From Variovorax paradoxus B4 (GTDB lineage: Bacteria > Pseudomonadota > Gammaproteobacteria > Burkholderiales > Burkholderiaceae_C): a DNA stretch of 64,000 bases. Both the position numbers and the translations under genes were made by a program. The stretch covers positions 1,116,001-1,180,000 of the forward strand of contig NC_022234.1 in assembly GCF_000463015.1 (NCBI RefSeq). Reading direction: 5' to 3'. Under the pieces are notes generated by a model. It was not told the DNA's origin and searched no databases. It saw only the letters and a list, made by a program, of their open reading frames with translations. Positions 1-64,000 of the stretch are shown in pieces (the stretch's first letter is position 1; each line of letters begins with the position of its first letter).

Positions 1-220
1 CGCGCACCAGCTCCGACAGGCCCGGCTGCCCCAGCTCGGCGCCGAGCGCGCGTGCGAGCGCGTCCCGGTCGAGGCTGAGGCAGAAGCACTCGCGGTTGAG
101 CTGCTCGATCTTGGCAGTGGGTGCCAAGATCGACACGGTGGCCGCAAAGGATTCGGCGCGCTCGCCCGCAGGCAGCGCGGTGGTTTCGTTGCGAAAGAGG
201 TGGGGAACGGGTCTGGGCAT
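1..220 (-). CDS. Unidentified protein, N-terminal fragment (cut by window edge)
   Basis: An open frame starts with ATG at 220 on the minus strand and runs without a stop off the left edge, giving about 73 residues. The product begins MPRPVPHLFRNETTALP and contains a Cys-x-Cys in the segment NRECFCLSLD near residue 47. No signal peptide or membrane segment is visible. I do not recognise the family. It lies downstream of the pilus operon on the same strand, 167 bp after the last pilin stop, so it is probably a separate unit. Codon use matches the neighbours. Partial, function unknown. Confidence 0.5.
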   Translation of the reverse strand, partial: MPRPVPHLFRNETTALPAGERAESFAATVSILAPTAKIEQLNRECFCLSLDRDALARALGAELGQPGLSELVR

Positions 221-387
221 GCAGGCAAGAGGATGCACCGATGGAGCGGCAGGTGCTTGAGCAAGATCAAGCCAGGTGGCTCAGTCCCGGGAAGCCGCGG
301 CGCTATTCTTCACGGCAGCACCCGCACAACGCCGTGAACCGACGCCGGACGAAGTTCACGCGGTCCGTGTCGGGCCAAAGGTCCCAC

Positions 388-906
388 TCAGAAGGTGACG
401 GTCACGACGATAGCGTCAGCGTAGGTGCCGGGCACTACCGTGGCCTGGCTTGCGGGAATGCGCCCGTAGACAGTATGCGAAGCGTTGCCCGTGACGCCGC
501 TCGTGCTGCCCGAGACACTGCTCGCGCCCCAGACCGTGCCACGCGCAGCATCGGTGTACAGGTTGTAGTTGAGCCCGTTGGCGCCCGAGGTCATCTTGCG
601 CTGCGCGACCGTTCCGGCGCCTGTTCCCAGACCGACGGTGTAGCTGATCGCCGTTGGCACCACCCCGAGGACCAGGCGCGCCTGTATCGTGACCGTCGAC
701 GTGCTGTCGGTCACCAGGGCGCTCAGTGGCGCGTAGTTGCCGAAGGCAAGGTCGCCCGCAATGACGGTCACGCACAGAAGAACATTGCAGGTCTGCCCGG
801 TCCCGGCCTGCGCCACGCCGGCCGCTGACAGCATGGATACCGCCAACGCCACGTTGCGGATGCGGCGCTTCAACGGGGCGACGAGGCTGCGGCGATCGGT
901 TCGCAT
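388..906 (-). CDS. Spore coat U-domain pilin, Csu-type (second subunit)
   Basis: This is a 172-residue secreted protein of the spore coat protein U (SCPU) family, the pilin family of archaic chaperone-usher systems. The start at 906 gives MRTDRRSLV, then a basic stretch, a hydrophobic segment and an AQA signal-peptidase site near residue 35. The mature part has the typical features: a CNVLLCV segment, LAFGNYAPLSA, a RKMTS stretch, and a C-terminus ending TVTF that would insert in the chaperone groove. It is the last gene of the pilus operon, and its start lies 37 bp inside the usher coding end, suggesting translational coupling. An in-frame ATG at 969 would add 21 residues with no signal-like character. 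It could be a minor or tip subunit. Confidence 0.85.
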   Translation of the reverse strand: MRTDRRSLVAPLKRRIRNVALAVSMLSAAGVAQAGTGQTCNVLLCVTVIAGDLAFGNYAPLSALVTDSTSTVTIQARLVLGVVPTAISYTVGLGTGAGTVAQRKMTSGANGLNYNLYTDAARGTVWGASSVSGSTSGVTGNASHTVYGRIPASQATVVPGTYADAIVVTVTF

Positions 907-3272
907 ATGTAGGGGCCAAGGCCGGAGAGGATGCTCCTGGGGAGCACGGGACCCAACGTGAAGCGGCATTGTCCGCCACGCCAGCGCGCTTCGAACTGTT
1001 CGCCGGCCTGCGGCCGCTCGATGGACACCGCCCCGCCGTATCCGGAGATGAGCGAAGCCGCGCGCGTGCTGCTCCAGATGTCGATGCCGGGCGGCAAGGG
1101 CCGCCCGTCGGGCAGATGGACGGTCGCGAGTACCTGCGTGTCATGGGAAATATCGAAGGCCGCAATCGCAATGCCCTTGTAGCGCGGGACAACCTGGAGC
1201 GTGTCGCTGCGCACCTGTGCCTCGATGGGGAGATCGGTGTTGTCGATGCCGATCCGGTTCGGTTCATAGGCGCGCAAGCCGGTCACGATGGCCCGTCCTT
1301 CCGCATCGGTGGTGGTCCAGGGCTGGTTCTCGCGGTAGACCTTGATGCCCGGTGCGCCCGGCACGGTGACCAGCGCGAAGGCGTCGTCGGTCTGGCGGGT
1401 TGCGAATGCAAGCCCTTGCGTATAGCCCACTGCGCCGCTGGCGCGCAGGCGCAGACCCGTCTCGCCGCCCAGCCTTGCAGCTTCGGCCGTGACGATGCCG
1501 TAGCGGCCGAGCCAATCGACGCTCGCCTCCGTCCTCTGGAGTTCGCCGCGCGACACCAGCAGCCGATAGCCGTAGCCGGCATCGCTGGGCGGCGACTGGC
1601 TGATTTCGGCGGTGGTCGTGTTGCGTCCTTCGCTGCGTTGCGTCGAGACCGAGAGGTTGCGGCGTTCACCCAGCGGCACGGTCAGCGTCACGCCAACGGT
1701 GGTGGCTGGGCGCATGGCATTCTGGCTGGTGCGCGCGGCGTAGGTGCTCAACCATGCGTCGCCGGCGACGGCCAGCGTCCAGCTGGCCGTCCACACGCCG
1801 ACGCGCTCGCCGGAGCTGTAGCGCAGCAGCGTATGGCTGGCACCGAGCGTTCCGAACTTTCCCAGCGAGCGTCCCGCAAAGACCTGGCTTTGACCAGCGA
1901 CGTGCACCTTGCCGTCCTGCCAGCCGATCTGGGTGAAGTCCCGGCTTGCCACCTGGCGGCTGGCGGAGAAGTTCCAGTCGTTGCTCGTGCGCGTGAAAGA
2001 GGCCCGCGCCAGCGTGCCGTGCCCGCCATCCGAAGAACGGCTGGCAGCGCCGTGCAGGCCGAATTCGCCCATCGGGGCCCACACCCAGTTCAGGCCGCCG
2101 CCGGCGGTCTGGCTGCGCGCGTCGGCCTCGCCATGCCATTCGATGGTGGCCGTGTCATCCAGCCCCTTGCGCCAGTTGCCGGACACGAAGGGCCGTCCGT
2201 AGTCGAAGCTGCGCTCGCCATAGCGCAGGCGATTCCAGCCGAACGCGATCGAGTAGTTCGACAGGCCGGCGCGCAGCAGGCTCGAGCTCACGTAGTACGG
2301 CGCCGTGACCGTGCGGCGCACGCCGAGCGCATCGGTCACTGCAAAACGCATTTCGCCCGCGCCCGTCAGTACCGGCACATCACTGATCGCGAACGGCCCC
2401 GCATTCACCTTGTCCTGGTAGCGCAGCGTGTCGTTGACATACACCTCCACGGCCGAAGGAACGGCCGAGCCGCCACGCAGTGTCGGCGTCGGATAGCTGA
2501 TGTAGCCCGGCTGCAGGCTGAACTGGGTGCCGAACTGCACGCCACCGAAACGAAATGGCGTGGACCATACGGCGCCTTGCGTGATCGAGTCACCCACGGT
2601 CAGCCGCGTCAGGCGCTCGGGGTCGTCGTATCGGTAGTAGGTGTCGAGCCGGGTCGCGCCGTGGGCTCCCCCGAGCGAAGACTGGCCGACCACGAAGTTG
2701 CTGGCCATCACTCCCCACGCGCCTGAGACTGCCGCGTCGAAATAACCCGAGGCGCGGGTTCCCTGGCGATCGTGCTGCAACGCGACGTCATAGTTGAGGA
2801 AGCCGCCAAGTGCGGCCTCGGACAGGGGCACGCGCGGCGCGGTGCGTGCACGTGTCGCGCCGGCAGTGAAGGCCTCGGGCGGTACCTGCAGATTCGCGCT
2901 CTGGGTGCGCTCGTCCAGCGTCACCTTGAGGCCCGTGATGCCGCGCAGATCGAAATAGTCGACGCCGCCGATCCGCGCGGTGGGCGCAGCAGGTATGACC
3001 AACTGCCAGGCCTCGAGGTCTGGCCGCCCGAACAGCAACTGCGCGCCACGGCGGCGAATGGGTCGCATCGCTTCCTGCGGCTGTCCGTTGATGCGCACGT
3101 CCAGGATCACAGGCTGTGCATCTTCCGCGGGATTCGAGGCAACGGTCTGCGCACTGGCGACCTGAACAGCGAGGCAACTGCAGCACACGCAGAGGCCGAG
3201 TGCCGCCGAGGGGCGCGCGGGGAGGCTCAGCCTGCCCCGGGCGGGGTGACAAGACACACGCAGCAGCTGCAA
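870..3272 (-). CDS. Outer-membrane fimbrial usher, archaic Csu-type
   Basis: This gene encodes an outer-membrane usher of roughly 800 residues, the assembly pore of a chaperone-usher pilus. After a signal segment ending near ASAQ come the N-terminal domain (ILDVRINGQ), a long beta-rich barrel full of Tyr/Gly strands (YSIAFGWNRLRYG, VGDSITQGAVWSTPFRFGG), a plug/middle region, and C-terminal domains with YEPNRIGID and PRYKG. These match fimbrial ushers. The open frame extends to 3476, but that part overlaps the chaperone gene. A TTG at 3272, 8 nt after GAGG, or a GTG at 3257 are the likely starts. It directly follows the chaperone stop and overlaps the following pilin gene, as expected for one operon. 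Confidence 0.85.
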   Translation of the reverse strand: MQLLRVSCHPARGRLSLPARPSAALGLCVCCSCLAVQVASAQTVASNPAEDAQPVILDVRINGQPQEAMRPIRRRGAQLLFGRPDLEAWQLVIPAAPTARIGGVDYFDLRGITGLKVTLDERTQSANLQVPPEAFTAGATRARTAPRVPLSEAALGGFLNYDVALQHDRQGTRASGYFDAAVSGAWGVMASNFVVGQSSLGGAHGATRLDTYYRYDDPERLTRLTVGDSITQGAVWSTPFRFGGVQFGTQFSLQPGYISYPTPTLRGGSAVPSAVEVYVNDTLRYQDKVNAGPFAISDVPVLTGAGEMRFAVTDALGVRRTVTAPYYVSSSLLRAGLSNYSIAFGWNRLRYGERSFDYGRPFVSGNWRKGLDDTATIEWHGEADARSQTAGGGLNWVWAPMGEFGLHGAASRSSDGGHGTLARASFTRTSNDWNFSASRQVASRDFTQIGWQDGKVHVAGQSQVFAGRSLGKFGTLGASHTLLRYSSGERVGVWTASWTLAVAGDAWLSTYAARTSQNAMRPATTVGVTLTVPLGERRNLSVSTQRSEGRNTTTAEISQSPPSDAGYGYRLLVSRGELQRTEASVDWLGRYGIVTAEAARLGGETGLRLRASGAVGYTQGLAFATRQTDDAFALVTVPGAPGIKVYRENQPWTTTDAEGRAIVTGLRAYEPNRIGIDNTDLPIEAQVRSDTLQVVPRYKGIAIAAFDISHDTQVLATVHLPDGRPLPPGIDIWSSTRAASLISGYGGAVSIERPQAGEQFEARWRGGQCRFTLGPVLPRSILSGLGPYICEPIAAASSPR

Positions 3273-3285
3273 CCCGGGGGCCTCG

Positions 3286-4083
3286 TCACTGGCGTGGCGC
3301 GGTGTCGGCACGGGGAATGTGCACGATGGCCGCCGGCAACGCGGTGGGCGCATCGCTCGTGGCATCGATCTGGAGGCTGCTGCCACGGGCCAGCAGGGGC
3401 AGGTCCAACGCCACGTCGGCCGACCGGCCAGGCAGCACATAGAGGGACATGTTCTTTCGCAGCAGTTCGACGCCACCTTCGCGCCGCACGAGGATCTGCG
3501 TCAGCTGCAAATGATCCGTGCCGCGGTTGTCGATGGTCAGGACGTGGCCGGAACCTCCGGGTGTGGCCGAATCGGGGGACGCACGCTGCAGGCGCCATTG
3601 CGCGTCCTGGCGCGATGCGCCTGCGGGCGGTACGAAGATCGGCACGGCAAGACGCAGCAGCGTCTGCAATTGCGCGCCGCCCTTGCCGTCCCGTGGGAGC
3701 GCCTGGTCACGCGGCAACTGCTGGAAGAAGATGCGGTAGCTGCGCTCCGTGTCGGCCGCCGGAACCTGCAGGCCGAGCCGCACGATCTGCTGCGCGCCAG
3801 GCGACAGGCGAAAGATCGAAGGGTTGACCAGCACCTCGCGCGTGGGCTGATAGATGTCCTGCCCGTTCTCTTGCGACCAGGCCATCACCTCCGCCTGGAC
3901 CGCGACTTCGGCCTCTTCTTCGCCGCTGCCCAACGTAAGGGCCGCAACGGGACGCGATGGTGTCAGCACCACCCGCACCGGCGCGACATAGAGACTCGCG
4001 GCCTGGACTGCGCCGGACGCTATCCCCATCGCCGCCAGCACCCAGGGCAGCAATGCCGCTATGCGCGGGAGCAGTGGAGCCAT
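3286..4083 (-). CDS. Periplasmic pilus chaperone (CsuC/PapD-like)
   Basis: This 265-residue periplasmic chaperone carries pilin subunits to the usher by donor-strand complementation. A signal peptide ends near VQAASLYV (residue 29). The first Ig-like domain contains the family pattern LSPGAQQIVRLGL, and the linker region YRIFFQQLP is followed by LRLAVPIFVPP, which matches the G1 strand of FimC/PapD relatives. The second domain carries LTIDNRGTDHLQL and ILPGR-like YVLPGRS. The gene starts 20 bp after the first pilin gene and ends just before the usher start, so it is cotranscribed. The long spacing between domains is more like archaic Csu chaperones than classical FimC. Confidence 0.9.
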   Translation of the reverse strand: MAPLLPRIAALLPWVLAAMGIASGAVQAASLYVAPVRVVLTPSRPVAALTLGSGEEEAEVAVQAEVMAWSQENGQDIYQPTREVLVNPSIFRLSPGAQQIVRLGLQVPAADTERSYRIFFQQLPRDQALPRDGKGGAQLQTLLRLAVPIFVPPAGASRQDAQWRLQRASPDSATPGGSGHVLTIDNRGTDHLQLTQILVRREGGVELLRKNMSLYVLPGRSADVALDLPLLARGSSLQIDATSDAPTALPAAIVHIPRADTAPRQ

Positions 4084-4103
4084 TCGGCGCGATGTCGTCG
4101 ACC

Positions 4104-4634
4104 TCAGTAGGTCAACGTGAGCGTGATGGTGTCGGCGTAGTCCACCTGGGGGGAAGCGGTGTATTGGCCGATGGGAATCGCGCCGTAGATGGTGTACGGC
4201 TGCGGCAGGCCGGTGGCCGTGTAGCCTGTACCGGCCGTGCTGTCGTCCCAGTTGGTGGTCATCGCGCTTTCCTTGAAAAGAGCGTACGACAGGGTTTCGT
4301 TGCCTGCGGGAGCTGTCGGGCTCGTCATCTTGCGCGTGGTTACCGTCGCACCCGAGCCGGCGCCAGGACTCAGGCCTACAGAGTACGTCGTGCCGAAAGT
4401 GCAGGTGACATTGAATGCCGTTGTGCCGGTGGCCACTGTCCCGGTCGACGGGGTGTAGCTGCCAAAGGCCAGCGTGGCGGGTGTCGACACGAGGCAGGCC
4501 TTCAGCACGGTGGCCGTCACCTGGAACGTGGCGGTCGCCACGGCGGCTTGCGCGGATTGAACGGCCAGGACAGCCAACAAGGCGAGTGCCCCAGCACCCA
4601 CGATGCGGGGAGAACGCGAGAGTTTCCGTTGCAT
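4104..4634 (-). CDS. Spore coat U-domain pilin, Csu-type (first subunit)
   Basis: This 176-residue secreted SCPU-family pilin is probably the major subunit because it is first in the operon. The start MQRKLSRSP at 4634 is set by a GAAGGAAA Shine-Dalgarno about 8 nt upstream, and an ATG five codons earlier overlaps that site. A signal peptide ends near AQAAVATATF. The mature protein starts with FQVTATVLKACLV, followed by LAFGSYTPS, RKMTSP and a C-terminus YADTITLTLTY. These are hallmarks of Csu pilins, including the conserved Cys pair (KACLV and VTCTF). It shares the LAFGxY and RKMTS motifs with the second pilin at 388-906, which indicates duplication within the operon. Confidence 0.88.
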   Translation of the reverse strand: MQRKLSRSPRIVGAGALALLAVLAVQSAQAAVATATFQVTATVLKACLVSTPATLAFGSYTPSTGTVATGTTAFNVTCTFGTTYSVGLSPGAGSGATVTTRKMTSPTAPAGNETLSYALFKESAMTTNWDDSTAGTGYTATGLPQPYTIYGAIPIGQYTASPQVDYADTITLTLTY

Positions 4635-4860
4635 GGAAGTTTCCTTCATTGAACGTGCTCGGTCAGAACGCCGCCGTTGCGCCCAGTCTGAGGGGTAAAG
4701 GCATGTCGTGCCGCCATCGCCAAAAAGAAATAAGCAATTTGTTTCAATTGATGCAGCGCAAATCGATGGTGCCGCCGCCGTGCTGAGCGCCGCCGGAGGC
4801 TGCGTCAGAGGCCTGCCCCGCCATGACCATCCGCTGCAATGCGACGCTGCACGAACTCGC

Positions 4861-5985
4861 CTATTCAAGAGAGTGAAGTGGAAGGCTGATGGTGAAGACG
4901 CAGCCCGAACCTGGCACGTCCCGGACCGTCAATGTTCCGTTGTCCGCTTCAATGCTCTGACGAGCGATCGAGAGCCCGAGTCCCAGACCCGCTCGGCTGT
5001 CGCTGTTGGGACTGAAAGGGATGAACATCTTGGCGGCGCCACCTGGCGGCAATCCTCCGCAATGGTCCTCGACATCGATGAGGACCTGTTCGCCCGAGGC
5101 GTAGGCGCTCAGGGTCACCATGGAGTTCTCCTGGGTGTACTTGAACGCGTTCTGCAGCAGGTTGGCCAGCGCCGCGTGAAGCAGGTCCCGGTTGGCCAGA
5201 ATCGCCAGCGAGGGGTCCACGGTTCGCACCTCGAAAACGGCGCCTTGGCGCGCCACATCGAGCCGGGCCACAAGGTCGACGTCCGCAATGAAGGATGCCA
5301 CCGAGAAGGTCTGGCGTTGATCTGCCCCTTCGCCCCTCACCTCGGCCGTGGCCCTGCTGATCAACAGACCGAGCGTGGAAAGGCTTCGCTTGAGGACCGC
5401 GCCCGTGGCGCCGCTGATGGCCATGTGGCCCAGTTCGAGCGCACGCACGGCGAGGGTGGCCGTGCCGAGCGAGTTGCGCAGTTCATGAACCAGGAATCCC
5501 AGACGTTGCTTTTCGCCCGCGAGCTGCTGCACCGAGATCTGCGCATCGCGCTGAGCGCTGAATTCGGTGACGGCGTCCGCAATGGCGTTGTCCAGACAAC
5601 GGTTCAACGTGCGAAACTCGACCACGGCAAATGGCGCGTCGCACTCGAATGCGAGGTCCGTGATGGCCTGGCAGAGATCGCCGTAGTCATGAACGACCTG
5701 GTCCACGGTATAGCCGAGATTGAGCAGTTCCTTGCCGTGCGCGGTGGCGCTCACGCCTATTTCCGACAGGGCGAGCGTATCGCCTCCAGAGGGCCCCGAG
5801 ATGGCGATGCTCAGGTCCAGTTCGTCGTCGTCTTCCGCGGAGAGCGTTCTCGTGAGCTGGTCCAGGAACATGGGCACGCCATGGGCCAGTTGCTTGTCGG
5901 TCGCCGCTCGCAAGGGGCGCTGTGCAACTTTCGCCTTGCACCTCGCGATCAGTTCGTCGCGATTGTTGAGAAGGAAACGGTGCAT
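4861..5985 (-). CDS. Soluble sensor histidine kinase, orphan
   Basis: This 374-residue cytoplasmic histidine kinase has no membrane segment. The N-terminal ~150 residues (LLNNRDELIARCKAKV, later YTVDQVVHDYGDL) resemble the RsbRD_N-type sensory domain found in stress kinases. A HisKA box FLVHELRNSLG has its phospho-acceptor at His167. The ATPase domain follows, with an N box (NLLQNAFKY, about 275), a G1-type DHCGGLP and a G2 GLGLGLSI near 333-340. The start at 5985 is well supported by AAGGAGG 6 nt upstream, which excludes the 70-codon upstream extension. No response regulator lies beside it. It is next to the pilus operon on the same strand, but 226 bp separate it from the first pilin, so control of the pilus is only a guess. 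Confidence 0.85.
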   Translation of the reverse strand: MHRFLLNNRDELIARCKAKVAQRPLRAATDKQLAHGVPMFLDQLTRTLSAEDDDELDLSIAISGPSGGDTLALSEIGVSATAHGKELLNLGYTVDQVVHDYGDLCQAITDLAFECDAPFAVVEFRTLNRCLDNAIADAVTEFSAQRDAQISVQQLAGEKQRLGFLVHELRNSLGTATLAVRALELGHMAISGATGAVLKRSLSTLGLLISRATAEVRGEGADQRQTFSVASFIADVDLVARLDVARQGAVFEVRTVDPSLAILANRDLLHAALANLLQNAFKYTQENSMVTLSAYASGEQVLIDVEDHCGGLPPGGAAKMFIPFSPNSDSRAGLGLGLSIARQSIEADNGTLTVRDVPGSGCVFTISLPLHSLE

Positions 5986-6340
5986 GAAGACCTCCTTGGT
6001 CAGGCACGAAGCGGCGGGGCAGGCCAGCAGCTCATGCTTCGCAGGCTCGAATTCCACTATAGGCGCCTGGGGGCTGGGACGTCGAGGAAACTTCAGAGCA
6101 AAGTGAAGCTGGACGCGACGCCCGGCTGCATTCGCTGGCTTCAGTCCTCCGGGTGTCATGTTTTGTAGGTGAACGATCGTCACCAAGCATCCCACCTTCC
6201 TACAAGGAGGCTTTCAGCAGGATGCGCCAATTGCCTGCATGGAGAGGCCAACTTACCGGTTGAAGTTGATTCAGGAGCTGTCCGCCGAGGAGCGGCGCTG
6301 GCAGCCCGACCCCGCAGATTGGCTTAAGGAACACGACAAC
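5986..6340. other. 355-bp gap without a recognised gene
   Basis: This gap separates the divergent histidine kinase and DUF3606 genes. A weak open frame runs through its right half and joins the DUF3606 frame from 6239, but it has no family-like residues before the MADDK start. It must hold the promoters for both genes. A near-palindromic CTTCC/GGAGG stretch lies near 6195-6211. I see no RNA gene or mobile element. Confidence 0.5.
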
Positions 6341-6523
6341 ATGGCAGACGACAAGACCAATGTGAGCGTCCAGGGCCGCAATCGCATCAATCTCAACGAG
6401 GCGCGGGAGGTCAAGGACTGGACCCACGCGCTCGGTGTGAGCGAGCAAGAACTGCGAAATGCGGTCGCTGTCGTGGGCGATCAGGCAGAGAGGGTGCGGG
6501 AATTCCTCACCAGGCGGTCCTGA
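6341..6523 (+). CDS. DUF3606 domain small protein
   Basis: This 60-residue protein begins MADDKTNVSVQGRNRINLNE and continues with a short helix-rich core (EVKDWTHALGVSEQELRNAV) and VREFLTRR at the end. This is the typical length and pattern of the DUF3606 family of small soluble proteins, common in Proteobacteria and of unknown function. The start at 6341 follows AAGGA at about 10 nt and matches the family start; an in-frame ATG at 6239 would add 34 unrelated residues. It stands alone, convergent with the HNH nuclease gene, and shares that gene's terminator region. Confidence 0.8.
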   Translation: MADDKTNVSVQGRNRINLNEAREVKDWTHALGVSEQELRNAVAVVGDQAERVREFLTRRS

Positions 6524-6591
6524 GAGGTGCAAACGGGCGGCCGACGACCTCATCATCAGCACGAATTCTTGTCCCACGGTCCTCTTTGATC

Positions 6592-6618
6592 AAAAAAAGG
6601 CGCTTCAAAAGAAGCGCC
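6592..6618 (-). terminator. Rho-independent terminator of the HNH gene
   Basis: The inverted repeat GGCGCTTC / GAAGCGCC forms an 8-bp stem with an AAAA loop, preceded on the plus strand by seven A residues. Read on the minus strand this is a hairpin followed by a run of U, 39 bp beyond the stop of the HNH gene. Confidence 0.9.
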
Positions 6619-6656
6619 CCAAAGGTGCAGAGGTATCTCTCCGTCGACACGGATCG

Positions 6657-7220
6657 TCAATGCAGCCGAGACCCCTTCGGCAGACGCCTCGCCAGCCACT
6701 CGTGCACATCCGCCCGGATGTTCCGGCCTTCCAGCAGGAAGTCCTCGAAGCGGCTCGGCACGTAGGGCAGGTAGACCAGCGGCATGCCCGCCTCCTCCGG
6801 CGTGCGCGCCGCCTTGCGGTTGTTGCACGGCGCGCAAGCGGCGACCAGGTTCATCCAGGTCCAGGGTCCACCGCGCGATTCCGGGAACACGTGCTCGCAT
6901 TGCAGCTCGCGTTCGTGGAACACGCCGGCGCAGTAAGCGCAGGTGTGGCGGTCGCGACGCAGCAGCTTGCTCTTGCTGACGCCGGGAACGACCTCGAAAA
7001 GATTGATCTTCGATGCGCCGCGCAGCGCGATGATCGGCGCCACTTCGATTCGCGACTGCGCTCCCCGAGCGACGTTGAAGCCGCCGCGCAATGTGGCCAG
7101 CGGCGTGGTGCCCTGCTCCCAGGCAACGGATGCGCTGGCATAGTGCAGCGCAGCCTGCTCCAGCGAGATCCAGGCCTGCGGCGTTCCCTGGATGTCCAGT
7201 TGCAGTACATGTGGGTTCAT
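6657..7220 (-). CDS. HNH endonuclease family protein
   Basis: This 187-residue HNH nuclease-like protein has a Zn-binding pair of CxxC knuckles, CAYC near residue 92 and CAPC near 129. Between and after these are the HNH elements QCEHVFPESRGG and WMNLVAACAPCNNRK, so the catalytic His (EH) and Asn residues are present. The start at 7220 is set by an AAGGAGG site 5 nt upstream. It belongs to the stand-alone bacterial HNH proteins of about 180 residues often found as a conserved single gene; the natural substrate is unknown. It lies directly downstream of two tRNA genes on the same strand and ends at a strong terminator. Confidence 0.88.
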   Translation of the reverse strand: MNPHVLQLDIQGTPQAWISLEQAALHYASASVAWEQGTTPLATLRGGFNVARGAQSRIEVAPIIALRGASKINLFEVVPGVSKSKLLRRDRHTCAYCAGVFHERELQCEHVFPESRGGPWTWMNLVAACAPCNNRKAARTPEEAGMPLVYLPYVPSRFEDFLLEGRNIRADVHEWLARRLPKGSRLH

Positions 7221-7297
7221 TTCGCCTCCTTTCGCGGCGATGGTTTTCGATGAGATCGATGACGCGGAATAGCCATCGCCATGGAGAGGGTCGAACA

Positions 7298-7372
7298 TGG
7301 GGTGCGCGAACGGAGTCGAACCGTCGTCAGCGGGATCACAACCCGCGGCTCTGCCCTTGAGCTACGCGCACC
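7298..7372 (-). tRNA. tRNA-His (GTG anticodon)
   Basis: On the minus strand GTGCGCG pairs with CGCGCAC as a 7-bp acceptor stem. The anticodon stem GCGGG/CCCGC encloses loop TTGTGAT, giving anticodon GTG, and the T-arm ACGGTTCGACTCCGT is intact. A G precedes the acceptor stem and can pair with the C at the discriminator position, which is the G(-1):C73 identity of tRNA-His. CCA is encoded at 7298-7300. Confidence 0.95.
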
Positions 7373-7417
7373 ACGTGGTGCAAATTCGCTCGTCTGTTCT
7401 CTGAGCCAGCGAGGCGT

Positions 7418-7494
7418 TGGTCCCACGTGCACGACTCGAACGTGCAACCCCCTGCTTCGTAGGCAGGTGCTCTGGTCCATTGAGCTAACGCGGG
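7418..7494 (-). tRNA. tRNA-Arg (ACG anticodon)
   Basis: On the minus strand the acceptor CCCGCGT pairs with ACGTGGG (one G-U). The anticodon stem CCTGC/GCAGG holds loop CTACGAA, anticodon ACG, whose first base should be edited to inosine to read CGU/CGC/CGA. The T-arm GCACGTTCGAGTCGTGC is intact and CCA is encoded at 7418-7420. It lies 45 bp upstream of tRNA-His, so the two are probably cotranscribed. Confidence 0.95.
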
Positions 7495-7587
7495 AAAAAA
7501 GGTGTCCGGTTACGGGTTCCGGCGCCGCCCAATCTTTGCGGCCGGTTTCCGCGGGAGGGCCATCTGCATGGCCCGGTCCCGCTCGGG

Positions 7588-7627
7588 TAAAAACAAAAAG
7601 GCCCGGAACCTTTCGGTGTCCGGGCCT
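7588..7627 (-). terminator. Rho-independent terminator upstream of the tRNA pair
   Basis: The 9-bp arms AGGCCCGGA and TCCGGGCCT are separated by an 11-nt segment that can add an ACC/GGT inner stem. On the minus strand the hairpin is followed by a T-rich tail (complement of AAAAACAAAAA at 7588-7598). It isolates the tRNA genes from transcription entering from 7661-7949. Confidence 0.85.
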
Positions 7628-7660
7628 CTGCATGAGAGCGCTTGAGAGATGCGCGCTTAG

Positions 7661-7858
7661 TTACGCGCTACCTCCGCCCGGTGGCAACTGATCCTCATCG
7701 GCACGAGCCCGCGGCGAATGCGCCGGCGTGAAGTGCATGGGGTTCGGTCGCTGATGGCGCTTCGACGGCAGCATGCCGAGGTCAGCGCAAAACCAGGCAC
7801 GCACGAACACCCGGCCCGGTGCGGGTCGAATGCTGGTGAGGGTCAGTCCTGCGTTCAC
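7661..7858 (-). CDS. Small protein of unknown function (promoter and terminator present)
   Basis: A GTG at 7858, 6 nt after AGGA, opens a 65-codon frame whose product begins (M)NAGLTLTSIRPAPGRVF, contains RAWFCADLGMLPSKRHQRP and ends DQLPPGGGSA. I do not recognise it. Support for a real gene comes from context: a good sigma70-type promoter at 7921-7949 points into it, and a strong terminator lies 34 bp after its stop, so a short transcript of about 300 nt is expected. It might instead be a leader peptide or a small RNA. The tail is Pro/Gly-rich and there is no signal peptide. Confidence 0.4.
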   Translation of the reverse strand: MNAGLTLTSIRPAPGRVFVRAWFCADLGMLPSKRHQRPNPMHFTPAHSPRARADEDQLPPGGGSA

Positions 7859-7920
7859 GATGGTTCCTGCTTGCGTTGGTGTGAATGAAATCCGTGCGGG
7901 CAAATCCGCGAGTGGGATGA

Positions 7921-7949
7921 ACTGTAAATAGTCTTTACTTTCGCGTCAA
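7921..7949 (-). promoter_or_regulatory. Sigma70-type promoter with embedded inverted repeat
   Basis: Read on the minus strand: TTGACG, a 17-nt spacer, then TACAGT. Between and overlapping these, GTAAA-gacta-TTTAC (plus-strand 7924-7938) is a perfect inverted repeat that could be a repressor operator. It drives the short transcript ending at 7588. Confidence 0.6.
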
Positions 7950-7996
7950 CAGGCTCGGCAAACTTTTTTTGTGTTGTTGTTTTGGCCGGAGCAACG

Positions 7997-9394
7997 CTAG
8001 GCTGCGCCGAACAGCGCGTCGGCCGGCGCGCAGCGCAAGGCATCCTGCGCCGCATCCGTGAACCCCTCGCACCACCTGGCCAGTGCGGCGGCCTGCGCAT
8101 CGCCCATGGCGGGCACGAAGGTGCGCATGCGCTGCTGCAAGCCTTCCCAGGTGTAGGGGTCCTCGGGGTCGCCGCGGCGCAGATCGCGGTAGGCCGTGAG
8201 CTGCCTTCCATCGTGCAGCCTGATCGTCACGCGGCTCGGACGGCGCTGCGGGAACGCACGTTGGAACTGATCGTTCGGCAGCACCTGCATGCGCGCGGCC
8301 AGGGCGCGCAGCCCGGGGTTGTCGAGGTCGGGTGCCTCCGTGTCCGTGATGCCGAGCGCGCCCTTCTCCAGCAGCACTGCCAGCAGGTAGCGCAGGCAGA
8401 AGCTGGCCTCGGTCGGCCTGGCGGGCCACTGCACGCCCGCGATCTTCAGCGCATGCGGAAAGATCTCGATCTCCATCGCCTGCACGTCGGCGGCGCGGAT
8501 GTGGTGTTCCTCGATCAATGCGTGCGTCGCGTCGAGCGGCGTGAAGAGCATCGCGCAGGCCGGCCAGGCCTTGATGGTGGTGGTGTGCAGCCGCTCGGGC
8601 GCCTCCAGCCCTCCATCGACGGCGGCCAATGGCCCTTCGCCGGCCAGCGCGGCGTACATGCCGCGCCGGCCGGTGAAGAAGGCGCGCGCCCCCGGCAGGC
8701 CGGCCCGGGCGGCATAGGCTGCCGTCATGCCGTTGCGCACGGCGAACGCGGGATGCAGCGACTTGGAATCGTGCGCGTCGTCGTCCACCAGTTGCCAGAG
8801 GCCGGCCGCCTGCGTCGCGGCGATGCCCAGCGCATGGTGCAGCCGCCGCGCATCGAGCCCCATCGCCATGCCGGCCGCGGCAGCCGCGCCCACGGCGCCG
8901 GCCGTGGCGGTGGCGTGGAACAGGCCCGCATGGCGCGCGCCCAGGGCTTCGCCCAGGCGCAGTGCGACCTCGTAGCCGGCCACGATGGCGCGTGCGGCGC
9001 GCTCGTGCGTCAACTCGAGCGAGGATGCCAGCGCGAGCACCGGCGTGATGGCGACCACGCCCGGATGCAGCATCGCCGCGCGGTGCGCGTCGTCGATCTC
9101 GCGAAGATGCGCGATGCCCGCGTTGACGAAGCCGGCGGCCAGCGGTGTGGCGCCTTCGGGCTTGCCGCCGAACAGCGCCGCCCTGCCGGCGCCGGGCATC
9201 AACGCCTGTCCCAGGCCGCGCAGCCCGGCGGCAGCGGGCATGTCCTGCGCCGACCCGCCGGCGGTGAACCAGTCCAGCAGCGCCTGCGCGAGCCGTGCAC
9301 GCGTGACGGCCGTCAATGGCTGGGCTGCCTGATGGAACAGATGCGCGACCAGCGTGGATTCGGGCAAGGCGGTGGAGATGGAAGTTGCGGCCAC
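7997..9394 (-). CDS. MmgE/PrpD family protein (epimerase/dehydratase type)
   Basis: This 465-residue soluble protein of the MmgE/PrpD family is of full family length. It shows the all-helical N-terminal domain with FVNAGIAHLREIDDAHRA and HPGVVAITPVLALA, then YEVALRLGEALG and GIAATQAAGLWQLV, and the C-terminal lid domain. The family includes 2-methylcitrate dehydratase PrpD and iminodisuccinate epimerase, and act on branched or substituted di/tricarboxylates. It is transcribed away from the metallo-hydrolase gene at 9469, and the 74-bp gap holds a box very similar to one in front of the FAD oxidoreductase gene. It therefore belongs to the same regulon. No other prp genes are present, so propionate catabolism is unlikely and an epimerase or hydratase role on a dicarboxylate fits better. 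Confidence 0.85.
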   Translation of the reverse strand: MAATSISTALPESTLVAHLFHQAAQPLTAVTRARLAQALLDWFTAGGSAQDMPAAAGLRGLGQALMPGAGRAALFGGKPEGATPLAAGFVNAGIAHLREIDDAHRAAMLHPGVVAITPVLALASSLELTHERAARAIVAGYEVALRLGEALGARHAGLFHATATAGAVGAAAAAGMAMGLDARRLHHALGIAATQAAGLWQLVDDDAHDSKSLHPAFAVRNGMTAAYAARAGLPGARAFFTGRRGMYAALAGEGPLAAVDGGLEAPERLHTTTIKAWPACAMLFTPLDATHALIEEHHIRAADVQAMEIEIFPHALKIAGVQWPARPTEASFCLRYLLAVLLEKGALGITDTEAPDLDNPGLRALAARMQVLPNDQFQRAFPQRRPSRVTIRLHDGRQLTAYRDLRRGDPEDPYTWEGLQQRMRTFVPAMGDAQAAALARWCEGFTDAAQDALRCAPADALFGAA

Positions 9395-9406
9395 TGTAGT
9401 CTCTAG

Positions 9407-9423
9407 ATTTTATTGAATGAAAT
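9407..9423. promoter_or_regulatory. Putative IclR-family operator (site A)
   Basis: The 17-mer ATTTTATTGAATGAAAT lies in the divergent gap between the MmgE/PrpD and metallo-hydrolase genes. It agrees at 14 of 17 positions with ATTTCAATCAATGAAAT at 11277-11293 in front of the FAD oxidoreductase gene. An IclR regulator is encoded between the two sites. Confidence 0.55.
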
Positions 9424-9468
9424 TCGTGTCATTATATAAAATGACTCGACTTGCGAGGAATTTGCCAA

Positions 9469-10341
9469 ATGCGCCTTTTCATCCGTTCCTTCTTCGATGC
9501 GGCCACCGCCACCTTCTCCCATGTGGTCGACGATGGCGCCGGCGTCTGTGCGGTCATCGACCCGGTGCTGGGCTTCGACGCGCGTTCCGGCCGCACCGAT
9601 GCGCGTCCGGCCGAGGCCGTGGCCGCGCACATCGAGGCGAAGGGCCTGCGGGTGCAATGGCTGCTGGAGACGCATGCGCATGCGGATCACCTGTCCGGTG
9701 CGCCCTGGCTGCAGCAGCGCTTCGGCGGGACGCTGGCGATCGGTGCGGGCATCACCCACGTGCAGCGTGAATTCCGCGGCGTCTTCAATGCCGGCGACAT
9801 GGCCGTGGACGGCTCGCAGTTCAACCGGCTGTTCGCCGATGGCGAGGCCTTCGCCATCGGCCGGCTGCAGGCGCAGGCGCTGCATGTGCCCGGCCACACG
9901 CCGGCGGACATGGCCTACCGCATCGCCGACCCGGCCGGCGGCCCGGATGCGGTGTTCGTCGGCGACACGCTGTTCATGCCCGACCTGGGCACCGCCCGCT
10001 GCGATTTCCCCGGCGGCGATGCGCCCACCATGTTCCGTTCGATCCGCCGGCTGCTCGCACTGCCGCCGCAGACCGTGCTCTACCTCTGCCACGACTACCC
10101 GCCCACCGGGCGAGAGGCCGCCTGCAGCACCACCGTCGCAGCGCAGCGCGCGGGCAACATCCATGTGCGCGAGGGCGTGCCCGAGGCCGACTTTGTCGCG
10201 CGCCGTCAAGCGCGCGATGCCACCTTGGCGCTGCCGGCGCTGATGCTGCCGTCGGTGCAGGTCAACATGCGCGCGGGCCGCATGCCGCCGCCCGATGCCA
10301 ACGGCACCGCGTACCTGAAGATTCCCGTCGACCGGCTGTGA
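9469..10341 (+). CDS. MBL-fold metallo-hydrolase, ETHE1/persulfide-dioxygenase-like
   Basis: This 290-residue metallo-beta-lactamase-fold enzyme has the metal-binding ETHAHADH motif near residue 70, a second His in HVPGHTPADMAY, the bridging Asp in GDTLFMPD, and a final His in LCHDYPP. This order and the D-L-G-T-A-R-C-D-F segment match the ETHE1/glyoxalase-II-like subgroup, in which bacterial members are persulfide dioxygenases. The ATG at 9469 follows GAGGA by about 9 nt. A sulfurtransferase gene occurs in the same regulon, a frequent functional partner of persulfide dioxygenases. Glutathione thioester hydrolysis is an alternative. It ends 25 bp before the converging IclR gene. Confidence 0.82.
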   Translation: MRLFIRSFFDAATATFSHVVDDGAGVCAVIDPVLGFDARSGRTDARPAEAVAAHIEAKGLRVQWLLETHAHADHLSGAPWLQQRFGGTLAIGAGITHVQREFRGVFNAGDMAVDGSQFNRLFADGEAFAIGRLQAQALHVPGHTPADMAYRIADPAGGPDAVFVGDTLFMPDLGTARCDFPGGDAPTMFRSIRRLLALPPQTVLYLCHDYPPTGREAACSTTVAAQRAGNIHVREGVPEADFVARRQARDATLALPALMLPSVQVNMRAGRMPPPDANGTAYLKIPVDRL

Positions 10342-10366
10342 CCCGGGGCCACACGGCCCGCGGGCG

Positions 10367-11188
10367 CTACCGGCGCCAGTCCCGCGGCGGACGGCTGCTG
10401 AAGCCCTGCTGCACCAGCGCCTTTTGCGCCACCTGCACGGCCTTGCGCTGGGCCGTGGCGCTCTGCCGCTGCGCGAGGCCGATCACCACCAGCGCGCCCT
10501 GGAAGGCGCCGTCGCTGTCGAACACAGGCACCGCCACCGACGCGATCTGCGGCACCCGCTCCTCGCGCGTGATGGCGAAGCCGTCGCGCGCAATGGCCTC
10601 CGCATGCGGCGTGCTGCCGCCCGTGAAATAGCGCAGCACGTGCGACGACGAGCCGCCGGCCGAGAGCTTGAGCCGCGCGCCCACTTCCACATGGTGGCGC
10701 ACCTCGTTGCTGCTGTTCTCGCGGTAGAGACAGACGCGTTCGTCGCCGTCGCGCACGTAGAAGGCCACCGTCTCGCCGGTCTGCCGCATCACCTCCTGCA
10801 GGACCGGCTGCAGCCGCGTGCCGATGTCGAAGGTACGCCGGTAGAGCATGCCCATGTGCAGCAGCGCCGGGCCGGGTGCGTAGGCGCCGTCGTCGAAGCG
10901 GTGGACCATGCGGGCACGCACCAGCACGCCGAGCAGCCGCAGCAGTGTGGCCTTGTCCAGGCCCGTGCATTCGGCCAGCTCGCGCAACTTCAGCCGCAAC
11001 CGGTCCTCGGTGAAGCATTCGAGGATCGACAGGCCGCGCTCGAGCACGCCGGAGGGCGGCTGCGGCGCGCTGGCCTCCACCTCGGAGGCCGTCGCCTTCA
11101 CGGGCGAGGCGGCGTCCGATGGGCGCCGTGCCGTCTTGCGGGCCGGGCTCGGGTCCGATGTCTTCTTCGAAGCGGGGGTAGATCTCAT
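10367..11188 (-). CDS. IclR-family transcriptional regulator
   Basis: This 273-residue regulator has an N-terminal, Lys/Ser/Pro-rich tail of about 45 residues before the winged helix (VLERGLSILECF, LKLRELAECTGLDKATLLRLLGVL). The C-terminal IclR effector domain follows: VMRQTGETVAFYVRDGDERVCL, an AGGSSSHVLRYF segment and VPQIASVAVPVFD. IclR proteins sense small organic acids and repress or activate adjacent catabolic genes. It is transcribed divergently from the FAD oxidoreductase gene, with a perfect inverted repeat between them and a related box 1.9 kb away at 9407. A longer frame upstream lacks family residues, so I chose ATG 11188. Confidence 0.88.
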   Translation of the reverse strand: MRSTPASKKTSDPSPARKTARRPSDAASPVKATASEVEASAPQPPSGVLERGLSILECFTEDRLRLKLRELAECTGLDKATLLRLLGVLVRARMVHRFDDGAYAPGPALLHMGMLYRRTFDIGTRLQPVLQEVMRQTGETVAFYVRDGDERVCLYRENSSNEVRHHVEVGARLKLSAGGSSSHVLRYFTGGSTPHAEAIARDGFAITREERVPQIASVAVPVFDSDGAFQGALVVIGLAQRQSATAQRKAVQVAQKALVQQGFSSRPPRDWRR

Positions 11189-11275
11189 GGGTGCAGATTG
11201 TGTGCGATCGCCGCATCGGTGCCGACACCGTTGACAGCGCCGGGCACGCTCACTAGAATTTTGTTTATTGAACTG

Positions 11276-11294
11276 TATTTCAATCAATGAAATA
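11276..11294. promoter_or_regulatory. Putative IclR-family operator (site B)
   Basis: TATTTCA-atcaa-TGAAATA is a perfect inverted repeat with 7-bp arms, between the divergent IclR gene and the FAD oxidoreductase gene. A second overlapping repeat, ATTGAA-n6-TTCAAT, starts at 11267. The region is much richer in A and T than its surroundings, as expected for a shared promoter-operator. Confidence 0.6.
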
Positions 11295-11444
11295 CTGCAA
11301 ATCATAAAGAGCCATCCCGGCACGATGGCGCAGGGCCCCCGCCCTGCCCTCGTGCCGGGTTGCCGAGAAGTGTTTTTAGAGACGGAGACATCGGGGGTTT
11401 TCCTCGCGCCGGACGATCGGCGCGCAGGGGCACCCGCCTTCTGC

Positions 11445-12923
11445 ATGACCGCGACCATCGACATTCCCGCCGCCCCAGCCACCGACGCGCTGGCCGAGAC
11501 GCTGTCCGGCATCGTGGGCGCTGCCCACGTGCTGACGGCCGCCGCCGACATGGCCCGCTACGAGGCCGAGTGGCGCCGCATCTACCCCGGCGCCGCGCGT
11601 GCCGTGGTGCGCCCGGCCAGCACCGGCGAGGTGTCGCGCGTGGTCGCGGCCTGTGCGGCCGCGGGTGTGCCCATCGTGCCGCAGGGCGGCAACACCGGCC
11701 TCGTCGGCGCCTCCACGCCCGACGACTCGGGGACCGAGATCGTGCTGAGCCTCGATCGCATGCGCGCCGTGCGCCGCGCGGATCCGCTGGACAACACGCT
11801 CACGCTCGAGGCCGGCTGCACCGTGCGCGAGGCGCAGGCCGCGGCCGAGGCGGCGGGCCGCCTGTTCCCGCTCTCGCTGGCCTCCGAGGGCAGCGCCACG
11901 GTGGGTGGCGTGGTCTCCACCAACGCGGGCGGCGAGCAGGTCCTGCGCTACGGTAACACCCGCGAACTGGTGCTGGGCCTGGAAGTGGTGCTGGCCGATG
12001 GCCGCGTGCTCGACCTGCTGGGCGCGCTGCGCAAGGACAACACCGGCTACGACCTGAAGCAGCTCTTCATCGGCGGCGAAGGCACGCTGGGCATCGTGAC
12101 CGCCGCCACCTTCAAGCTCTTTTCAAGGCCGCGCCAGGTGGTCACGGCCTGGGCCGCGGTGCGCGACCCGCGGGCCGCGGTGGCGCTGCTGTCGCGCCTG
12201 ACCGATGCGGTGGGCGAGCGCGTGACCGCCTTCGAGCTGATCGGCGAGGGGCCGCTGGGCCTGGTGTTGCAGCATGGCACGCCCGGCATGCGCGCACCGC
12301 TCGGCGGCGTGGCGCCCTGGTCGGTGCTGCTCGACGTGTCGGAGGTCTCCGCGAGCCTGGACCTGCAGCCCGCGGTGGAGGAGGTGCTGGGCGCGGCGAT
12401 GGAGGATGGCCTGGTGCTGGATGCCGCGCTCGCCGCCTCCGACAGCCAGGCCCATGCCTTCTGGGCACTGCGCGAGCACATCCCCGAGGCCCAGCGGCTG
12501 GAAGGCCCGTCGATCAAGCACGACATCGCCGTCGCCATCTCGCGCATTCCCGATTTCATCGACCAGGCCGGCGCGGCGCTGCAGCAGCTGATGCCCGGCA
12601 TCCGCATCGTCTGCTTCGGCCACGTGGGCGACGGCAACCTGCACTACAACCAGGGCAAGCCCGCCGGCATGGCCGATGCCGATTTCCGTTCGCACGAAGG
12701 GGCGGTGCACGGCGTCGTGCATGCCACCGCCGCGCGCCTGGGCGGCTCCATCTCCGCGGAGCACGGCATCGGGCGGCAGAAGCAGGCGGCCTTCATGCAC
12801 TACAAGAGCCCGGTCGCGCTGGCCGCCATGGCGCAGATCAAGCGCGCGCTGGACCCGGCCAACACCTTCAATCCGGGCCGCATGCTGCCGCGCGCGTTCC
12901 TGGACTCCCTCACCTCCCGCTAA
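11445..12923 (+). CDS. FAD-linked oxidoreductase, GlcD / D-2-hydroxyacid dehydrogenase family
   Basis: This 492-residue flavoenzyme has a PCMH-type FAD domain: PQGGNTGLVGASTPD and GGVVSTNAGGEQVLRYGNTRELVLGLEVV, which hold the FAD phosphates and ring. The FAD-oxidase C-terminal domain carries CFGHVGDGNLHYNQ and GSISAEHGIG, the metal/substrate His cluster of D-lactate, glycolate and D-2-hydroxyglutarate dehydrogenases. The ATG at 11445 gives the usual N-terminus for the family. It is the first gene of a six-gene plus-strand run (to 19545) and lies behind the IclR operator. Its substrate is probably a D-2-hydroxy acid formed in this pathway. The electron acceptor is not encoded nearby. Confidence 0.88.
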   Translation: MTATIDIPAAPATDALAETLSGIVGAAHVLTAAADMARYEAEWRRIYPGAARAVVRPASTGEVSRVVAACAAAGVPIVPQGGNTGLVGASTPDDSGTEIVLSLDRMRAVRRADPLDNTLTLEAGCTVREAQAAAEAAGRLFPLSLASEGSATVGGVVSTNAGGEQVLRYGNTRELVLGLEVVLADGRVLDLLGALRKDNTGYDLKQLFIGGEGTLGIVTAATFKLFSRPRQVVTAWAAVRDPRAAVALLSRLTDAVGERVTAFELIGEGPLGLVLQHGTPGMRAPLGGVAPWSVLLDVSEVSASLDLQPAVEEVLGAAMEDGLVLDAALAASDSQAHAFWALREHIPEAQRLEGPSIKHDIAVAISRIPDFIDQAGAALQQLMPGIRIVCFGHVGDGNLHYNQGKPAGMADADFRSHEGAVHGVVHATAARLGGSISAEHGIGRQKQAAFMHYKSPVALAAMAQIKRALDPANTFNPGRMLPRAFLDSLTSR

Positions 12924-12939
12924 CTCCACCAGGACCTCC

Positions 12940-14298
12940 ATGCCCGTTTCCGTCTTCGACATGCAATCGCTCCAGCACCTCTGGGGCACCGATGAACTGC
13001 GCACCATCTTCGGCGAGGAGAACCGCATCCAGAAGTGGCTCGACTTCGAAGCCGCGCTGGCCTCCGCGCAGGCCGAGCTGGGCCTCATCCCGGCCGCCGC
13101 CGCGAAGGAGATCGCGAGCAAGGCCAAGGTCGAGAACATCGACATCGCCGCGATGTCGGCCGAGATCCGCCGCATCAAGCATTCGCTGGTGCCGGCGCTG
13201 AAGCAGCTGCAGGCCGCCTGTTCCAAGGAGAACGGCGAATGGGTGCATTACGGCGCGACCACGCAGGACGTGGTCGATACCGGCGTGGCGCTGCAGCTCA
13301 AGGAATTCCACGCAGTAGCGATGCGCGACCTGCAGGCCGTGGGCCGAGAGCTCGGCCGCCTGGCCGTGGCCCACCGCGACACGCCCATGGCGGGCCGCAC
13401 GCATGGCGTGCAGGCGCTGCCGATCACCTTCGGCCACAAGTGCGCCGTGTGGCTCGACGAGCTCGGCCGCCACCAAGAACGCCTGGTGCAGGCCGCACCG
13501 CGCGTGCTGGTCGGCATGCTGGCCGGCGCCGTGGGCAGCCAGGCTTCGCTGGGTCCGAAGGCGGTCGAGCTCGAGGCCCTGATGCTGAAGAAGCTCGGTC
13601 TGGGCGTGCCCACGATCAGCTGGGCACCGGCGCGCGACCGCTTCACCGAATACACGGGCCTGCTCGCCATGCTGGGCAGCACGCTGTCGAAGATCGGCAA
13701 CGAGCTCTTCAACATGCAGCGCAACGAGTTCGGCGAGGTCGAGGAAGGTTTCTCCGAAGGCAAGCTGGGCTCGTCCACCATGCCGCACAAGCGCAACCCG
13801 ACCTCGGCCGAGAACCTGGCCGGCCTCTCGCGCCCGCTGCGCTACAACGCCGCGATGATGGTCGAAGGCATGGTGCAGGAGGGCGAGCGCGACGGCATCG
13901 CCTGGAAGATGGAATGGAAGGCCCTGCCCGAGTGCTGCATGATCGCCGGCGCCATGCTGTTCCAGGCCAGGAACCTGCTGGCAGGCCTGAAGGTGAATGC
14001 CGACGTGATGGCCGCCAACCTCGACCGGATGCGCGGCTACCTGCTGTCGGAACGCGTGATGCTGGAACTGTCGGAGCGCGTCGGCAAGCAGACCGCGCAC
14101 GAGTGGATCTACGAGGCCTCGATGCACGGCATCACGCAGAAGCTGACGTTCGCCGATGCGATGCGCCAGCACGCGGGCCTCGGCAAGCTGCTCGCCGACG
14201 ACGAGATCCGCGACATGACGGATCCCGCGGCCTATCTGGGCCAATGCGGCGCTTCGGTGGACCGTGTCGTGGCCGCGCAGGCGGCCTGGCTCGGCTGA
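12940..14298 (+). CDS. Fumarase/aspartase-superfamily lyase, PurB-like
   Basis: This 452-residue member of the fumarase/aspartase superfamily carries the three conserved regions: HYGATTQDVVDTGVALQL, GRTHGVQALPITFGHK and the signature GSSTMPHKRNP, whose mobile loop holds the catalytic Ser. The regions most resemble adenylosuccinate lyase. Its position in a catabolic operon, 16 bp after the FAD oxidoreductase and before a Bug receptor, argues against purine synthesis. Enzymes of this fold release fumarate from N- or S-substituted succinates, or act as carboxymuconate cycloisomerases. The start ATG follows AGGA by 8 nt. I infer cleavage of an imported substituted succinate, but the substrate is unknown. 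Confidence 0.85.
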   Translation: MPVSVFDMQSLQHLWGTDELRTIFGEENRIQKWLDFEAALASAQAELGLIPAAAAKEIASKAKVENIDIAAMSAEIRRIKHSLVPALKQLQAACSKENGEWVHYGATTQDVVDTGVALQLKEFHAVAMRDLQAVGRELGRLAVAHRDTPMAGRTHGVQALPITFGHKCAVWLDELGRHQERLVQAAPRVLVGMLAGAVGSQASLGPKAVELEALMLKKLGLGVPTISWAPARDRFTEYTGLLAMLGSTLSKIGNELFNMQRNEFGEVEEGFSEGKLGSSTMPHKRNPTSAENLAGLSRPLRYNAAMMVEGMVQEGERDGIAWKMEWKALPECCMIAGAMLFQARNLLAGLKVNADVMAANLDRMRGYLLSERVMLELSERVGKQTAHEWIYEASMHGITQKLTFADAMRQHAGLGKLLADDEIRDMTDPAAYLGQCGASVDRVVAAQAAWLG

Positions 14299-14361
14299 TT
14301 GCGCCCCTGCGGGGGTGCGCACGGCACCTCCCGCTCCACGAATAAATCAAGGAGACATGAC

Positions 14362-15354
14362 ATGCACACCATCGCCCCGAGCCGCCGCCATTTGTGCGCC
14401 TTCGCGTTGGCAGCCGCCGGCATGCTGGCGCTGGCCGCACCCGCCGCCCAGGCGGCCTACCCCGAGCAGCCCGTCAAGCTCGTGGTGGGTTTTCCGCCCG
14501 GCGGCGGCGGCGACCTGTACGGCCGGTTGATCGCCAACGCCATGGGCAGGACGCTCGGGCAGACCGTGGTCGTCGACAACCGCGCCGGCGCCGGCGGCAA
14601 CATTGCCGCCGACATCGTGGCCAAGGCCAGGCCCGACGGCTACACGATCCTGCTGGCCATGAGCGGCAACCTGGCGGTCTCGCCCGCCATGAAGCCGCAG
14701 AGCCTTCCCTACAAGGTGCCCGACGACTTCACGGCGATCGGGCTGATCCTGGAGGCGCCGCACGGCCTGTTCGTCAGCCAGGGTTCACGCTTCAAGACGG
14801 CGCGCGAGCTGCTCGATGCCGCCAGGACGCAGAAGCTGAGCTTCGCCTCCACCGGCACCGGCGGCGCCGCGCACATCGGCATGGAAATGGTCAAGCAGAA
14901 GGCCGGGGTGGAGATGCTGCACGTGCCCTACAAGGGATCGGGCCCGGCCATCACCGACATGCTGGGGGGCCAGGTCGACAGCTTCTTCGCCACCGCATCC
15001 CCGCTGGTCGGCCAGGTGCGCCAGGGCCAGCTGCGGCTGCTGGCGATCACCGGGGAAAAGCGCAACCCGGCGATCCCCGAGGTGCCGACCTTCAAGGAGC
15101 TCGGGGTGAACGTGCCGGTGACGCAGTGGTACGGGCTGGTGGCGCCCGCCGGAACGCCGCAGGCGGTGGTGAAGCTGCTGTCCGACCACCTCAGCCGCGC
15201 ACTGGCGACGCCGGAGGTGCGCGACGCCATCCGCAAGGACGCCGCCACCGAGCACGACCTGCCGATGAACGGCTTTCGCAGCTTCGTCGTGGACGACATC
15301 GCCCGCTACAAGGCGGCGATCACGCCTTCGCTGATGAAGGAAATCTCCCAATGA
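14362..15354 (+). CDS. Bug-family tripartite tricarboxylate receptor (first of pair)
   Basis: This 330-residue periplasmic solute receptor has a signal peptide ending AAQAAYPEQPVKLVVGF. Family marks follow in order: GFPPGGGGDLYGR, VVDNRAGAGGNIAADIVAKA, HVPYKGSGPAITDMLGGQVD, and VPTFKELG near the C-terminus. Bug proteins bind carboxylates (citrate, dicarboxylates, aromatic acids) and are often orphan receptors, far outnumbering TctAB permeases; none is encoded here. A strong AAGGAG lies ahead of ATG 14362. Its stop overlaps the sulfurtransferase start by 4 bp (ATGA). It is closely similar to the receptor at 16244. Confidence 0.9.
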   Translation: MHTIAPSRRHLCAFALAAAGMLALAAPAAQAAYPEQPVKLVVGFPPGGGGDLYGRLIANAMGRTLGQTVVVDNRAGAGGNIAADIVAKARPDGYTILLAMSGNLAVSPAMKPQSLPYKVPDDFTAIGLILEAPHGLFVSQGSRFKTARELLDAARTQKLSFASTGTGGAAHIGMEMVKQKAGVEMLHVPYKGSGPAITDMLGGQVDSFFATASPLVGQVRQGQLRLLAITGEKRNPAIPEVPTFKELGVNVPVTQWYGLVAPAGTPQAVVKLLSDHLSRALATPEVRDAIRKDAATEHDLPMNGFRSFVVDDIARYKAAITPSLMKEISQ

Positions 15355-16220
15355 ACCCCATGACCTGCGACACCCTCATCTCCACCGAGCAACTGGCCGA
15401 CGCGCAACGGAGTGCGCATCCGCCCCTGGTGCTGGACTGCAGCTTCGAGTTGACGAATCTCGACGCCGGCCAGCAGGCCTACGACGCGGGGCACATTCCG
15501 GGCGCGTTCTACCTTCACCTGGAACATGCCCTCTCGGCCGAGAAGACCGGCCGCAACGGCCGCCACCCGCTGCCCGGCCGCGAAGCCTTCGCCCGCACCA
15601 TGGCCGCGATCGGCGTGGGCAACGACAGCCAGGTCGTGGCGTACGACAACGCCGGCGGCATGTATGCGGCACGCCTGTGGTGGATGCTGCGCTGGGCCGG
15701 GCACCGCGCGGTGGCCGTGCTCGACGGCGGCATCGCGGCCTGGAAAGCCGCGGGCCATGCGGTGTCGACCGAAGCGCCACCCGCGCGGCCACCCGGCCGC
15801 TTCACGCTGCGCGAACCGCTGGTCACAACCCTTTCCTACGACCAGGTGAGGGCCAACATCGAGAGTGGGCACAAGCTCGTGCTCGACGCCCGCGCCCCCG
15901 ACCGCTTCCGCGGCGAGAACGAAACGATGGACCCGGTCGGCGGCCACATCCCCGGCGCGAGGAACCGCCTGTTCAAGGACAACCTGGACGCCGACGGCCG
16001 CTTCAAGCCCGCCCACCAGCTGCGCGCCGAGTTCGACGCCATCACCGGCGGCCGACCCGCCGCGGAACTGGTGAACCAGTGCGGCTCGGGCGTCACCGCC
16101 TGCCACAACCTGCTGGCCATGGAGGTCGCGGGCCTGAAGGGCGCGGCGCTGTACCCCGGATCGTGGAGCGAGTGGAGCGCGCAGCCCGGCGCGCCAATCG
16201 CCACCGGCCCGGCGGCCTGA
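15351..16220 (+). CDS. Sulfurtransferase (tandem rhodanese, mercaptopyruvate type)
   Basis: This 289-residue protein has two rhodanese domains. The inactive N-terminal domain has YDAGHIPGAFYLHLE, and the C-terminal domain carries the active loop NQCGSGVTACHN near residue 243, where the CGSGVT form is that of 3-mercaptopyruvate sulfurtransferases rather than CRKGVT of thiosulfate enzymes. Family marks LDGGIAAWKAAGHAV and GGHIPGARN are present. It transfers sulfane sulfur to cyanide, thiols or proteins. It overlaps the upstream Bug receptor gene by ATGA and is placed between two Bug receptors, so sulfur handling appears tied to uptake of a particular substrate, possibly together with the ETHE1-like enzyme. 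Confidence 0.9.
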   Translation: MNPMTCDTLISTEQLADAQRSAHPPLVLDCSFELTNLDAGQQAYDAGHIPGAFYLHLEHALSAEKTGRNGRHPLPGREAFARTMAAIGVGNDSQVVAYDNAGGMYAARLWWMLRWAGHRAVAVLDGGIAAWKAAGHAVSTEAPPARPPGRFTLREPLVTTLSYDQVRANIESGHKLVLDARAPDRFRGENETMDPVGGHIPGARNRLFKDNLDADGRFKPAHQLRAEFDAITGGRPAAELVNQCGSGVTACHNLLAMEVAGLKGAALYPGSWSEWSAQPGAPIATGPAA

Positions 16221-16243
16221 CAAGAAGCTTCGGAGACAAGCCC

Positions 16244-17224
16244 ATGCCAACCCCAAGACGCCATTTCCTGCGCCGCTCGGCCGCCCTGCTCGCCACGGCC
16301 GGCTTCGCGGCCCTGGTGGGCATCGCCCACGCGGCCTACCCCGAGCAGCCGATCAAGCTGGTCGTGGGGTTTCCGCCCGGCGGCGGCGGCGACCTGTACG
16401 GCCGCGTCATCGCCAACGCGCTCGGCAAGCACATCGGCCAGGCGGTGATCGTGGACAACAGGGCGGGCGCCGGTGGCAACATCGCGGCCGAGACCGTGGC
16501 GCATGCCCGGCCCGACGGGTACACGCTGATCCTCGCGATGAGCGGCAACATGGGCAGCGCGCCTGCGATCCGCGGCAACCTGCCCTACAAGGTGCCTGAA
16601 GACTTCGTGCCCATCGCGCAGCTGGTCGAGACGCCCTTCGGCCTGATGGTGAGCAGCAACTCGAAGATCGAGACCCTGAAGGACTACGTGGCCGAGGCCA
16701 GGGCCGGCAAGCTCACCTATGCGTCGACCGGCACCGGCGGCGCGGCGCAGATCGTGATGGAGATGGTCAAGCAGCAGGCCAGCCTGGACATCCTGCACAT
16801 TCCCTACAAGGGCTCGGGCCCCGCGCTCAACGACCTGTTCGGCGGCCAGGTGGCGAGCTTCTTCGCGCCCTATACGCCGCTCATGGGGCAGATCGCCGGC
16901 GGCAAGCTCAGGCTGCTGGCCGTGAGCAGCCCGCGCCGCGTGCCCTCGTTGCCGGACGTGCCCACGCTCAAGGAGTCGGGCATCGACGTCGTGATGACGC
17001 AGTGGTATGGCCTGGCCGCGCCGGCCGGCACGCCGAAGGAGGTGGTCGACACCATCGGCCGCGCCGTCGAGAAAGCCATGAAGGATCCGGAGCTGCTCAG
17101 GGTCTACCGCGCCGACGGTGCGCGGGAGGCCACGCTGACCGGCGACCAGTTCCGCGACTTCATCGTGAAGGACGTTGCGAACTACAGGCGCGCGGTCGAG
17201 CGCGGCGGATTGAAGGCCGAGTAG
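16244..17224 (+). CDS. Bug-family tripartite tricarboxylate receptor (second of pair)
   Basis: This 326-residue periplasmic receptor has an RRHFLRRSA N-terminus, hydrophobic stretch and AHAAYPEQPIKLVVGF cleavage region. It repeats the same motif chain as the receptor at 14362, including GGGGDLYGRVIANALG, VDNRAGAGGNIAAETVA, a GTGGAAQIVMEMVKQ stretch and MTQWYGLAAPAGTP. The two are recent paralogues; many stretches are identical. It starts 23 bp after the sulfurtransferase and precedes the molybdoenzyme by 14 bp. The pair may bind two stereoisomers or two related acids. The twin Arg near the start could suggest Tat export, but the classical motif is not complete. Confidence 0.9.
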   Translation: MPTPRRHFLRRSAALLATAGFAALVGIAHAAYPEQPIKLVVGFPPGGGGDLYGRVIANALGKHIGQAVIVDNRAGAGGNIAAETVAHARPDGYTLILAMSGNMGSAPAIRGNLPYKVPEDFVPIAQLVETPFGLMVSSNSKIETLKDYVAEARAGKLTYASTGTGGAAQIVMEMVKQQASLDILHIPYKGSGPALNDLFGGQVASFFAPYTPLMGQIAGGKLRLLAVSSPRRVPSLPDVPTLKESGIDVVMTQWYGLAAPAGTPKEVVDTIGRAVEKAMKDPELLRVYRADGAREATLTGDQFRDFIVKDVANYRRAVERGGLKAE

Positions 17225-17238
17225 GAACCGTCCACACC

Positions 17239-19545
17239 ATGCCCGCCGACACGCCCACCTTCCATCCGCACAGCGCCCACTGGGGCGTGTTCTCCGCCGC
17301 CTGGGACGGCCACACGCTCGCGGTGAAGCCGCACCCGGGCGATCCGGATCCGAACCCGCTGATCGACAACTTTCCCGATGCGCTGCGCCACCGGGCGCGC
17401 GTGACCACGCCGATGGTGCGCAAGGGCTGGCTGGAGCGCGGCCCGGGGCCCGATCCGATGCGCGGCCAGGACGCCTACGTGGCCATGCCCTGGAGCGAGG
17501 TGCTCGACCTGCTGGCCGCGGAGCTGCGGCGGGTGAAGGAGCGGCACGGCGCGGGCGCGGTCTTCGGCGGCTCCTACGGCTGGTCGAGCGCGGGGCGCTT
17601 CCACCATGCGCAGAGCCAGGTCCACCGCTTCCTCAACACCACGCTCGGCGGCTACGTGCGCTCGGTCAACAGCTACAGCGCCGGCGCCTCGGGCCCGATG
17701 CTGCCGCACATCCTCGGCTCGATGGAAGAGGTGGCGCGCCGCAACGTGACGTGGGAACAGATCGTCGCGCACACCGACGTGGTGCTGGCCTTCGGCGGCA
17801 TGGCGCTGAAGAATTCGCGCGTGGCCTCGGGCGGCATCAGCCGCCATGTCGAGCGCAGCTCGATGCGCGAAGCGGCGGCGCGCGGCTGCCGCTTCGTCTG
17901 CATCAGCCCGCTCAGGAGCGACCTGCCCGACGAAGCGCAGTTCGAATGGCTCGCCGCCAGGCCCAACACCGACACGGCGCTGATGCTGGCCCTGGTGCAC
18001 CAGATCGTCAGCGACGGTGCGCACGATCGCGAGTTCATCGCCCGCTGCTGCGACGGCTGGGCCACGTTCGAGGACTACCTGATGGGCCGCAGCGACGGCG
18101 TGGCCAAGAGCTGCGCCTGGGCCGCACCGATCTGCGACCTGCCGGCGCAGCAGCTCGTCGACCTCGCCCGCTCGCTCGTCGGCAAGCGCACGCTGGTGGT
18201 CGTGTCGCACTCGCTGCAGCGCGCCGAGCACGGCGAGCAGCCGGTCTGGATGGGTGCGGTGCTGGCCGCGGCGCTGGGCCAGCTGGGCCTGCCCGGTGGC
18301 GGCTACAACTACGCGCTGGGCACGCTGGCGCACTACGGCAAGCGCAACAACGCCGTGCTGGCGGCCGCACTGCCCCAGGGCAGCAACGGCGTGAAGGAAT
18401 TCATCCCGGTCGCACGCATCAGCGACATGCTGCTCAACCCGGGCCAGCCCTTCGACTACAACGGCCAGCGCCGGACCTATCCGCACATCCGCCTGGCCTA
18501 CTGGGCGGGCGGCAACCCGTTTCACCACCACCAGGACCTGGCGCGGCTGGCCGAGGCCTTCCGTACCCTCGACACCTTCGTCGTGCACGAGATCGCCTGG
18601 ACCGCGACCGCGCGCCATGCCGACATCGTGCTGCCCAGCACCATGACGCTGGAGCGCGAGGACATCGGCGCCACGCCCACCGACCCGATGGTGGTGGCGA
18701 TGCACCGCATCGCCGAGCCCTGCGGCCTGGCGCGCGACGACTACGACATCTTCTGCGAACTGGCCCGGCGCCTCGGCGCGCTCGAGGCCTTCAGCGAGGG
18801 CCGCACGACGCGCGAATGGCTGGCGCACCTGTACGAACGCACCCGCACCGGGCTCGAGGACCTGGGCCTCGAAGCGCCGGACTTCGAGACCTTCTGGCAG
18901 CGCGGCGAACTCATGCTGCCGCAGCGCGACGACGACGGCGGCATGCTGCGCGCCTTTCGCAACGACCCCACCGGTGCGCCGCTGCCCACGCCGAGCGGCA
19001 AGGTGCAGGTCAGCTCGCCGGCCGTTGCCGCCTTCGGCTACGCCGACTGCCCGGGCCATCCGGCCTGGCTTGCGCCGAGGTTCGCGCCGACCGCCGAGCA
19101 TCCGCTGTGGCTGGTCGCCAACCAGCCGCACACCAAGCTGCACAGCCAGCTCGACTTCGGTGCGCACAGCCAGGCCAGCAAGCGCCGCGGCCGCGAGGTC
19201 TGCACGCTGCACCCGACGGCCGCCGCAGCGCGCGGCATCGAGGAGGGCGACATCGTGCGGCTCTTCAACGAGATCGGCGCCTGCCTGGCCAGCGCCCACC
19301 TGTGTGCCGACATGCGCGAAGACGTGGTGCAACTGCCGACCGGCGCCTGGTACGACCCGGCGACGGACGACCAGGGCCGCCCGATGTGCGTGCACGGCAA
19401 CCCCAACGTGCTGACCCGCGACATCGGCACCTCGTCGCTCGCGCAAGGCTGCGCAGGACAGCTCAGCACGGTGCAGATCGAACGCTACGACGGCGCGCTG
19501 CCGCCGATCCGCGCGTTCGAGCCGCCGGCGGGTGCTGCCATCTGA
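17239..19545 (+). CDS. Molybdopterin oxidoreductase, BisC/TorA/DMSO-reductase family
   Basis: This 768-residue molybdenum enzyme of the DMSO reductase family has no N-terminal Fe-S cluster cysteines and no Tat signal, like cytoplasmic biotin sulfoxide reductase BisC. Visible landmarks are GGSYGWSSAGRFHHAQSQ and VNSYSAGA, where the Ser of the latter segment is the expected Mo ligand, then MGAVLAAALGQLGLPGGGYNY, WAGGNPFHHHQDL, a TATARHADIVLPSTMTLER segment and the C-terminal MGD-binding SQASKRRGREV. It is the last gene of the cluster starting at 11445. The family reduces S- or N-oxides or works in reverse as dehydrogenases, which again suggests a sulfur- or nitrogen-containing substrate. Confidence 0.88.
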   Translation: MPADTPTFHPHSAHWGVFSAAWDGHTLAVKPHPGDPDPNPLIDNFPDALRHRARVTTPMVRKGWLERGPGPDPMRGQDAYVAMPWSEVLDLLAAELRRVKERHGAGAVFGGSYGWSSAGRFHHAQSQVHRFLNTTLGGYVRSVNSYSAGASGPMLPHILGSMEEVARRNVTWEQIVAHTDVVLAFGGMALKNSRVASGGISRHVERSSMREAAARGCRFVCISPLRSDLPDEAQFEWLAARPNTDTALMLALVHQIVSDGAHDREFIARCCDGWATFEDYLMGRSDGVAKSCAWAAPICDLPAQQLVDLARSLVGKRTLVVVSHSLQRAEHGEQPVWMGAVLAAALGQLGLPGGGYNYALGTLAHYGKRNNAVLAAALPQGSNGVKEFIPVARISDMLLNPGQPFDYNGQRRTYPHIRLAYWAGGNPFHHHQDLARLAEAFRTLDTFVVHEIAWTATARHADIVLPSTMTLEREDIGATPTDPMVVAMHRIAEPCGLARDDYDIFCELARRLGALEAFSEGRTTREWLAHLYERTRTGLEDLGLEAPDFETFWQRGELMLPQRDDDGGMLRAFRNDPTGAPLPTPSGKVQVSSPAVAAFGYADCPGHPAWLAPRFAPTAEHPLWLVANQPHTKLHSQLDFGAHSQASKRRGREVCTLHPTAAAARGIEEGDIVRLFNEIGACLASAHLCADMREDVVQLPTGAWYDPATDDQGRPMCVHGNPNVLTRDIGTSSLAQGCAGQLSTVQIERYDGALPPIRAFEPPAGAAI

Positions 19546-19579
19546 ACGAAAGTTCCAAGAACAGGTATGTGAAGAGCAA

Positions 19580-19595
19580 CGTGACTTTCTTCACT
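19580..19595 (+). promoter_or_regulatory. Conserved AGTGACTTT-type box 1 (regulator promoter)
   Basis: CGTGACTTTCTTCACT is the weakest of three copies of a 16-bp box (AGTGACTTTnnnCACT). It lies 36 nt ahead of CTAGATT, the counterpart of the CTAAATT found 37 nt after the other two boxes. It precedes the GTG start of the NarL-type regulator at 19630, which suggests autoregulation. Confidence 0.5.
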
Positions 19596-19629
19596 TACCT
19601 TCCCGCCCGGAACCGCTAGATTCGGTGGC

Positions 19630-20343
19630 GTGAGTACCGACGAATCGAACCGCCCCCCCAAACACGGCGCTCCTGCCGATGTACGGCGGCCGCGCGCCAT
19701 TCTGGTGGTGGACGATCACGACCTGGTGCGCCTGGGTGTGCGTGCACTGCTGGAAGCACAGTCCTCCCCATCGGGCGAGACTGTCGAGGTCTTCGAGGCC
19801 GGCAGCCTCGCCGAGGCCTTGGCCCTGTATGAAAGAGTCCGGGACGCCATCGACCTGGTGCTGTTGGACCTGGCCTTGCCCGACACCCAGGGCCTCAGCG
19901 GCCTGGTGGAATTTCGCGCTCGCTATCCTGCCGCGCGCATTGTTGCGCTCTCCGGTTCCGGCACCACCTCGCTCGCCCAGAGCATGGTCGCCCAGAACGC
20001 GCTGAGTCTGGGCGCCAGCGCCTTCCTGCCGAAATCGGCCAACCTCAAGGAAGTGGTGAGCTTCATCCGAGCCTGCGGACTGCTCGGAAGCGACGCCATC
20101 GACGGCTCGCCTCGTCCATTGACCACGTCGATCCGGCCGGTCAAACCCTCCCATGACCGCGCCTGGCAGGCGCTTGCACCGCGACAGTTGCAGGTGCTCC
20201 AGTGGATACTGGAGGGAAAGACCAACAAGGAGATTGCGGAGGCAGCGACCCTTGGCGAAGGCACCGTCAAGAACTACGTCTCGACCATCCTCTTGCTGTT
20301 CGGCGTACGCTCTCGTGCCGAGTTGATCAGCAGCTTGCGCTAA
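19630..20343 (+). CDS. NarL/LuxR-type response regulator
   Basis: This 237-residue response regulator has a receiver domain starting at ILVVDDHDLVRLGV, with acidic pocket residues Asp28-Asp29, phospho-acceptor Asp80 in LVLLDLALPDT and Lys135 in FLPKSANLKEV. The LuxR-type helix-turn-helix follows (LAPRQLQVLQWILEGKTNKEIAEA, GTVKNYVSTILLLFGV, about 183-230). The start codon is GTG. The hybrid kinase follows after 61 bp and is the obvious partner. The gene has its own copy of the box that also precedes the two downstream lipoprotein genes, so it probably controls those genes and itself. Confidence 0.9.
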   Translation: MSTDESNRPPKHGAPADVRRPRAILVVDDHDLVRLGVRALLEAQSSPSGETVEVFEAGSLAEALALYERVRDAIDLVLLDLALPDTQGLSGLVEFRARYPAARIVALSGSGTTSLAQSMVAQNALSLGASAFLPKSANLKEVVSFIRACGLLGSDAIDGSPRPLTTSIRPVKPSHDRAWQALAPRQLQVLQWILEGKTNKEIAEAATLGEGTVKNYVSTILLLFGVRSRAELISSLR

Positions 20344-20404
20344 GCACCGCCTGCGCGCAGCGAAATACATAGGCAGGGACTCAACCCTGCAGGGAGGCAA
20401 TTCG

Positions 20405-22225
20405 ATGAGCGACATCGTGTCGAAGCATCTGGCTGTCGACGCCACGCTGGGCCTGCGCATATTGCGCGAGCACGTGGCGTCGGTCTACGCCGGTCACAGC
20501 ACGGCGATCCTGGCCCATTTCGGCTTTGCCGCCGCGCTGGCCATCTTCAGCTACTCACGTCTCGACTATCCGTGGTTGATGTGGTGGCTGCTCGTTCTTG
20601 CGGCCGTGGACCTGTACGCGTTGCTCGCACCGCGCTGGACCCCTGCCACACCGATGTCCGACAGCCCCTATTGGGCACGCAAGTACGCTCGCCTGGTCAC
20701 CATGGTCAGCGTCGCCACGGCTCCGGCGCCCTTGTTCCTTGTGTCGACGACGGATCTGGTCATGACCACCGTGTTCACGGTGGTCATCATCGGCAGTTGG
20801 ACGCGAGCGGTGCAGGCACGATGGCCTCTGAAGCCGGCCATGTTCGGATACGGCGTTCCCATGATGACGGGCCTCATTGCCGCCCTGGTCTGGCATGGCA
20901 GTGCCCTGAACTGGTTCCTCGCCGCATTCGGAACCGTCAACCTGGTGCTCACGTTCCGCGCCGGGCTGCAGGAGAACCGGCGGCTGACCGAATCGCTGGT
21001 CCTGCGCTTCGAGAACGAGGCCCTGGCCGCTCGCCTGAGCGAGCAGATTGCAGCCACCGAGCGCGCCAGCGCCGAAAAAACCCGCTTCCTGGCCACCGCC
21101 AGCCACGACCTGCGCCAGCCGATGCACGCCATCGCATTGTTCGGGGCCGCTCTGGAAAATGCCCTGGACGGCCGCCCCGAAGTGAAGAATGCCGAGCGCC
21201 TGATGCGCGCGGTCGACACCCTGGGCGCCTCGCTGAACACCATGCTCGATATCTCCCGCCTCGACGCAGGGGTGGTCGTTCCCGATCCATGCGCTCTGGA
21301 ACTCGATGCGCTGTTTCGCCCGCTCAACCACACCTTCTCGGCACAGGCCGACCAGAAGAACCTGCAGCTGCGCATTCGCGCCAGCGGGCTGTGGGTGCAC
21401 AGCGACCCGCAGCTCCTGTATCGCATGCTCTCGAACCTGGTCGACAACGCATTGAAGTACACGCAGCAAGGCGGCGTGACCGTGACGGCACTTGCGCGCG
21501 GCGATCTTGTGTGGATCGAAGTGCGCGACACCGGCATCGGCATTGCGCCCGCGCAGTTGGAACGCATCTTCGAGGAGTTCTACCAGATCGGGAATCCGGG
21601 ACGCGACCGCTCACGCGGCCTGGGCATCGGGTTGTCGATCGTGCAGCGCCTGTCGCATCTTCTCGCGCATCCGGTACAAGTGCGCTCGCGCCCGGGCCGC
21701 GGCACGTGCTTTCGCCTGGTGGTTCCGATGGCCAAGGCCTCACTGGATGCGCCCGCGGATCTCCTGCTTCAGGATCTCGAGTCGCCCGTACGGCATCGCT
21801 TCACGATTCCGGATCTGCGCGGGCCCATCCTGTTGATCGACGACGAGTCCGAGATCCGGGAAGCCATGACGGCACTGCTGCAAGGCTATTCCCTCGATGT
21901 GGTGGCCGTGGCCAACGAAGCCGCCGCGGTCGAAGCATTGGCGCACCCTGATGCCCAAGCCAGGCCGTTCGCACTGATGCTGTGCGACTATCGGTTGGCC
22001 GACGGCGTGGACGGGCTCGATGTCGGGCAGCGCCTGCGCGAACGCTTTCGGCTCGATGCACCGCTGCTTCTGATCACCGGCGAGACTGCGCCCGAGCGGC
22101 TGCAGCGCGTACGCGCCTCGGGTGTGCCGGTGCTGTTCAAGCCCGTGAGCGCCGCAACGCTCCTGCAAGCCATGGCCGAGCTCGCGCCTGCAGGCCACCG
22201 ACGCGCGCATCGACGCGACAAGTGA
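20405..22225 (+). CDS. Hybrid sensor histidine kinase with C-terminal receiver
   Basis: This 606-residue kinase starts with an integral-membrane sensor of about five or six hydrophobic segments (residues 35-185). A HisKA box, FLATASHDLRQPMHAIALFG, has its acceptor at His234. The ATPase domain follows (MLSNLVDNALKYTQ, DTGIGIAPAQLERIFEEFYQ, GLGIGLSIVQRL), then a receiver domain (ILLIDDESE, Asp528 in LMLCDYRL, KPVSAATL). The DLRQPMHAI form is typical of hybrid kinases paired with NarL-type regulators. No periplasmic loop of useful size is seen, so the signal may be sensed in the membrane. Its stop codon TGA forms part of box 2 (AGTGACTTT) of the following promoter. Confidence 0.9.
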   Translation: MSDIVSKHLAVDATLGLRILREHVASVYAGHSTAILAHFGFAAALAIFSYSRLDYPWLMWWLLVLAAVDLYALLAPRWTPATPMSDSPYWARKYARLVTMVSVATAPAPLFLVSTTDLVMTTVFTVVIIGSWTRAVQARWPLKPAMFGYGVPMMTGLIAALVWHGSALNWFLAAFGTVNLVLTFRAGLQENRRLTESLVLRFENEALAARLSEQIAATERASAEKTRFLATASHDLRQPMHAIALFGAALENALDGRPEVKNAERLMRAVDTLGASLNTMLDISRLDAGVVVPDPCALELDALFRPLNHTFSAQADQKNLQLRIRASGLWVHSDPQLLYRMLSNLVDNALKYTQQGGVTVTALARGDLVWIEVRDTGIGIAPAQLERIFEEFYQIGNPGRDRSRGLGIGLSIVQRLSHLLAHPVQVRSRPGRGTCFRLVVPMAKASLDAPADLLLQDLESPVRHRFTIPDLRGPILLIDDESEIREAMTALLQGYSLDVVAVANEAAAVEALAHPDAQARPFALMLCDYRLADGVDGLDVGQRLRERFRLDAPLLLITGETAPERLQRVRASGVPVLFKPVSAATLLQAMAELAPAGHRRAHRRDK

Positions 22226-22236
22226 CTTTCGGCACT
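22221..22236 (+). promoter_or_regulatory. Conserved AGTGACTTT-type box 2
   Basis: AGTGACTTTCGGCACT has inverted AGTG/CACT ends and is followed 37 nt from its start by CTAAATT, a likely -10 region. The same box and spacing recur at 23513. It overlaps the kinase stop codon and precedes the CshA-repeat lipoprotein gene. Confidence 0.65.
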
Positions 22237-22270
22237 ATGGCGCCTTCTTCGCTTCTCCTAAATTGACACG

Positions 22271-22287
22271 GGGCCGGATCTCGGCCC
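22271..22287 (+). promoter_or_regulatory. Conserved 5'-leader hairpin of the first lipoprotein mRNA
   Basis: GGGCCG-gatct-CGGCCC forms a 6-bp stem with a 5-nt loop followed by TTT. It lies about 12 nt after the presumed -10 and 28 nt before the ATG at 22315. The second lipoprotein gene has the same stem, loop length and trailing CCCTTT at the equivalent place, so it is more likely a leader element than a terminator. Confidence 0.5.
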
Positions 22288-22314
22288 TTTGACACTCAAC
22301 AGGGAGAGAAACGA

Positions 22315-23460
22315 ATGAAGAAGAATCCATGGGCAATGGGTGCGGTGGCCGCGGCCGTCGCAGCGGCAATGGTGGCATGCGGAGGAGGCGGCTCGGGCGG
22401 CGGCGGCTTTGCAGGCGGGCTCCCTGCAGGCGCAGGCACCCCCGCTGGCGGCACAGGCAGCCCTACCGGCACCACCCCAGTGGCAACCAATGACAGCGCC
22501 AGCGGCCAGGCCGGTGCCAGCGTCACCATCAGCGTGCTCGACAACGACCAGGATGCCGACGGCAACCTCGATCGCAATTCGGTGCGCTTCGTGCAGCCAC
22601 CGGCCGGCGCCACCTTGTCCGGCGATGGACGCAGCCTGCAGGTGCCCAGCGAGGGAAGCTGGCAGGTCGGCAGCGAGGGGGCGGTGGTCTTCACTCCCGC
22701 GAGCGGCTTCACCGGCAGCCCGACGGTGGTCAGCTACACCGTGTCCGATGCCACCGGGCTCACGTCCGCGGCCGCGACGATCACGATCACCGTCACAGTG
22801 ACATCAGCCACCAGTTCGGCGGCCTGCTTCAACGAGGGGTTCTTCCGGACGGGAACGACCTTGGATTTCGAACTCACCGTCAGCGGGGATGGCGCTACGC
22901 CGCCTCGGCGCCTCGTGAGCACCGTCACGGGACCCAAGGAGTTCAATGGCGCGGCGACCATGGAAACGAAAGTGGATTTCTACGGAGACGACGGCAGCTA
23001 CGGAGGAACCAACATGGGCTACAACGCCTTTGTGGACGGTTTCGTGGTGAGCTACGGCATGACCGGAGGCAACGTCCGCCAGACGATCAACCCGCCGCGT
23101 CGGCAACCGGTCGCCATGGAGCCCGGACAGACCTTCGATTTCACGTACACGGCCAGGAACGAATACGCCGACCGCGTCGAAGAAGGTACGACGACGACGT
23201 CCTACACCTACGTGGGCCGCGAGACCCTCCAGAGCGCTGTGGGAACCTTCGAGGCCTGCAAGTTCACCACCCATCAAGTGGACACTCCCATCACCTCCTC
23301 GCCCACGACACATACCTTCGACAAGGTCAGCTGGGTTGCTGCCGAGGGACCGTATCGGGGACATGAGCTGCGCACGGAGGTTGTGGGGCAGTACCCGAAC
23401 GCGCTCACGATCCGCCAGGTGCTGCAAACCACCAAGATCAGCGTTTTCGACATCAAGTGA
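22315..23460 (+). CDS. Surface lipoprotein with CshA-type repeat
   Basis: This 381-residue lipoprotein has the lipobox MVAC with lipidated Cys22. A Gly-rich flexible linker (residues 23-55) follows, then one Ig-like repeat of the CshA fibril/adhesin type (SVTISVLDNDQDADGNL, SLQVPSEGSWQV, VVFTPASGFTGSP, VSYTVSDATGLTS). The C-terminal ~220 residues, from ACFNEGFF on, form an unrecognised beta-rich domain with two Cys. It probably sits in the outer membrane as an adhesion or matrix component. Asp at position 2 of the mature protein is absent (Gly follows the Cys), so outer-membrane sorting is expected. It is the first structural gene controlled by box 2. Confidence 0.75.
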   Translation: MKKNPWAMGAVAAAVAAAMVACGGGGSGGGGFAGGLPAGAGTPAGGTGSPTGTTPVATNDSASGQAGASVTISVLDNDQDADGNLDRNSVRFVQPPAGATLSGDGRSLQVPSEGSWQVGSEGAVVFTPASGFTGSPTVVSYTVSDATGLTSAAATITITVTVTSATSSAACFNEGFFRTGTTLDFELTVSGDGATPPRRLVSTVTGPKEFNGAATMETKVDFYGDDGSYGGTNMGYNAFVDGFVVSYGMTGGNVRQTINPPRRQPVAMEPGQTFDFTYTARNEYADRVEEGTTTTSYTYVGRETLQSAVGTFEACKFTTHQVDTPITSSPTTHTFDKVSWVAAEGPYRGHELRTEVVGQYPNALTIRQVLQTTKISVFDIK

Positions 23461-23512
23461 GATCCTGAGGGCTGTTGTGATCCGGGCAACGGGCGCTGGC
23501 ATCAGCGCAACA

Positions 23513-23528
23513 AGTGACTTTAGACACT
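23513..23528 (+). promoter_or_regulatory. Conserved AGTGACTTT-type box 3
   Basis: AGTGACTTTAGACACT is 13 of 16 identical to box 2, preceded in both cases by ACA. CTAAATT begins 37 nt after its first base, exactly as for box 2. It precedes the CsgG-like lipoprotein gene at 23606. Confidence 0.65.
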
Positions 23529-23561
23529 GTGGGCAATCTTGCCTTCCCACTAAATTTGCGC

Positions 23562-23580
23562 AGGGCCGCATTCCGGCCCT
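23562..23580 (+). promoter_or_regulatory. Conserved 5'-leader hairpin of the CsgG-like mRNA
   Basis: AGGGCCG-cattc-CGGCCCT forms a 7-bp stem with a 5-nt loop followed by TTC, between the presumed -10 and the Shine-Dalgarno GGGGGAGG. It matches the hairpin at 22271 in stem sequence and position. Confidence 0.5.
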
Positions 23581-23605
23581 TTCGCAACCAACGGGGGAGG
23601 ATCGC

Positions 23606-24538
23606 ATGAAGAAGTCCACAGGCAAGCCACGCCAGCAGCGCGCGCTTTCAAGGCCGGCCATGGCCACGGCAGCAGCGGCAACGCTGCTGGCTCTTGCCGG
23701 TTGCCAGAACATGCCCGCGCTCGACATGCAGATGGGCAGCCAGTCGGCCAAGACAGTTGCCACAGGCAGCGCCGCGGGCTCGGCCACCTCCGGTGAGAGC
23801 AGCGCGCTCGAGCGCTGCGATTCGCCGCTGGGCACCGTCTCGCTGATCGAGAACGTCAATGCCGGCTGGTACACCGTGCTCACCGGCGAATACAAGCTGC
23901 CGCCCACGGCCAACCTGCTGCGCCTCTTGGTGCAGCAGTCGAACTGCTTCGTGGTGGTAGAGCGCGGCGCCTCGGGCATGAACGCCATGACGCGCGAGCG
24001 CGCGCTCATGCAGTCGGGCGAAATGCGCGGCGGCAGCAACTTCGGCCGCGGCCAGATGGTGGCTTCCGACTACGGCCTCTCGCCCGAGATCGTCTTCAGC
24101 AACAACGACGCGGGCGGGCTCGGCGGCACCATTGGCGGGCTGATCGGCGGTGGCCGGGGCCGCGCCATCGCGAACCTTGGCGCCAGCCTCCAGACCAAGG
24201 AAGCCGCGGCCCTGCTGACGCTCATCGACAACCGCTCGGGCGTGCAGGTCGCGGCTTCGGAAGGCAGCGCCTCCAAGACCGACTTCGCGGGCTTCGGCGA
24301 CCTGAGCGGCTTGCGCGGCGGCGGCAACGTCGGCGGTTACACGCGCACGCCGCAGGGCAAGCTGATCGCGGCGGCCTTCATGGACGCATTCAACCAGATG
24401 GTGCGCTCGCTGCGCAGCTACAAGGCGCAGACGGTGCGCGGCCAGGGCCTGGGCGGCGGCGGCCGGCTTGGCGTGGATGGCGGTGCGGCGCCTTCGCAGA
24501 CTTCGGCACAGCCTGCGTCAAATCGCAGAAGAAGGTAA
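23606..24538 (+). CDS. CsgG/HfaB-family outer-membrane lipoprotein
   Basis: This 310-residue lipoprotein has the lipobox LAGC (Cys33). The central part resembles the CsgG/HfaB family: LGTVSLIENVNAGWYTVLT, NLLRLLVQQSNCFVVVERG, MNAMTRERALMQSG and ASLQTKEAAALLTLIDNRSGVQ, ending with AFMDAFNQMVRSLRSY. CsgG forms the secretion pore for curli amyloid; HfaB helps anchor the holdfast. No curlin or CsgE/F gene is visible, so the exported partner is unknown, and the adjacent CshA-repeat lipoprotein is a candidate. A Gly-rich segment (about 170-190) and a disordered tail are unusual. It follows its own box/leader and overlaps the converging RidA gene by 21 bp. Confidence 0.8.
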   Translation: MKKSTGKPRQQRALSRPAMATAAAATLLALAGCQNMPALDMQMGSQSAKTVATGSAAGSATSGESSALERCDSPLGTVSLIENVNAGWYTVLTGEYKLPPTANLLRLLVQQSNCFVVVERGASGMNAMTRERALMQSGEMRGGSNFGRGQMVASDYGLSPEIVFSNNDAGGLGGTIGGLIGGGRGRAIANLGASLQTKEAAALLTLIDNRSGVQVAASEGSASKTDFAGFGDLSGLRGGGNVGGYTRTPQGKLIAAAFMDAFNQMVRSLRSYKAQTVRGQGLGGGGRLGVDGGAAPSQTSAQPASNRRRR

Positions 24539-24952
24539 GTAGCCCTGTGCCTGCCGGGATGGCACGGTGCGGACGATGGCCACGGCTTCGATCTCGACGC
24601 GCACCGGCGCGATCAAGCCGGCCAGCACGGTCGATCGCGCCGGTGCACGGTCCGGCCGGAAGCGCTCGCCGTAGGCCGCATTGAAGAGCGGATAGTCGGA
24701 GCCATCCACCAGCCATGCCGTGGTCTTGACCACGTCCTCGAGCCTGCAACCGGCGCGCGCAAGGATCTCCTCGATCATGTCGATCGCCGCATGCGTCTGC
24801 CCGGCGATGTCGGGGGCCGCGGGCTGGCCGTTGCGCATCGGCACCTGCCCCGAAACGAACACCAGGGGCCCCTCGGCGACCACCGCCGCCGAGAGGGGCT
24901 GCACCTGACCGGCACGCACCACCGGCGGTCCCACGCGTGAAATGCGGTCCAT
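24518..24952 (-). CDS. RidA family protein (enamine/imine deaminase)
   Basis: This 144-residue protein has the Rid family layout: LVFVSGQVPMRNG, DIAGQTHAAIDMIEEILARAG, DVVKTTAWLVDGSDYPLFNAAYGERF, then ARSTVLAGLIAPVRVEIEAVA. The usual substrate-binding Arg in the RST segment and the Glu of VEIEA are present. Rid proteins hydrolyse 2-imino or enamino acids left by PLP enzymes and amino-acid oxidases. It lies 5 bp downstream of the Bug receptor in a minus-strand operon that also encodes an FAD amino-acid oxidase, so removal of the imine product is a logical job. ATG at 24952 gives the family start. Confidence 0.88.
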   Translation of the reverse strand: MDRISRVGPPVVRAGQVQPLSAAVVAEGPLVFVSGQVPMRNGQPAAPDIAGQTHAAIDMIEEILARAGCRLEDVVKTTAWLVDGSDYPLFNAAYGERFRPDRAPARSTVLAGLIAPVRVEIEAVAIVRTVPSRQAQGYLPSSAI

Positions 24953-24957
24953 GCGCT

Positions 24958-25953
24958 TCAGTCGGGCTTGGCGCCGGAAGCTTTCACGATGCGGGTCCAC
25001 TTGTCGATCTCGCCGCGGATGAAGGTGCCGAAATCGACCGCGCTGCTGCCCCCGAGCGTGAAGCCGCGCGAGCCGAAATACTCCTGGATGTCGGCGCTCG
25101 CCAGCACCTTGTTCACCTCGCGGTTGAGCTGGTCGACCACGGCCGGCGGCGTCCCTGACGGCGCGAACAGGCCCTGCCACGACAGCGCCTCGAAGCCGGG
25201 GTAGCCGCTCTCGGCGACGGTGGGCACGTTCGGCAGCATCTTGTGGCGCTGTCTCGAGGTCACGGCAATCGGCATCACCTTGCCCGCTTCGACCTGGGGC
25301 CAGACCACGAGAAAGTCGCCGAACATGGTGTCGATCTGCCCGCCCATGAGATCGGTCAGCGCGCCCGCGCTGCCGCGGTAGGGAATGTGCAGCAGCGAGG
25401 CCTTGGCCGAGAGCTTGAACATCTCGCCGGTCAGGTGCATCGAGGTGCCGTTGCCGGGCGAGCCATAGCTGATCGAGCCCGGCCTGGCCTTGGCGGCGGC
25501 AACGACCTCCTGCACGGTCGCCGCCGCAAAGCCCGGATGGCGCACCAGCACCAGCGGCGCCGACACCACCAGCGAGACGGGCGCGAAATCCTTGGCCACG
25601 TCATAGGGCAGCTTCGGGTACAGCGCGCCGCTGATCGCGTTGGTGCCGGTCACCCCCATCAGCAGCGTGTAGCCGTCGGGCGCAGACTTGGCGACATGGT
25701 CCGCACCCAGGGTGCCGCCCGCGCCCGCGCGGTTGTCGACGATCACCGGCTGGCCGAACGCGACGGCCAGCTTCTCGCCGATGCGGCGCGCGAGCACATC
25801 GGTGCTGCCGCCCGGCGGGAAAGGCACGACGATGCGGATCGGCCTGGAGGGATAGGCCTGCGCCATCGCCCATGCAGGCATCAGCGCGGCCAGGGCCAGG
25901 GTCAAGGCGCCGCGAAGGGCGAAACGCCTGCAGCGGGAGTGAATGGATTTCAT
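24958..25953 (-). CDS. Bug-family tripartite tricarboxylate receptor
   Basis: This 331-residue periplasmic receptor has a signal peptide ending AMAQAYPSRPIRIVVPF. The family motifs are clear: PFPPGGSTDVLARRIGEKL, VIVDNRAGAGGTLGADHVAK, HIPYRGSAGALTDLMGGQID and PNVPTVAESGYPGFEA. Its start overlaps the hydantoinase B stop by 4 bp (ATGA), so the two are translationally coupled. It probably binds the hydantoin- or pyroglutamate-like substrate of the adjacent enzymes. It differs clearly from the pair at 14-17 kb (PFPPGGS versus GFPPGGGGD). Confidence 0.9.
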   Translation of the reverse strand: MKSIHSRCRRFALRGALTLALAALMPAWAMAQAYPSRPIRIVVPFPPGGSTDVLARRIGEKLAVAFGQPVIVDNRAGAGGTLGADHVAKSAPDGYTLLMGVTGTNAISGALYPKLPYDVAKDFAPVSLVVSAPLVLVRHPGFAAATVQEVVAAAKARPGSISYGSPGNGTSMHLTGEMFKLSAKASLLHIPYRGSAGALTDLMGGQIDTMFGDFLVVWPQVEAGKVMPIAVTSRQRHKMLPNVPTVAESGYPGFEALSWQGLFAPSGTPPAVVDQLNREVNKVLASADIQEYFGSRGFTLGGSSAVDFGTFIRGEIDKWTRIVKASGAKPD

Positions 25954-27584
25954 CGGTTCGTTCCTTGGTTCGCCGGATCGGCGGGGTTCCTCGACAGAGA
26001 TTGCGCGGAGGCCGGCGCTTCGCCCCAGCCGCCGCCGCCGGCGGTTTCGATCACGAGGCGATCGCCGGCATGCCAATCGATGCGTGCCCTGGCACCCAGC
26101 ACCTCGACGCTGCCGTCGGCGCGCAGCATCCGCGCGGCCGACGATGCGCCCGGCCCGCCGCCCTGGACACCTCGCGCCTGGCTGGCATGGCGCTCGCCGC
26201 GGTAGGACACCTGTGCGCGGCCCTCGAGCAGGCGATAGACGCGGCGCACGCCGTGGCCGCCGCAATGCAGGCCGCCACCGCCCGAGCCTTCGCGGATGGC
26301 GTAGCACTCCACGCGCAGGGGCGCCTCGGTTTCGAGCACTTCGACGGGCGTGTTGCGTGCGTTGCCGATATCGGTCGAGACACCCGATCGCCCGGGGCCG
26401 AGCGCGCTCGCACCGGCGCCGCTCGCGATGATTTCGGTCAGCATCCAGCGCTGTCCGTCATCGCGCACGCCGCTGATCGACATGACCGTGGCCACGCCCG
26501 CATGCGGCGCCACCGACACGCCTGCACCGGCCTGCGACCATGCGCCGAGCATGGCGTTGCAGGCCAGCTTGACCGTGGCCGTGCGCGCATTCACCGCGGC
26601 GGGCAGATCGGGGTTCACGACGCTGCCCGGCGGCAGGTGCAGCCTGAGGGGCGCGAGGCAGCCGGCGTTGTTCGGCGCTTCGGGCGCGAGCGTGCGCATG
26701 AAAAAAAGCGCCGCGGAGAGCACGCTGGCCGGCGATGCGTTGACGGGCCCGCGCACCTGCGGCGAGCTGCCCGCGAAGTCGATGTCGATCGCATCGCCCT
26801 GCTTGCGCAGCCTGACCGCGATGCGCACCGGCACGGCATCGATGCCGTCGCCGTCGAGCTGGTCTTCCCACGTCCACTCGCCATCGGGCGCGGCGCGCAG
26901 GGCCGCGCGCGTCATCTGCTCGGCCTGCGCGATCAGTGCATCGCAGACCGGTGCGAACAGCGCGCCCGTGCGCACCGCCAGCGCGCCGAGCTCGCGCGCG
27001 CCCAGGCTCACGGCCGACCATTGCGCCGCGAGGTCGCCGCGCAGGTTGGCCGGTGTACGGCTGTTGGCTTCGAGGATCGCAGTCACGCCGTCTTCGGGGC
27101 CGGCCGCCGTGCGCCAGCGCAGCGGCGGCAGGCGCAGGCCTTCCTGGTAGATCTCGGTGGCATTCGGCGGGATCGATCCCGGCGCCATGCCGCCCACGTC
27201 CTGGTGGTGCATGCAGGTGGCCGCGAGCGCGATCACCACGCCCTGCTGCAGCACGGGGCGCACGACGATCAGGTCCGGCAGGTGCGTGCCGCCCGACCAC
27301 GGATCGTTCATCAGGTAGCCCTCCCCTTGCGCCATGCCGGCGGCCGGAAAGCGGCGCAGCACGCCCGCGACCGCGGGAATCAGCGAGCCCAGCAGCAGCG
27401 GCAGCGAACGCGCCTGCGCCACCAGCCGGCCATCGGGCAGGAACAGCGCGGCAGCACAGTCGCCGCCCTCGCGGGCAATGGAGGAATAGGCGGCCCGCAT
27501 CATGCCGCCCTGCATGCGATCGACCGCGCCCTGCAGCGCAAGCCGCACCGGTTCCATCTGCGCGGTGACGTGTGCGGCGTTCAT
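25950..27584 (-). CDS. Hydantoinase B / 5-oxoprolinase beta-like subunit
   Basis: This 544-residue protein of the hydantoinase B family has YSSIAREGGDCAAALFLPDG and LPLLLGSLIPAV at the N-terminus, MNDPWSGGTHLPDLIVVRPV, HHQDVGGMAPGS, then DIDFAGSSPQVRGPVNAS. The C-terminal region has REGSGGGGLHCGGHGVRR and ETAGGGGWG. The HxxDxGG and DP-GGTH elements are family metal/substrate sites. Together with hydantoinase A it performs ATP-dependent opening of a five-membered lactam such as hydantoin, N-methylhydantoin or 5-oxoproline. It lies 55 bp downstream of the A-subunit gene. Confidence 0.9.
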   Translation of the reverse strand: MNAAHVTAQMEPVRLALQGAVDRMQGGMMRAAYSSIAREGGDCAAALFLPDGRLVAQARSLPLLLGSLIPAVAGVLRRFPAAGMAQGEGYLMNDPWSGGTHLPDLIVVRPVLQQGVVIALAATCMHHQDVGGMAPGSIPPNATEIYQEGLRLPPLRWRTAAGPEDGVTAILEANSRTPANLRGDLAAQWSAVSLGARELGALAVRTGALFAPVCDALIAQAEQMTRAALRAAPDGEWTWEDQLDGDGIDAVPVRIAVRLRKQGDAIDIDFAGSSPQVRGPVNASPASVLSAALFFMRTLAPEAPNNAGCLAPLRLHLPPGSVVNPDLPAAVNARTATVKLACNAMLGAWSQAGAGVSVAPHAGVATVMSISGVRDDGQRWMLTEIIASGAGASALGPGRSGVSTDIGNARNTPVEVLETEAPLRVECYAIREGSGGGGLHCGGHGVRRVYRLLEGRAQVSYRGERHASQARGVQGGGPGASSAARMLRADGSVEVLGARARIDWHAGDRLVIETAGGGGWGEAPASAQSLSRNPADPANQGTNR

Positions 27585-27639
27585 CGGGCAAGCTCCGCGC
27601 GACGCACTGCGGGATTCGCCTTGGGAGCGGCTCGGCGGC

Positions 27640-29616
27640 TCATGCGCGATCTCCCATGGCCACGGCCCCGAGCGCCAGCGAATCGTCGCCGAGCCGGCGC
27701 CATCGCCAACCCTGCGGCACCCAGACGGTGGTCATCGCGGCGAACAAGGCACGCGGACCTTCGCCGGCATCGGGCAGGCCCTGCCATGCGCCCGCAGCGG
27801 GCGCGGCAACATCTTCGGCAAAAGGCGCCGGACGCGGCAAGGCCTGCTCGAACACCGCGCGCAGCACACGCAGCTGCACCGCCGTGCTCGGCGGCGCCGC
27901 ACCGCGCAGCCGTGCGTGGCGCGCCGAGAAGCGCTGCAGCAGCACATCGAGCGTGTCGGACGCGGGATGCCAGGCGACATCGATCGGAAACTCCTGCCCT
28001 GCATCGCACAGCGCGACGCTCCAGCGCACCCGGCCCGCGCCGGCCGCAGGTGCGAGCTCGACCGCAAGCCGCTGTGCGCGTTCGAGTCCGGCCTCGTCGA
28101 AAGCCCATTCGCAGCTGCGCTCGACCGTGTCCGCGGGCAGCGCGCACAGCATGCCGAGCGCCGCCACCACGCCCGCATGCGGCAGCACCCGCACCTGGCG
28201 GATGCCGGCGAGCTCGGCCACCTCGGCCGCGTGCTGGGCGCCGCCGCCGCCCACCGCGACCAGCACGGTGTCGGCGGGATCCAGGCCGCGCTGGAAGCTG
28301 CGCATCTTCAGGGCCTCGGCCATCGCACTGGCCGCCGTGCGCACCACGGCCAGCGCGGCGTCCCCGGAAGAAATTCCCAGCGGGCCCGACACATCGCGGG
28401 CCAGTGCGGCCTCGGCCGCATCGCGCGCCAGCGCGACGCCGCCCGCCAGCATGGCGGGCAGGCGCCCGAGCACGCACAGCGCATCCGTCAACGTTGCGCG
28501 ATCTCCGCCGAGCCCGTAGGCCGCGGGCCCGGGCCATGCCCCCTGCGAGCGCGGGCCGAGGCGCAGCGCGCCGCCGGCCAGCACCTCGGCCAGGCTGCCG
28601 CCTCCGACCGACAGCGACTCCACGTCCGCGCAGCGCAGCCGCAGCGCGAGCGCGCCGCACTGCAGCGACTCCGCGAAAGCCGGCCGGCCGTCCTCGACCA
28701 GGCCGATGTCGGTGCTGGTGCCGCCGACATCGATCGTCAGCAGGGACGGGGGCAGCCCGGCCCCCTCACGCAGGCTCGCGGCAACACCCTGCAAGGCCGC
28801 GCAGGGACCGGACATCGCCAGGCTCACCGGGCGCTGCGCCACGTCGCGCCAGGCGCCGGTGCCGCCCTCGGAGCGCATCAGAAAGGGCTCGGGCAGGCCG
28901 CGGCCGGCCAGCGCCGTCGCCAGCGCCTGCAGGTAGTCGCTGATCAACGGCTTGCTGTAGGCATCGAGCGCGGTCGTGAGAAAGCGCTCGAACTCGCGCG
29001 GCTTGGGATCGACCTCGCTCGACAGGGACACGAGCAGCTGCGGACAGCGCGCGCGCAGCAATGCACGCAGTTGCAGTTCGTGCCGCGCGTTGCGGTGCGA
29101 GAACAGCAGGCACACCGCGACCGCGCGCACGCCTGCCTCGGCGATGGCTGCGGCAGTGCCGTCGAAGCCCTCCAGGGCCAGCGGCGCAACCTCGCGGCCC
29201 TGCGCGTCGATGCGCCCGTCGACCTCGAAGCGCAGGTGCGCGGGAAACAGCACGGCGTCCGGCGTGGCCGGTGCAATCACGGGTTCGTAGAGTTCGCGGC
29301 GGTCCTGCCGCGCGAGCGTGAGTACGTCGCGCAGGCCCGACGTGGTGATGACGGCGATGGGCGGCGCGTTCTGTTCGAGCAGCAGATTGGTGACCACGGT
29401 GGAGCCGTGCACGATGCGGGCCACCTCGCCGGGCGCGATGCCGTGTTCGGCGCACAGGCGGTCGATGGCCGCGAGCACGGGCTCGGCCAGCTTTCCGGCT
29501 TCGCGCGGATGCTTGAGGCTCAACAGCCGGCCGTCGGACCCCGCGGCCACCACGTCGATGAAGGTGCCTCCCATGTCGACGCCGATGGACCAGCGCGGGC
29601 GCGTGGCGGCCTGCAT
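27640..29616 (-). CDS. Hydantoinase A / 5-oxoprolinase alpha-like subunit (ATPase)
   Basis: This 658-residue subunit has the ASKHA-type ATPase signature GVDMGGTFIDVVA near residue 12, VHGSTVVTNLLLEQ, PAHLRFEVDGRIDAQG and the central TIDVGGTSTDIGLV nucleotide-binding motif near 310. VAVGGGGAQHAAEVAELAG lies in the C-terminal half. These are typical of HyuA/OPLAH subunits. It begins with TGATG overlap with the stop of the FAD oxidase and is followed by the B subunit. Its C-terminal domain, with many Arg and Ala, is slightly shorter than in methylhydantoinases, but no catalytic segment is missing. Confidence 0.9.
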   Translation of the reverse strand: MQAATRPRWSIGVDMGGTFIDVVAAGSDGRLLSLKHPREAGKLAEPVLAAIDRLCAEHGIAPGEVARIVHGSTVVTNLLLEQNAPPIAVITTSGLRDVLTLARQDRRELYEPVIAPATPDAVLFPAHLRFEVDGRIDAQGREVAPLALEGFDGTAAAIAEAGVRAVAVCLLFSHRNARHELQLRALLRARCPQLLVSLSSEVDPKPREFERFLTTALDAYSKPLISDYLQALATALAGRGLPEPFLMRSEGGTGAWRDVAQRPVSLAMSGPCAALQGVAASLREGAGLPPSLLTIDVGGTSTDIGLVEDGRPAFAESLQCGALALRLRCADVESLSVGGGSLAEVLAGGALRLGPRSQGAWPGPAAYGLGGDRATLTDALCVLGRLPAMLAGGVALARDAAEAALARDVSGPLGISSGDAALAVVRTAASAMAEALKMRSFQRGLDPADTVLVAVGGGGAQHAAEVAELAGIRQVRVLPHAGVVAALGMLCALPADTVERSCEWAFDEAGLERAQRLAVELAPAAGAGRVRWSVALCDAGQEFPIDVAWHPASDTLDVLLQRFSARHARLRGAAPPSTAVQLRVLRAVFEQALPRPAPFAEDVAAPAAGAWQGLPDAGEGPRALFAAMTTVWVPQGWRWRRLGDDSLALGAVAMGDRA

Positions 29617-30851
29617 CAGAAACGGTCCGCCCGGAAGGGATGAAGGTCGACCTGCGGCGGCCGCCCCGCCACGAGGTGCGCGATCTCGCGGCCCGTGCTG
29701 GCCCCCATGCACATGCCCATGTGGCCATGTCCGAAGGCCAGCCATGCGTTGTCGGCGCCGCCCGCGCGGCCGACCACCGGCAGGCTGTCGGGCATCGAGG
29801 GCCGGTGGCCCATCCAGCGCGAGACCTCGGAGGTGTCGAGGTGCGGGAACAGCTGGCGCCCCTGCGCCAGCAACGCATCCGCGCGCGCGTAGTTCGGCGG
29901 TGCCTCGAGGCCCGCGAACTCCACGGTGCCGGCCAGGCGCAGGCCCATCGCCATCGGGTTGACCATCAGGTTGTGCTCGACAGCCATCACGGTGTGGCGC
30001 AGGCCCAGGTTGGAACTGTGCACGGTGACGTGATAGCCGCGCTGCGTCTCGAGCGGGACGCGGCTGCCGAGCTGCGCAGCCAGCGGCGCCGACCAGGCGC
30101 CCGCCGCGAGCACCACGCCGTCGGCCGCAAGCGGCTCGCCGCGGTCGAAGCGCACGCCCGTCACCCGGCCGCCCTGCTTCTCGAAGCCGGTGGCGCTGCG
30201 CCGCTCGTGGCGCGCGCCATCGATCACGCAGCGCGCATGCAGCGCCTTCACCAGCGCGGACGGGTCCGAGGTGGACCCGTTGTCGGGCGCCAGGATGCCG
30301 AAGCGGAAGCGCCCCTTCAGGTCAGGCTCCAGGTGTTCGAGTTCGTCGCGCTCCACGTCCACCAGGTTCACGCCGAGCGAGCGGCGCAGGTTCATGCCCC
30401 ACTGCCATTGCGCCGCGACCTCGCGCGACGAATAGACGTAGAGACAGCCGCTGCGCCGCACCAGCTGCTGCGCTCCGGCGTGCGCAAGCAGGGGTTCGTA
30501 GCAGTCGAAGATCGGCGCGAGGAGACTGCGCAGCGCGGTGGCAATGCGCGTGACTTCCTCCGGCGTCGAGTGCCGCAGCATGCGCAGCAGCCAGGGCAGC
30601 ACGGCCGGCGCGTGCGGCCATCGCACCGTGAGCGGGCCGAGCGGATCCAGCAGCCAGCGCGGCACGCGCTTCCACATGTTGGGCATGCCGACCGGCAGGC
30701 AGGCGCTGGGCGAGAGCGAACCTGCGTTGCCGAACGAGCAGGCCTCGCCGGCGTCGAGCGGATCGATGAAGGTGACCCGATGGCCGTCGCGCTGCAGCCA
30801 GGCGCCTGTGCAGACGCCCACGATTCCGGTTCCGATGACGGCGATGTGCAT
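29616..30851 (-). CDS. FAD-dependent D-amino-acid dehydrogenase-like oxidoreductase (DAO/DadA family)
   Basis: This 411-residue flavoenzyme begins with a Rossmann motif, IAVIGTGIVGVCTGAWLQRDGH, followed by the DadA-like FIDPLDAGEACSFGNAGSLSPSACLPVG. Later marks are LVKALHARCV, VLAAGAWSAPLAAQLG, ETQRGYHVTV and the C-terminal PDSLPVVGRAGGADNAWLAFGHGHMGMCMG, all as in D-amino-acid dehydrogenases. It would turn a D-amino acid to the 2-imino/oxo acid, passing electrons to the respiratory chain. It is the first gene of the minus-strand operon with hydantoinase A/B, Bug and RidA. Starts at 30851 and 30860 are both possible; neither has a strong ribosome site. Confidence 0.88.
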   Translation of the reverse strand: MHIAVIGTGIVGVCTGAWLQRDGHRVTFIDPLDAGEACSFGNAGSLSPSACLPVGMPNMWKRVPRWLLDPLGPLTVRWPHAPAVLPWLLRMLRHSTPEEVTRIATALRSLLAPIFDCYEPLLAHAGAQQLVRRSGCLYVYSSREVAAQWQWGMNLRRSLGVNLVDVERDELEHLEPDLKGRFRFGILAPDNGSTSDPSALVKALHARCVIDGARHERRSATGFEKQGGRVTGVRFDRGEPLAADGVVLAAGAWSAPLAAQLGSRVPLETQRGYHVTVHSSNLGLRHTVMAVEHNLMVNPMAMGLRLAGTVEFAGLEAPPNYARADALLAQGRQLFPHLDTSEVSRWMGHRPSMPDSLPVVGRAGGADNAWLAFGHGHMGMCMGASTGREIAHLVAGRPPQVDLHPFRADRF

Positions 30852-30877
30852 GGCCCGCATTCTGGAAAGGTCTGGGC

Positions 30878-30903
30878 CATCAAGCAAACCAATTCATTTG
30901 ATG
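30878..30903. promoter_or_regulatory. Putative LysR-type binding site
   Basis: CATCAA and TTGATG form an inverted repeat with 14 bp between them in the 119-bp divergent gap between the FAD oxidase gene and the LysR gene. A related half site (ATCAGCATTCTTGAT) starts at 30909. The stretch is A/T-rich compared with flanks. Confidence 0.45.
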
Positions 30904-30970
30904 TGCTCATCAGCATTCTTGATAATCTCCGCTTGGTCGCCTCTCCGCACTCCCCTCCTTGGTGCAGTCC

Positions 30971-31885
30971 ATGAACATCAGCTTTCGGCAGATGCGCGCC
31001 TTTTCCGCAGTCGCGCGCGCGGGCAGCTTCACGGCAGCGGGCCGGCAGCTGAACCTCACGCAATCGGCCGTGAGCATGCTGCTGCAGCAACTGGAAGAAT
31101 CGCTGGGCGTCCAGCTCTTCGACCGCGGCGCGACCGTGACGCTGACCGAGGCGGGCCAGCAGCTGTTGCCACTGGCCCGCCGCATCCTCGACGACGTCAA
31201 CCAGGTCGTCGAAGGCGCGTCGGACCTGCGCTCGCTGCGCACCGGACTGCTGCGCGTGGTGGCACCACAGATGCTGGCCTGCACCTGGCTCAGTGCGGTG
31301 CTCGGCGAGTTCGAGGCGGCGCACCCCGACATCGGCTTGCGCATGACGGACGCGACCACCGACGACGTCGTGGGCACCGTGCGGCGCGGCGAAGTGGAAC
31401 TGGGCGTGGGCCCCGAGCGCCCGAGCGGCGAGGACGTGACCCGCAGCTTCCTGATGGACGTGCCGATCCGCATGGTCTGCTCCGCGCGCCACCGGCTGGC
31501 CAACCGGCGCGCGGTGTCGTGGGACGAGCTGCGCGACGAACGCTGGGTGATCTATTCGAGCGAATTCAATCGGCATCTGGAGCGCATCCTGCAGGCGCAC
31601 GACACCTCGCTGTCGATGCAGACCGCCGCCGAGGTCGGCTACCTCACCACCGCGCTGGCGCTCGTCGGCGTGGGGACCGGCCTTGCCGCCGTGCCCGACT
31701 ATGCGCGGATGTTCGCGGGCAATTTCGATGTGCGCTTCATGCCGCTGCGCGGACCGGAGATCCGGCGCCAGTTCTTCATCTATCAGCGTCGCGGCATGGC
31801 GCTTTCGCCCGCAGCGCAAGCCTTCGTCGCCATGATGCACCGGCGTGCCGGCCGGCCCGCGGCGAGGGCGAAGGCCTGGCGCTGA
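30971..31885 (+). CDS. LysR-family transcriptional regulator (divergent from hydantoinase operon)
   Basis: This 304-residue LysR regulator has the winged helix FRQMRAFSAVARAGSFTAAGRQLNLTQSAVSMLLQQLEESLGVQLFDR at the N-terminus and the LysR substrate domain with LRVVAPQMLACTWL and VGTGLAAVPDYARM. The start MNISFRQM at 30971 is preferred over one 4 codons earlier. It is transcribed away from the FAD oxidase/hydantoinase operon, the usual arrangement for a LysR regulator and its target, so the substrate of that operon is its likely co-inducer. The C-terminus carries a short Ala/Arg tail. Confidence 0.9.
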   Translation: MNISFRQMRAFSAVARAGSFTAAGRQLNLTQSAVSMLLQQLEESLGVQLFDRGATVTLTEAGQQLLPLARRILDDVNQVVEGASDLRSLRTGLLRVVAPQMLACTWLSAVLGEFEAAHPDIGLRMTDATTDDVVGTVRRGEVELGVGPERPSGEDVTRSFLMDVPIRMVCSARHRLANRRAVSWDELRDERWVIYSSEFNRHLERILQAHDTSLSMQTAAEVGYLTTALALVGVGTGLAAVPDYARMFAGNFDVRFMPLRGPEIRRQFFIYQRRGMALSPAAQAFVAMMHRRAGRPAARAKAWR

Positions 31886-32089
31886 AGGCGGTGCCGTCGA
31901 GCCTGCTGCACGCCGTCACCAGCAGCCAGGGCTGCGCCGAACTGCCGCTGCCCGCCAGGTATGCCGCCGCGACATATCTAAAAGTGCCCAGGCCGGATAG
32001 CGAGCCGCCGCCCGAGTGGCGATAGTCCATCACGCCGGAACCCGACCCAGGACAGCCACCGGCGCTTCAAAAAAGACGGAGACAAAAGA

Positions 32090-33124
32090 ATGGATATGCG
32101 CGCTCGCGCCTGCCTTGCGGCAGGTCTCGCAACAGCTTCGCTCGGGGCCTGCCCGGCCTTTGCACAGGGCGCGCCGGCAGAAGGCGCAAGCATCTACGGC
32201 GTGCTCGACGAATACGTGGGTTCGCTGCGCCGCAGCGACCAGCCCGGCCGCACCAAGGTCCTGAACAGCGGCGGCATGACGACTTCCTTCTGGGGCGTGC
32301 GGGGCACCGAAGACCTGGGCGGCGGCCTGCAGGCGTTCTTCGCACTGGAGAGTTTCATCCAGGCCGACAGCGGCACGTTCGGAAGGACATCGGCCGATCC
32401 CTATTTCTCGCGCAATTCCTATGTCGGCCTCGGCGGCGCCTACGGCCAATTGAGCCTGGGCCGGCAGACCAACGCGCTCTATGCGGCCACGGGCAACTTC
32501 AATCCCTTCCTCGCCTCCGCCAACCTGAGCCCGGTCATGCTGCAGGTCTGGAACACGGGCTACAACCGCGCGGTGCTGGGCGACAGCGTCTGGGACAACA
32601 CCATCCAGTACGCCTCGCCCGAGGTGGCAGGGTTCCGGGTGTCCGCGGCGTACGGACTGGGCGAAGTGGCGGACCGGCCCGGCCGGCACAACCTGAACCT
32701 GACCGTCAACTACGCGAACGGCCCGTTCGCCGCGGTGATCTCCGCCCAGCAGGTGAAGGTGGGCCCGGGCCTTGCCGCGCCCATCGCAAGCCAGAAGGCG
32801 CAGATGGCTGGACTCTCGTACGACGTCGGCATGGTGAAGGTCTACGGCCAGTACTTTCACACCGACACACCCGACATCCGCACCCAGACCCGCACCACCC
32901 AGCTCGGCGTCGCGGTGCCCGCGGGCGCGGGCCGGGTGATGGCGTCGGTGGCCCGGACGCAGCGCGACACGCCGCTGGCCGACGCGCGCCGCACCACGGC
33001 AGCGCTCGGCTATGACCACCATCTTTCCAAGCGCACCGACCTCTACGCCGTCTATCTCTCGGACCGTCTCACGGGATATGCGCGGCGGGGGAGCCTCGCG
33101 CTCGGCGTGCGGCACCGCTTCTGA
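32090..33124 (+). CDS. Gram-negative porin (Burkholderiales type)
   Basis: This 344-residue outer-membrane porin of the Gram-neg_porins family has a signal peptide ending PAFAQGAPAEG. Typical opening strands follow: SIYGVLDEYVGSLRRSD, TTSFWGVRGTEDLGGGLQAFFALESF and RNSYVGLGGAYGQLSLGRQ, and it ends in Phe (GVRHRF), the outer-membrane insertion signal. GGAG precedes the ATG by 9 nt. A Bug receptor gene follows after 39 bp, so the pair may give uptake across outer membrane and periplasm for one substrate. The sequence is a little shorter than average trimeric porins (about 350-390). Confidence 0.9.
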   Translation: MDMRARACLAAGLATASLGACPAFAQGAPAEGASIYGVLDEYVGSLRRSDQPGRTKVLNSGGMTTSFWGVRGTEDLGGGLQAFFALESFIQADSGTFGRTSADPYFSRNSYVGLGGAYGQLSLGRQTNALYAATGNFNPFLASANLSPVMLQVWNTGYNRAVLGDSVWDNTIQYASPEVAGFRVSAAYGLGEVADRPGRHNLNLTVNYANGPFAAVISAQQVKVGPGLAAPIASQKAQMAGLSYDVGMVKVYGQYFHTDTPDIRTQTRTTQLGVAVPAGAGRVMASVARTQRDTPLADARRTTAALGYDHHLSKRTDLYAVYLSDRLTGYARRGSLALGVRHRF

Positions 33125-33163
33125 GATGTCCCGCATGCTTGTCCAACACCGGAGTCGAACCTC

Positions 33164-34147
33164 ATGAACATCCTGCTCAAAACCACCCGGCGTTCGGCGC
33201 TCGCGCTGGCCGCACTCTCGTTGCTCTGCGCGGGCGCCAGCGCGCAGCGGCCATCGTCCACCAAGCCCATCCGCCTCGTGGTGCCCTTCGGCCCCGGCGG
33301 CGTGGCCGACCTCACGGCGCGCACCGTCGCGCAGAAGATGTCGCAGTCCATGGGGCAGAGCATCATCGTGGACAACAAGCCGGGCGCCGGCGGCGTGGTC
33401 GCTTCCGATGCGGTGGCCAAGGCGGCGCCGGACGGGCTCACCATGCTGCTGATGTCCAACGGCAATGCCGTCAGCGCGGGGCTGTTCAAGCGCCTGCCGT
33501 TCGACACCGTCCGGGACTTCGCGCCGGTGTCGACGCTCGGCTATTTCGACATGGCCGTGGTGACGGCCGCCGACGCCAGGTTCAAGACGATGCAGGAGCT
33601 GCTGGCCTACGCCAAGGCGCATCCCGGCACCGTCAACATCGGCACGATCAACGTGGGCAGCACGCAGCACCTGGCGGCCGAGCTGCTCAAGCGCAGCACC
33701 GGCATCGACGCGCAGGTGATTCCCTTCAACGGCTCGCCCGCGCTGATCACGGCGCTGCGGGGCGGACAGATCGACGCCGGCGTCGAGATCCTCGCGCCGA
33801 TCCTCGGACAGGTCGGCGGCAAGTCGCTGCGCGCCATCGCGGTCATGGGCGCGAAGCGCTCGTTCGCGCTGCCGGACACGCCGACGGTCGCGGAGAGCGG
33901 CGCGCCCGATTTCAGGGTCTCGTCGTGGAACGCCTTTGCCGTGCCCGCGAAGACGCCGCCCGCCGTCATCGCCAGGCTCAACAAGGAAGCCAACGCGGCG
34001 CTCGCCGCGCCGGAAGTCAGGGAGCGGCTGCGCCAGCTCGGGGTCGAGGCGCAGGGAAGCACGCCGCAGCAGCAGGCGGACCTCTTGAGGGACGAGATTC
34101 AGCGCTGGTCGGAAGTCATCCGCCTGGCCGGCATTCCGAAACAGTGA
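33164..34147 (+). CDS. Bug-family tripartite tricarboxylate receptor
   Basis: This 327-residue periplasmic receptor has a signal peptide ending GASAQRPSSTKPIRLVVPF. Family motifs PFGPGGVADLTARTVAQKM, IIVDNKPGAGGVVASDAVAKAA, VNIGTINVGSTQHLAAELL, then LPDTPTVAESGAPDFRV are in order. It sits 39 bp downstream of the porin and converges on a LysR gene. The substrate is unknown; the neighbouring LigI-like lactonase suggests an aromatic-derived di/tricarboxylate, but that gene is in a different transcription unit. Confidence 0.9.
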   Translation: MNILLKTTRRSALALAALSLLCAGASAQRPSSTKPIRLVVPFGPGGVADLTARTVAQKMSQSMGQSIIVDNKPGAGGVVASDAVAKAAPDGLTMLLMSNGNAVSAGLFKRLPFDTVRDFAPVSTLGYFDMAVVTAADARFKTMQELLAYAKAHPGTVNIGTINVGSTQHLAAELLKRSTGIDAQVIPFNGSPALITALRGGQIDAGVEILAPILGQVGGKSLRAIAVMGAKRSFALPDTPTVAESGAPDFRVSSWNAFAVPAKTPPAVIARLNKEANAALAAPEVRERLRQLGVEAQGSTPQQQADLLRDEIQRWSEVIRLAGIPKQ

Positions 34148-34169
34148 GCGCCAGGGCGAGGGCGGCGCG

Positions 34170-35093
34170 TCAACGCCGCGCCGGTGGCGGCGACCCGTTC
34201 ATCGTCTGATCCACCACCTCCCGCACCAGCTTGAGAACGGCCTGCTGGGTGAGCGTGGCCGGCCGCTGGGAACTGACGGCCAATGCCAGCCGGCTGCGCA
34301 GCGGAGGATCCACGATCCGCCGGATGCCGAAAGCCTCCGGCCGCGGCGCCGTGCGCACCGCGTTCGAGGACAGCACCGCCGAGCCCACGCCGTCGATGAC
34401 GAGATCGAGGATGGCGGCCACGCCGTCGATCTCCATCGCGATGGTCGGGCGGCATCCGATGTTGGCCATTTCCGCCTCGACCAGCATGCGGATCGAGTTG
34501 GGCTGGGTCGGAATCACGAGCGGCCGCGAAGCCACCTCGCGCAGCGAAACCTGTGCATCGGGCTCGGCACCGGGCTGCGCCGCCGGCCCGACCAGGTACA
34601 GGTCTTCCTCGAGGATGACCACGCTGTCGATGTCGGCCGAAGGCGCGGGGTTGTAGAGCAGCGCCAGGTCGATGCGGCCCGCGGTCACCGATTCCTGCAT
34701 GGCGCTCGAGAGCGCCTCGGTGATGGCGAGGCGCGCATCGGGCAGCTGCTGGCGAAAGGCGCGGGTCAACGGCACGGCAATGCGCTTGGCGATGCTCGGC
34801 GGCAGGCCCACTGCGACGCGGCCGGCCAGCGCGCCGCGCATCCGGCCGAGGTCCTCCTTGGCGCGCTCGATCTGGTGCAGGATGCCCCTGGCATGCGCCA
34901 GCAGCAGCTTGCCCGCCTCGGTGAGCGTGACGCCGCGGCCATTGCGCGTCAGAAGATTCTGTCGCAGCTCCACTTCGAGCTGGCGCACCTGCCGGCTGAG
35001 CGCGGGCTGGGCCACGTCGATCACGATCGACGCCCGCGTGAAGCTCCCCAGCTCGGCCACGCGAACGAAGTACTCCAGCTGCTTGAGGTCCAT
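34170..35093 (-). CDS. LysR-family transcriptional regulator
   Basis: This 307-residue LysR regulator has the N-terminal winged helix MDLKQLEYFVRVAELGSFTRA, VAQPALSRQVRQLEVELRQNLLTRNGRGVTLTEAG and an effector domain including GRVAVGLPPSIAKRIAVPLTRAF and the VSLREVASRPLVIPTQPNSIR stretch. The form of the N-terminal third is that of the Nac/Cbl-like subgroup. The start at 35093 gives the family start; an in-frame ATG at 35120 is possible. It follows the LigI-like gene on the same strand by 79 bp and converges with the Bug receptor. Confidence 0.9.
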   Translation of the reverse strand: MDLKQLEYFVRVAELGSFTRASIVIDVAQPALSRQVRQLEVELRQNLLTRNGRGVTLTEAGKLLLAHARGILHQIERAKEDLGRMRGALAGRVAVGLPPSIAKRIAVPLTRAFRQQLPDARLAITEALSSAMQESVTAGRIDLALLYNPAPSADIDSVVILEEDLYLVGPAAQPGAEPDAQVSLREVASRPLVIPTQPNSIRMLVEAEMANIGCRPTIAMEIDGVAAILDLVIDGVGSAVLSSNAVRTAPRPEAFGIRRIVDPPLRSRLALAVSSQRPATLTQQAVLKLVREVVDQTMNGSPPPARR

Positions 35094-35172
35094 GGGGCTG
35101 GAGTCTAGGCTTGTCGGCATGCGGTGCGGCTCCTCTGGAGCGGGCCGCCGGCTTCCCCCGCGGCAGCCGCGC

Positions 35173-36060
35173 TCAGGCCCAGTACAGCCGCATCGGGTTG
35201 TCCACGAGCAGTTGCTGCTGCAGCTGCACGGTGCGCGCAATGCGCGGAATCATGTCGACCAGCGTGCCGTCGTCGGGCATGTGCGTCTTGAGGTTGGGAT
35301 GCGGCCAGTCGGTGCCCCACAGCACGCGGTCCGGGAAGGTCTCGACCAGGCGCTGCGCGAACGGGACGACGTCATCGTAGGTCGGCGGTCCGGAGACCGA
35401 CACGCGCTCGGGGCAGCTCACCTTCGACCACACTTTCGGATGCTCGCGCATGAGCCGCACGAAGCGCTCGAACTGCGGCCCGTCGACCGGCTGGGTCACA
35501 TCGGGCCGGCCCATGTGATCGACCACCACGATCGTCGGCAGGCGGGTGAAGAAATTCCAGAGCTCGGGCAGGTCCTGCGCCTCGAAATACACGACCACGT
35601 GCCAGCCCAGCGGGGCGATGCGCTCGGCGATGCTCATCAGCACCTCGCGCGGCGTGAAGTCCGCCAGGCGCTTGAGGAAATTGAAGCGCACGCCCCGCAC
35701 GCCGGCCTCGTGCAGGCGGCGCAGTTCGGCCTCGCTCACGTCGGGCGCGACCGAGGCCACGCCGCGCGCGCGCCCGTTCGAGTGCGCAAGGGCATCGAGC
35801 AGCGCGCGGTTGTCGCTGCCGTGGCAGGTCGCCTGCACGATCACATTGCGCTCGAAGCCCAGCAGGTCGCGCAAGGCGAAGAGCTGCTCCTTCGAAGCGT
35901 CGCAGGGCGTGTACTTGCGCTCGGGCCCGTAGGGGAACACGGCACCCGGGCCGAAGACGTGGCAGTGCGCATCCACCGCGCCGGGCGGCAGCGTGAAGCC
36001 CGGCTTCGACGGGTTCGGGTGAAAACACAGCCAATCCTTGTCCATCGCGCTAGCTGGCAT
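35173..36060 (-). CDS. ligI: 2-pyrone-4,6-dicarboxylate lactonase-like amidohydrolase
   Basis: This 295-residue amidohydrolase has near-identical layout to LigI, the 2-pyrone-4,6-dicarboxylate (PDC) lactonase of lignin/protocatechuate 4,5-cleavage: PPGAVDAHCHVFGPG (metal-site HxH), YTPCDASKEQLFALRDLLGFERNVIVQ, GVRFNFLKRL, VVVDHMGRPDV, and WGTDWPHPN with the catalytic Asp. It would hydrolyse a cyclic lactone carboxylate to oxalomesaconate-like acid. The other lig/pmd genes are absent from the window, so a related lactone is possible. GAGG stands 6 nt before ATG 36060; an inner ATG at 36045 is also possible. Confidence 0.82.
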   Translation of the reverse strand: MPASAMDKDWLCFHPNPSKPGFTLPPGAVDAHCHVFGPGAVFPYGPERKYTPCDASKEQLFALRDLLGFERNVIVQATCHGSDNRALLDALAHSNGRARGVASVAPDVSEAELRRLHEAGVRGVRFNFLKRLADFTPREVLMSIAERIAPLGWHVVVYFEAQDLPELWNFFTRLPTIVVVDHMGRPDVTQPVDGPQFERFVRLMREHPKVWSKVSCPERVSVSGPPTYDDVVPFAQRLVETFPDRVLWGTDWPHPNLKTHMPDDGTLVDMIPRIARTVQLQQQLLVDNPMRLYWA

Positions 36061-36177
36061 GGCGTGCCTCGGTGGCGGAATGGCATGGCGGACGACCGCG
36101 GACCGAAAGGCAGGGAACCGATGTATGCATAGCTGCGCATCTTGCGCAGATTTCCGCCGGCGAGCGAGCGTCGAAGC

Positions 36178-36194
36178 GCGCTAGCAGCTAGCGC
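36178..36194. repeat. 17-bp palindrome at the recombinase stop codon
   Basis: GCGCTAGC-A-GCTAGCGC is a perfect palindrome overlapping the stop codon (36188-36190) of the tyrosine recombinase. It could act as a short hairpin terminator (7-bp stem, CAG loop) or as a recombination core site. No second copy was seen in the window. Confidence 0.4.
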
Positions 36195-38080
36195 AATTCG
36201 GTATGGCTCTGCGCGCGCGCCGTGGCCAGGTACATGGCCGTGGTTCCCACCGAGGCGTGTCCGAGGTTGTTCTGCACGACCTGGATCGGCACCGGCACCT
36301 GCCCTTCCCTGCCCCGAAGCGCATGGGATCCGTGCGAGTGTCGCAGCCAGTGAGTGCTCGCTTTCTTGAGCTGTTGTGCGTCGGGGCCGCGCAGGCCGGC
36401 GGCGGCCTGGGCGACAAAGGCCTTGATCGCCTGGTACAGGCCCGAGGCGGACCATGCGGCCGGACGCCGGAGTTCGGCGTCGAATCGCGCCAGCACGTGG
36501 ATGCCGCGGTTGCTCACGGCGCCGACCTGCCGCTCGAAGCCATGCCGCGCGAGCTCGTCCTCCAGCTCGGCCACGAGCGCCGGCGGCACCGGCACCTGGC
36601 GGCCGCGCCCGCCCTTCCCGGCCACCGCCAGCTGCCAGCCGACGGCCAGCGCGCCGTCGGCGCCGCGGTACTCGACCTGCTGCAGATCCTCGCACTTGGC
36701 ACTGGTGATCTCGGCCAGCCGCAGGCCGGTCGCATAGAGCCAGCGCATGCCGCGCCGCAGCCGGCGCCTGGCTTCCGTGTCGGCGTGCGCCTGAAGCAGT
36801 GCGTCGACGTGGTCCCACTGCGCGAAGCTCAGCGCGCGGCTGGAGTCCAGCGGCTGCTGCAGGCTGGCCGGCGGCGCCAGGGTGGCAAAGGGATTGCCCA
36901 CCAGGTAGTTCCGGTTCACCAGGAAGGCGTGCAGGCTTCGCAGGATCGCGATGGCCTGGCGCAGCGCCGAGGGCGCCAGCGGCCCTTCCATCGGCCGCCA
37001 CAGCGGCGACCAGCGCTGGTGATGGCGCGCGCCGCACCAGTGGGCGGGCGGATCGAGCAGGAAATCGCGGTAGTCGATCGCATCCCCGACGGTGAGCGAC
37101 GACAGTGCCTTCCCGCGCTCCAGCACGGCCCAGAGCAGGAGGCGCTCGGCCTCCTTGCGGTAGGCGCGCTGGGTGGCCGACAGGTCACCGGTGGCATCGC
37201 CCGCGCGCTTGGCACTGAGCCATGCCCCCACGGCCTCGTGGTCGTTGGCGGCCATGAGAAGGCACTGCCCGCGCGGCGCGCGGTTGGTGCCTGCGCTGCC
37301 GTCGAGTTCGGCGGGGAGGACGAATTTCTCGTAGGGCACGAGCGCGGTGCCGCCCGGCACCACCTCGGCCAGCGCCAGCGGGCCGAGCTGCGCCCTGGGC
37401 GTCATCGCGTGGGCGCCGATGCGCAGCCCGAGCACCTGCTCGTTGGCCCGCAGCCAGTCGAGAATCCGCCCCGCCTTCAGCTCGCCCACGCCCGGCACAT
37501 GCACCCACCAGCGCGCGCCGATGCCGTTGATGTGCTCGACGAGCGCGTGGAGCGTGCGCAGCCCGGCGCGTTCCAGGCGGCTCGCCACCGAGGGATTGAG
37601 CCATGCCGACACGCTGTCGAGCGGGCGCGGGTCCTGGGCAACCAGGTTCTCGAGCCAGCGCAGCGCCTCGAGCTGGCGCTCCACCACGCGCGCGCGCCGC
37701 GAGGGCCGGGCGCCCTGCCCGGCCTTGCCCGCGGCCGGGTAGGCGGCCTCGTAGGCCTCGACCTGTTCGGATTCGGAGAAATCCTCCATGCCGTTCGCCT
37801 CGGCGAACTCGGCAAGGCTCGGCAGCGCCGGGGCCGCGGAGAAACGGTCCGCATCGAGCAGGATCAGGCGGGCCGTGCCGGGCCTGTGCTCGCGCCGCGC
37901 CGCCGCCGCGAATTCGTCGCGGATCCAGGCGATGGTGCGGCGCACGGTGCGCAGGTCGGTGTGCTCGCCCTCCAGCCGCAGGTAGCGGTCCCAGCTGGCC
38001 CTTTCCTCGAGCCCCTGGGCCAGCGCCCGCATGAACGCGAAGTGTCCGCGGTGCAGCTTGCGCGGAATCACGGCCTTCAT
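36188..38080 (-). CDS. Large tyrosine site-specific recombinase (phage integrase family)
   Basis: This 630-residue recombinase has the complete C-terminal catalytic set: Arg in YATGLRLAEI, Lys in VAGKGGRGRQVPVP, His577-x-x-Arg580 in HWLRHSHGSHAL, His608 in NNLGHASVGTT, and Tyr617 in AMYLATARA. The long N-terminal half (about 300 residues) is unlike classical integrases and contains a helix-hairpin-helix-like WVHVPGVGELKAGRILDWL near residue 205. Its start ATG overlaps the stop of a small upstream gene by ATGA. Recombinases of this size are common near origins and on large plasmids of Burkholderiales; a role in dimer resolution is possible, but so is a past integration event. Confidence 0.88.
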   Translation of the reverse strand: MKAVIPRKLHRGHFAFMRALAQGLEERASWDRYLRLEGEHTDLRTVRRTIAWIRDEFAAAARREHRPGTARLILLDADRFSAAPALPSLAEFAEANGMEDFSESEQVEAYEAAYPAAGKAGQGARPSRRARVVERQLEALRWLENLVAQDPRPLDSVSAWLNPSVASRLERAGLRTLHALVEHINGIGARWWVHVPGVGELKAGRILDWLRANEQVLGLRIGAHAMTPRAQLGPLALAEVVPGGTALVPYEKFVLPAELDGSAGTNRAPRGQCLLMAANDHEAVGAWLSAKRAGDATGDLSATQRAYRKEAERLLLWAVLERGKALSSLTVGDAIDYRDFLLDPPAHWCGARHHQRWSPLWRPMEGPLAPSALRQAIAILRSLHAFLVNRNYLVGNPFATLAPPASLQQPLDSSRALSFAQWDHVDALLQAHADTEARRRLRRGMRWLYATGLRLAEITSAKCEDLQQVEYRGADGALAVGWQLAVAGKGGRGRQVPVPPALVAELEDELARHGFERQVGAVSNRGIHVLARFDAELRRPAAWSASGLYQAIKAFVAQAAAGLRGPDAQQLKKASTHWLRHSHGSHALRGREGQVPVPIQVVQNNLGHASVGTTAMYLATARAQSHTELR

Positions 38081-38364
38081 GAGGCCGATGTCGGGTTCCG
38101 CTCGCCGGCCGGCTGCCAGAACTTCCACCACGGACGCGGCGCGGGCCCGGGGTCCTCGGGCAGTTGCTGCAGCTGGCTCACGCGCGTGCGCCGGCGCTGC
38201 TCGACCTCGAGCGCATGCGCGATGCCGAACGCCTCGCGGTCGCCGCGGCCCGCAAGGGCCCGCCAGCTCGACGCCAGGCGCGCGAGCTCGTCGTCATCGA
38301 TGTGGGACAGCTGGGAGGGTGTGGGAACGGCAGGCATGTCTGTCGCACTCAGGCGGCGTTCCAT
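38077..38364 (-). CDS. Small partner protein of the tyrosine recombinase
   Basis: This 95-residue acidic/basic soluble protein begins MERRLSATDMPAVPTPSQLS. The middle part, DDDELARLASSWRALAGRGDREAFGIAHALEVEQRRRTR, looks helical, and the tail PAPRPWWKFWQPAGER is Trp/Pro-rich. I do not recognise a named family. Its stop overlaps the recombinase start (ATGA), so the two products are made together; it could be an excisionase-like accessory or directionality factor. The start at 38364 is uncertain because there is no good Shine-Dalgarno; an ATG 9 codons later (MPAVP) is an alternative. Confidence 0.6.
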   Translation of the reverse strand: MERRLSATDMPAVPTPSQLSHIDDDELARLASSWRALAGRGDREAFGIAHALEVEQRRRTRVSQLQQLPEDPGPAPRPWWKFWQPAGERNPTSAS

Positions 38365-38741
38365 CTCGCCGCGACGGCGGGATGGAACATGGCGGTGGCG
38401 GATGCCGGCCGGCCGTCTGGTACGGTGGTCGTTGTCATGATTTGGCTGATGATAACTGAAGTAATCATCAATACACATTTTGTGTTGCAATCAAGCATCT
38501 CCACGAGTACTCTCGTCTAAGTTGTTGATTTTATTGGATTTTATCCGGGTTGACCGAGGTCTTCCAAGTGCCGCCGGATCCCCTGGCGCCCTTGAAACTG
38601 CCCGCCGATCGCTGACATCCGCTGCCTGCGCGGCGCCTGCCTGCAGGCCCGATCCGCCTGCCGGGCCTGCGCTGCGCCGGCCATGGCCACCGGCCGCCTT
38701 GCCCCAAATACGATGCCTGCGGTTCGCATCCGAGGTCTTTC
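38365..38741. other. 377-bp gap with an A/T-rich promoter region
   Basis: This gap lies between the divergent recombinase operon and the decayed small gene. About 38430-38550 is A/T-rich and holds ACACATTTTGTGT and several TTGAT/ATCAA motifs. No coding frame is convincing. The right part (38560-38720) is GC-rich without structure that I can name. Confidence 0.5.
38473..38485. promoter_or_regulatory. Palindromic operator-like site before the recombinase operon
   Basis: ACACA-TTT-TGTGT is a perfect inverted repeat about 110 bp upstream of the small-partner start, inside the A/T-rich segment. On the minus strand TTGCAA and a TATTGAT-like element flank it, so it could control the recombinase promoter. 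Confidence 0.4.
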
Positions 38742-39120
38742 GTGAATCACTTTCTCCGCCCCTTGGCCCTGACCACCCTGCCCGCGGCCGGTGCCATCTC
38801 ACCCGCAGCCGCGGACCCACATCAGGACGAGAGCGGCCACGGCCGCGGCAAGGGGCGACATGGTGGCCGCGAGTACAAGGAAGCGTTCTGGGACGGCCGG
38901 TGCAAGGTCGAGCGCAAATCGGAGAAGAACGGCGAGTACAAGGAGAAGCGCTAGTGCAAGGACCGCGCCTCGCGTGTCCGGCGTACGAAGCGCCGGTCTG
39001 CGCGGGCCCGCGGCCGGAGGGCGTCGTCCAGCCTCCTGCCATCAGCATCCAGCCCCCGCGGTCGTGGTCCGGCCGAAGACACCGCCCGGCCCGCGAATGG
39101 TGGGCCGGGCGCCGTGAGGC
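38742..39120 (+). pseudogene. Decayed gene for a small secreted basic/Pro-rich protein
   Basis: A GTG at 38742, 7 nt after GAGG, opens a secreted protein: a short signal segment ending PAAADPH, then REYKEAFWDGRCKVERKSEKNGEYKEKR and a TAG stop at 38952. The repeat logic (…RCKVERK… then KR-stop-CKD) suggests that TAG replaced a Lys/Arg codon. Beyond it, the Pro-rich tail usual for such proteins continues, but split over two other frames: YEAPVCAGPRPEGVVQPP and AISIQPP in one, AVVVRPKTPPGPR in the next, with a one-base loss in a run of five C at about 39051. The gene therefore carries one nonsense change and two frameshifts. A shortened 70-residue product could still be made. Confidence 0.6.
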
Positions 39121-39270
39121 GGCCCAGGCGGGCGTGGCCTCTGCCCTGCCCGGCGGCCGGCGGGCTCCCGGCCTGGATGCCGCTGCGGCCGCGGAACGCC
39201 TGAAGGTGCGGCCGAAGCAAATCCCAACGGTTCTCACAATTGCCGTGCCGCCCTCCCCCGGCGGGCGAAT

Positions 39271-40350
39271 TTACAGCGTGCGTGCCTTGCGCAAGGTTTC
39301 GGCGATGCCTGCTTCGAGCGCTTCCTGGCTGGCCCCGGTGGCGGCTTCCGGAACGATCGTGATCGTGATCTCTCCGCTCTTGGCACGCACCAGCGTGCCG
39401 ATCTTCTCCCCCGCGGACAGGATGTCGAGCTTCTCCGAGCGCTCGAAGCCGGGCTTGGCATCGAGCAGCCTTGCGACGACCATCGCCGGGGCGAGGCTGT
39501 GGCCCCGCAGTCTTTCCACGCGCTTCAGGACGCCGCGGCGGTCTTTTTCCATGGCGGCATTGATCTGCTCGGCATGGCGAAAGCTGATCTCCAGAGGGCT
39601 GCGGAAGCACTCCACCACCGCCGACGGCAGCTGCGCCACCATCAGCGCCTTGCGCACCCAGGTATGGCTCACGCCGAGCGCTTCGGCCAACTGGCGCTGC
39701 GTCGGGAACAGCTGCTCTTCCAGCGCGCGCTGGTACATCAGGCCCTGTTCGTAGTTGGACAGATCCGCGCGTTCGCGATTCTCCCGGTCCATCGCGGCGA
39801 AGAGCGCCGCATCGCCCAGCTCGTCGACCCAGATGGATGCCAGCACCGGAATGCCGAGCTCCAGCGCGGCCCGATGCCGGCGGTGGCCGAAGACGATCTC
39901 GAACTGGCCGGGTTCGTCCTTGAGCGGCCGCACCAGGATCGCCTGGACGTTGCCGCCGGCGTGCTCGATGTCCGCCTTCAGGCCTGCGAAGGCACTGCTC
40001 GTGAACGAGGCGTCGTGGCGGTTTGCCCAGCGGCTGGGATGGATGGTTTTCGGGTCCATCTTCCGCGTCGGCAGCGAGCCTTCGTACTGGCCGAGCTTTT
40101 CGCGCAGCGCCGCCATCTCTCCTTCGACCTGCTGGATCTGGCCCCGGAAAGCCATCATCTGGCCGGGGCCGGTGCGCGGCGCGAGCGAGCCGCCGACGGC
40201 CGGTGGAAACCTGGTTTCCACGACGCTCGATGCCGACGGGGGCACCGCGGGAGCGGACGTCGAGGCCGGCGCATCGACCGGATCCTTTGCCGCTTCGGGA
40301 AGCATCAGGCCGGCGGTCAACGCCTCCAGCCGCTTGCGGGTGCTAGCCAT
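39271..40350 (-). CDS. parB: ParB partition protein (CTPase/centromere-binding)
   Basis: This 359-residue ParB has a disordered, Ala/Pro-rich N-terminus (1-60) and a coiled-coil-like segment QIQQVEGEMAALREKLGQYE (70-90). The ParB/Srx core carries GHRRHRA at 155-161, the CTP-binding arginine motif, and DRENRERADLSNYEQG (ENxxR). The helix-turn-helix TQRQLAEALGVSHTWVRKALMVAQLP lies at 217-242. It spreads from parS and recruits ParA for segregation. ATG 40350 follows AAGGAG by 8 nt. The gene lies 243 bp after parA; a parS-like palindrome is embedded in codons 43-49 and two more lie just upstream. Confidence 0.93.
   Translation of the reverse strand: MASTRKRLEALTAGLMLPEAAKDPVDAPASTSAPAVPPSASSVVETRFPPAVGGSLAPRTGPGQMMAFRGQIQQVEGEMAALREKLGQYEGSLPTRKMDPKTIHPSRWANRHDASFTSSAFAGLKADIEHAGGNVQAILVRPLKDEPGQFEIVFGHRRHRAALELGIPVLASIWVDELGDAALFAAMDRENRERADLSNYEQGLMYQRALEEQLFPTQRQLAEALGVSHTWVRKALMVAQLPSAVVECFRSPLEISFRHAEQINAAMEKDRRGVLKRVERLRGHSLAPAMVVARLLDAKPGFERSEKLDILSAGEKIGTLVRAKSGEITITIVPEAATGASQEALEAGIAETLRKARTL
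40203..40221. repeat. parS-like palindrome 1 (inside parB)
   Basis: GTGGAAACCTGGTTTCCAC is a perfect 19-bp palindrome around a central T. It lies in parB codons for VETRFP. It is one of four copies found only around parA/parB. Confidence 0.8.
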
Positions 40351-40482
40351 GATGGACACTCCTTGGCGCGGCTTGCGCCGCCCTCAATGTCGGGAAACGG
40401 GACCTTCTGCAGGTGTGCCCCGTGGCCTTCGACGGGCACCGCGGAGTCGCCGCGCCGCATCGGAATTGCGGAGCCTGCGGCC

Positions 40483-40501
40483 GTGGAAACCAGGTTTCCA
40501 C
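40483..40501. repeat. parS-like palindrome 2 (parA-parB gap)
   Basis: GTGGAAACCAGGTTTCCAC, perfect palindrome, in the non-coding gap upstream of parB and 59 bp from palindrome 3 (start to start). Confidence 0.85.
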
Positions 40502-40541
40502 GGCGTCCGGTACGCCGCGTACGGATGGAACGCGCCGCCCG

Positions 40542-40560
40542 GTGGAAACCTGGTTTCCAC
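40542..40560. repeat. parS-like palindrome 3 (parA-parB gap)
   Basis: GTGGAAACCTGGTTTCCAC, perfect palindrome, 34 bp beyond the parA stop. Identical to palindrome 1. Confidence 0.85.
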
Positions 40561-40593
40561 CCAGAGAGGCTCCCGGAAGCATCGCCGGCTTTC

Positions 40594-41829
40594 TCATTGC
40601 TGGGCCCTCCCCTGGGCCGTCCATGCGCCGATCACCGACTGCTCGACGAGTTCGACGAACGAGTCGTAGGCGTCCACCGCACGCTTATATGTCTTGGCGG
40701 CCCCCTCGTACTTCTGGACATCGTAGACCGTGGCGAACTCGGCCGCCTTGTTGCTGGTCACGCTGGTCTTGGGGATTTCAACGGGAAGAGTGTATTCGCC
40801 GTAAGTGGCCTGGATCCACTGCCGCACCGCCGGCATCGCCGGGTCGGCCGCGTCCACGCGGCTCAGCAGCACGTGCAGGAAGTCGAAGGCCTTGCCCTCG
40901 CGGTCCTTGCTCTGGCCGTCCAGGTTGCCGCCCAGGTCGGCGAGCAGCGACCAGAACTGCGCCGACGAGGCGAAGTCCAGGCCCGAGGGCGGCACCGGCA
41001 CGACGATCCCGTTCGCGGCCCACAGCGCATTGATCGTGACGTACGAAAGGGAAGGGGGCGTGTCGATCACGATCACGTCGTACAGGTCCCGCACCGTCTC
41101 CAGGCCCTCGTTCAGCACGTCCCAGAACTTGGCGCCGGGCTGCTGCATCTGGCGGGCGGGGAGGGCGAACTCGGCGGAGAACAGGAAGGGCGCGGCGGCG
41201 ACCAGATCGATGCCGTCCCAGTAGGTCGAGCGAATGGCGTAGCGGATGTCGTTCTCGCTGCCGTCGCACAGCGGCCCGATCGTCATGTCCTCCGTGACCT
41301 CGGCTTCCGGCAGCAGGCCGTGCAGCGTGGTGAGCGAGCCCTGGGGATCGGTATCGATCGCGAGCACGCGGTGCCCGCGCAGGCTGAGCCCCTGCGCCAG
41401 CACCATGGCCGTGGTCGTCTTGGCCACGCCGCCCTTGAAGTTGCCCACGGCGATCGTGATGGCCTTGCGTCCGGCCGGCCGCATCTTTTCTGCGCGGTAG
41501 GTTCGGGTCCACCGGCGCAGTTCGTCCAGTTCGAAAGTCCGCTTGCCCCCCGAAGGCGTCAGCCGGCCGGCTGGCAGGTCTTCCTTGGTGATGCGGTAGG
41601 CCACGTGCGCCTTGTCGACGCCGCAGAGCGAGGCCAGCTGGGCGGTGGAGTAGGTCGGGGGGATCTTGCGGGCTTCCGGCGCCAGCAGCATGCCCCGGAT
41701 CTGCTCCACCATCGACCCGGCCCGAGTCGCCAGTGCCGCGATCTTCTGCATGTTGATGGTTTGGCGGGGAGGGACCTGAACGTCGCTGGAAACCAGGTTT
41801 CCACCGATGGGAGGGACGGGAACGGACAT
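40594..41829 (-). CDS. parA: ParA partition ATPase, type Ia with N-terminal helix-turn-helix
   Basis: This 411-residue ParA has an N-terminal DNA-binding part (STAQLASLCGVDKAHVAYRITKE, about 61-84, then FELDELRRW), as in P1/F-plasmid type Ia proteins that repress their own promoter. The deviant Walker A KGGVAKTT is at 132-139, Walker A' AIDTDPQGSL follows, and Walker B is VIVIDTPPSLSYVT. A basic C-terminal helix region completes the fold. It moves ParB-parS complexes over the nucleoid. ATG 41829 has AAGG 9 nt upstream; the first codons contain a parS-like palindrome (residues 9-15). A later start at MQKIAAL (41751) would leave that palindrome in the leader. Confidence 0.93.
   Translation of the reverse strand: MSVPVPPIGGNLVSSDVQVPPRQTINMQKIAALATRAGSMVEQIRGMLLAPEARKIPPTYSTAQLASLCGVDKAHVAYRITKEDLPAGRLTPSGGKRTFELDELRRWTRTYRAEKMRPAGRKAITIAVGNFKGGVAKTTTAMVLAQGLSLRGHRVLAIDTDPQGSLTTLHGLLPEAEVTEDMTIGPLCDGSENDIRYAIRSTYWDGIDLVAAAPFLFSAEFALPARQMQQPGAKFWDVLNEGLETVRDLYDVIVIDTPPSLSYVTINALWAANGIVVPVPPSGLDFASSAQFWSLLADLGGNLDGQSKDREGKAFDFLHVLLSRVDAADPAMPAVRQWIQATYGEYTLPVEIPKTSVTSNKAAEFATVYDVQKYEGAAKTYKRAVDAYDSFVELVEQSVIGAWTAQGRAQQ
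41786..41804. repeat. parS-like palindrome 4 (parA 5' end)
   Basis: CTGGAAACCAGGTTTCCAC matches the other copies at 18 of 19 positions, with a perfect 17-bp core TGGAAACCAGGTTTCCA. It overlaps parA codons GGNLVS or the parA leader if the later start is used. Confidence 0.8.
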
Positions 41830-41842
41830 TTTGTTTGGCCTT

Positions 41843-41882
41843 ATTCGACAGAATACGGCAATTCTATGAGAATCTGTCGAAT
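41843..41882. promoter_or_regulatory. Inverted-repeat operator in the parA promoter region
   Basis: ATTCGACAGA and TCTGTCGAAT are perfect 10-bp arms 20 bp apart, 14-53 bp upstream of the parA ATG. AGAAT/ATTCT repeats lie between them. A type Ia ParA with an HTH is expected to bind such a site to repress its own operon. Confidence 0.65.
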
Positions 41883-42084
41883 GAACAAGTTTCGCGGAGA
41901 AGTCAGCCGGAGTCCCGCGAAGTATTGTGAGAGGGATTGGGGACCCAGGCCATGGGCCCTCGCAGCCGAGGCGCCGCAACACCCGAAAACCGGGGGCAGG
42001 GCGCCCTGCGCAGGTCTTTTGCGCACCCGATGCCCGTCTTGGCCCCCAAACAGGGACGCCGCCCGGGGCTGGAACCCATATCCA

Positions 42085-42204
42085 CTCACATTGGAACCCA
42101 TCCGGACTCACAAAAGCGGCCCCGGTCTCCCAACGAGGCTCACGCCGAATCCCAGCCGTTCTCACATTCAATCCCAACCGATCTCACATCAGGGGCCGTA
42201 AGTG
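42085..42204 (+). repeat. Iteron array, 22-bp period, five copies
   Basis: The core CTCAC(A) starts at 42085, 42107, 42139, 42161 and 42183, spacings 22, 32, 22 and 22 bp. Copies 1, 3 and 4 continue with a similar body (…GGAACCCATCC, …GAATCCCAGCC, …CAATCCCAACC). A degenerate unit with GGAACCCAT lies 22 bp before copy 1. The two-helical-turn spacing puts all cores on one face, as for Rep-binding iterons. Confidence 0.8.
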
Positions 42205-42293
42205 ACTGTCAGGATGGAGGAAAACGGAATCCCAATTCTTCAATTCCCCAAGTGTTTATCTGCAAACATACCAAGGCACCATTGCCGGTGTAA

Positions 42294-42313
42294 TGTGAAT
42301 TGACTGAATCACA
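42294..42313. promoter_or_regulatory. Putative Rep autoregulation operator
   Basis: TGTGA-n10-TCACA is an inverted repeat of the iteron core, about 45 bp upstream of the rep ATG. In Rep_3-type plasmids the initiator represses its own gene by binding as a dimer to such an inverted repeat. Confidence 0.55.
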
Positions 42314-42357
42314 ATGCACGGGCATGATGTGAAACCATCTGATTGCCGCTGCGGACC

Positions 42358-43731
42358 ATGGTCGAAGAAGAAAATCCACAATCCCGGTCTCCGCCGCGGC
42401 CATCGCCCACGGCGGAGGAACAGAGCGTTGCCAAGGCCAACGAGGCCATTGCCATCCGTCCCAAGCGCGGCCGCCTCACCCTGCTGTCGCGGCGCATCTA
42501 CAACGCGCTGCTCTACCACTCGCAGCGCCAGGGCGTGGACGAGCCGGTCTATCGGCTGACCCTGAGCGAGCTGATCGGCGACGCCCGCTTCAACTCCAAC
42601 AACACCGAACTGCTCAAATCGCACCTGCGCGACATGCAGGCCACGACCATCGAGTGGTCGACCAGCAGCAGTTCCCTGAAGCGGTGGGTGTCCTCGCAGC
42701 TGCTCGGCACGGTCACGATCGAAGAGCAGGGCAGGGGGCGGCCCTGCATGGTGACCTGGCGCTATCCGGACGAGATCAAGGAGCGGCTGGTCAAGCCGCA
42801 CCAATACACGCGCGTGCTGCTCGAGATGAGCAGCCAGATGCGCAGCTATTCCGCGGCGGTGCTGTACGAGATCGGCGCGCGCTATCTCACCTCGCCGGGG
42901 CGGCTGTCGATGCGCGAGGACGTCGTCTGGTGGGCCGCGGTGCTGACGGGGCGCAGCGACATCAAGGAGGTCGACTACCGCTTCCTCAAGCGCGACGTCA
43001 TCAGCAAGGCGCTGGCCGAGATCGACGCGCTGTGCGAGGACTTCGGGCTGGAACTGATCGAGCACAAGCGCGGCCGCAAGATCGAGGAGATCCAGTTCCG
43101 GGTCGTTCCCAAGGTCCAGCAGCGCCTGGGCGACATCAGCGCGTCGAACCGCAACGTCTTCGACCTGGAGCTGGTGGGGCGCCTGATCGCGCTGGGCCTG
43201 AAACAGGACGAGGCCCAGGATCTCTATGCCACCACCGACGAAGGGCAGATCCGCGCCACGCTCGACCATGTGGACCAGCGGCTGCGCAATGCCTCGATGC
43301 CCGTGCTCAAGTCGCCTGCGGCCTATTTCAAGGACGCGCTGAAGAAGGGCTACGCCGGCGTGACCGCGATGGAGCAGGCGCCCAGCAGCGGCGCGGCGCC
43401 CGCGCTGGCGCCGCCCGCGGCAGTGCTGTCGGAGGCCGACCGGCTGCGGCGCATCCGCGAGCTCTGGGAGAACGACCGCATGGGGCAGGCGCGCGCCGTG
43501 TTCGCCGAGATGCCGCAGCCCATGCAGGCCGAGGTGCGCACGCGCTTCGAGGCCGAACGGCTCGATCAGGTGGCGGCCCCCATTGCGCGCGCCTGGCGGC
43601 GCGACGGCCCCGCCAGCCGCGTGGCCGCGACCACCTTCTTCCGCTGGCTGGCCGAGGACACCTGGCCCGAAGAGCCCTCCGACCGCGTGCTGCTGGATTT
43701 CGCGCTTCAGCGCGGCGTGGCCGGTATCTGA
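42358..43731 (+). CDS. Replication initiator, Rep_3-type winged-helix protein
   Basis: This 457-residue initiator has an N-terminal core with KRGRLTLLSRRIYNALLYHSQ, YRLTLSELIGDARFNSNNTELLKSHLRDMQ, MSSQMRSYSAAVLYEIGARYL and DYRFLKRDVISKALAEIDALCEDF, i.e. two winged-helix units as in RepE/Pi/RepA iteron-binding proteins. After residue ~265 a long C-terminal extension (ISASNRNVFDLELVGRLIALG to the end) is present that small plasmid Reps lack. This longer form is typical of Burkholderiales megaplasmid/chromid initiators. ATG 42358 lies right after the iterons and inverted-repeat operator; it is divergent from parA. Confidence 0.88.
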   Translation: MVEEENPQSRSPPRPSPTAEEQSVAKANEAIAIRPKRGRLTLLSRRIYNALLYHSQRQGVDEPVYRLTLSELIGDARFNSNNTELLKSHLRDMQATTIEWSTSSSSLKRWVSSQLLGTVTIEEQGRGRPCMVTWRYPDEIKERLVKPHQYTRVLLEMSSQMRSYSAAVLYEIGARYLTSPGRLSMREDVVWWAAVLTGRSDIKEVDYRFLKRDVISKALAEIDALCEDFGLELIEHKRGRKIEEIQFRVVPKVQQRLGDISASNRNVFDLELVGRLIALGLKQDEAQDLYATTDEGQIRATLDHVDQRLRNASMPVLKSPAAYFKDALKKGYAGVTAMEQAPSSGAAPALAPPAAVLSEADRLRRIRELWENDRMGQARAVFAEMPQPMQAEVRTRFEAERLDQVAAPIARAWRRDGPASRVAATTFFRWLAEDTWPEEPSDRVLLDFALQRGVAGI

Positions 43732-43787
43732 CGATGCCTTTTATGTGAGCGCATACTTATCGCTTGAAGCGCACAGCTGCTCGCGTC

Positions 43788-44222
43788 TCAGTTCGCCTCG
43801 CACTCGTCGATGAAGGTCTCCAGCAGCTTCTTGAGCTGGCTGGTCTTGCGCGGGCCGAGCGCCTCCTCGATCACATGGTGGTGCGCGTCCACGCTCTTCT
43901 TGAGCCGTGACACCGTCTCCAGCCCGAGGTCGGTGACATAGACCAGCACCCGCCGGCTGTCGGCCGCGTCGGCGGCGCGCTGCACCAGGCCGCGGCTCAC
44001 GAGCTTGTCGATGTTCTTGGTGAGCGCCGGGTGGTTGAGCAGCACCAACTCGGCCAGGTCGCCCATGGAGCGGCCCTGCTCGTCGGCGAGCACCTGGAGG
44101 ATGCGCCAATGCTCCTCCGTGACCTCTTCTGCGGCGATCGACTGGGCCAGGCCGAGGCGCATGCGCCGGTTGGCGGAGGCCAGCAGATACGCCAGATACT
44201 GCGAAATGTCTTGCTCGGGCAT
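43788..44222 (-). CDS. MarR-family transcriptional regulator
   Basis: This 144-residue MarR regulator has a central winged helix (VTEEHWRILQVLADEQGRSMGDLAELVLLNHPALTKNIDKLVSRGLVQR, then DSRRVLVYVTDLG) and flanking dimer helices. ATG 44222 gives the family length. It is divergent from the AmiC-like sensor gene, and a TTTTCC-nn-GGAAA palindrome in the gap recurs in front of the amidase operon 1.3 kb downstream. It is therefore the likely repressor or activator of the whole 44-55 kb amide-use cluster. Confidence 0.9.
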   Translation of the reverse strand: MPEQDISQYLAYLLASANRRMRLGLAQSIAAEEVTEEHWRILQVLADEQGRSMGDLAELVLLNHPALTKNIDKLVSRGLVQRAADAADSRRVLVYVTDLGLETVSRLKKSVDAHHHVIEEALGPRKTSQLKKLLETFIDECEAN

Positions 44223-44279
44223 GGGGCGAGGCAACGGTCTTTGTCGCGTGGTTGGGAGCCGCCAGTTTAGCAACGATCC

Positions 44280-44292
44280 TTTTCCCAGGAAA
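44280..44292. promoter_or_regulatory. Putative MarR operator A
   Basis: TTTTCC-c-AGGAAA is a palindrome-like site in the divergent gap between the MarR gene and the AmiC-like gene. Its TTTTCC..GGAAA core matches the larger palindrome at 45543. Confidence 0.5.
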
Positions 44293-44361
44293 GTATTGGC
44301 GCGATTTTTGCGATAGCGTCTGCCCCAGTTGCCGTCTTGGTGCGTTGCCCGGGAGCTCCCG

Positions 44362-45528
44362 ATGTTTTCTTCCCCTGGATCGGTCATGCCTCGCCCGCCC
44401 GTCTTCATGCCGCGTGGCGCGCCGCGGCGTCCGCCGCGTTCCGGCGCGCCGTTCGTGAGGGCCGAGCGGCCGGCGCTCGCGCGGCAGGAACTGCAGATCG
44501 CGCTGTGCGTGCCGCTGGGCGGCACGGCCGGCATCTGGGGGCCGTCCGCGATGTCGTCGGCCAAGCTGGCCGTCGCCGAGCTCAACCGCGAGGCGGGCAT
44601 CGGCGGGCGCGGCTGCCGGCTCTTGACCGTCAACGCCGCGGACGATGCGCCCGACATCGAGGCCACGCTGATCGAGCTGGTGCAGGCGGGCGACATCGAC
44701 GCCATCATCGGCATGCACACCAGCGCCGTGCGCCAGCGCATCCTGCGGGCCGTCGGCGGGCAGATCCCGTTCGTCTACACCCCGCTCTACGAGGGCGGGG
44801 AGTCGACGCCGGGCGTCTTCGCCATCGGCGAGACGACGGCGCGCCAGCTCGGGCCGGCGATCCGCTGGCTCGGCGCGCGCAAGCGCCCGCGGCGCTGGTT
44901 CGCCATCGGCAACGACTACGTGTGGCCGCACGTGTCGCACCGCATGGCGCGCGGCTACATCGCCGAGACCGGCGGCGAGCTGGTCGGCGAGATGTACGTG
45001 CCCTTCGGCACCACCGACTTTTCCGAGGCGCTCGACGCGCTGCGCCAGGGCAGGGCAGACGCGGTCGTGCTGTCGCTGGTCGGGCAGGACGCGATCGAGT
45101 TCAACCGCGCCTTCGGCGCCGCCGGCCTGTCGCGCGCGATGTTCAGGCTGTCCTGCGCCATCGGCGAGAACGAACTGCTGGGCATCGGCGCCGACAACGC
45201 GGAGGACCTCTACGTCGCCTGCGGCTACTTCGCCACGCTCGACACCGAAGCCAACCTGGCCTTCAAGGAGCGCTACCGCGCGCACTTCGGCGAGCGTGCG
45301 CCCACGCTCAACACCTTCGGCCAGTCGACCTACGAGGGCATGCACTTCCTGGCGGCGCTGCTCGAGCGCCAGCGGCGCCCGGCGGCCTGCGATGAGCGCC
45401 TGGGCGCTTCGCCGCTGCGCTACCGGAGTGCGCGCGATGCGGCCTATGGCGCCGACGGCATCACCCACACCCCCATCTACCTGGCCCGTGCGGAGGGCAA
45501 CGTGTTCCGCGTGATCACGCAGCTGTGA
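44362..45528 (+). CDS. AmiC/UrtA-like ligand-binding protein lacking a signal peptide
   Basis: This 388-residue protein has the type-I periplasmic-binding fold of the AmiC/FmdD/UrtA group: LQIALCVPLGGTAGIWGPSAMSS, LAVAELNREAGIGGR, IIGMHTSAVRQRIL, PFVYTPLYEGGES and STYEGMHFLAALLE. The N-terminus (MFSSPGSVMPRPPVFMPRG) is Pro/Arg-rich with no hydrophobic segment, so it should stay in the cytoplasm. AmiC of Pseudomonas is a cytoplasmic amide sensor controlling the amidase operon. Here the gene sits beside a MarR gene and upstream of an amidase/ABC operon, so a sensor role fits. No AmiR-type antiterminator is encoded. The start at 44362 follows GGAG by 7 nt. Confidence 0.78.
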   Translation: MFSSPGSVMPRPPVFMPRGAPRRPPRSGAPFVRAERPALARQELQIALCVPLGGTAGIWGPSAMSSAKLAVAELNREAGIGGRGCRLLTVNAADDAPDIEATLIELVQAGDIDAIIGMHTSAVRQRILRAVGGQIPFVYTPLYEGGESTPGVFAIGETTARQLGPAIRWLGARKRPRRWFAIGNDYVWPHVSHRMARGYIAETGGELVGEMYVPFGTTDFSEALDALRQGRADAVVLSLVGQDAIEFNRAFGAAGLSRAMFRLSCAIGENELLGIGADNAEDLYVACGYFATLDTEANLAFKERYRAHFGERAPTLNTFGQSTYEGMHFLAALLERQRRPAACDERLGASPLRYRSARDAAYGADGITHTPIYLARAEGNVFRVITQL

Positions 45529-45542
45529 GCGGCTCCACCAGG

Positions 45543-45570
45543 CATTTTGTTTTCCTTGGAAAATAAAATG
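45543..45570. promoter_or_regulatory. Putative MarR operator B (28-bp near-perfect palindrome)
   Basis: The left arm CATTTTGTTTTCC and right arm GGAAAATAAAATG differ at one pair and are separated by TT. It is just 15 bp after the AmiC-like gene stop and about 100 bp before the amidase ATG. TTGACT and AAAATATC elements directly downstream suggest that it overlaps the operon promoter. Confidence 0.65.
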
Positions 45571-45668
45571 CTTGACTTGGAAAATATCAGATTCCAGAAT
45601 CCATCCGTGTCGCGCCCATGCCCGATGGGCTGCAGGCGAACCCTTCCACCCGAAACACGGAGTCGTTC

Positions 45669-47186
45669 ATGGCCATCAAGCGCCCCACCCTGGACCAGCT
45701 GCAAGACGTCGCACTGAGTCTGGGCATCCACCTGTCCGAAGCGCAGGCGAGCAGCTACAACGCGCTGCTGCAGGCCAACTTCGACGCCTACGACGCGGTC
45801 GACGCGATGCCCGACTACCTGCCCGTGGTGAGCTACGCGCGCACGCCCGGCTACCGCCCGCTGGGCGAGGAGAACAGGTACGGCGCCTGGTACGTCAAGA
45901 CCACGATCAAGGGCAAGCCCGAGGGCAAGCTCGCCGGCAAGACGGTGGTGCTGAAGGACAACGTCTGCCTGGCCGGCGTGCCGATGATGAACGGCGCCTC
46001 CACGCTCGAAGGCTATGTGCCGAACGTCGACGCCACGGTCGTCACGCGGCTGCTCGATGCCGGCGCCACGGTGGTGGGCAAGTCGGTCTGCGAATACTTC
46101 TGCTTCTCGGGCGGCTCGCACACCAGCGCCTCGGGGCCGGTGCACAACCCGCACCGCATGGGCTACTCGGCGGGCGGCTCCTCGTCGGGCAGCGCGGCGC
46201 TGGTGGCCGCGGGCGAGGTGGACCTTGCCATCGGCGGCGACCAGGGCGGCTCCATCCGCATGCCGGCGTCGTACTGCGGCATCTACGGCATGAAGGCCAC
46301 GCATGGCCTGGTGCCGTACACGGGCGTGATGCCGATCGAACTCACCCTCGACCACACGGGCCCGATGACGGCCAACGTGACCGACAACGCGCTGATGCTC
46401 GAGGTGCTGGCCGGCCCCGACGGGCTCGATCCGCGCCAGCATGCGGGCCAGGCCGCCAAGCCCTACAGCGAGCTCATGAAGGACGGCGTGCGCGGCCTGC
46501 GCATCGGCATCGTCAAGGAGGGCTTCGGCTGGCCCCAGTCGGATGCCGCCGTCGGCGCCAAGGTGCGCAAGGCGGCCGAGGTGTTCACCCGGCTGGGCGC
46601 GATCGTCAGCGAGGTGTCGGTGCCCATGCATGCGGTCGGTCCGGCGATCTGGCTGCCGATCGCCGCCGAGGGCGCGACCCAGCAGATGATGAAGGACAAC
46701 GGCCACGGCTTCAACTGGAAGGGCCTCTACGTCACGAGCATGGTCGACTTCCACGCCGGCTGGAAGCAGCGCGCCGACGAGCTCTCGGAAACGCTCAAGC
46801 TCACCATGGTGCTGGGGGAGTACTTCATCAAGCACTACCGCGGCCACTACTACGCCAAGGCGCAGAACCTCGCACGCCAGCTGACCGCGGCCTACGACAG
46901 CACGCTGGCCGACTTCGACCTGCTGCTGATGCCCACGCTGCCGATCACGGCCACGCCGCTGCCGCCGCCCGGCGCGGGCATCGAGGAGGTGGTCACGCGC
47001 GCCTTCGAGGTGCTGCCCAACACCTGTCCCTTCGACGTCACGGGCCACCCGTCGATGAGCGTGCCCTGCGGGCTCGTCGACGGCCTGCCGGTCGGGATGA
47101 TGCTCACCGGCCGCCACCACGACGAAGCCACCATCTACCGCGCCGCCTATGCCTTCGAGCAGGCCGGCGACTGGAAAGCCATCTGA
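45669..47186 (+). CDS. Amidase signature-family hydrolase (first of two)
   Basis: This 505-residue amidase has the Ser-cisSer-Lys triad in view: catalytic Lys in GKTVVLKDNVCLAG, cis-Ser in YSAGGSSSGSAALVAAG, and the nucleophile Ser in IGGDQGGSIRMPASYCGIYG. DHTGPMTANVTDN and LLMPTLPITATP are other family marks. It hydrolyses a carboxamide to acid and ammonia in the cytoplasm. GGAG lies 7 nt before ATG 45669. It opens an operon with a Liv-type ABC transporter, a second amidase and an oxidoreductase. Its N-terminus (LDQLQDVALSLGIHLSEAQASSYNALL) is longer than in GatA, as in aryl- or acyl-amidases. Confidence 0.9.
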   Translation: MAIKRPTLDQLQDVALSLGIHLSEAQASSYNALLQANFDAYDAVDAMPDYLPVVSYARTPGYRPLGEENRYGAWYVKTTIKGKPEGKLAGKTVVLKDNVCLAGVPMMNGASTLEGYVPNVDATVVTRLLDAGATVVGKSVCEYFCFSGGSHTSASGPVHNPHRMGYSAGGSSSGSAALVAAGEVDLAIGGDQGGSIRMPASYCGIYGMKATHGLVPYTGVMPIELTLDHTGPMTANVTDNALMLEVLAGPDGLDPRQHAGQAAKPYSELMKDGVRGLRIGIVKEGFGWPQSDAAVGAKVRKAAEVFTRLGAIVSEVSVPMHAVGPAIWLPIAAEGATQQMMKDNGHGFNWKGLYVTSMVDFHAGWKQRADELSETLKLTMVLGEYFIKHYRGHYYAKAQNLARQLTAAYDSTLADFDLLLMPTLPITATPLPPPGAGIEEVVTRAFEVLPNTCPFDVTGHPSMSVPCGLVDGLPVGMMLTGRHHDEATIYRAAYAFEQAGDWKAI

Positions 47187-47270
47187 CGCTTTCCCCCGCT
47201 TTCTTCCGTTCCTGCCTTTCTCAAACACACAGCGGCGGCTGCGCCCGCCAACCAACGAGGAGTTAGTTCC

Positions 47271-48497
47271 ATGGATCGTCGTTCCTTCATCCAGTCGTCG
47301 GCCGCCGCCCTGGCGGGCACCGCGGTGCCGCTGTTCCCGATGGCCGCCATGGCGGCCGACGAGATCGTCGTCGGCAGCATCGTCGACATGTCGGGCGGAC
47401 TGGACATCTACGGCAAGCCGATGGCCGACTGCATGACGCTCGCGGTCGAGGAGCAGAACGCGGCCGGCGGCCTGCTGGGCAAGAAGCTCAGGCTGGCCAC
47501 CTACGACCCGCAGTCGAACATGCAGCTCTACGCGCAGTTCGCGCAGCAGTCGGCGCTCAAGGACAAGTCGACGGTGGTGATGGGCGGCATCACCTCGGCC
47601 TCGCGCGAGGTGATCCGGCCGGTGCTCACGCGCAACAAGACGCTGTACTTCTACAACACGCAGTACGAGGGCGGCGTGTGCGACCGCAACACCTTCTGCA
47701 CCGGCGTCACGCCCGGGCAGACCGTTGCCAAGCTCATCCCCTATGCGATGAAGAAGTGGGGCAAGAAGGTCTACGTGGTGGCGGCCGACTACAACTACGG
47801 CCAGATCACTTCGCAGTGGGTGAAGAAGTTCGTGCAGGACAACGGCGGCTCGGTGGCTTCCATCGACTTCTTCCCGCTCGACGTGACCAACTTCGGCCCG
47901 ACCATCTCGAAGATCGAGGCGGCCAAGCCCGACATGATCGTCTCGGCGCTGGTGGGCGGCGCGCACATCTCCTTCTACCGCCAGTGGGCCGCGGCGGGCC
48001 TGACGAAGAAGATCCCGCTCGCGTCCACGACGTTTGCGGGCGGCAACGAGCACATCGTGCTGTCGCAGGCCGAGACCGACGGCTTCCTCATTTCGTACAA
48101 CTATTTCCAGAACCTCGACACGCCGCAGAACAAGGCCTTCAAGGAGCGCTTCTACAAGCGCTTCGGTGCCGACTACCCCAACATCACCGAACTCGCGATG
48201 GGCACCTACCAGGGCTTCAAGCTCTGGGCCGAGGGCGTGAAGAAGGCCGGCTCGCTGGATCGCGAGAAGATGATCGCGGCCCTGGAGACCGGCATCAGCA
48301 TCGACGGCCCGAGCGGCAAGGTCACGCTCGATGCGGCCACCCACCACTGCGTGCTGAACGTGAGCATCGCGGAGGTGCGCAACAAGCAGCTCAACATCGT
48401 CGAGACCTTCCAGCAGCAGCCCCCGGTGGACACCAGCGCGGTGTGCAACCTCGTGAAGAATCCGAAGGACAACCAGCAGTACGTGATCAAGGTCTGA
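47271..48497 (+). CDS. ABC transporter substrate-binding protein, amide/urea type
   Basis: This 408-residue secreted binding protein starts MDRRSFIQSSAAALAG, a twin-arginine-like signal, with cleavage near AMAADEIVVGS. Type-I binding fold landmarks are VVGSIVDMSGGLDIYGKPM, VMGGITSASREVIRPVL, YNTQYEGGVCDRNTFCTG, LAMGTYQGFKLWAEG and IDGPSGKVTLD. The YEGG segment is characteristic of the AmiC/UrtA/FmdD group, so an amide or urea-like ligand is likely. It is the periplasmic receptor for the permease and ATPase genes directly downstream (15 bp to the first permease). Confidence 0.9.
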   Translation: MDRRSFIQSSAAALAGTAVPLFPMAAMAADEIVVGSIVDMSGGLDIYGKPMADCMTLAVEEQNAAGGLLGKKLRLATYDPQSNMQLYAQFAQQSALKDKSTVVMGGITSASREVIRPVLTRNKTLYFYNTQYEGGVCDRNTFCTGVTPGQTVAKLIPYAMKKWGKKVYVVAADYNYGQITSQWVKKFVQDNGGSVASIDFFPLDVTNFGPTISKIEAAKPDMIVSALVGGAHISFYRQWAAAGLTKKIPLASTTFAGGNEHIVLSQAETDGFLISYNYFQNLDTPQNKAFKERFYKRFGADYPNITELAMGTYQGFKLWAEGVKKAGSLDREKMIAALETGISIDGPSGKVTLDAATHHCVLNVSIAEVRNKQLNIVETFQQQPPVDTSAVCNLVKNPKDNQQYVIKV

Positions 48498-48512
48498 GGG
48501 CAGGGCGCCGAC

Positions 48513-49379
48513 ATGGATCTCGCGTTCGTCGTCCTCATCCAGGTGCTCTACGCGGTGGCGAGCCTGGTCATCGTCTCGGCCGGGCTGGCCGTCATCTTCG
48601 GGATGATGAAGGTCATCAACCTCGCGCACGGCGAGTTCATGATGCTCGGCGCCTATGCCGTCATCGCGGCGCTCAAGCTCGGCATCAACCTGTGGATCGC
48701 GATCTTCGTCGTCGCGCCGATCGCAGTGGGCGTCGTCGGCGTGGTGCTGGAGCGGCTGGTCATCCGGCGCCTGTACGGCCGCATGGTCGACACCATGCTG
48801 GCCACCTGGGGGCTGTCGCTGCTGCTGGTGGGCATCGTCACCTCGGTGGCGGGCAACACCACCGCCGGCGTCTCGGCGCCGCTCGGCAGCTTCTCGGTCG
48901 GCGCCTACTCGGTCAGCGGCTACACGCTGGTGATCATCGCGGTGGCCGTGGCGCTCGCACTCGCGATCCGCTTCGTGCTCACGCGCACGCAGCTCGGCCT
49001 GATCGCGCGCGGCACCATGCAGAAGCCCGACATGGCGAACGCGCTGGGCATCAGCCCGAGCCGCGTGTACTCGGTCACCTTCGCGGTCGGCGCCGCGCTC
49101 TCCGGCCTGGCCGGCGGGCTGCTCGCGCCGTTGACCGGGGTGGTGCCGACCATGGGCGCGGCCTTCGTGGCCAAGGCCTTCATCACCGTGATCGGCGGCG
49201 GGCCGGCCATCCTCGCGGGCCTGCTCGGCGCCTCCGGCCTGTTCGGTGCCATCAACCAGCTCGCGACCTTCGCGACCACGCCGGTGCTCGGCGAGGTGGC
49301 GCTGCTCGTCGCGGCCATCGTGATGCTGCGGCTGCTGCCGCAAGGCATCACCGGACGTTTCTTCAAGGGGTCCCTGTGA
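48513..49379 (+). CDS. ABC transporter permease, LivH/UrtB type
   Basis: This 288-residue inner-membrane protein has about eight hydrophobic helices. Family marks are GMMKVINLAHGEFMMLGAY near the N-terminus, GRMVDTMLATWGLSLLL, RGTMQKPDMANALGISPSRVY, the cytoplasmic coupling loop, and FITVIGGGPAILAGLLGA. It is half of the membrane channel with the LivM-type gene. Its stop overlaps the next GTG start (GTGA), indicating coupled translation. Confidence 0.92.
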   Translation: MDLAFVVLIQVLYAVASLVIVSAGLAVIFGMMKVINLAHGEFMMLGAYAVIAALKLGINLWIAIFVVAPIAVGVVGVVLERLVIRRLYGRMVDTMLATWGLSLLLVGIVTSVAGNTTAGVSAPLGSFSVGAYSVSGYTLVIIAVAVALALAIRFVLTRTQLGLIARGTMQKPDMANALGISPSRVYSVTFAVGAALSGLAGGLLAPLTGVVPTMGAAFVAKAFITVIGGGPAILAGLLGASGLFGAINQLATFATTPVLGEVALLVAAIVMLRLLPQGITGRFFKGSL

Positions 49380-50464
49380 ACCGTTTTGCCAAGTCCTGGG
49401 CCAGCGCGGCGGTCAGCCTGGCGGTGGGCATCGCGCTGCTCTTCGGCCTGCCCGGCGTGATGGACGACTACACGCTGATCGAGGTCACGATCTACGCCGT
49501 CATGTCGATCCTCGGTGTGAGCCTGGCCTTCATCTGGGGCTTCGGCGGCATCCTGTGCTTCGGCCAGGCCGCTTTCTTCGGCCTGGGCTCGTACACCTAC
49601 GCGATCGCGGTGATGAACATGGGCGACAGCACCGTGCCCTTCCTGCTCGCGATCGTGGTGCCGGCGCTGTTCGCCGCGCTGCTGGGCTACGTGATCTTCT
49701 ACGGCCGGCTGTCGGACGTGTACATGGGCGTGATCACGCTCACCGTCACGCTGATCCTGTTCAACCTGGTCAACTCCACCGCCGGGCCCGAGTGGCGCAT
49801 CGGCAGCGCGCCGCTGGGCGGCTTCAACGGCATCCCGGCGATACCGACGCTCAACTGGCCCGGTCAGCAGGACGAGGTGCTGACGCCGAAGGACCTGTTC
49901 TACGTCACCTTCACCTGCCTGCTGCTGGTCTACCTGGGACTGCGCGTGCTGATCGCCTCCAAGATCGGCCGCGTGATCGTGGCGGCCAAGGAGAACGAGC
50001 AGCGCGTGCTGCTCCTGGGCTACGACGCGCGCGTCTACAAGCTCTTCAGCTTCACGCTGGGCGGCGCGATCGCGGGCCTGGCGGGCTGCCTGTTCGCGAA
50101 CTGGGGCGCGTTCACGAGCCCGACCATCTTCGGCCTTGCGCAGTCGGCGCAGATCATCATCTGGGTCATCGTCGGCGGCCTGGGCACGCTGGTCGGGCCG
50201 ATCGTCGGCTGCGTCGCGATCCAGTGGCTCACCTCGCAGATCGGCACGCAGCAGGCCTTCAACGCGAACCTGGTGCTCGGCGCCATCCTGGTGGTCTTCG
50301 TGCTGCTGGTGCCGCGCGGCATCGTGCCGACCCTCGGCGACCTGATCGACATGGCGTGGCGGCGCTGGCGCAAGGCGCCAGCCCACGCGCCGAAAGTGGC
50401 CATGCCCGCGGCGGCTCCGACGGAACCGCCGCGCGCGCTGGCCGCGACGGAGACGGCGCCATGA
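49376..50464 (+). CDS. ABC transporter permease, LivM/UrtC type
   Basis: This 362-residue inner-membrane protein starts with GTG, 6 nt after AAGGGG. It has about ten hydrophobic segments with the family marks FIWGFGGILCFGQAAFFGLGSY, the coupling loop VIVAAKENEQRVLLLGYDARVYKL, and IIIWVIVGGLGTLVGPIVG. A cytoplasmic Ala/Pro-rich tail (KAPAHAPKVAMPAA) follows. It overlaps both neighbours by 4 bp (GTGA and ATGA). Together with the 48513 gene it forms the transport path for the amide-type substrate. Confidence 0.92.
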   Translation: MNRFAKSWASAAVSLAVGIALLFGLPGVMDDYTLIEVTIYAVMSILGVSLAFIWGFGGILCFGQAAFFGLGSYTYAIAVMNMGDSTVPFLLAIVVPALFAALLGYVIFYGRLSDVYMGVITLTVTLILFNLVNSTAGPEWRIGSAPLGGFNGIPAIPTLNWPGQQDEVLTPKDLFYVTFTCLLLVYLGLRVLIASKIGRVIVAAKENEQRVLLLGYDARVYKLFSFTLGGAIAGLAGCLFANWGAFTSPTIFGLAQSAQIIIWVIVGGLGTLVGPIVGCVAIQWLTSQIGTQQAFNANLVLGAILVVFVLLVPRGIVPTLGDLIDMAWRRWRKAPAHAPKVAMPAAAPTEPPRALAATETAP

Positions 50465-51180
50465 GCACGCCCCTGATCGAGACGCGCAACCTCAACGTGC
50501 GCTTCGGCGGCGTGCATGCCACGCGCGACGTCAACTTCACCCTGGCCGAGGCCGAGCTGCGCTGCGTGATCGGCCCCAACGGCGCCGGCAAGAGCACCTT
50601 CTTCAAGCTGCTGACCGGCCAGGTCAAGCCGACCTCGGGCCAGATCCTGTTCCGCGGCCAGGACATCTCGAAGATGCAGCCGCACGACCCGGGCCGCCTG
50701 GGGATCGGCATCAAGACCCAGGTGCCCAGCCTGTTCAACGGCCTGAGCGTGTGGGAGAACGTCTGGCTCTCGGCGCGGCGCCTGAACAGCACCGCGCAGG
50801 CCGACCGCATCACGCGCGAGACGCTCGAGCGCGTGGGCATGCACGCCTGGCGCGACGTCACGGCGGGCCGTCTGGCGCACGGCATGCGGCAGTGGGTGGA
50901 GATCGGCGTGGTGATCGCGGCCGACCCGCCGCTGATCCTGCTCGACGAGCCGGCCGCCGGCATGAGCGACGCCGAGGTGGCGCGCACGGCCGAGCTCATC
51001 CTGGAGATCAACCGCCAGCATGCGCTGGTGGTGGTGGAGCACGACATGAACTTCATCCGCATGATCGCCAAGAAGGTGACGGTGCTGCACCAGGGCGCCG
51101 TGATCAAGGAGGACACGCCGGACCGCATCATGAGCGACCCGCTGATCCAGCAGATCTACCTCGGCAAGAAGCCGCACTGA
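50461..51180 (+). CDS. ABC transporter ATPase, LivG/UrtD type
   Basis: This 239-residue ATPase has Walker A GPNGAGKSTFF, the Q-loop region KTQVPSLFNGLSVWEN, a signature replaced by LAHGMRQWVEIG (the usual LSGGQ is changed to AHGMRQ, as in several UrtD relatives), Walker B PPLILLDEPAAGMS and the switch His in VVVEHDMNFI. It starts at ATG 50461 overlapping the permease stop. It powers the transporter with the second ATPase. Confidence 0.92.
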   Translation: MSTPLIETRNLNVRFGGVHATRDVNFTLAEAELRCVIGPNGAGKSTFFKLLTGQVKPTSGQILFRGQDISKMQPHDPGRLGIGIKTQVPSLFNGLSVWENVWLSARRLNSTAQADRITRETLERVGMHAWRDVTAGRLAHGMRQWVEIGVVIAADPPLILLDEPAAGMSDAEVARTAELILEINRQHALVVVEHDMNFIRMIAKKVTVLHQGAVIKEDTPDRIMSDPLIQQIYLGKKPH

Positions 51181-51195
51181 ACCCGAAAGGCGCGC

Positions 51196-51900
51196 ATGCT
51201 CGAAGTCACGGGTCTCCATGCCGGCTACGGGGCCATCCCGGTGCTGCACGATGTTTCGCTCACCATCGCACGGGGCGAGTCGGTGGGCATCCTGGGCCAC
51301 AACGGCATGGGCAAGACCACGCTGCTGCGCACGCTGATCGGCGCGCTGCGCGCTACTGCCGGCATGGTGCGCTTCGACGGCGCCGACATCACGCGCCATG
51401 CGCCGCACGCGCGGGCGCGCCTGGGCATGGCCTATGTGCCGCAGGGGCGCGAGATCTTTCCGGCGCTCAGCGCGATGGACAACCTGCGCATGGGCCTGGT
51501 GAAGACAGGCGAGCGCACGACGGACACCATCGAGGCGCTGCTGGAAGATTTTCCGCGCCTGAAGCCGCTGCTCGAGCGGCCCGGCGGTTCGCTCTCGGGC
51601 GGCGAGCAGCAGCTGCTGGCGCTGGCGCGCGCGCTGGCCGGCAAGCCCACGCTGCTCTTGCTCGACGAGCCGACCGAAGGCATCCAGCCTTCGATCATCG
51701 AGGAGATCGCCGAGACGCTGGCCGCGCTGCGCGACCGCATGAAGCTCACGATCGTGCTGGTGGAGCAGAACCTCGAATTCATCGCGGCCGTGTCGCAGCG
51801 CGTGCTGGTCATCAAGCGCGGCCAGATCGGCGGCGAGATCCCGCGCGAGCACCTCGGCGATTTCGAAATCATGAGCCAATACACAGGAGTCCACGGATGA
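51196..51900 (+). CDS. ABC transporter ATPase, LivF/UrtE type
   Basis: This 234-residue ATPase has Walker A GHNGMGKTTLL, Q loop YVPQGREIFPALS, signature SLSGGEQQLLALARAL, Walker B LLLLDEPTEGIQPS and switch VLVEQNLEFI. PTEGIQPSI is the LivF/UrtE form. It lies 15 bp after the first ATPase, and its stop overlaps the second amidase start by 4 bp (ATGA). Confidence 0.93.
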   Translation: MLEVTGLHAGYGAIPVLHDVSLTIARGESVGILGHNGMGKTTLLRTLIGALRATAGMVRFDGADITRHAPHARARLGMAYVPQGREIFPALSAMDNLRMGLVKTGERTTDTIEALLEDFPRLKPLLERPGGSLSGGEQQLLALARALAGKPTLLLLDEPTEGIQPSIIEEIAETLAALRDRMKLTIVLVEQNLEFIAAVSQRVLVIKRGQIGGEIPREHLGDFEIMSQYTGVHG

Positions 51901-53294
51901 GCAACGAACTGCATTACCTCGAGCTGGTCGACGTCGGCCGGCGCATCCAGCGCCAGGCGCTCTCGCCGGTCGAGGTCACGCAAGCGCAGCTCGCGCGCAT
52001 CGAAAAGGTCGACGGCGCGCTCAAGAGCTATGTGATCGTGATGGCCGAACAGGCGCTGGCCGACGCGCGCCGCGCCGAGGCCGAGATCGCCCGGGGCGAG
52101 ATCCGCGGGCCGCTGCACGGCGTGCCGGTGGCGGTGAAGGACCTGTGCTGGACAAAAGGCGTGGCCACCACCGCCGGCATGACGCTCTACCGCGACTTCG
52201 TGCCCACCGAGGACGGCACCGCCGTGCGCAAGCTGCGCGAAGCCGGGGCCGTGATCCTCGGCAAGCTGCAGCTCACCGAGAGCGCCTACGCCGACCACCA
52301 CCCCAGCGTCACGCCGCCGGCCAATCCGTGGAACGCGGCGCACTGGTCGGGTGCCTCGTCGAGCGGCTCGGGCGTGGCCACGGCCGCAGGGCTGTGCTAT
52401 GGCTCGCTCGGCACCGACACCGGCGGCTCGATCCGCTTTCCGTCCTCCGCCAATGGCCTCACCGGCCTGAAGCCGACCTGGGGCCGCGTGAGCCGCCATG
52501 GCGCCTTCGAGCTGGCCGCCACGCTCGACCACATCGGCCCGATGACGCGCAGCGCGGCCGATGCGGGTGCGATGCTCGGCGCCATCGCGGGGGCCGATCC
52601 GAAAGACCCGACCGCGAGCCTCGCGGCCGTGCCCAACTACCTCGCGGGCATGGAGCGCGGCTTGCGCGGCCTGCGCGTGGGCATCGACGCGCGCTGGAAC
52701 GGGGAGGGCGTCGATGCGGCCACCGCGCAGGTGATGGAAGGCGCGCTCGCGGCCGTGCGCGAACTCGGCGCCGAGGTGCGCCACGTGACCTTCCCCGACC
52801 CGGCGCAGGTCATCGCCGACTGGTTCCCGCTCTGCGGCATCGAGGCGGCCGTGGTGCACGAGTCGACCTATCCTGCACGCAAGCAGATGTACGGCCCCGC
52901 GCTCTCGGGCCTGCTCGACCTGGGCCGTGCGCAGAGCGGCATCGACTACCAGAAGATCGTGCTCCGCCGCCATGCCTTCAGCGGCAGGGTGCGCGAGATG
53001 TTCGAGGGCATCGACCTGCTGCTGATGCCCGCGCAGGGCGTCGCCTCGCCGACGCTCGAGCGCATGCTGAGCTTCGGCGAGGACGCCGGGCTGATGTCCG
53101 CGATGCTGCGCTACACCTGTCCGCTGGACATGAGCGGCAGCCCGACGATCACGCTGCCCGGCGGTTTCACCGATGCGGGCACGCCGGTCGCGTTCCAGTT
53201 CGTCGCGCGCCACTTCGAGGAAGAGCTGCTGGTGCGCGCCGGCTGGGCCTTCCAGCAGGCGACGGACTGGCACCGGCGGCATCCGGCGCTGTAG
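51897..53294 (+). CDS. Amidase signature-family hydrolase (second of two)
   Basis: This 465-residue amidase is closer to the GatA-like group than the first one: catalytic Lys in GVPVAVKDLCWTKG, cis-Ser in WSGASSSGSGVATAAG and nucleophile Ser in GTDTGGSIRFPSSANGLTGLKPTWG. It overlaps the transporter ATPase gene and follows an AGGAG site. Two distinct amidases in one operon suggest a substrate with two amide bonds, or stepwise use of related amides. It lacks the C-terminal GatA tail, and gatB/gatC are absent here, so tRNA amidation is not its role. Confidence 0.9.
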   Translation: MSNELHYLELVDVGRRIQRQALSPVEVTQAQLARIEKVDGALKSYVIVMAEQALADARRAEAEIARGEIRGPLHGVPVAVKDLCWTKGVATTAGMTLYRDFVPTEDGTAVRKLREAGAVILGKLQLTESAYADHHPSVTPPANPWNAAHWSGASSSGSGVATAAGLCYGSLGTDTGGSIRFPSSANGLTGLKPTWGRVSRHGAFELAATLDHIGPMTRSAADAGAMLGAIAGADPKDPTASLAAVPNYLAGMERGLRGLRVGIDARWNGEGVDAATAQVMEGALAAVRELGAEVRHVTFPDPAQVIADWFPLCGIEAAVVHESTYPARKQMYGPALSGLLDLGRAQSGIDYQKIVLRRHAFSGRVREMFEGIDLLLMPAQGVASPTLERMLSFGEDAGLMSAMLRYTCPLDMSGSPTITLPGGFTDAGTPVAFQFVARHFEEELLVRAGWAFQQATDWHRRHPAL

Positions 53295-53304
53295 CGCTTC
53301 CTTC

Positions 53305-54882
53305 ATGTACGACACGATCATCGTCGGCGCGGGTTCCGCGGGCTGCGTGCTGGCCAACCGGCTGTCGGCCGATCCGGCGCGCAAGGTGCTGCTGCTGGAG
53401 GCCGGCCGCGCGGCCCCGCGCAACGCCGACATCCCCGCCCACTGGCCGCTGATGCTCGACACCGAGGTCGACTGGGGTTTCCACACCGTGCCCCAGGCCG
53501 GCTGCCGCATGCGGCGCATGTACTGGCCGCGCGGCCGGATGATCGGCGGCTCGGGCGCGCTCAACGCCATGATCTACATGCGCGGCGTGCCGTCCGACTA
53601 CGCGCGCTGGGAGGCGGCGGGCTGTCCGGGCTGGGGCTGGCGCGAGGTGCTGCCGGCCTTCAGGAAGTCCGAGCGCAACCTGCGCTGGACCGGCTCGCCG
53701 CTGCATGGCGCCGAGGGTGAACTGGTGATCTCGGACGTCGCCCACATCGATCCCGTGGAGCGCCTGTGGCTCGACGCCGCGCAGGCCGCGGGGCTGCCGC
53801 CCAATGAAGATTTCAACGGCGATGCGCAAGAGGGCGTCGGCCTGTTCCAGGCGACGCTCAAGGACGGCGAGCGCTTCGGCACCGGCAAGGCCTTTCTCCA
53901 GCCTGCGCTCGCGCGGCCCAACCTCACGGTGCGCACCGGCGCCGTGCTGCTGCGCGCGCGCTTCAGGGGCACGCGCGCGACCGGCGTGGCGTTCCTGGAC
54001 AACGGTGTGCCGCACACGGCCGAGGCGTCTTCCGAGGTTGTGCTCTGCGCCGGTGCCATCGGCTCGCCGCAACTTCTGCTGCATTCGGGCATCGGTCCGG
54101 CCGACGAGCTCGCGGCGCTCGGCATCCGTGCGCTGCTCGACCTGCCCGGCGTGGGCCGCAACCTGCAGGACCACATCAATTGCCCCGTGAGCTTCGCGAC
54201 CACGCGGCGCTTCGGCATTGCACAGGCGAGCGCCGCGGAGGCTGCCGCCGACCTGGCGCAATGGGAGGCCACGCGCAGCGGACCGCTGAGTTCCAACTGG
54301 TCGGCCTGCGGCGGCTTCGCGCGCATCGGGGCAGAGGCCGAGGACCCCGACCTGCAGCTCTACTGCATCGCCGCGTCGCACCGCGACCATGCGCGCTACC
54401 AGTCGACGCAGCCCGGCATCACGCTGTTCTCGGTGGCGCAGCGGCCGCAAAGCCACGGCGTCCTGCGGCTGCGCTCGGCCGATCCGCTCGAGCAGCCCGC
54501 GATCGACCCGCGCTACTTCAGCGACCCCGAAGGCGCCGACCTGCGGCTGGTGGTCGAGGGCATCCGGCTGCAGCGGCGCATCGCGGCGCAGTCGCCGTTG
54601 CGCGAGGTGATTGCCGCGGAGTTCGAGGGCAGCGCTGCGGCCCGGTCGGACGAGGCGCTGGCCGAGTTCGTGCGCGCCCAGGCCACCACGCTCTATCACC
54701 CGACCAGCACCTGCAGCATGGGAACGCATGCCATGGCGGTGGTCGACCCGGCCTGCCGCGTGCATGGCACCGAGGGGCTCTACGTGGCCGACGCCTCGGT
54801 GTTCCCCTCGATGGTCTCGGGCAACACCAATGCACCGACGATCATGGTGGCCGAGCGCGCGGCCGGTTTCATCCTGCGCTGA
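53305..54882 (+). CDS. GMC-family flavin oxidoreductase (choline/alcohol dehydrogenase type)
   Basis: This 525-residue FAD enzyme has the Rossmann motif IIVGAGSAGCVLANRLS, the GMC signature 1 region PRGRMIGGSGALNAMIYMRG, signature 2 VVLCAGAIGSPQLLLHSGIG, and the C-terminal YHPTSTCSMGTHAM with GNTNAPTIMVAERAA, holding the active-site His and Asn. It oxidises a primary alcohol to an aldehyde. It begins 10 bp after the second amidase, so the amide substrate may release an amino-alcohol or alcohol that this enzyme oxidises. No aldehyde dehydrogenase follows. Confidence 0.9.
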   Translation: MYDTIIVGAGSAGCVLANRLSADPARKVLLLEAGRAAPRNADIPAHWPLMLDTEVDWGFHTVPQAGCRMRRMYWPRGRMIGGSGALNAMIYMRGVPSDYARWEAAGCPGWGWREVLPAFRKSERNLRWTGSPLHGAEGELVISDVAHIDPVERLWLDAAQAAGLPPNEDFNGDAQEGVGLFQATLKDGERFGTGKAFLQPALARPNLTVRTGAVLLRARFRGTRATGVAFLDNGVPHTAEASSEVVLCAGAIGSPQLLLHSGIGPADELAALGIRALLDLPGVGRNLQDHINCPVSFATTRRFGIAQASAAEAAADLAQWEATRSGPLSSNWSACGGFARIGAEAEDPDLQLYCIAASHRDHARYQSTQPGITLFSVAQRPQSHGVLRLRSADPLEQPAIDPRYFSDPEGADLRLVVEGIRLQRRIAAQSPLREVIAAEFEGSAAARSDEALAEFVRAQATTLYHPTSTCSMGTHAMAVVDPACRVHGTEGLYVADASVFPSMVSGNTNAPTIMVAERAAGFILR

Positions 54883-54889
54883 CGTCGTC

Positions 54890-54912
54890 CAGGCGCCGGG
54901 TCACGGCGCCTG
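54890..54912. terminator. Hairpin between convergent GMC and AraC genes
   Basis: CAGGCGCCG-ggtca-CGGCGCCTG makes a 9-bp GC-rich stem with a 5-nt loop. It starts 7 bp after the GMC stop and overlaps the last codons of the AraC gene. There is no U run, so it is a weak or bidirectional terminator at best. Confidence 0.4.
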
Positions 54913-55803
54913 CTGCCGCGCGTAGCGGCCCGGTGGTTGGCCCACGCAGCGCCTGAACGCCGTGCTGAACGTGCTGGCGCAGCCATAGCCGACGCGTTCG
55001 GCAACTTCTGCGATGCCGACGTCGTTGCGAGCGAGCAGATCCTTCGCGATGGCCATGCGCCAGCCAAGCAGGTACTCCATCGGCGGCAGGCCGACGGCGC
55101 GCGAGAAGCGATCGAAGAACGCCGAGCGCGACAGTGCGGCCTTCCTTGCGAGGTCGGCCACCGTCCACGAATGCGCGGGGTCGCCGTGAAGATGCCGCAG
55201 CGCGATCGACAGCCGCGGGTCTGCCAGGCCGCGAAGCAGCCCCGGCGGCGCGGCTTCGCCGGGCGTCGAGCGCAGAGCCTCGATCAGCAGCAGTTCGACA
55301 AGGCGTTCGAGCACGAGGTCGCGCCCCGGCTTCTGTTCGAGCGACTCCTCCCTCACGAGCTGCACCAGAACGGAAAGCCGCCCGATGTCGCGCACGTGCA
55401 GCAGCGTCGGAAGCAGCGACGCCAGCAGCGAGGCATCCGGCGAATCGAAGGCGAAGTAGCCGCCGAGCATCCGCATGTCGGGCGGGCCTTCGCGCCTGCC
55501 GTGGCGGATCTCGTCCGTCGGCGCGGGGGCCAGCTTGGGGTCCACGACGACCGGCACCGCCGGCTCAAGACCCGACATGGTGAATCCCGGTGTCGCCGGC
55601 ATGAGCACGAAGTCGCCGGCGACCAGGGCGAGGGGTTGCTGCCCGTCCACCGCAAGAACGCATTCGCCCTCGAGCATCGTGCAGAAGCTGGGCTCGCCGA
55701 AGGCCGAATAGCGCACCGCCCACGAACCGGCGCCGCTGATCACCTTCGCGTACACCGCGCGCGGGCGAAGCAGCTGGACGACTTGGGCGAGCGGATCAGC
55801 CAT
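54901..55803 (-). CDS. AraC-family regulator with cupin-type N-terminal domain
   Basis: This 300-residue regulator has an N-terminal cupin_6-type sensor (VYAKVISGAGSWAVRYSAFGEP, GECVLAVDGQQPLALVAGDFVLMP, PPDMRMLGGYFAFD) and two C-terminal HTH units (WTVADLARKAALSRSAFFDRFSRAVGLPPMEYLLGWRMA and EVAERVGYGCASTFSTAFRR). AGGAG lies 8 nt before ATG 55803. It is divergent from an SDR gene, the classic arrangement for this subgroup, and probably controls it. Confidence 0.9.
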   Translation of the reverse strand: MADPLAQVVQLLRPRAVYAKVISGAGSWAVRYSAFGEPSFCTMLEGECVLAVDGQQPLALVAGDFVLMPATPGFTMSGLEPAVPVVVDPKLAPAPTDEIRHGRREGPPDMRMLGGYFAFDSPDASLLASLLPTLLHVRDIGRLSVLVQLVREESLEQKPGRDLVLERLVELLLIEALRSTPGEAAPPGLLRGLADPRLSIALRHLHGDPAHSWTVADLARKAALSRSAFFDRFSRAVGLPPMEYLLGWRMAIAKDLLARNDVGIAEVAERVGYGCASTFSTAFRRCVGQPPGRYARQQAP

Positions 55804-55827
55804 GCAGGACTCCTGCAAACAAAGTAC

Positions 55828-55850
55828 GGACTCCGAATTATAGGAAGTCC
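55828..55850. promoter_or_regulatory. Putative AraC operator in the divergent AraC-SDR gap
   Basis: GGACT-n13-AGTCC is an inverted repeat in the 99-bp gap, around the A/T-rich core GAATTATAGGA that could be a -10 element. Confidence 0.4.
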
Positions 55851-55902
55851 TTCCGGCCGGCGATATCGTGACGCACCTCAACCCAAGCTCAAAGGAATTC
55901 CG

Positions 55903-56670
55903 ATGAAGACCATCCTGATCACCGGCTGCTCGTCCGGCTACGGCCTGGAAACCGCGCGCCACTTCCAGGCCCGGGGCTGGCAGGTGATCGCCACCATGCG
56001 GACGCCGCGCGCCGAACTCTTCCCGCTTTCGGAGCGCCTGCGCGTGCTGCCCCTGGATGTGACGAAGCCCGAAAGCATTGCCGCCGCGCTCGAAGCCGCC
56101 GGACCGATCGACGTCCTCGTGAACAACGCCGGCCTCGGACTCTTCGGGGCGTTCGAGGCGACGCCGATGGCCACCGTGCGCGACATCTTCGAAACGAACA
56201 CCTTCGGCACGATGGCGATGACCCAGGCCGTGCTGCCGCAGTTCCGGCGCCGCAGGTCGGGGCTGGTCATCAACGTGACGTCGAGCGTCACGCTCGCGCC
56301 GATGCCGCTCGTGGCGGCGTACACCGCGAGCAAGACCGCGATCGAGGGTTTCACGGCGTCGCTGGCGCTCGAGCTCGCCCCGTTCGACGTTCGGGTGAAG
56401 CTCGTCGAGCCCGGCTATGGGCCGGGCACGCGCTTCACGGCCAATGGGGCCGAGCGCATGCAAGGCCTGATTCCCGAGGCCTATGGCCCCTTCGCGCAGT
56501 CCATCTTCGCGGCGCTGGGGAGCCCGACGGCTGTGACCGCCGAGCCGGACGTGGCCGAGGCCGTGTGGCGCGCCGCGGGCGACCCCGCCGCAACGCTCCG
56601 GTATCCGGCGGGTGCCGACGCGATCGCGCTCGCCCGGAACGCCGCTGCCTTGCGCCAGTCCGGCGTGTGA
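55903..56670 (+). CDS. Short-chain dehydrogenase/reductase (SDR)
   Basis: This 255-residue classical SDR has the coenzyme motif ITGCSSGYGLETARHF, LVNNAGLG, catalytic Ser in VINVTSSVTLAP and YxxxK in YTASKTAIEGF. The Arg pair after the second beta strand (TMRTPRAELF) fits NADP(H). The substrate is unknown; close relatives are oxidoreductases under a divergent AraC regulator. The ATG is preceded by AAAGGAA. The end is 4 bp before the stop of the converging GGDEF-EAL gene. Confidence 0.9.
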   Translation: MKTILITGCSSGYGLETARHFQARGWQVIATMRTPRAELFPLSERLRVLPLDVTKPESIAAALEAAGPIDVLVNNAGLGLFGAFEATPMATVRDIFETNTFGTMAMTQAVLPQFRRRRSGLVINVTSSVTLAPMPLVAAYTASKTAIEGFTASLALELAPFDVRVKLVEPGYGPGTRFTANGAERMQGLIPEAYGPFAQSIFAALGSPTAVTAEPDVAEAVWRAAGDPAATLRYPAGADAIALARNAAALRQSGV

Positions 56671-56674
56671 AGGC

Positions 56675-58846
56675 TCAGCGTGTCGCCATCCGCCTCGGGC
56701 GCGCAACGGACGTACCGCCTGCCGCCGCAATGCCGGAGCGCGTCTTGACCAGGGCGGCAAGCTCGGCGGGCAGCACGGGCCGGCTGAAGAGATAGCCCTG
56801 CATTTCGTCGCAACCGTGGGCGCGCAGGAATTCCAGCTGTTGCTCGGTCTCGACGCCTTCGGCGATCACCCTGAGATTGAGCTCGTGCCCCAGAGAAATG
56901 ATGGCCTTGGCGATGGCCTTGTCCTCTTCGTCGCCGGGAATGTCGCGCACGAAGGCGCGATCGATCTTCAGCCTGGCGATGGGAAAGCGCTTGAGCGCGC
57001 TCAGGCTCGAATAGCCGGTTCCGAAATCGTCGATGGAGAACTGCACGCCCATCGCTTGCAGGGCCTTCATCGACTGCAGGGCTTTCTCGAGGTCTTCCAT
57101 GACCATGCTTTCGGTCAGTTCCAGCTCGAGAAAGCGGGCTTCGAGCCCGCTTTCCTCGAGCGCCTGGGCGACCTGTTCGATCAAGGTCCGTTCCCTGAAC
57201 TGCCGCGCCGACACATTGACCGAAACGCTGAAGGCCGGCAGGCCCGCGTCCTGCCAGGCCTTGTTCTGGAAGCAGGCGGTGCGCAGCACCCATTCGCCGA
57301 TGGGAACGATGAGGCCGGTCTCTTCCGCCAGCGGAATGAATTCCACCGGAGATACCAGGCCGCGCTCGGAATGCTGCCAGCGGATCAATGCCTCCACGCC
57401 CGTCACCTGGCCCGATCCCATTTCCACCTGGGGCTGGTACACGAGGTGGAACTCGCCCCGCACGATGGCATTGCGCAGTCCTTCGCGCATGGCGAGCCCG
57501 TCGCGGATCGCGTCGTTCATCTCGGCCGCATAGAACTGGAAATTGTTGCGCCCCGAGGCCTTGGCGCGGGACATCGCGGCATCGGCGTTCATGAGCAAGG
57601 TGTCGACGTCGGCCCCGTCCGCAGGATAGGTGGCCACGCCCAGGCTGGCCGTGACCTGGACCCCCTGGCCATCGATCTCGACGGGCTGCGCAATGGCCTC
57701 CTGCAGCCTCTGCAGGGCCGGGGCGACCTCCGTTCCGTCTCCGGGCTGGTCGTACAGGACGATCACGAATTCGTCTCCGCCCGTTCGCACCACCGTGTCC
57801 ACGCTGCGCAGGCACTGGGTCATGCGTTCGGCCATGACCTTCAGCAATTCGTCGCCGGCCTTGCGGCCCAGGCTGTCGTTGACCAGCTTGAAGCCGTCGA
57901 GGTTGATGAACACCACCGTCATCAGCCGGCCGTATCGATCGGCATACGAGACGGCTTGCCTGAGGCGATCCTCCAGCAGCGCGCGGTTCGGAAGCCCCGT
58001 CAGTACGTCGTGGGTGGCCTGGTGCTTCAGGCGGTCGGCGCTGCTTTCCAGCAGCGCATTGGAATTCTCGATCGACTCGGCCATCTGGTTCATCGCGTTC
58101 GCGAGGATGCCGAATTCATCCGCGCGGCCCTGCGGCGCCCTGGCACCGAAGTCTCCCGCGGCGACACGCCGGGAAAAGGCGATGAGCTGCGCGATGGAGC
58201 CCGTGATGCGTTGCGAGACGATGCTCGCGACCACCGCGCCCAGAACGGTGGCCAGGACGACCATGGCAATGGCGGCCCAGCGCGAGAATTTGGCGGCGCG
58301 TTCGACATCGTTGCGCGTCTGGAGCGCGCGCTTGGTCGCCTCGGTGTGCAGCGCCTCCACCGAGGACTCGATGGCAACGGCCGTGTCGACGTAGCCCTGG
58401 TGAAACGCAGGGGCCGGGTCCAGAGAGCCTTCCTTGCCATGCCGCGCGATGAACGCGAGGAATCCGTCCTCGTACTGCCGGGTCTGGGTCTCGATCCGGT
58501 CGACCTGGTCCCTGAATTTCGGATCGGTCGAGAGGATCCGAAGGCTGGCGAGGTACTCCCGCATGTCCAGCAGATGGTTTTGCATGGCCGGCAGGGAGCG
58601 CGCGCTCGCCTGCGCCACCCCGAGCCGGTCCACGGACAGCAGGAGTTCGTTCTCGGCGTCGCGGGCCTTGTACATCGCCAGCGAACTGCGCAGGCTCAGG
58701 TCCGCCATCCGGTTGTCGCTGTTCAGCAGCTTGTCGATGGCCGCCGCGGAGCGCTGTTCGCTGAGATAGAAGGACGCGCCCAATGCGAGCATCAGCGCAA
58801 TGACGACGCCGAAGCCAAGCGCGATCTCCCCCCGCAGGCTGCGCAT
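56675..58846 (-). CDS. Membrane sensor with HAMP, GGDEF and EAL domains
   Basis: This 723-residue c-di-GMP enzyme has a transmembrane segment near residues 10-30, a four-helix periplasmic sensor to about 175, a second membrane segment ([19 protein letters not shown]) and a HAMP-like linker. The GGDEF domain has an intact [10 protein letters not shown], with RSVD inhibitory site five residues before. The EAL domain keeps EALIRW, the NVSARQF Asn, [24 protein letters not shown] and EGVE, so all expected phosphodiesterase residues are present. Either activity is possible. GGGGGAGAAG sets the ATG at 58846; it follows the DctP gene by 76 bp on the same strand and may be the last gene of that operon. 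Confidence 0.9.
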
Positions 58847-58922
58847 TCTTCTCCCCCACGAGAAGTCGATCGGGAATTTGATCAATTGCGGCTCGCTCCC
58901 AAGTCGCCGTTGGAGAGATGCG

Positions 58923-59915
58923 TCACTGCCTTCGCTCTGCGTCGACCATCTTCAGGAACGTGCGCACGTTCTCGTCGCCCGCGAAGCGCCTGATCTTCTC
59001 GCGGGCGCCCTGCGTGGCCGCGCGGAACGGCGCCGGGTCGGGGCGCGTGACCTTCACGCCGGCGGCAACCATCTTTGCGATCAGCTCCTCCTCTTCGGCA
59101 ATGATCTTCCTGCGCATGCCGTCGCCCGCCGCCTTGCTCTCTTCACGCACGATCGCCTGCTCGGCCGGCGTGAGCTTCGCCCAGGTCCTGGTGCTCATGA
59201 GGTGGAGCGTGTTGTAGTACACATGGCGGGTCAGGGCGAGGTGCTTTTGCACTTCGTACAGCTTGTTGTAGTAGATGACGTTGAGCGGGTTCTCCTGGCC
59301 GTCGACCAGGCCCTGCGACAGCGCCTGGGGAAGTTCCTTGAAGCCGACCTTGCTGACCTGCGCGCCCAGCGCCTGCATGGTGGCCTCGAGTTCGGCGACG
59401 GGCGGAACGCGCACCCGGAGGCCGCGCACGTCTTCGGGCACGTTGATCGGGCGCTTGTTGTTGGTGATGTTGCGGAATCCCCATTCCCAGTTGGACAGGA
59501 TGACGAAGCCCTGCTTCTCGGCCAGCGGTGCGAGCCATTTCATGGCCGGGCCATCGAGCACGCGGTGGGCATGCGCATAGCTGTCGAAGAGATACGGCAT
59601 GACGACGACGGAGAACGCTTTCTCGTACTTGATGAGGTAGTTCATCGAGGTCACGTCCATGTCGACCGCGCCCAGCCTGACCTTCTGCAGCAGTTCGTTC
59701 TCGCTGCCGAGCTGGGACGCGGGAAAGATCTCGGTGCGGACCTGCCCGTGGGTGCGCTCCTCGACCCGCTTGGCGAACTGGAGGGCCGCCAGATGGGCCG
59801 GGTGCGAGGTGGTGGCGGCATGCACCAGCGACAGCACCACGGGATCGGCATGCGCCGGCGGCGCCAGGGCAGCGAAGCCCCACGTCGCGGCAAGCAGCAG
59901 GAGCGCCTTTTTCAT
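58923..59915 (-). CDS. TRAP-type solute-binding protein (DctP family), no permease nearby
   Basis: This 330-residue secreted binding protein has a signal peptide ending [14 protein letters not shown]. DctP/YiaO-family marks are [46 protein letters not shown], the conserved Arg in [11 protein letters not shown] and the [25 protein letters not shown] segment, which binds the ligand carboxylate. Its start overlaps the GGDEF-EAL gene stop by 4 bp (ATGA). No DctQ/DctM permease is present, so it may serve as an extracytoplasmic sensor for the signalling proteins encoded with it rather than for transport. Confidence 0.88.
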
Positions 59916-62179
59916 GCGGCGGCCCCGTGGTCCCCGCCCTTGCTGCGCTCGCTCTGCTCCATGGTGCCCGAGCGCAGGAAGTCGCCGGCCTCGGTGGCCA
60001 TCACGGCCTCGCTGAAGTAGTAGCCCTGCGCCAGCGTGGTGGCACCGGTCGATTGAAGAAAGGCGAGTTGCGTCTCCGTCTCCAGGCCCTCGACGATGAT
60101 TCCGATGCGCGCTTCCCGCGCGAGATTCATGATGGCGCGAACCGTGGCCGCGCTGTCCGGATCGTCGATGGCCCGCTTGAGCATCGACTGCGCGATCTTC
60201 AGGTGGTTCACGCGGTAGGTCCGCAGGTATTCGAACGACGAGTATTCGGTGCCGAAGTCGTCGATCGCAATGCGCACACCGAGCGCCCGCAGCTTCGGCA
60301 GCACGTCGTTGTGGGTCCATGTCATCTGGGCCAGCGTCGACTCCGTCACGTCGAACTCCAGAACGGACGGATCGAGCTGCCATTTGGCGAGGCTCTCGGT
60401 CACGTCGCGGATCAGCTCGCTGCCTTGCCTGAGCTGCCCGAGCGACAGGTTGATGGCCACCACGGGCGGCGCCACGCCCTGTTCGCGCCACGCGCTCATC
60501 TGCCTGCATGCCTGATCCAGCACCCAGCGGCCCAGCACGACGATGCCGCCGGTGCGCTCCGCAATCGGCACGAACGCGGCCGCGTCGAGCAGGCCGCGCT
60601 GCGGATGGTTCCAGCGCAGCAGCGCTTCCACGCCCACGATCTTCCCGGAGGACAGCTCGACCTGCGGCTGGTAGTAGAGCTCCAGCTCCTCGCGGTCGAT
60701 GGCCTTCTTCAGGTCCTCGCCGAGCGCCACCCGGTCGCGGACATCCCGGTCGAGCTCTTCCGAGTGGAAGTGGTACTGGTTGCGCCCCTGTTCCTTCGAG
60801 CGGTAGAGCGCCACGTCGGCCTGCGCGAGCATTTCCTCGGGGCTTTCGCTGCCCGGGGTGTAGGGGCAGATGCCGATGCTGGCCGAGGCATGCACCTGGT
60901 TGCCGTCGATCATGTACGGGCGCGCCAGCTCTTGCTGGATCTTCGCGGCCAGCGCGCCCGCGGCGGCCGGCTCGGCCATCTCGCTCTGCAGCACGGCAAA
61001 CTCGTCGCCGCCCAGGCGGGCCACCACGTCGGTCTCGCGGGTGCAGTTCTTCAGGCGCAGGGACACCTCGCGCAGCAGCAGGTCGCCGCCCGGATGGCCG
61101 AACATGTCGTTGACCGGCTTGAAGTGGTCCAGGTCGAGGCAATGGAGTGCAAACGGCACCGAGCCGCGCCGTGCCGCGGCATGGGCCTGGTGCAGGCGCT
61201 CGACGAGCGTGGCGCGGTTGGCCAGGCCCGTGAGCCCGTCGGTGCGCGCCATCCTGGCCAGCTGTTCCTCCGCCGCCTTGCGCTCGGTGACGTCGATGAC
61301 GATGCCCTCGACCTCGATGAGCCGGCCGTCCTTGTCGCGCACCGGAACGTAGCGGTTCTCGACCCAGCGCCGCGCGCCGTCCCCGGTGCACAGGCGGTAT
61401 TCGATCGAGGCGCCTTCGGCATCCTTCTCGAGCACGCGCGCCATCGCGGCGGCGACGCCGGCCTGGTCGGCCGGGTCGATCAGCACGTCCGCCCAATCCG
61501 GGTTGGCCAGCAGGGCCGCCGGTTCGTGGCCGAACTTGGTGATGTTGTGCGAGATGTAGATCAGCGGGAACGCGGGCTCGCCGCGCAGGCGGTAGAGGAT
61601 GGTCGGGCTGTTCTGCACGATGATGTTGGCGTCCGACAGCTCACGCGTGCGTTCCTCCACAGCCTGCTCGAGCTGGTTCATCTTGAAGGCGGCGTCCTGC
61701 GTCATCTGCCACTTCATGGTGAGCGCACTGGCCAGCTGGCGGACCTCGATCGGATCGAACGGCTTCTTGAGCACCAGCAGGCGGTCGCGCGCGTCCAGCC
61801 GCTCGAACACCTCGACCCACGACTGGTCCGCATAGGCCGTGCAGATCACGATCTGCAGGCGCGGGTCTTCGAGCCACAGCTGCTCGATGGTCTCGACGCC
61901 GTCCCACCCCGGTGGCATGCGCATGTCGATGAACGCCATGGCGTAGGGTGCGTCGGCCTCCAATGCCTCGCGCAGCTTCGCGAGCGCCTCCTGCCCCTGG
62001 TAGGCGCTGTCCAGCACGAAGTCCGCCTCGCTCTTCCTGGCCGAGGTTCCGAACAGCGCGGACTCCAGGTCGTCCAGGTTCGCGTCCGCGGCTGCCGGAA
62101 GGAGGATCTTGCGGAAGTCCTCGTGGATGGCCGGCGTGTCGTCCGCCAGCAGGATGCGGCGGTTCTGCGGTGTGCTCAT
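59912..62179 (-). CDS. Response regulator with PAS, GGDEF and EAL domains
   Basis: This 755-residue soluble protein starts with a receiver domain (Asp13-Asp14, phospho-acceptor Asp85 in FIDMRMPPGWDG, KKP near 139), then a coiled coil, a PAS domain with a PAC tail (RRWVENRYVPV, GIVIDVTERKAAEEQL), a GGDEF domain with intact RLGGDEFAVL and RETD inhibitory site, and an EAL domain. The EAL has EALLRW, NLSLGQL, DVTES and EGLE, but loop 6 reads DDFGTEYSSF instead of DFGTGYSS, and KIAQSM replaces KIDxSF. It may thus be mainly a cyclase. It overlaps the kinase gene upstream and DctP gene downstream by ATGA, so it is the output of that kinase. Confidence 0.9.
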   Translation of the reverse strand: MSTPQNRRILLADDTPAIHEDFRKILLPAAADANLDDLESALFGTSARKSEADFVLDSAYQGQEALAKLREALEADAPYAMAFIDMRMPPGWDGVETIEQLWLEDPRLQIVICTAYADQSWVEVFERLDARDRLLVLKKPFDPIEVRQLASALTMKWQMTQDAAFKMNQLEQAVEERTRELSDANIIVQNSPTILYRLRGEPAFPLIYISHNITKFGHEPAALLANPDWADVLIDPADQAGVAAAMARVLEKDAEGASIEYRLCTGDGARRWVENRYVPVRDKDGRLIEVEGIVIDVTERKAAEEQLARMARTDGLTGLANRATLVERLHQAHAAARRGSVPFALHCLDLDHFKPVNDMFGHPGGDLLLREVSLRLKNCTRETDVVARLGGDEFAVLQSEMAEPAAAGALAAKIQQELARPYMIDGNQVHASASIGICPYTPGSESPEEMLAQADVALYRSKEQGRNQYHFHSEELDRDVRDRVALGEDLKKAIDREELELYYQPQVELSSGKIVGVEALLRWNHPQRGLLDAAAFVPIAERTGGIVVLGRWVLDQACRQMSAWREQGVAPPVVAINLSLGQLRQGSELIRDVTESLAKWQLDPSVLEFDVTESTLAQMTWTHNDVLPKLRALGVRIAIDDFGTEYSSFEYLRTYRVNHLKIAQSMLKRAIDDPDSAATVRAIMNLAREARIGIIVEGLETETQLAFLQSTGATTLAQGYYFSEAVMATEAGDFLRSGTMEQSERSKGGDHGAAA

Positions 62180-63273
62180 GGTGTCTCTGCGGCCTTTCTG
62201 ATCGGAAGTTCGAGCGTGAAGGTGGCGCCGGTGCCGGGCCCGTCGCTGTGGACTGCCAGCGTGCCGCCCATCTCGCGCGCCGCGATGGCCGCGCTGTGCA
62301 GCCCGAACCCGTGGCCGTCCTTCTTGGTGGTGAACCCGTGCACGAACACCCGCGTCAGGTTCTCCGGGGCGATGCCGACGCCCGTGTCCGCGACGCGGAT
62401 GCGCAGCATCTCGTCCCCGACGATCTCCGCATTCAGCATGAGTTTCGCGCTGTCGTCCGCCGCCTCCTCCATGGCCTGCCTGGCATTGCGCACCAGGTTC
62501 ATCAGCACCTGCAGCACACGGCCCCTGTCCAGCGGCAGCTCGGGAATCCGGGCCAGGTCGCTCTGCATCACCACCTGGTGGCGCGCCAGGCCTCCCGCGT
62601 TCATGCGCAGTGCATCCTCGACCAGCTCGTGGACCCGTATCGACTCGACCAGGCTGGAAGCGCCGGCATGGGCCTGCTGCGCGGCGATGATCTCCTTGAT
62701 GTGGTCGACGCTCTTGCCCAGCGCCACCAGCTCGTCGACGACGGCGCGCTGTTCCGCCACCAGGAGCGGCGTCAGCTGCATCAGGTAGCCCGGGAGCATC
62801 CTGCCCTTGGCGTCGGATGCGAGGAAGGTGCCCAGGTCGCCCGCATGCTCGCTCATCAGCTGCACCGTGCGTGCGAGTCCCTCCACCTTGGACGCGCGAA
62901 CCCTGGAGAGAATCAGTCCGGCGGATACGTTGACGCTGTTGAGCACGTTGCCCACGTTGTGCAGCACGTTGGTGGCGATCTCGGCCATGCCGGCCGAGCG
63001 CGCGGCCGCCACCAGGTCGGCCTGCGTCTTGCGCAGCACCCGGTTGACCTGCTCGTTCTCGCGCAGCGCCGCTTCCAGTTCCGCGGTGCGGCTGAGCACC
63101 TGCTCCTCCAGCATGATCGTGGTCTGGAAGAGGTTGAAGTCGGAGCCCTGCGCATTGGCGCTGCGCTCGGCCCGGTCCATCAGGGCCTGGATGATCTTGT
63201 GGAGCCGCGCGATCTCGTCCTTCGAGGAAAGCTCTTGCGCGCCGGGGCGCAGCAGTGTTGCAGTCTCAGACAT
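62176..63273 (-). CDS. Soluble histidine kinase (partner of the FIST protein)
   Basis: This 365-residue kinase lacks membrane segments. The N-terminal helices (EIARLHKIIQALMDRAERSAN, EEQVLSRTAELEAALRENEQVNRVLRK) form a long coiled coil. The H box is the unusual EIATNVLHNVGNVLNSVNV with His105, the form of NahK-like kinases. The ATPase part has VLMNLVRNARQAM, DTGVGIAPENLTRVF, HGFTTKKDGHGFGLHSAAIAA. It overlaps the FIST gene stop by 8 bp and the REC-PAS-GGDEF-EAL gene by 4 bp, so these three products are made together. Input most likely comes from the FIST protein. Confidence 0.9.
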   Translation of the reverse strand: MSETATLLRPGAQELSSKDEIARLHKIIQALMDRAERSANAQGSDFNLFQTTIMLEEQVLSRTAELEAALRENEQVNRVLRKTQADLVAAARSAGMAEIATNVLHNVGNVLNSVNVSAGLILSRVRASKVEGLARTVQLMSEHAGDLGTFLASDAKGRMLPGYLMQLTPLLVAEQRAVVDELVALGKSVDHIKEIIAAQQAHAGASSLVESIRVHELVEDALRMNAGGLARHQVVMQSDLARIPELPLDRGRVLQVLMNLVRNARQAMEEAADDSAKLMLNAEIVGDEMLRIRVADTGVGIAPENLTRVFVHGFTTKKDGHGFGLHSAAIAAREMGGTLAVHSDGPGTGATFTLELPIRKAAETP

Positions 63274-64000
63274 GGCTGGCCTCCCCGCCGTTAGTGCCGA
63301 ATGCAATGCCGACCAGCGTCTGGTTGACATGCACGCCGCGGAACTGCTCCCCGTAGGTGTGGAAGCCGACCGTGTTGTTCTGCTGCAGGAGTTCGCCGAT
63401 GCGGTCCTTTGCGGCGCTCTGCGCGATCTCCAGCTTGCGCAGGATGCAGTCGTAGCCCAGAACCAGCTGCGGCGGGCCGATCTCGGCGCGTATGCCGGCA
63501 AAGGCCTGCTCCAGGTTCTGCAGCAGATCCACACCCTTGGCCACCCTCAGCACGAGGCCGTTTTCGATCGCGCAGAAAAAAGTCAGGCTGCCATCCGGAT
63601 TGACCTTCTGGATCGAGCGCACATAGGTGGTTCCGCCGATCGTCAGCACCACCGGCCAGGCCGCGAAGCGCGAAGGGTCCAGGTCGGAGGCGTCGATGCC
63701 GAGCATGCGTGCGTACTCCTGGCTCGCCGGCAGGCCGTTGATTTGCTTGACCACGCGCGAGGCTGCGTCTGCCTCGGTCACGACCAGCCTGTCTTCGGTG
63801 GCAACGACGTGCTGCGTCTTGAAGATCCGGAACGGCATGCGCGACGTCACCAGCACCAGCACGGCGCAGTCGGAGCCGAACCGGCCGTCCCAGTAGACCT
63901 GGGTCCGTTCGAACTTCATGCCGTCGCCGGCCGAGCCGCCGAGCAGGGGAAGCCGGCCCAGCGCGGTCTGGAACGCGCGCGTCACGGGTTCTTCGCGCAG
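63266..64000 (-). CDS. FIST-domain sensor protein, NosP-like (partial at window edge)
   Basis: The C-terminal ~245 residues of a FIST-domain protein are seen; the gene continues beyond the right edge. FIST-N/FIST-C marks are LPLLGGSAGDGMKFERTQVY, VNGLP-like QINGLPASQEYARMLG, SLTFFCAIENGLVLRVAKG, LVLGYDCILRKLEIA and NNTVGFHTYGEQFRG. FIST proteins beside such kinases include NosP, a haem-based nitric-oxide sensor that inhibits a NahK-type kinase and alters c-di-GMP. Whether this one binds haem cannot be told from the sequence. The GFxTYGE segment and overlap with the kinase gene support a shared sensory pathway. Confidence 0.85.
   Translation of the reverse strand: MREEPVTRAFQTALGRLPLLGGSAGDGMKFERTQVYWDGRFGSDCAVLVLVTSRMPFRIFKTQHVVATEDRLVVTEADAASRVVKQINGLPASQEYARMLGIDASDLDPSRFAAWPVVLTIGGTTYVRSIQKVNPDGSLTFFCAIENGLVLRVAKGVDLLQNLEQAFAGIRAEIGPPQLVLGYDCILRKLEIAQSAAKDRIGELLQQNNTVGFHTYGEQFRGVHVNQTLVGIAFGTNGGEASHV

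Follow-up and report, generated by a model that had tools for sequence, protein, structure and literature searches.

A repeated, fixed-distance promoter box and an adjoining NarL-type two-component system predict a small lipoprotein regulon in Variovorax paradoxus B4

Results

A 16-bp box precedes a response regulator gene and two lipoprotein genes

In Variovorax, a genus found in soil and in association with roots, few operators of the kind described here are known to us. The window, by which we mean the whole 64,000-nucleotide stretch of the V. paradoxus B4 genome that was analysed (NC_022234.1, positions 1,116,001 to 1,180,000), contains a NarL-type response regulator gene, a hybrid sensor kinase gene and two lipoprotein genes, and the question that it raises is whether a short sequence repeated among them is the site through which the two-component system controls both itself and its neighbors. 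A pattern search of the window with the 16-bp box AGTGACTTTnnnCACT found perfect copies at 22221-22236 and 23513-23528 and a third copy at 19580-19595 with one mismatch, C instead of A at base one, which bears out the claim of an earlier, sequence-only reading that the box stands before three genes of the window. With two or fewer mismatches allowed there were three matches, compared with a mean of 0.32 over 100 shuffles, and none of the 100 shuffles reached three. The box is a partial inverted repeat, TGaC-N4-GnCA inside AGTG...CACT. An Rfam scan of window positions 18000-26000 gave nothing beyond one chance-level match.

All of the features lie on the forward strand. Box 1 (CGTGACTTTCTTCACT, 19580..19595) belongs to the regulator promoter and is followed at offset 37 by a -10-like TAGATT (19617..19622); box 2 (AGTGACTTTCGGCACT, 22221..22236), whose TGA also ends the kinase reading frame, and box 3 (AGTGACTTTAGACACT, 23513..23528) are each followed at offset 38 by a -10-like TAAATT (22259..22264 and 23551..23556, respectively), all three assigned by the spacing rule described below. 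At both 22221 and 23513, as the sequence-only reading had stated, the heptamer CTAAATT begins exactly 37 nt from base one of the box; in the regulator promoter a CTAGATT stands at 36 nt, which was absent from that reading. The promoter-plus-leader segments of the two lipoprotein genes, from the box through the first codons, are identical at 82/110 positions and thus look like copies of one cassette, so that their equal spacing is not independent evidence when taken alone; the independent evidence for the box comes from further genes and genomes. Both leaders also contain a stem-loop, GGGCCG...CGGCCC at 22271..22287, just past the predicted transcription start, and one of the same kind at 23563..23579. 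The stem-loop is present in 19/20 leaders, with conserved sequence and little covariation, and it was not called as a conserved structure since there were too few compensatory changes.

The two-component system and the lipoproteins encoded beside it

The response regulator (237 aa, 19630..20343) is of the NarL/LuxR type, with receiver and GerE domains (6e-16 and 1e-14), and the adjoining hybrid sensor kinase (606 aa, 20405..22225) contains HisKA and HATPase domains, a C-terminal receiver, and an N-terminal input region that is hydrophobic, has several candidate membrane segments, and in which no named sensor domain was found. Motif positions place the phospho-acceptors at Asp80 in the regulator and, in the kinase, at a His near residue 234 and an Asp near residue 528. 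The pair resembles NarL/FixJ-type systems with hybrid kinases in its domain make-up and in a dyad-like site whose position suits class II activation, but differs from NahK/ErcS and ErdR in that both NCBIfam scores are below the curated cut-offs (309 bits against 400 for the NahK/ErcS C-terminal kinase model, 94 against 390 for ErdR) and in that the predicted targets are lipoproteins.

The first lipoprotein (381 aa, 22315..23460, lipobox Cys22) has a Gly/Pro-rich linker, a CshA/Big_9 domain at residues 54-160 and a conserved C-terminal beta domain at about residues 165-381. The sequence-only reading had called it a CshA-repeat lipoprotein, which is accurate for residues 54-160 and misses the C-terminal domain. 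Its single CshA repeat scores 43.8 bits in Pfam (cut-off 27) and 47.2 bits in NCBIfam (cut-off 60), and, compared with a CshA-type fibrillar adhesin, it has this one repeat and lacks a repeat array. Pfam gave no match passing its cut-off for residues 165-381; the best fold matches were the YmcC-like structures 4fvs, 3fzx and 2in5, at 12-16% identity, with Z scores that tie with those of the generic beta barrels NalP, KdgM and FapF. YmcC is also named GfcB. Three phmmer matches to the lipoprotein (E 0.2-0.4) were not credible.

The second lipoprotein (310 aa, 23606..24538, from the ATG at 23606, Cys33) belongs to the CsgG/HfaB family, and this raises an alternative account of the locus that we consider rather unlikely, namely that a CsgG-like outer-membrane pore secretes the Gly-rich lipoproteins, or some other protein of the matrix, as a curlin-free relative of curli. 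It is favored by the Pfam CsgG match of the window protein (21.6 bits, cut-off 20.8), by CsgG matches with E no higher than 1 for 16 of the 17 family members (best 2.8e-9), and by the sharing of one promoter type among surface-type lipoproteins, one of them with a CshA/Ig-like domain. Plasmid-borne relatives in Caballeronia and Burkholderia are likewise annotated as CsgG/HfaB family, and two stretches of the window protein that would correspond to the CsgG membrane hairpins seem comparable to them in length. However, curli secretion pairs CsgG with CsgE/F and CsgA/B, whereas the window has a single, solitary gene, and the genus genomes searched had no curlin repeats (PF07012, 0/100), CsgE (0/61) or CsgF (0/61), each search detecting its E. 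coli control. The hhalign comparison with E. coli CsgG was not significant (probability 0.9 of 100), LpoB was also matched by 6 of the 17 members, and the co-regulated proteins have lipoboxes of their own, with which they would reach the outer membrane without a pore. Searched with the 17-member profile, the sequences of solved structures gave one match, in the signal-peptide region (E 0.65), which is not credible, and an AlphaFold model from a 5-sequence alignment was discarded at pLDDT 29. The curli-like half of the earlier proposal keeps its family assignment but is weak, with no curlin, CsgE or CsgF detected in the genus genomes searched, a solitary gene, and a second CsgG-like copy in the B4 genome that has no box. 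Judged by eye, that second copy adjoins a probable parB.

The box tracks the regulator within and beyond the genus

In the genus, the 53 of 100 genomes with a regulator match contained 230 boxes against 11 backward controls, and the 47 without one contained 20 against 14; two or more boxes were present in 46/53 regulator-bearing and 1/47 regulator-less genomes, counts that are not independent of one another, as the genomes are related. Regulator-bearing G094 has no exact box, with two one-mismatch boxes at one regulator locus and none at the other, and regulator-less G081 has two boxes. Across 250 genomes of the family, six regulator-bearing genomes from five other genera had 16 boxes and 0 controls, the regulator locus having a box in every one of the six, and 241 regulator-less genomes had 81 boxes against 71 controls (totals summed by eye). 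The dyad-partner G at the middle N occurred in 14/16 boxes of the regulator-bearing other genera and in 29/81 of the regulator-less genomes. The box tracks the regulator, and the independent support for this beyond the genus is that of the five further genera.

Lack of conservation of the box upstream of orthologous operons was one outcome that, by the sequence-only reading, would have refuted its proposal, and it did not occur: at the 45 named loci, where regulator identity is 46-89%, a box with one mismatch at most lies upstream of the regulator in 44, and a box lies behind the kinase in 33. V. paradoxus NBRC 15149 also carries the orthologous locus. These 45 are part of 80 loci found in the same search, and in none of the other 35, at 30-41% identity, do the 300 nt before the regulator contain a box. 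One of these distant loci has a one-mismatch site 2.35 kb on.

The CsgG-like gene follows the same pattern, the best locus per genome having an upstream box in 17/19 regulator-bearing and 0/11 regulator-less genomes, where two-mismatch sites were counted only with a TANNNT after them. Of the 33 genomes that had a CsgG-like match, 30 entered this comparison; among the three others, G003, G045 and G052, the first would count against the contrast, since it has no regulator match but still has a box in front of a CsgG-like frame that is truncated. The gene compared in the regulator-less genomes may also be the other paralogue, so that part of the contrast comes from loss of the module as a whole.

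A box bound by another, unlinked or paralogous regulator, with the window operon as target and not binder, is unlikely on these counts: the regulator promoter does have the box as any target would, and B4 has at least two paralogous regulators of this family, so that a paralogue could be acting in its place, but boxes fall to background without this regulator family in the 47 genus and 241 family genomes, and the gene pair linked to the box is this regulator and its kinase in the five other genera and at the named loci.

The distance from box to -10 element is fixed

Among 161 distinct boxes, 130 have TANNNT at offset 37-39, compared with a frequency of about 0.08 per offset at 45-69, and 135 have the middle G of the dyad-like element. 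The totals of distinct boxes given here and below (161, and later 200 and 203 from more loci) were taken after dropping duplicates and contexts of less than 130 nt. The spacer is variable across loci, with both ends fixed, and the -10 element predicts a start about 42 bp downstream of the box center. A site near -42 relative to this predicted start fits the spacing of a class II activated promoter.

For 143 distinct boxes with a spaced -10, the next gene was the regulator in 27, CsgG-like in 32, of the CshA-lipoprotein family in 12 and a lipoprotein frame of some other sort in 32; it was of no recognised class in 26, and 13 boxes face ftsY on the opposite strand. By the same caller, a lipoprotein frame came next in only 3 of the 60 (of 203) boxes without a spaced -10. 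A lipoprotein frame was defined by a simple rule, not a trained predictor, and ftsY was set apart in the counts; frames beginning MAHSTPPLAV... behind some boxes are antisense to ftsY and were rejected as lipoproteins. Many of the boxes without a spaced -10 come from regulator-less background genomes, and some come from regulator-bearing ones. In six promoters, with LysR-type frames where readable, the distance from the box to a -10-like element is shorter by 11 nt, an arrangement that would not amount to class II activation.

A highly fixed distance is also what would be expected if the box were a piece of an alternative sigma-factor promoter rather than an activator site, but we find this most improbable, since the distance from the TGAC core to the -10 element, about 32 nt, is twice the usual -35 to -10 distance known from sigma-70 and ECF promoters, and the element is dyad-like and co-occurs with a NarL-type regulator. 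That the repeated box is a mere trace of promoter duplication with no regulatory meaning, as the likeness of the two lipoprotein leaders might suggest, has a next to negligible chance of being right, and as the whole explanation we take it to be refuted by the spacing, variable spacers with fixed ends, and by co-occurrence of box and regulator in genus and family, the regulator promoter itself having little in common with the leaders except box and -10.

Six promoters make up the predicted B4 regulon

Within one mismatch of RTGACTTTNGNCACT there are 10 sites in the 7.15-Mb B4 genome, compared with 4 for the backward control, and six of the 10 are followed at 37-39 nt by a TANNNT -10 element. 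All six precede either one of two paralogous regulator-kinase operons, one of three Gly-rich lipoproteins, or the CsgG-like lipoprotein; the four sites without a spaced -10 were set aside. A genome-wide search with the pattern of the sequence-only reading returned four sites within one mismatch and none for the backward pattern, the fourth being on the other replicon, upstream of a further Gly-rich lipoprotein. The predicted regulon thus has six promoters, and the description of the locus as self-contained was nearly right, holding for the three in the window and missing three more elsewhere in the genome. The regulators of the two paralogous operons could cross-talk. This promoter set is a previously undescribed regulon of a known kind, and no description of the box or regulon was found in the titles and abstract openings on CsgG, Variovorax, two-component systems, lipoproteins and autoregulation among the matches listed.

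Discussion

Very probably, the window encodes an autoregulated NarL-type two-component system that acts by class II activation on a small lipoprotein regulon. Its control of itself and of the adjoining lipoproteins is strongly supported by comparative evidence, from co-occurrence and the fixed -10 spacing, and this part of the sequence-only reading stands, whereas its possible matrix-secretion system is weak. In the proposed scheme, the membrane-bound hybrid kinase would signal by phosphorylation to the response regulator, a dimer of which would bind the 16-bp box and recruit RNA polymerase, acting as activator rather than repressor. The targets would be the operon of the system itself and a few units that encode exported lipoproteins of the outer membrane: in the window the YmcC-like/CshA and CsgG-like lipoproteins, and elsewhere in B4 two Gly-rich lipoproteins and the second paralogous two-component operon. 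Signal-dependent activation would then alter which lipoproteins are present at the outer membrane or on the cell surface, where they may have their role.

Two published systems are comparable. ShkRS of Variovorax paradoxus EPS is, like the window pair, a two-component system of this genus, and affects biofilm and swarming, but its genes are reported to lie in opposite orientations whereas the window regulator and kinase are in tandem, and the four published ShkRS primers have no match among the box-bearing loci collected for the spacing count (PMC3283707). The biofilm-linked BiofilmReg operon of Burkholderia contaminans resembles the window in bringing together a response regulator, a kinase and a lipoprotein-type (DUF4136) protein, and differs in that the operon has four genes, its kinase is NtrB-like and one product is a peptidoglycan-binding protein with a FecR domain; the text of that paper nowhere uses the word CsgG (PMC5192318).

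The analysis yields, from sequence alone, an operator, a spacing rule and a probable regulator for a small Variovorax regulon, with a regulator-box pairing that recurs across the genus and several other genera, and it makes orphan lipoprotein families (Gly-rich, curlin-free CsgG-like, and with YmcC-like domains) testable through a single regulator. A broader reading, conceivable but doubtful, is that regulator, hybrid kinase and box form a cassette that rewires to whichever exported lipoprotein, or in some strains small RNA, adjoins it. In V. gossypii a candidate small RNA lies behind the kinase. Most copies would carry their own box and an output slot directly behind the kinase, several copies per genome would share nearly one operator and could read one another's sites, and the slots in the window would hold a curlin-free CsgG-like and a YmcC-like adhesin-type lipoprotein, possibly as part of a new surface-matrix assembly pathway. 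An output slot behind the kinase that holds varied lipoproteins, or perhaps a small RNA, would be a natural experiment in target gain by a two-component system.

The regulator locus and its promoters

On the + strand, the NarL-type response regulator gene comes first (19630-20343) and the hybrid kinase gene second (20405-22225). Two lipoprotein genes follow, the product of one holding a single CshA/Big_9 domain (22315-23460) and that of the other belonging to the CsgG family (23606-24538). We saw no link between this two-component/lipoprotein module and the bisC-family molybdopterin oxidoreductase gene upstream of the regulator (17077-19542). Its relatives place the window in Variovorax: the closest named one is a V. 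paradoxus NBRC 15149 locus (regulator identity 89%), and two V. paradoxus replicons match the locus over 98% of its length with 91-92% DNA identity. The 16-bp box is exact at 22221, where the kinase stop codon is a TGA inside it, and at 23513, and has one mismatch at 19580; with up to two mismatches, the window holds three matches vs 0.32 expected. As the sequence-only reading had claimed, CTAAATT lies 37 nt on from the first base of the box in both lipoprotein promoters; in the regulator promoter the corresponding sequence is CTAGATT, 36 nt from the box start.

Both predicted lipoprotein mRNAs open with a GGGCC...GGCCC stem-loop and then TTT (22271-22287 and 23563-23579), a feature conserved in sequence, with few compensatory changes, and present in 19 of 20 leaders compared. 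Since the two lipoprotein leaders are identical at 82 of 110 positions, they are probably duplicated cassettes, shared hairpin included. Duplication by itself would leave the repeated box ordinary, but the spacing in a pooled set of 161 distinct boxes, taken from every locus assembled for this comparison, goes beyond it: TANNNT stands at an offset of 37-39 in 130 of them, against a background of ~0.08 per offset at 45-69, and the bases between box and -10 are variable. As a partial inverted repeat, the box reads TG.C....G.CA, and a G that the search pattern does not force is present in 135 of the 161. If transcription is taken to start 12 nt after the point where the -10 begins, the centre of the box falls at about -42.5, the position of a class II activator site.

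Co-occurrence of regulator and box

Among 100 genomes of the genus, the 53 with a regulator match at 1e-45 hold 230 boxes vs 11 backward-pattern controls, with at least two boxes in 46, and the 47 without hold 20 boxes vs 14 controls, with at least two boxes in one. Because members of a genus are akin to each other, the survey was repeated family-wide on 250 genomes from 141 genera. The regulator occurs in nine, three of the genus and six from five other genera; these six genomes contain 16 boxes vs 0 controls, with a box at the regulator locus in every case, whereas the 241 regulator-less genomes hold 81 boxes vs 71 controls. The middle G of the box is present in 14/16 of the former boxes vs 29/81 of the latter.

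Conservation upstream of orthologous regulators, which the earlier proposal of an autoregulated system entailed, was found at 44 of 45 named loci (46-89% identity, at most one mismatch; the exception is L236). A further box lies behind the kinase, 2.2-2.9 kb on, in 33 of the 45 (at most one mismatch), the other 12 including L255, where the contig ends. The named loci include Xenophilus, Ramlibacter, Moraxellaceae and two labelled Rhizobium/Rhizobiales, draft labels that may be wrong. None of the 35 remaining distant loci from the same search has a box upstream of the regulator, as expected if the box is read by this regulator subfamily only. Three loci in assemblies labelled Rhizobium/Rhizobiales and Moraxellaceae (L248, L249, L258; regulator identity 46-63%) carry regulator and boxes, reflecting either horizontal transfer or mislabelled contigs.

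Taking the best CsgG-like locus per genome (n = 30), a box is present in 17/19 regulator-bearing vs 0/11 regulator-less genomes, some CsgG-like genes of the latter probably being the other paralogue. The window's own genome has a second CsgG-like gene (G000:C2:50995-51876, L172), 85% identical and without a box, which by eye adjoins a parB-like gene, and 18 same-genus relatives have at least two CsgG-like matches, fragments among them. One regulator-less genome left out of this count, G003, has a truncated CsgG-like frame preceded by a box (L102) and a CshA-type lipoprotein preceded by a box with one mismatch (L040); this has the look of decay following loss of the regulator, or else is evidence against the pairing of regulator and box.

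Genes behind the box and the predicted regulon

The spaced -10 accompanies 143 of 203 distinct boxes, many rows being mutually orthologous. The next gene is CsgG-like in 32, another lipoprotein frame in 32, the regulator in 27, a gene related to the CshA lipoprotein in 12 and the kinase in one; 13 boxes face an opposite-strand ftsY and 26 fall in no listed class. By the same rule, a lipoprotein frame follows 3 of the 60 boxes lacking the spaced -10. Among six loci of other genera, with the two loci of genome G094 set apart, an exported-looking frame was seen by eye behind the box in L338 (two lipoproteins), L339, L340 and L341, and none in L336 and L337.

Searching the 7.15-Mb genome with the original pattern (at most one mismatch) returned four sites vs none for the backward control; RTGACTTTNGNCACT under the same limit gave ten vs four. 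Six of the ten have the spaced -10: three in the window, two before Gly-rich lipoproteins (C2:4796872 and C2:5170716), which are related to each other (97/317 positions identical), and one before a second regulator, 67% identical and with its own kinase (C2:4799488). The four sites without TANNNT at 37-39 look like chance matches, and the regulon is therefore predicted to comprise a pair of two-component operons, each autoregulated, along with four lipoproteins.

A candidate small RNA

In seven loci (L220, L227, L235, L237, L238, L250, L252), box and -10 stand behind the kinase, ~2.55-2.62 kb after the regulator start, and the downstream unit, instead of a lipoprotein, is a purine-rich stretch of ~85-115 nt that ends in a strong GC hairpin and T run before the convergent ftsY. 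From these sequence features, the unit is apparently a candidate regulator-driven small RNA in these strains. It shows little covariation, and all four loci scanned (L227, L235, L250, L252) resemble Rfam BjrC68 with scores under its gathering threshold (33.5 bits at best, against 39).

Proposed mechanism

Building on the observed site, spacing, conservation and co-occurrence, the most likely mechanism is one in which a signal would be sensed at the membrane and the regulator phosphorylated; its dimer would sit on the box and activate, in class II fashion, its own operon and single lipoprotein genes, whose products would serve a surface function. Because the operon has its own box, positive autoregulation with a switch-like response would be expected, and because the two paralogous systems have nearly the same box, cross-regulation between them is likely. 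Two-component systems in which one operator serves both the system's promoter and neighbouring targets are already known; among the papers listed in the literature searches, titles and abstract openings gave no description of this regulon, operator or lipoprotein output. We regard as rather doubtful the proposal that this is a regulatory cassette whose output slot can be exchanged, the slot apparently being filled by a small RNA in seven named strains.

Other arrangements

Six boxes (L081, L119, L126, L146, L150, L161) stand 11 nt nearer a TAGAAT element (offset 27), with a start codon close by and, in L081 and L119, a LysR-like frame by eye; this different promoter geometry possibly reflects repression or a leaderless mRNA. 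Another six, without the spaced -10 (L095, L108, L113, L127, L137, L145), precede what by eye is a DeoR-like regulator frame by ~250-260 nt and lie in a highly conserved stretch that is possibly an unrelated element. A relative, G014, carries at C2 ~20112-63500 one 16,240-aa open frame with many CshA/Big_9-like stretches.
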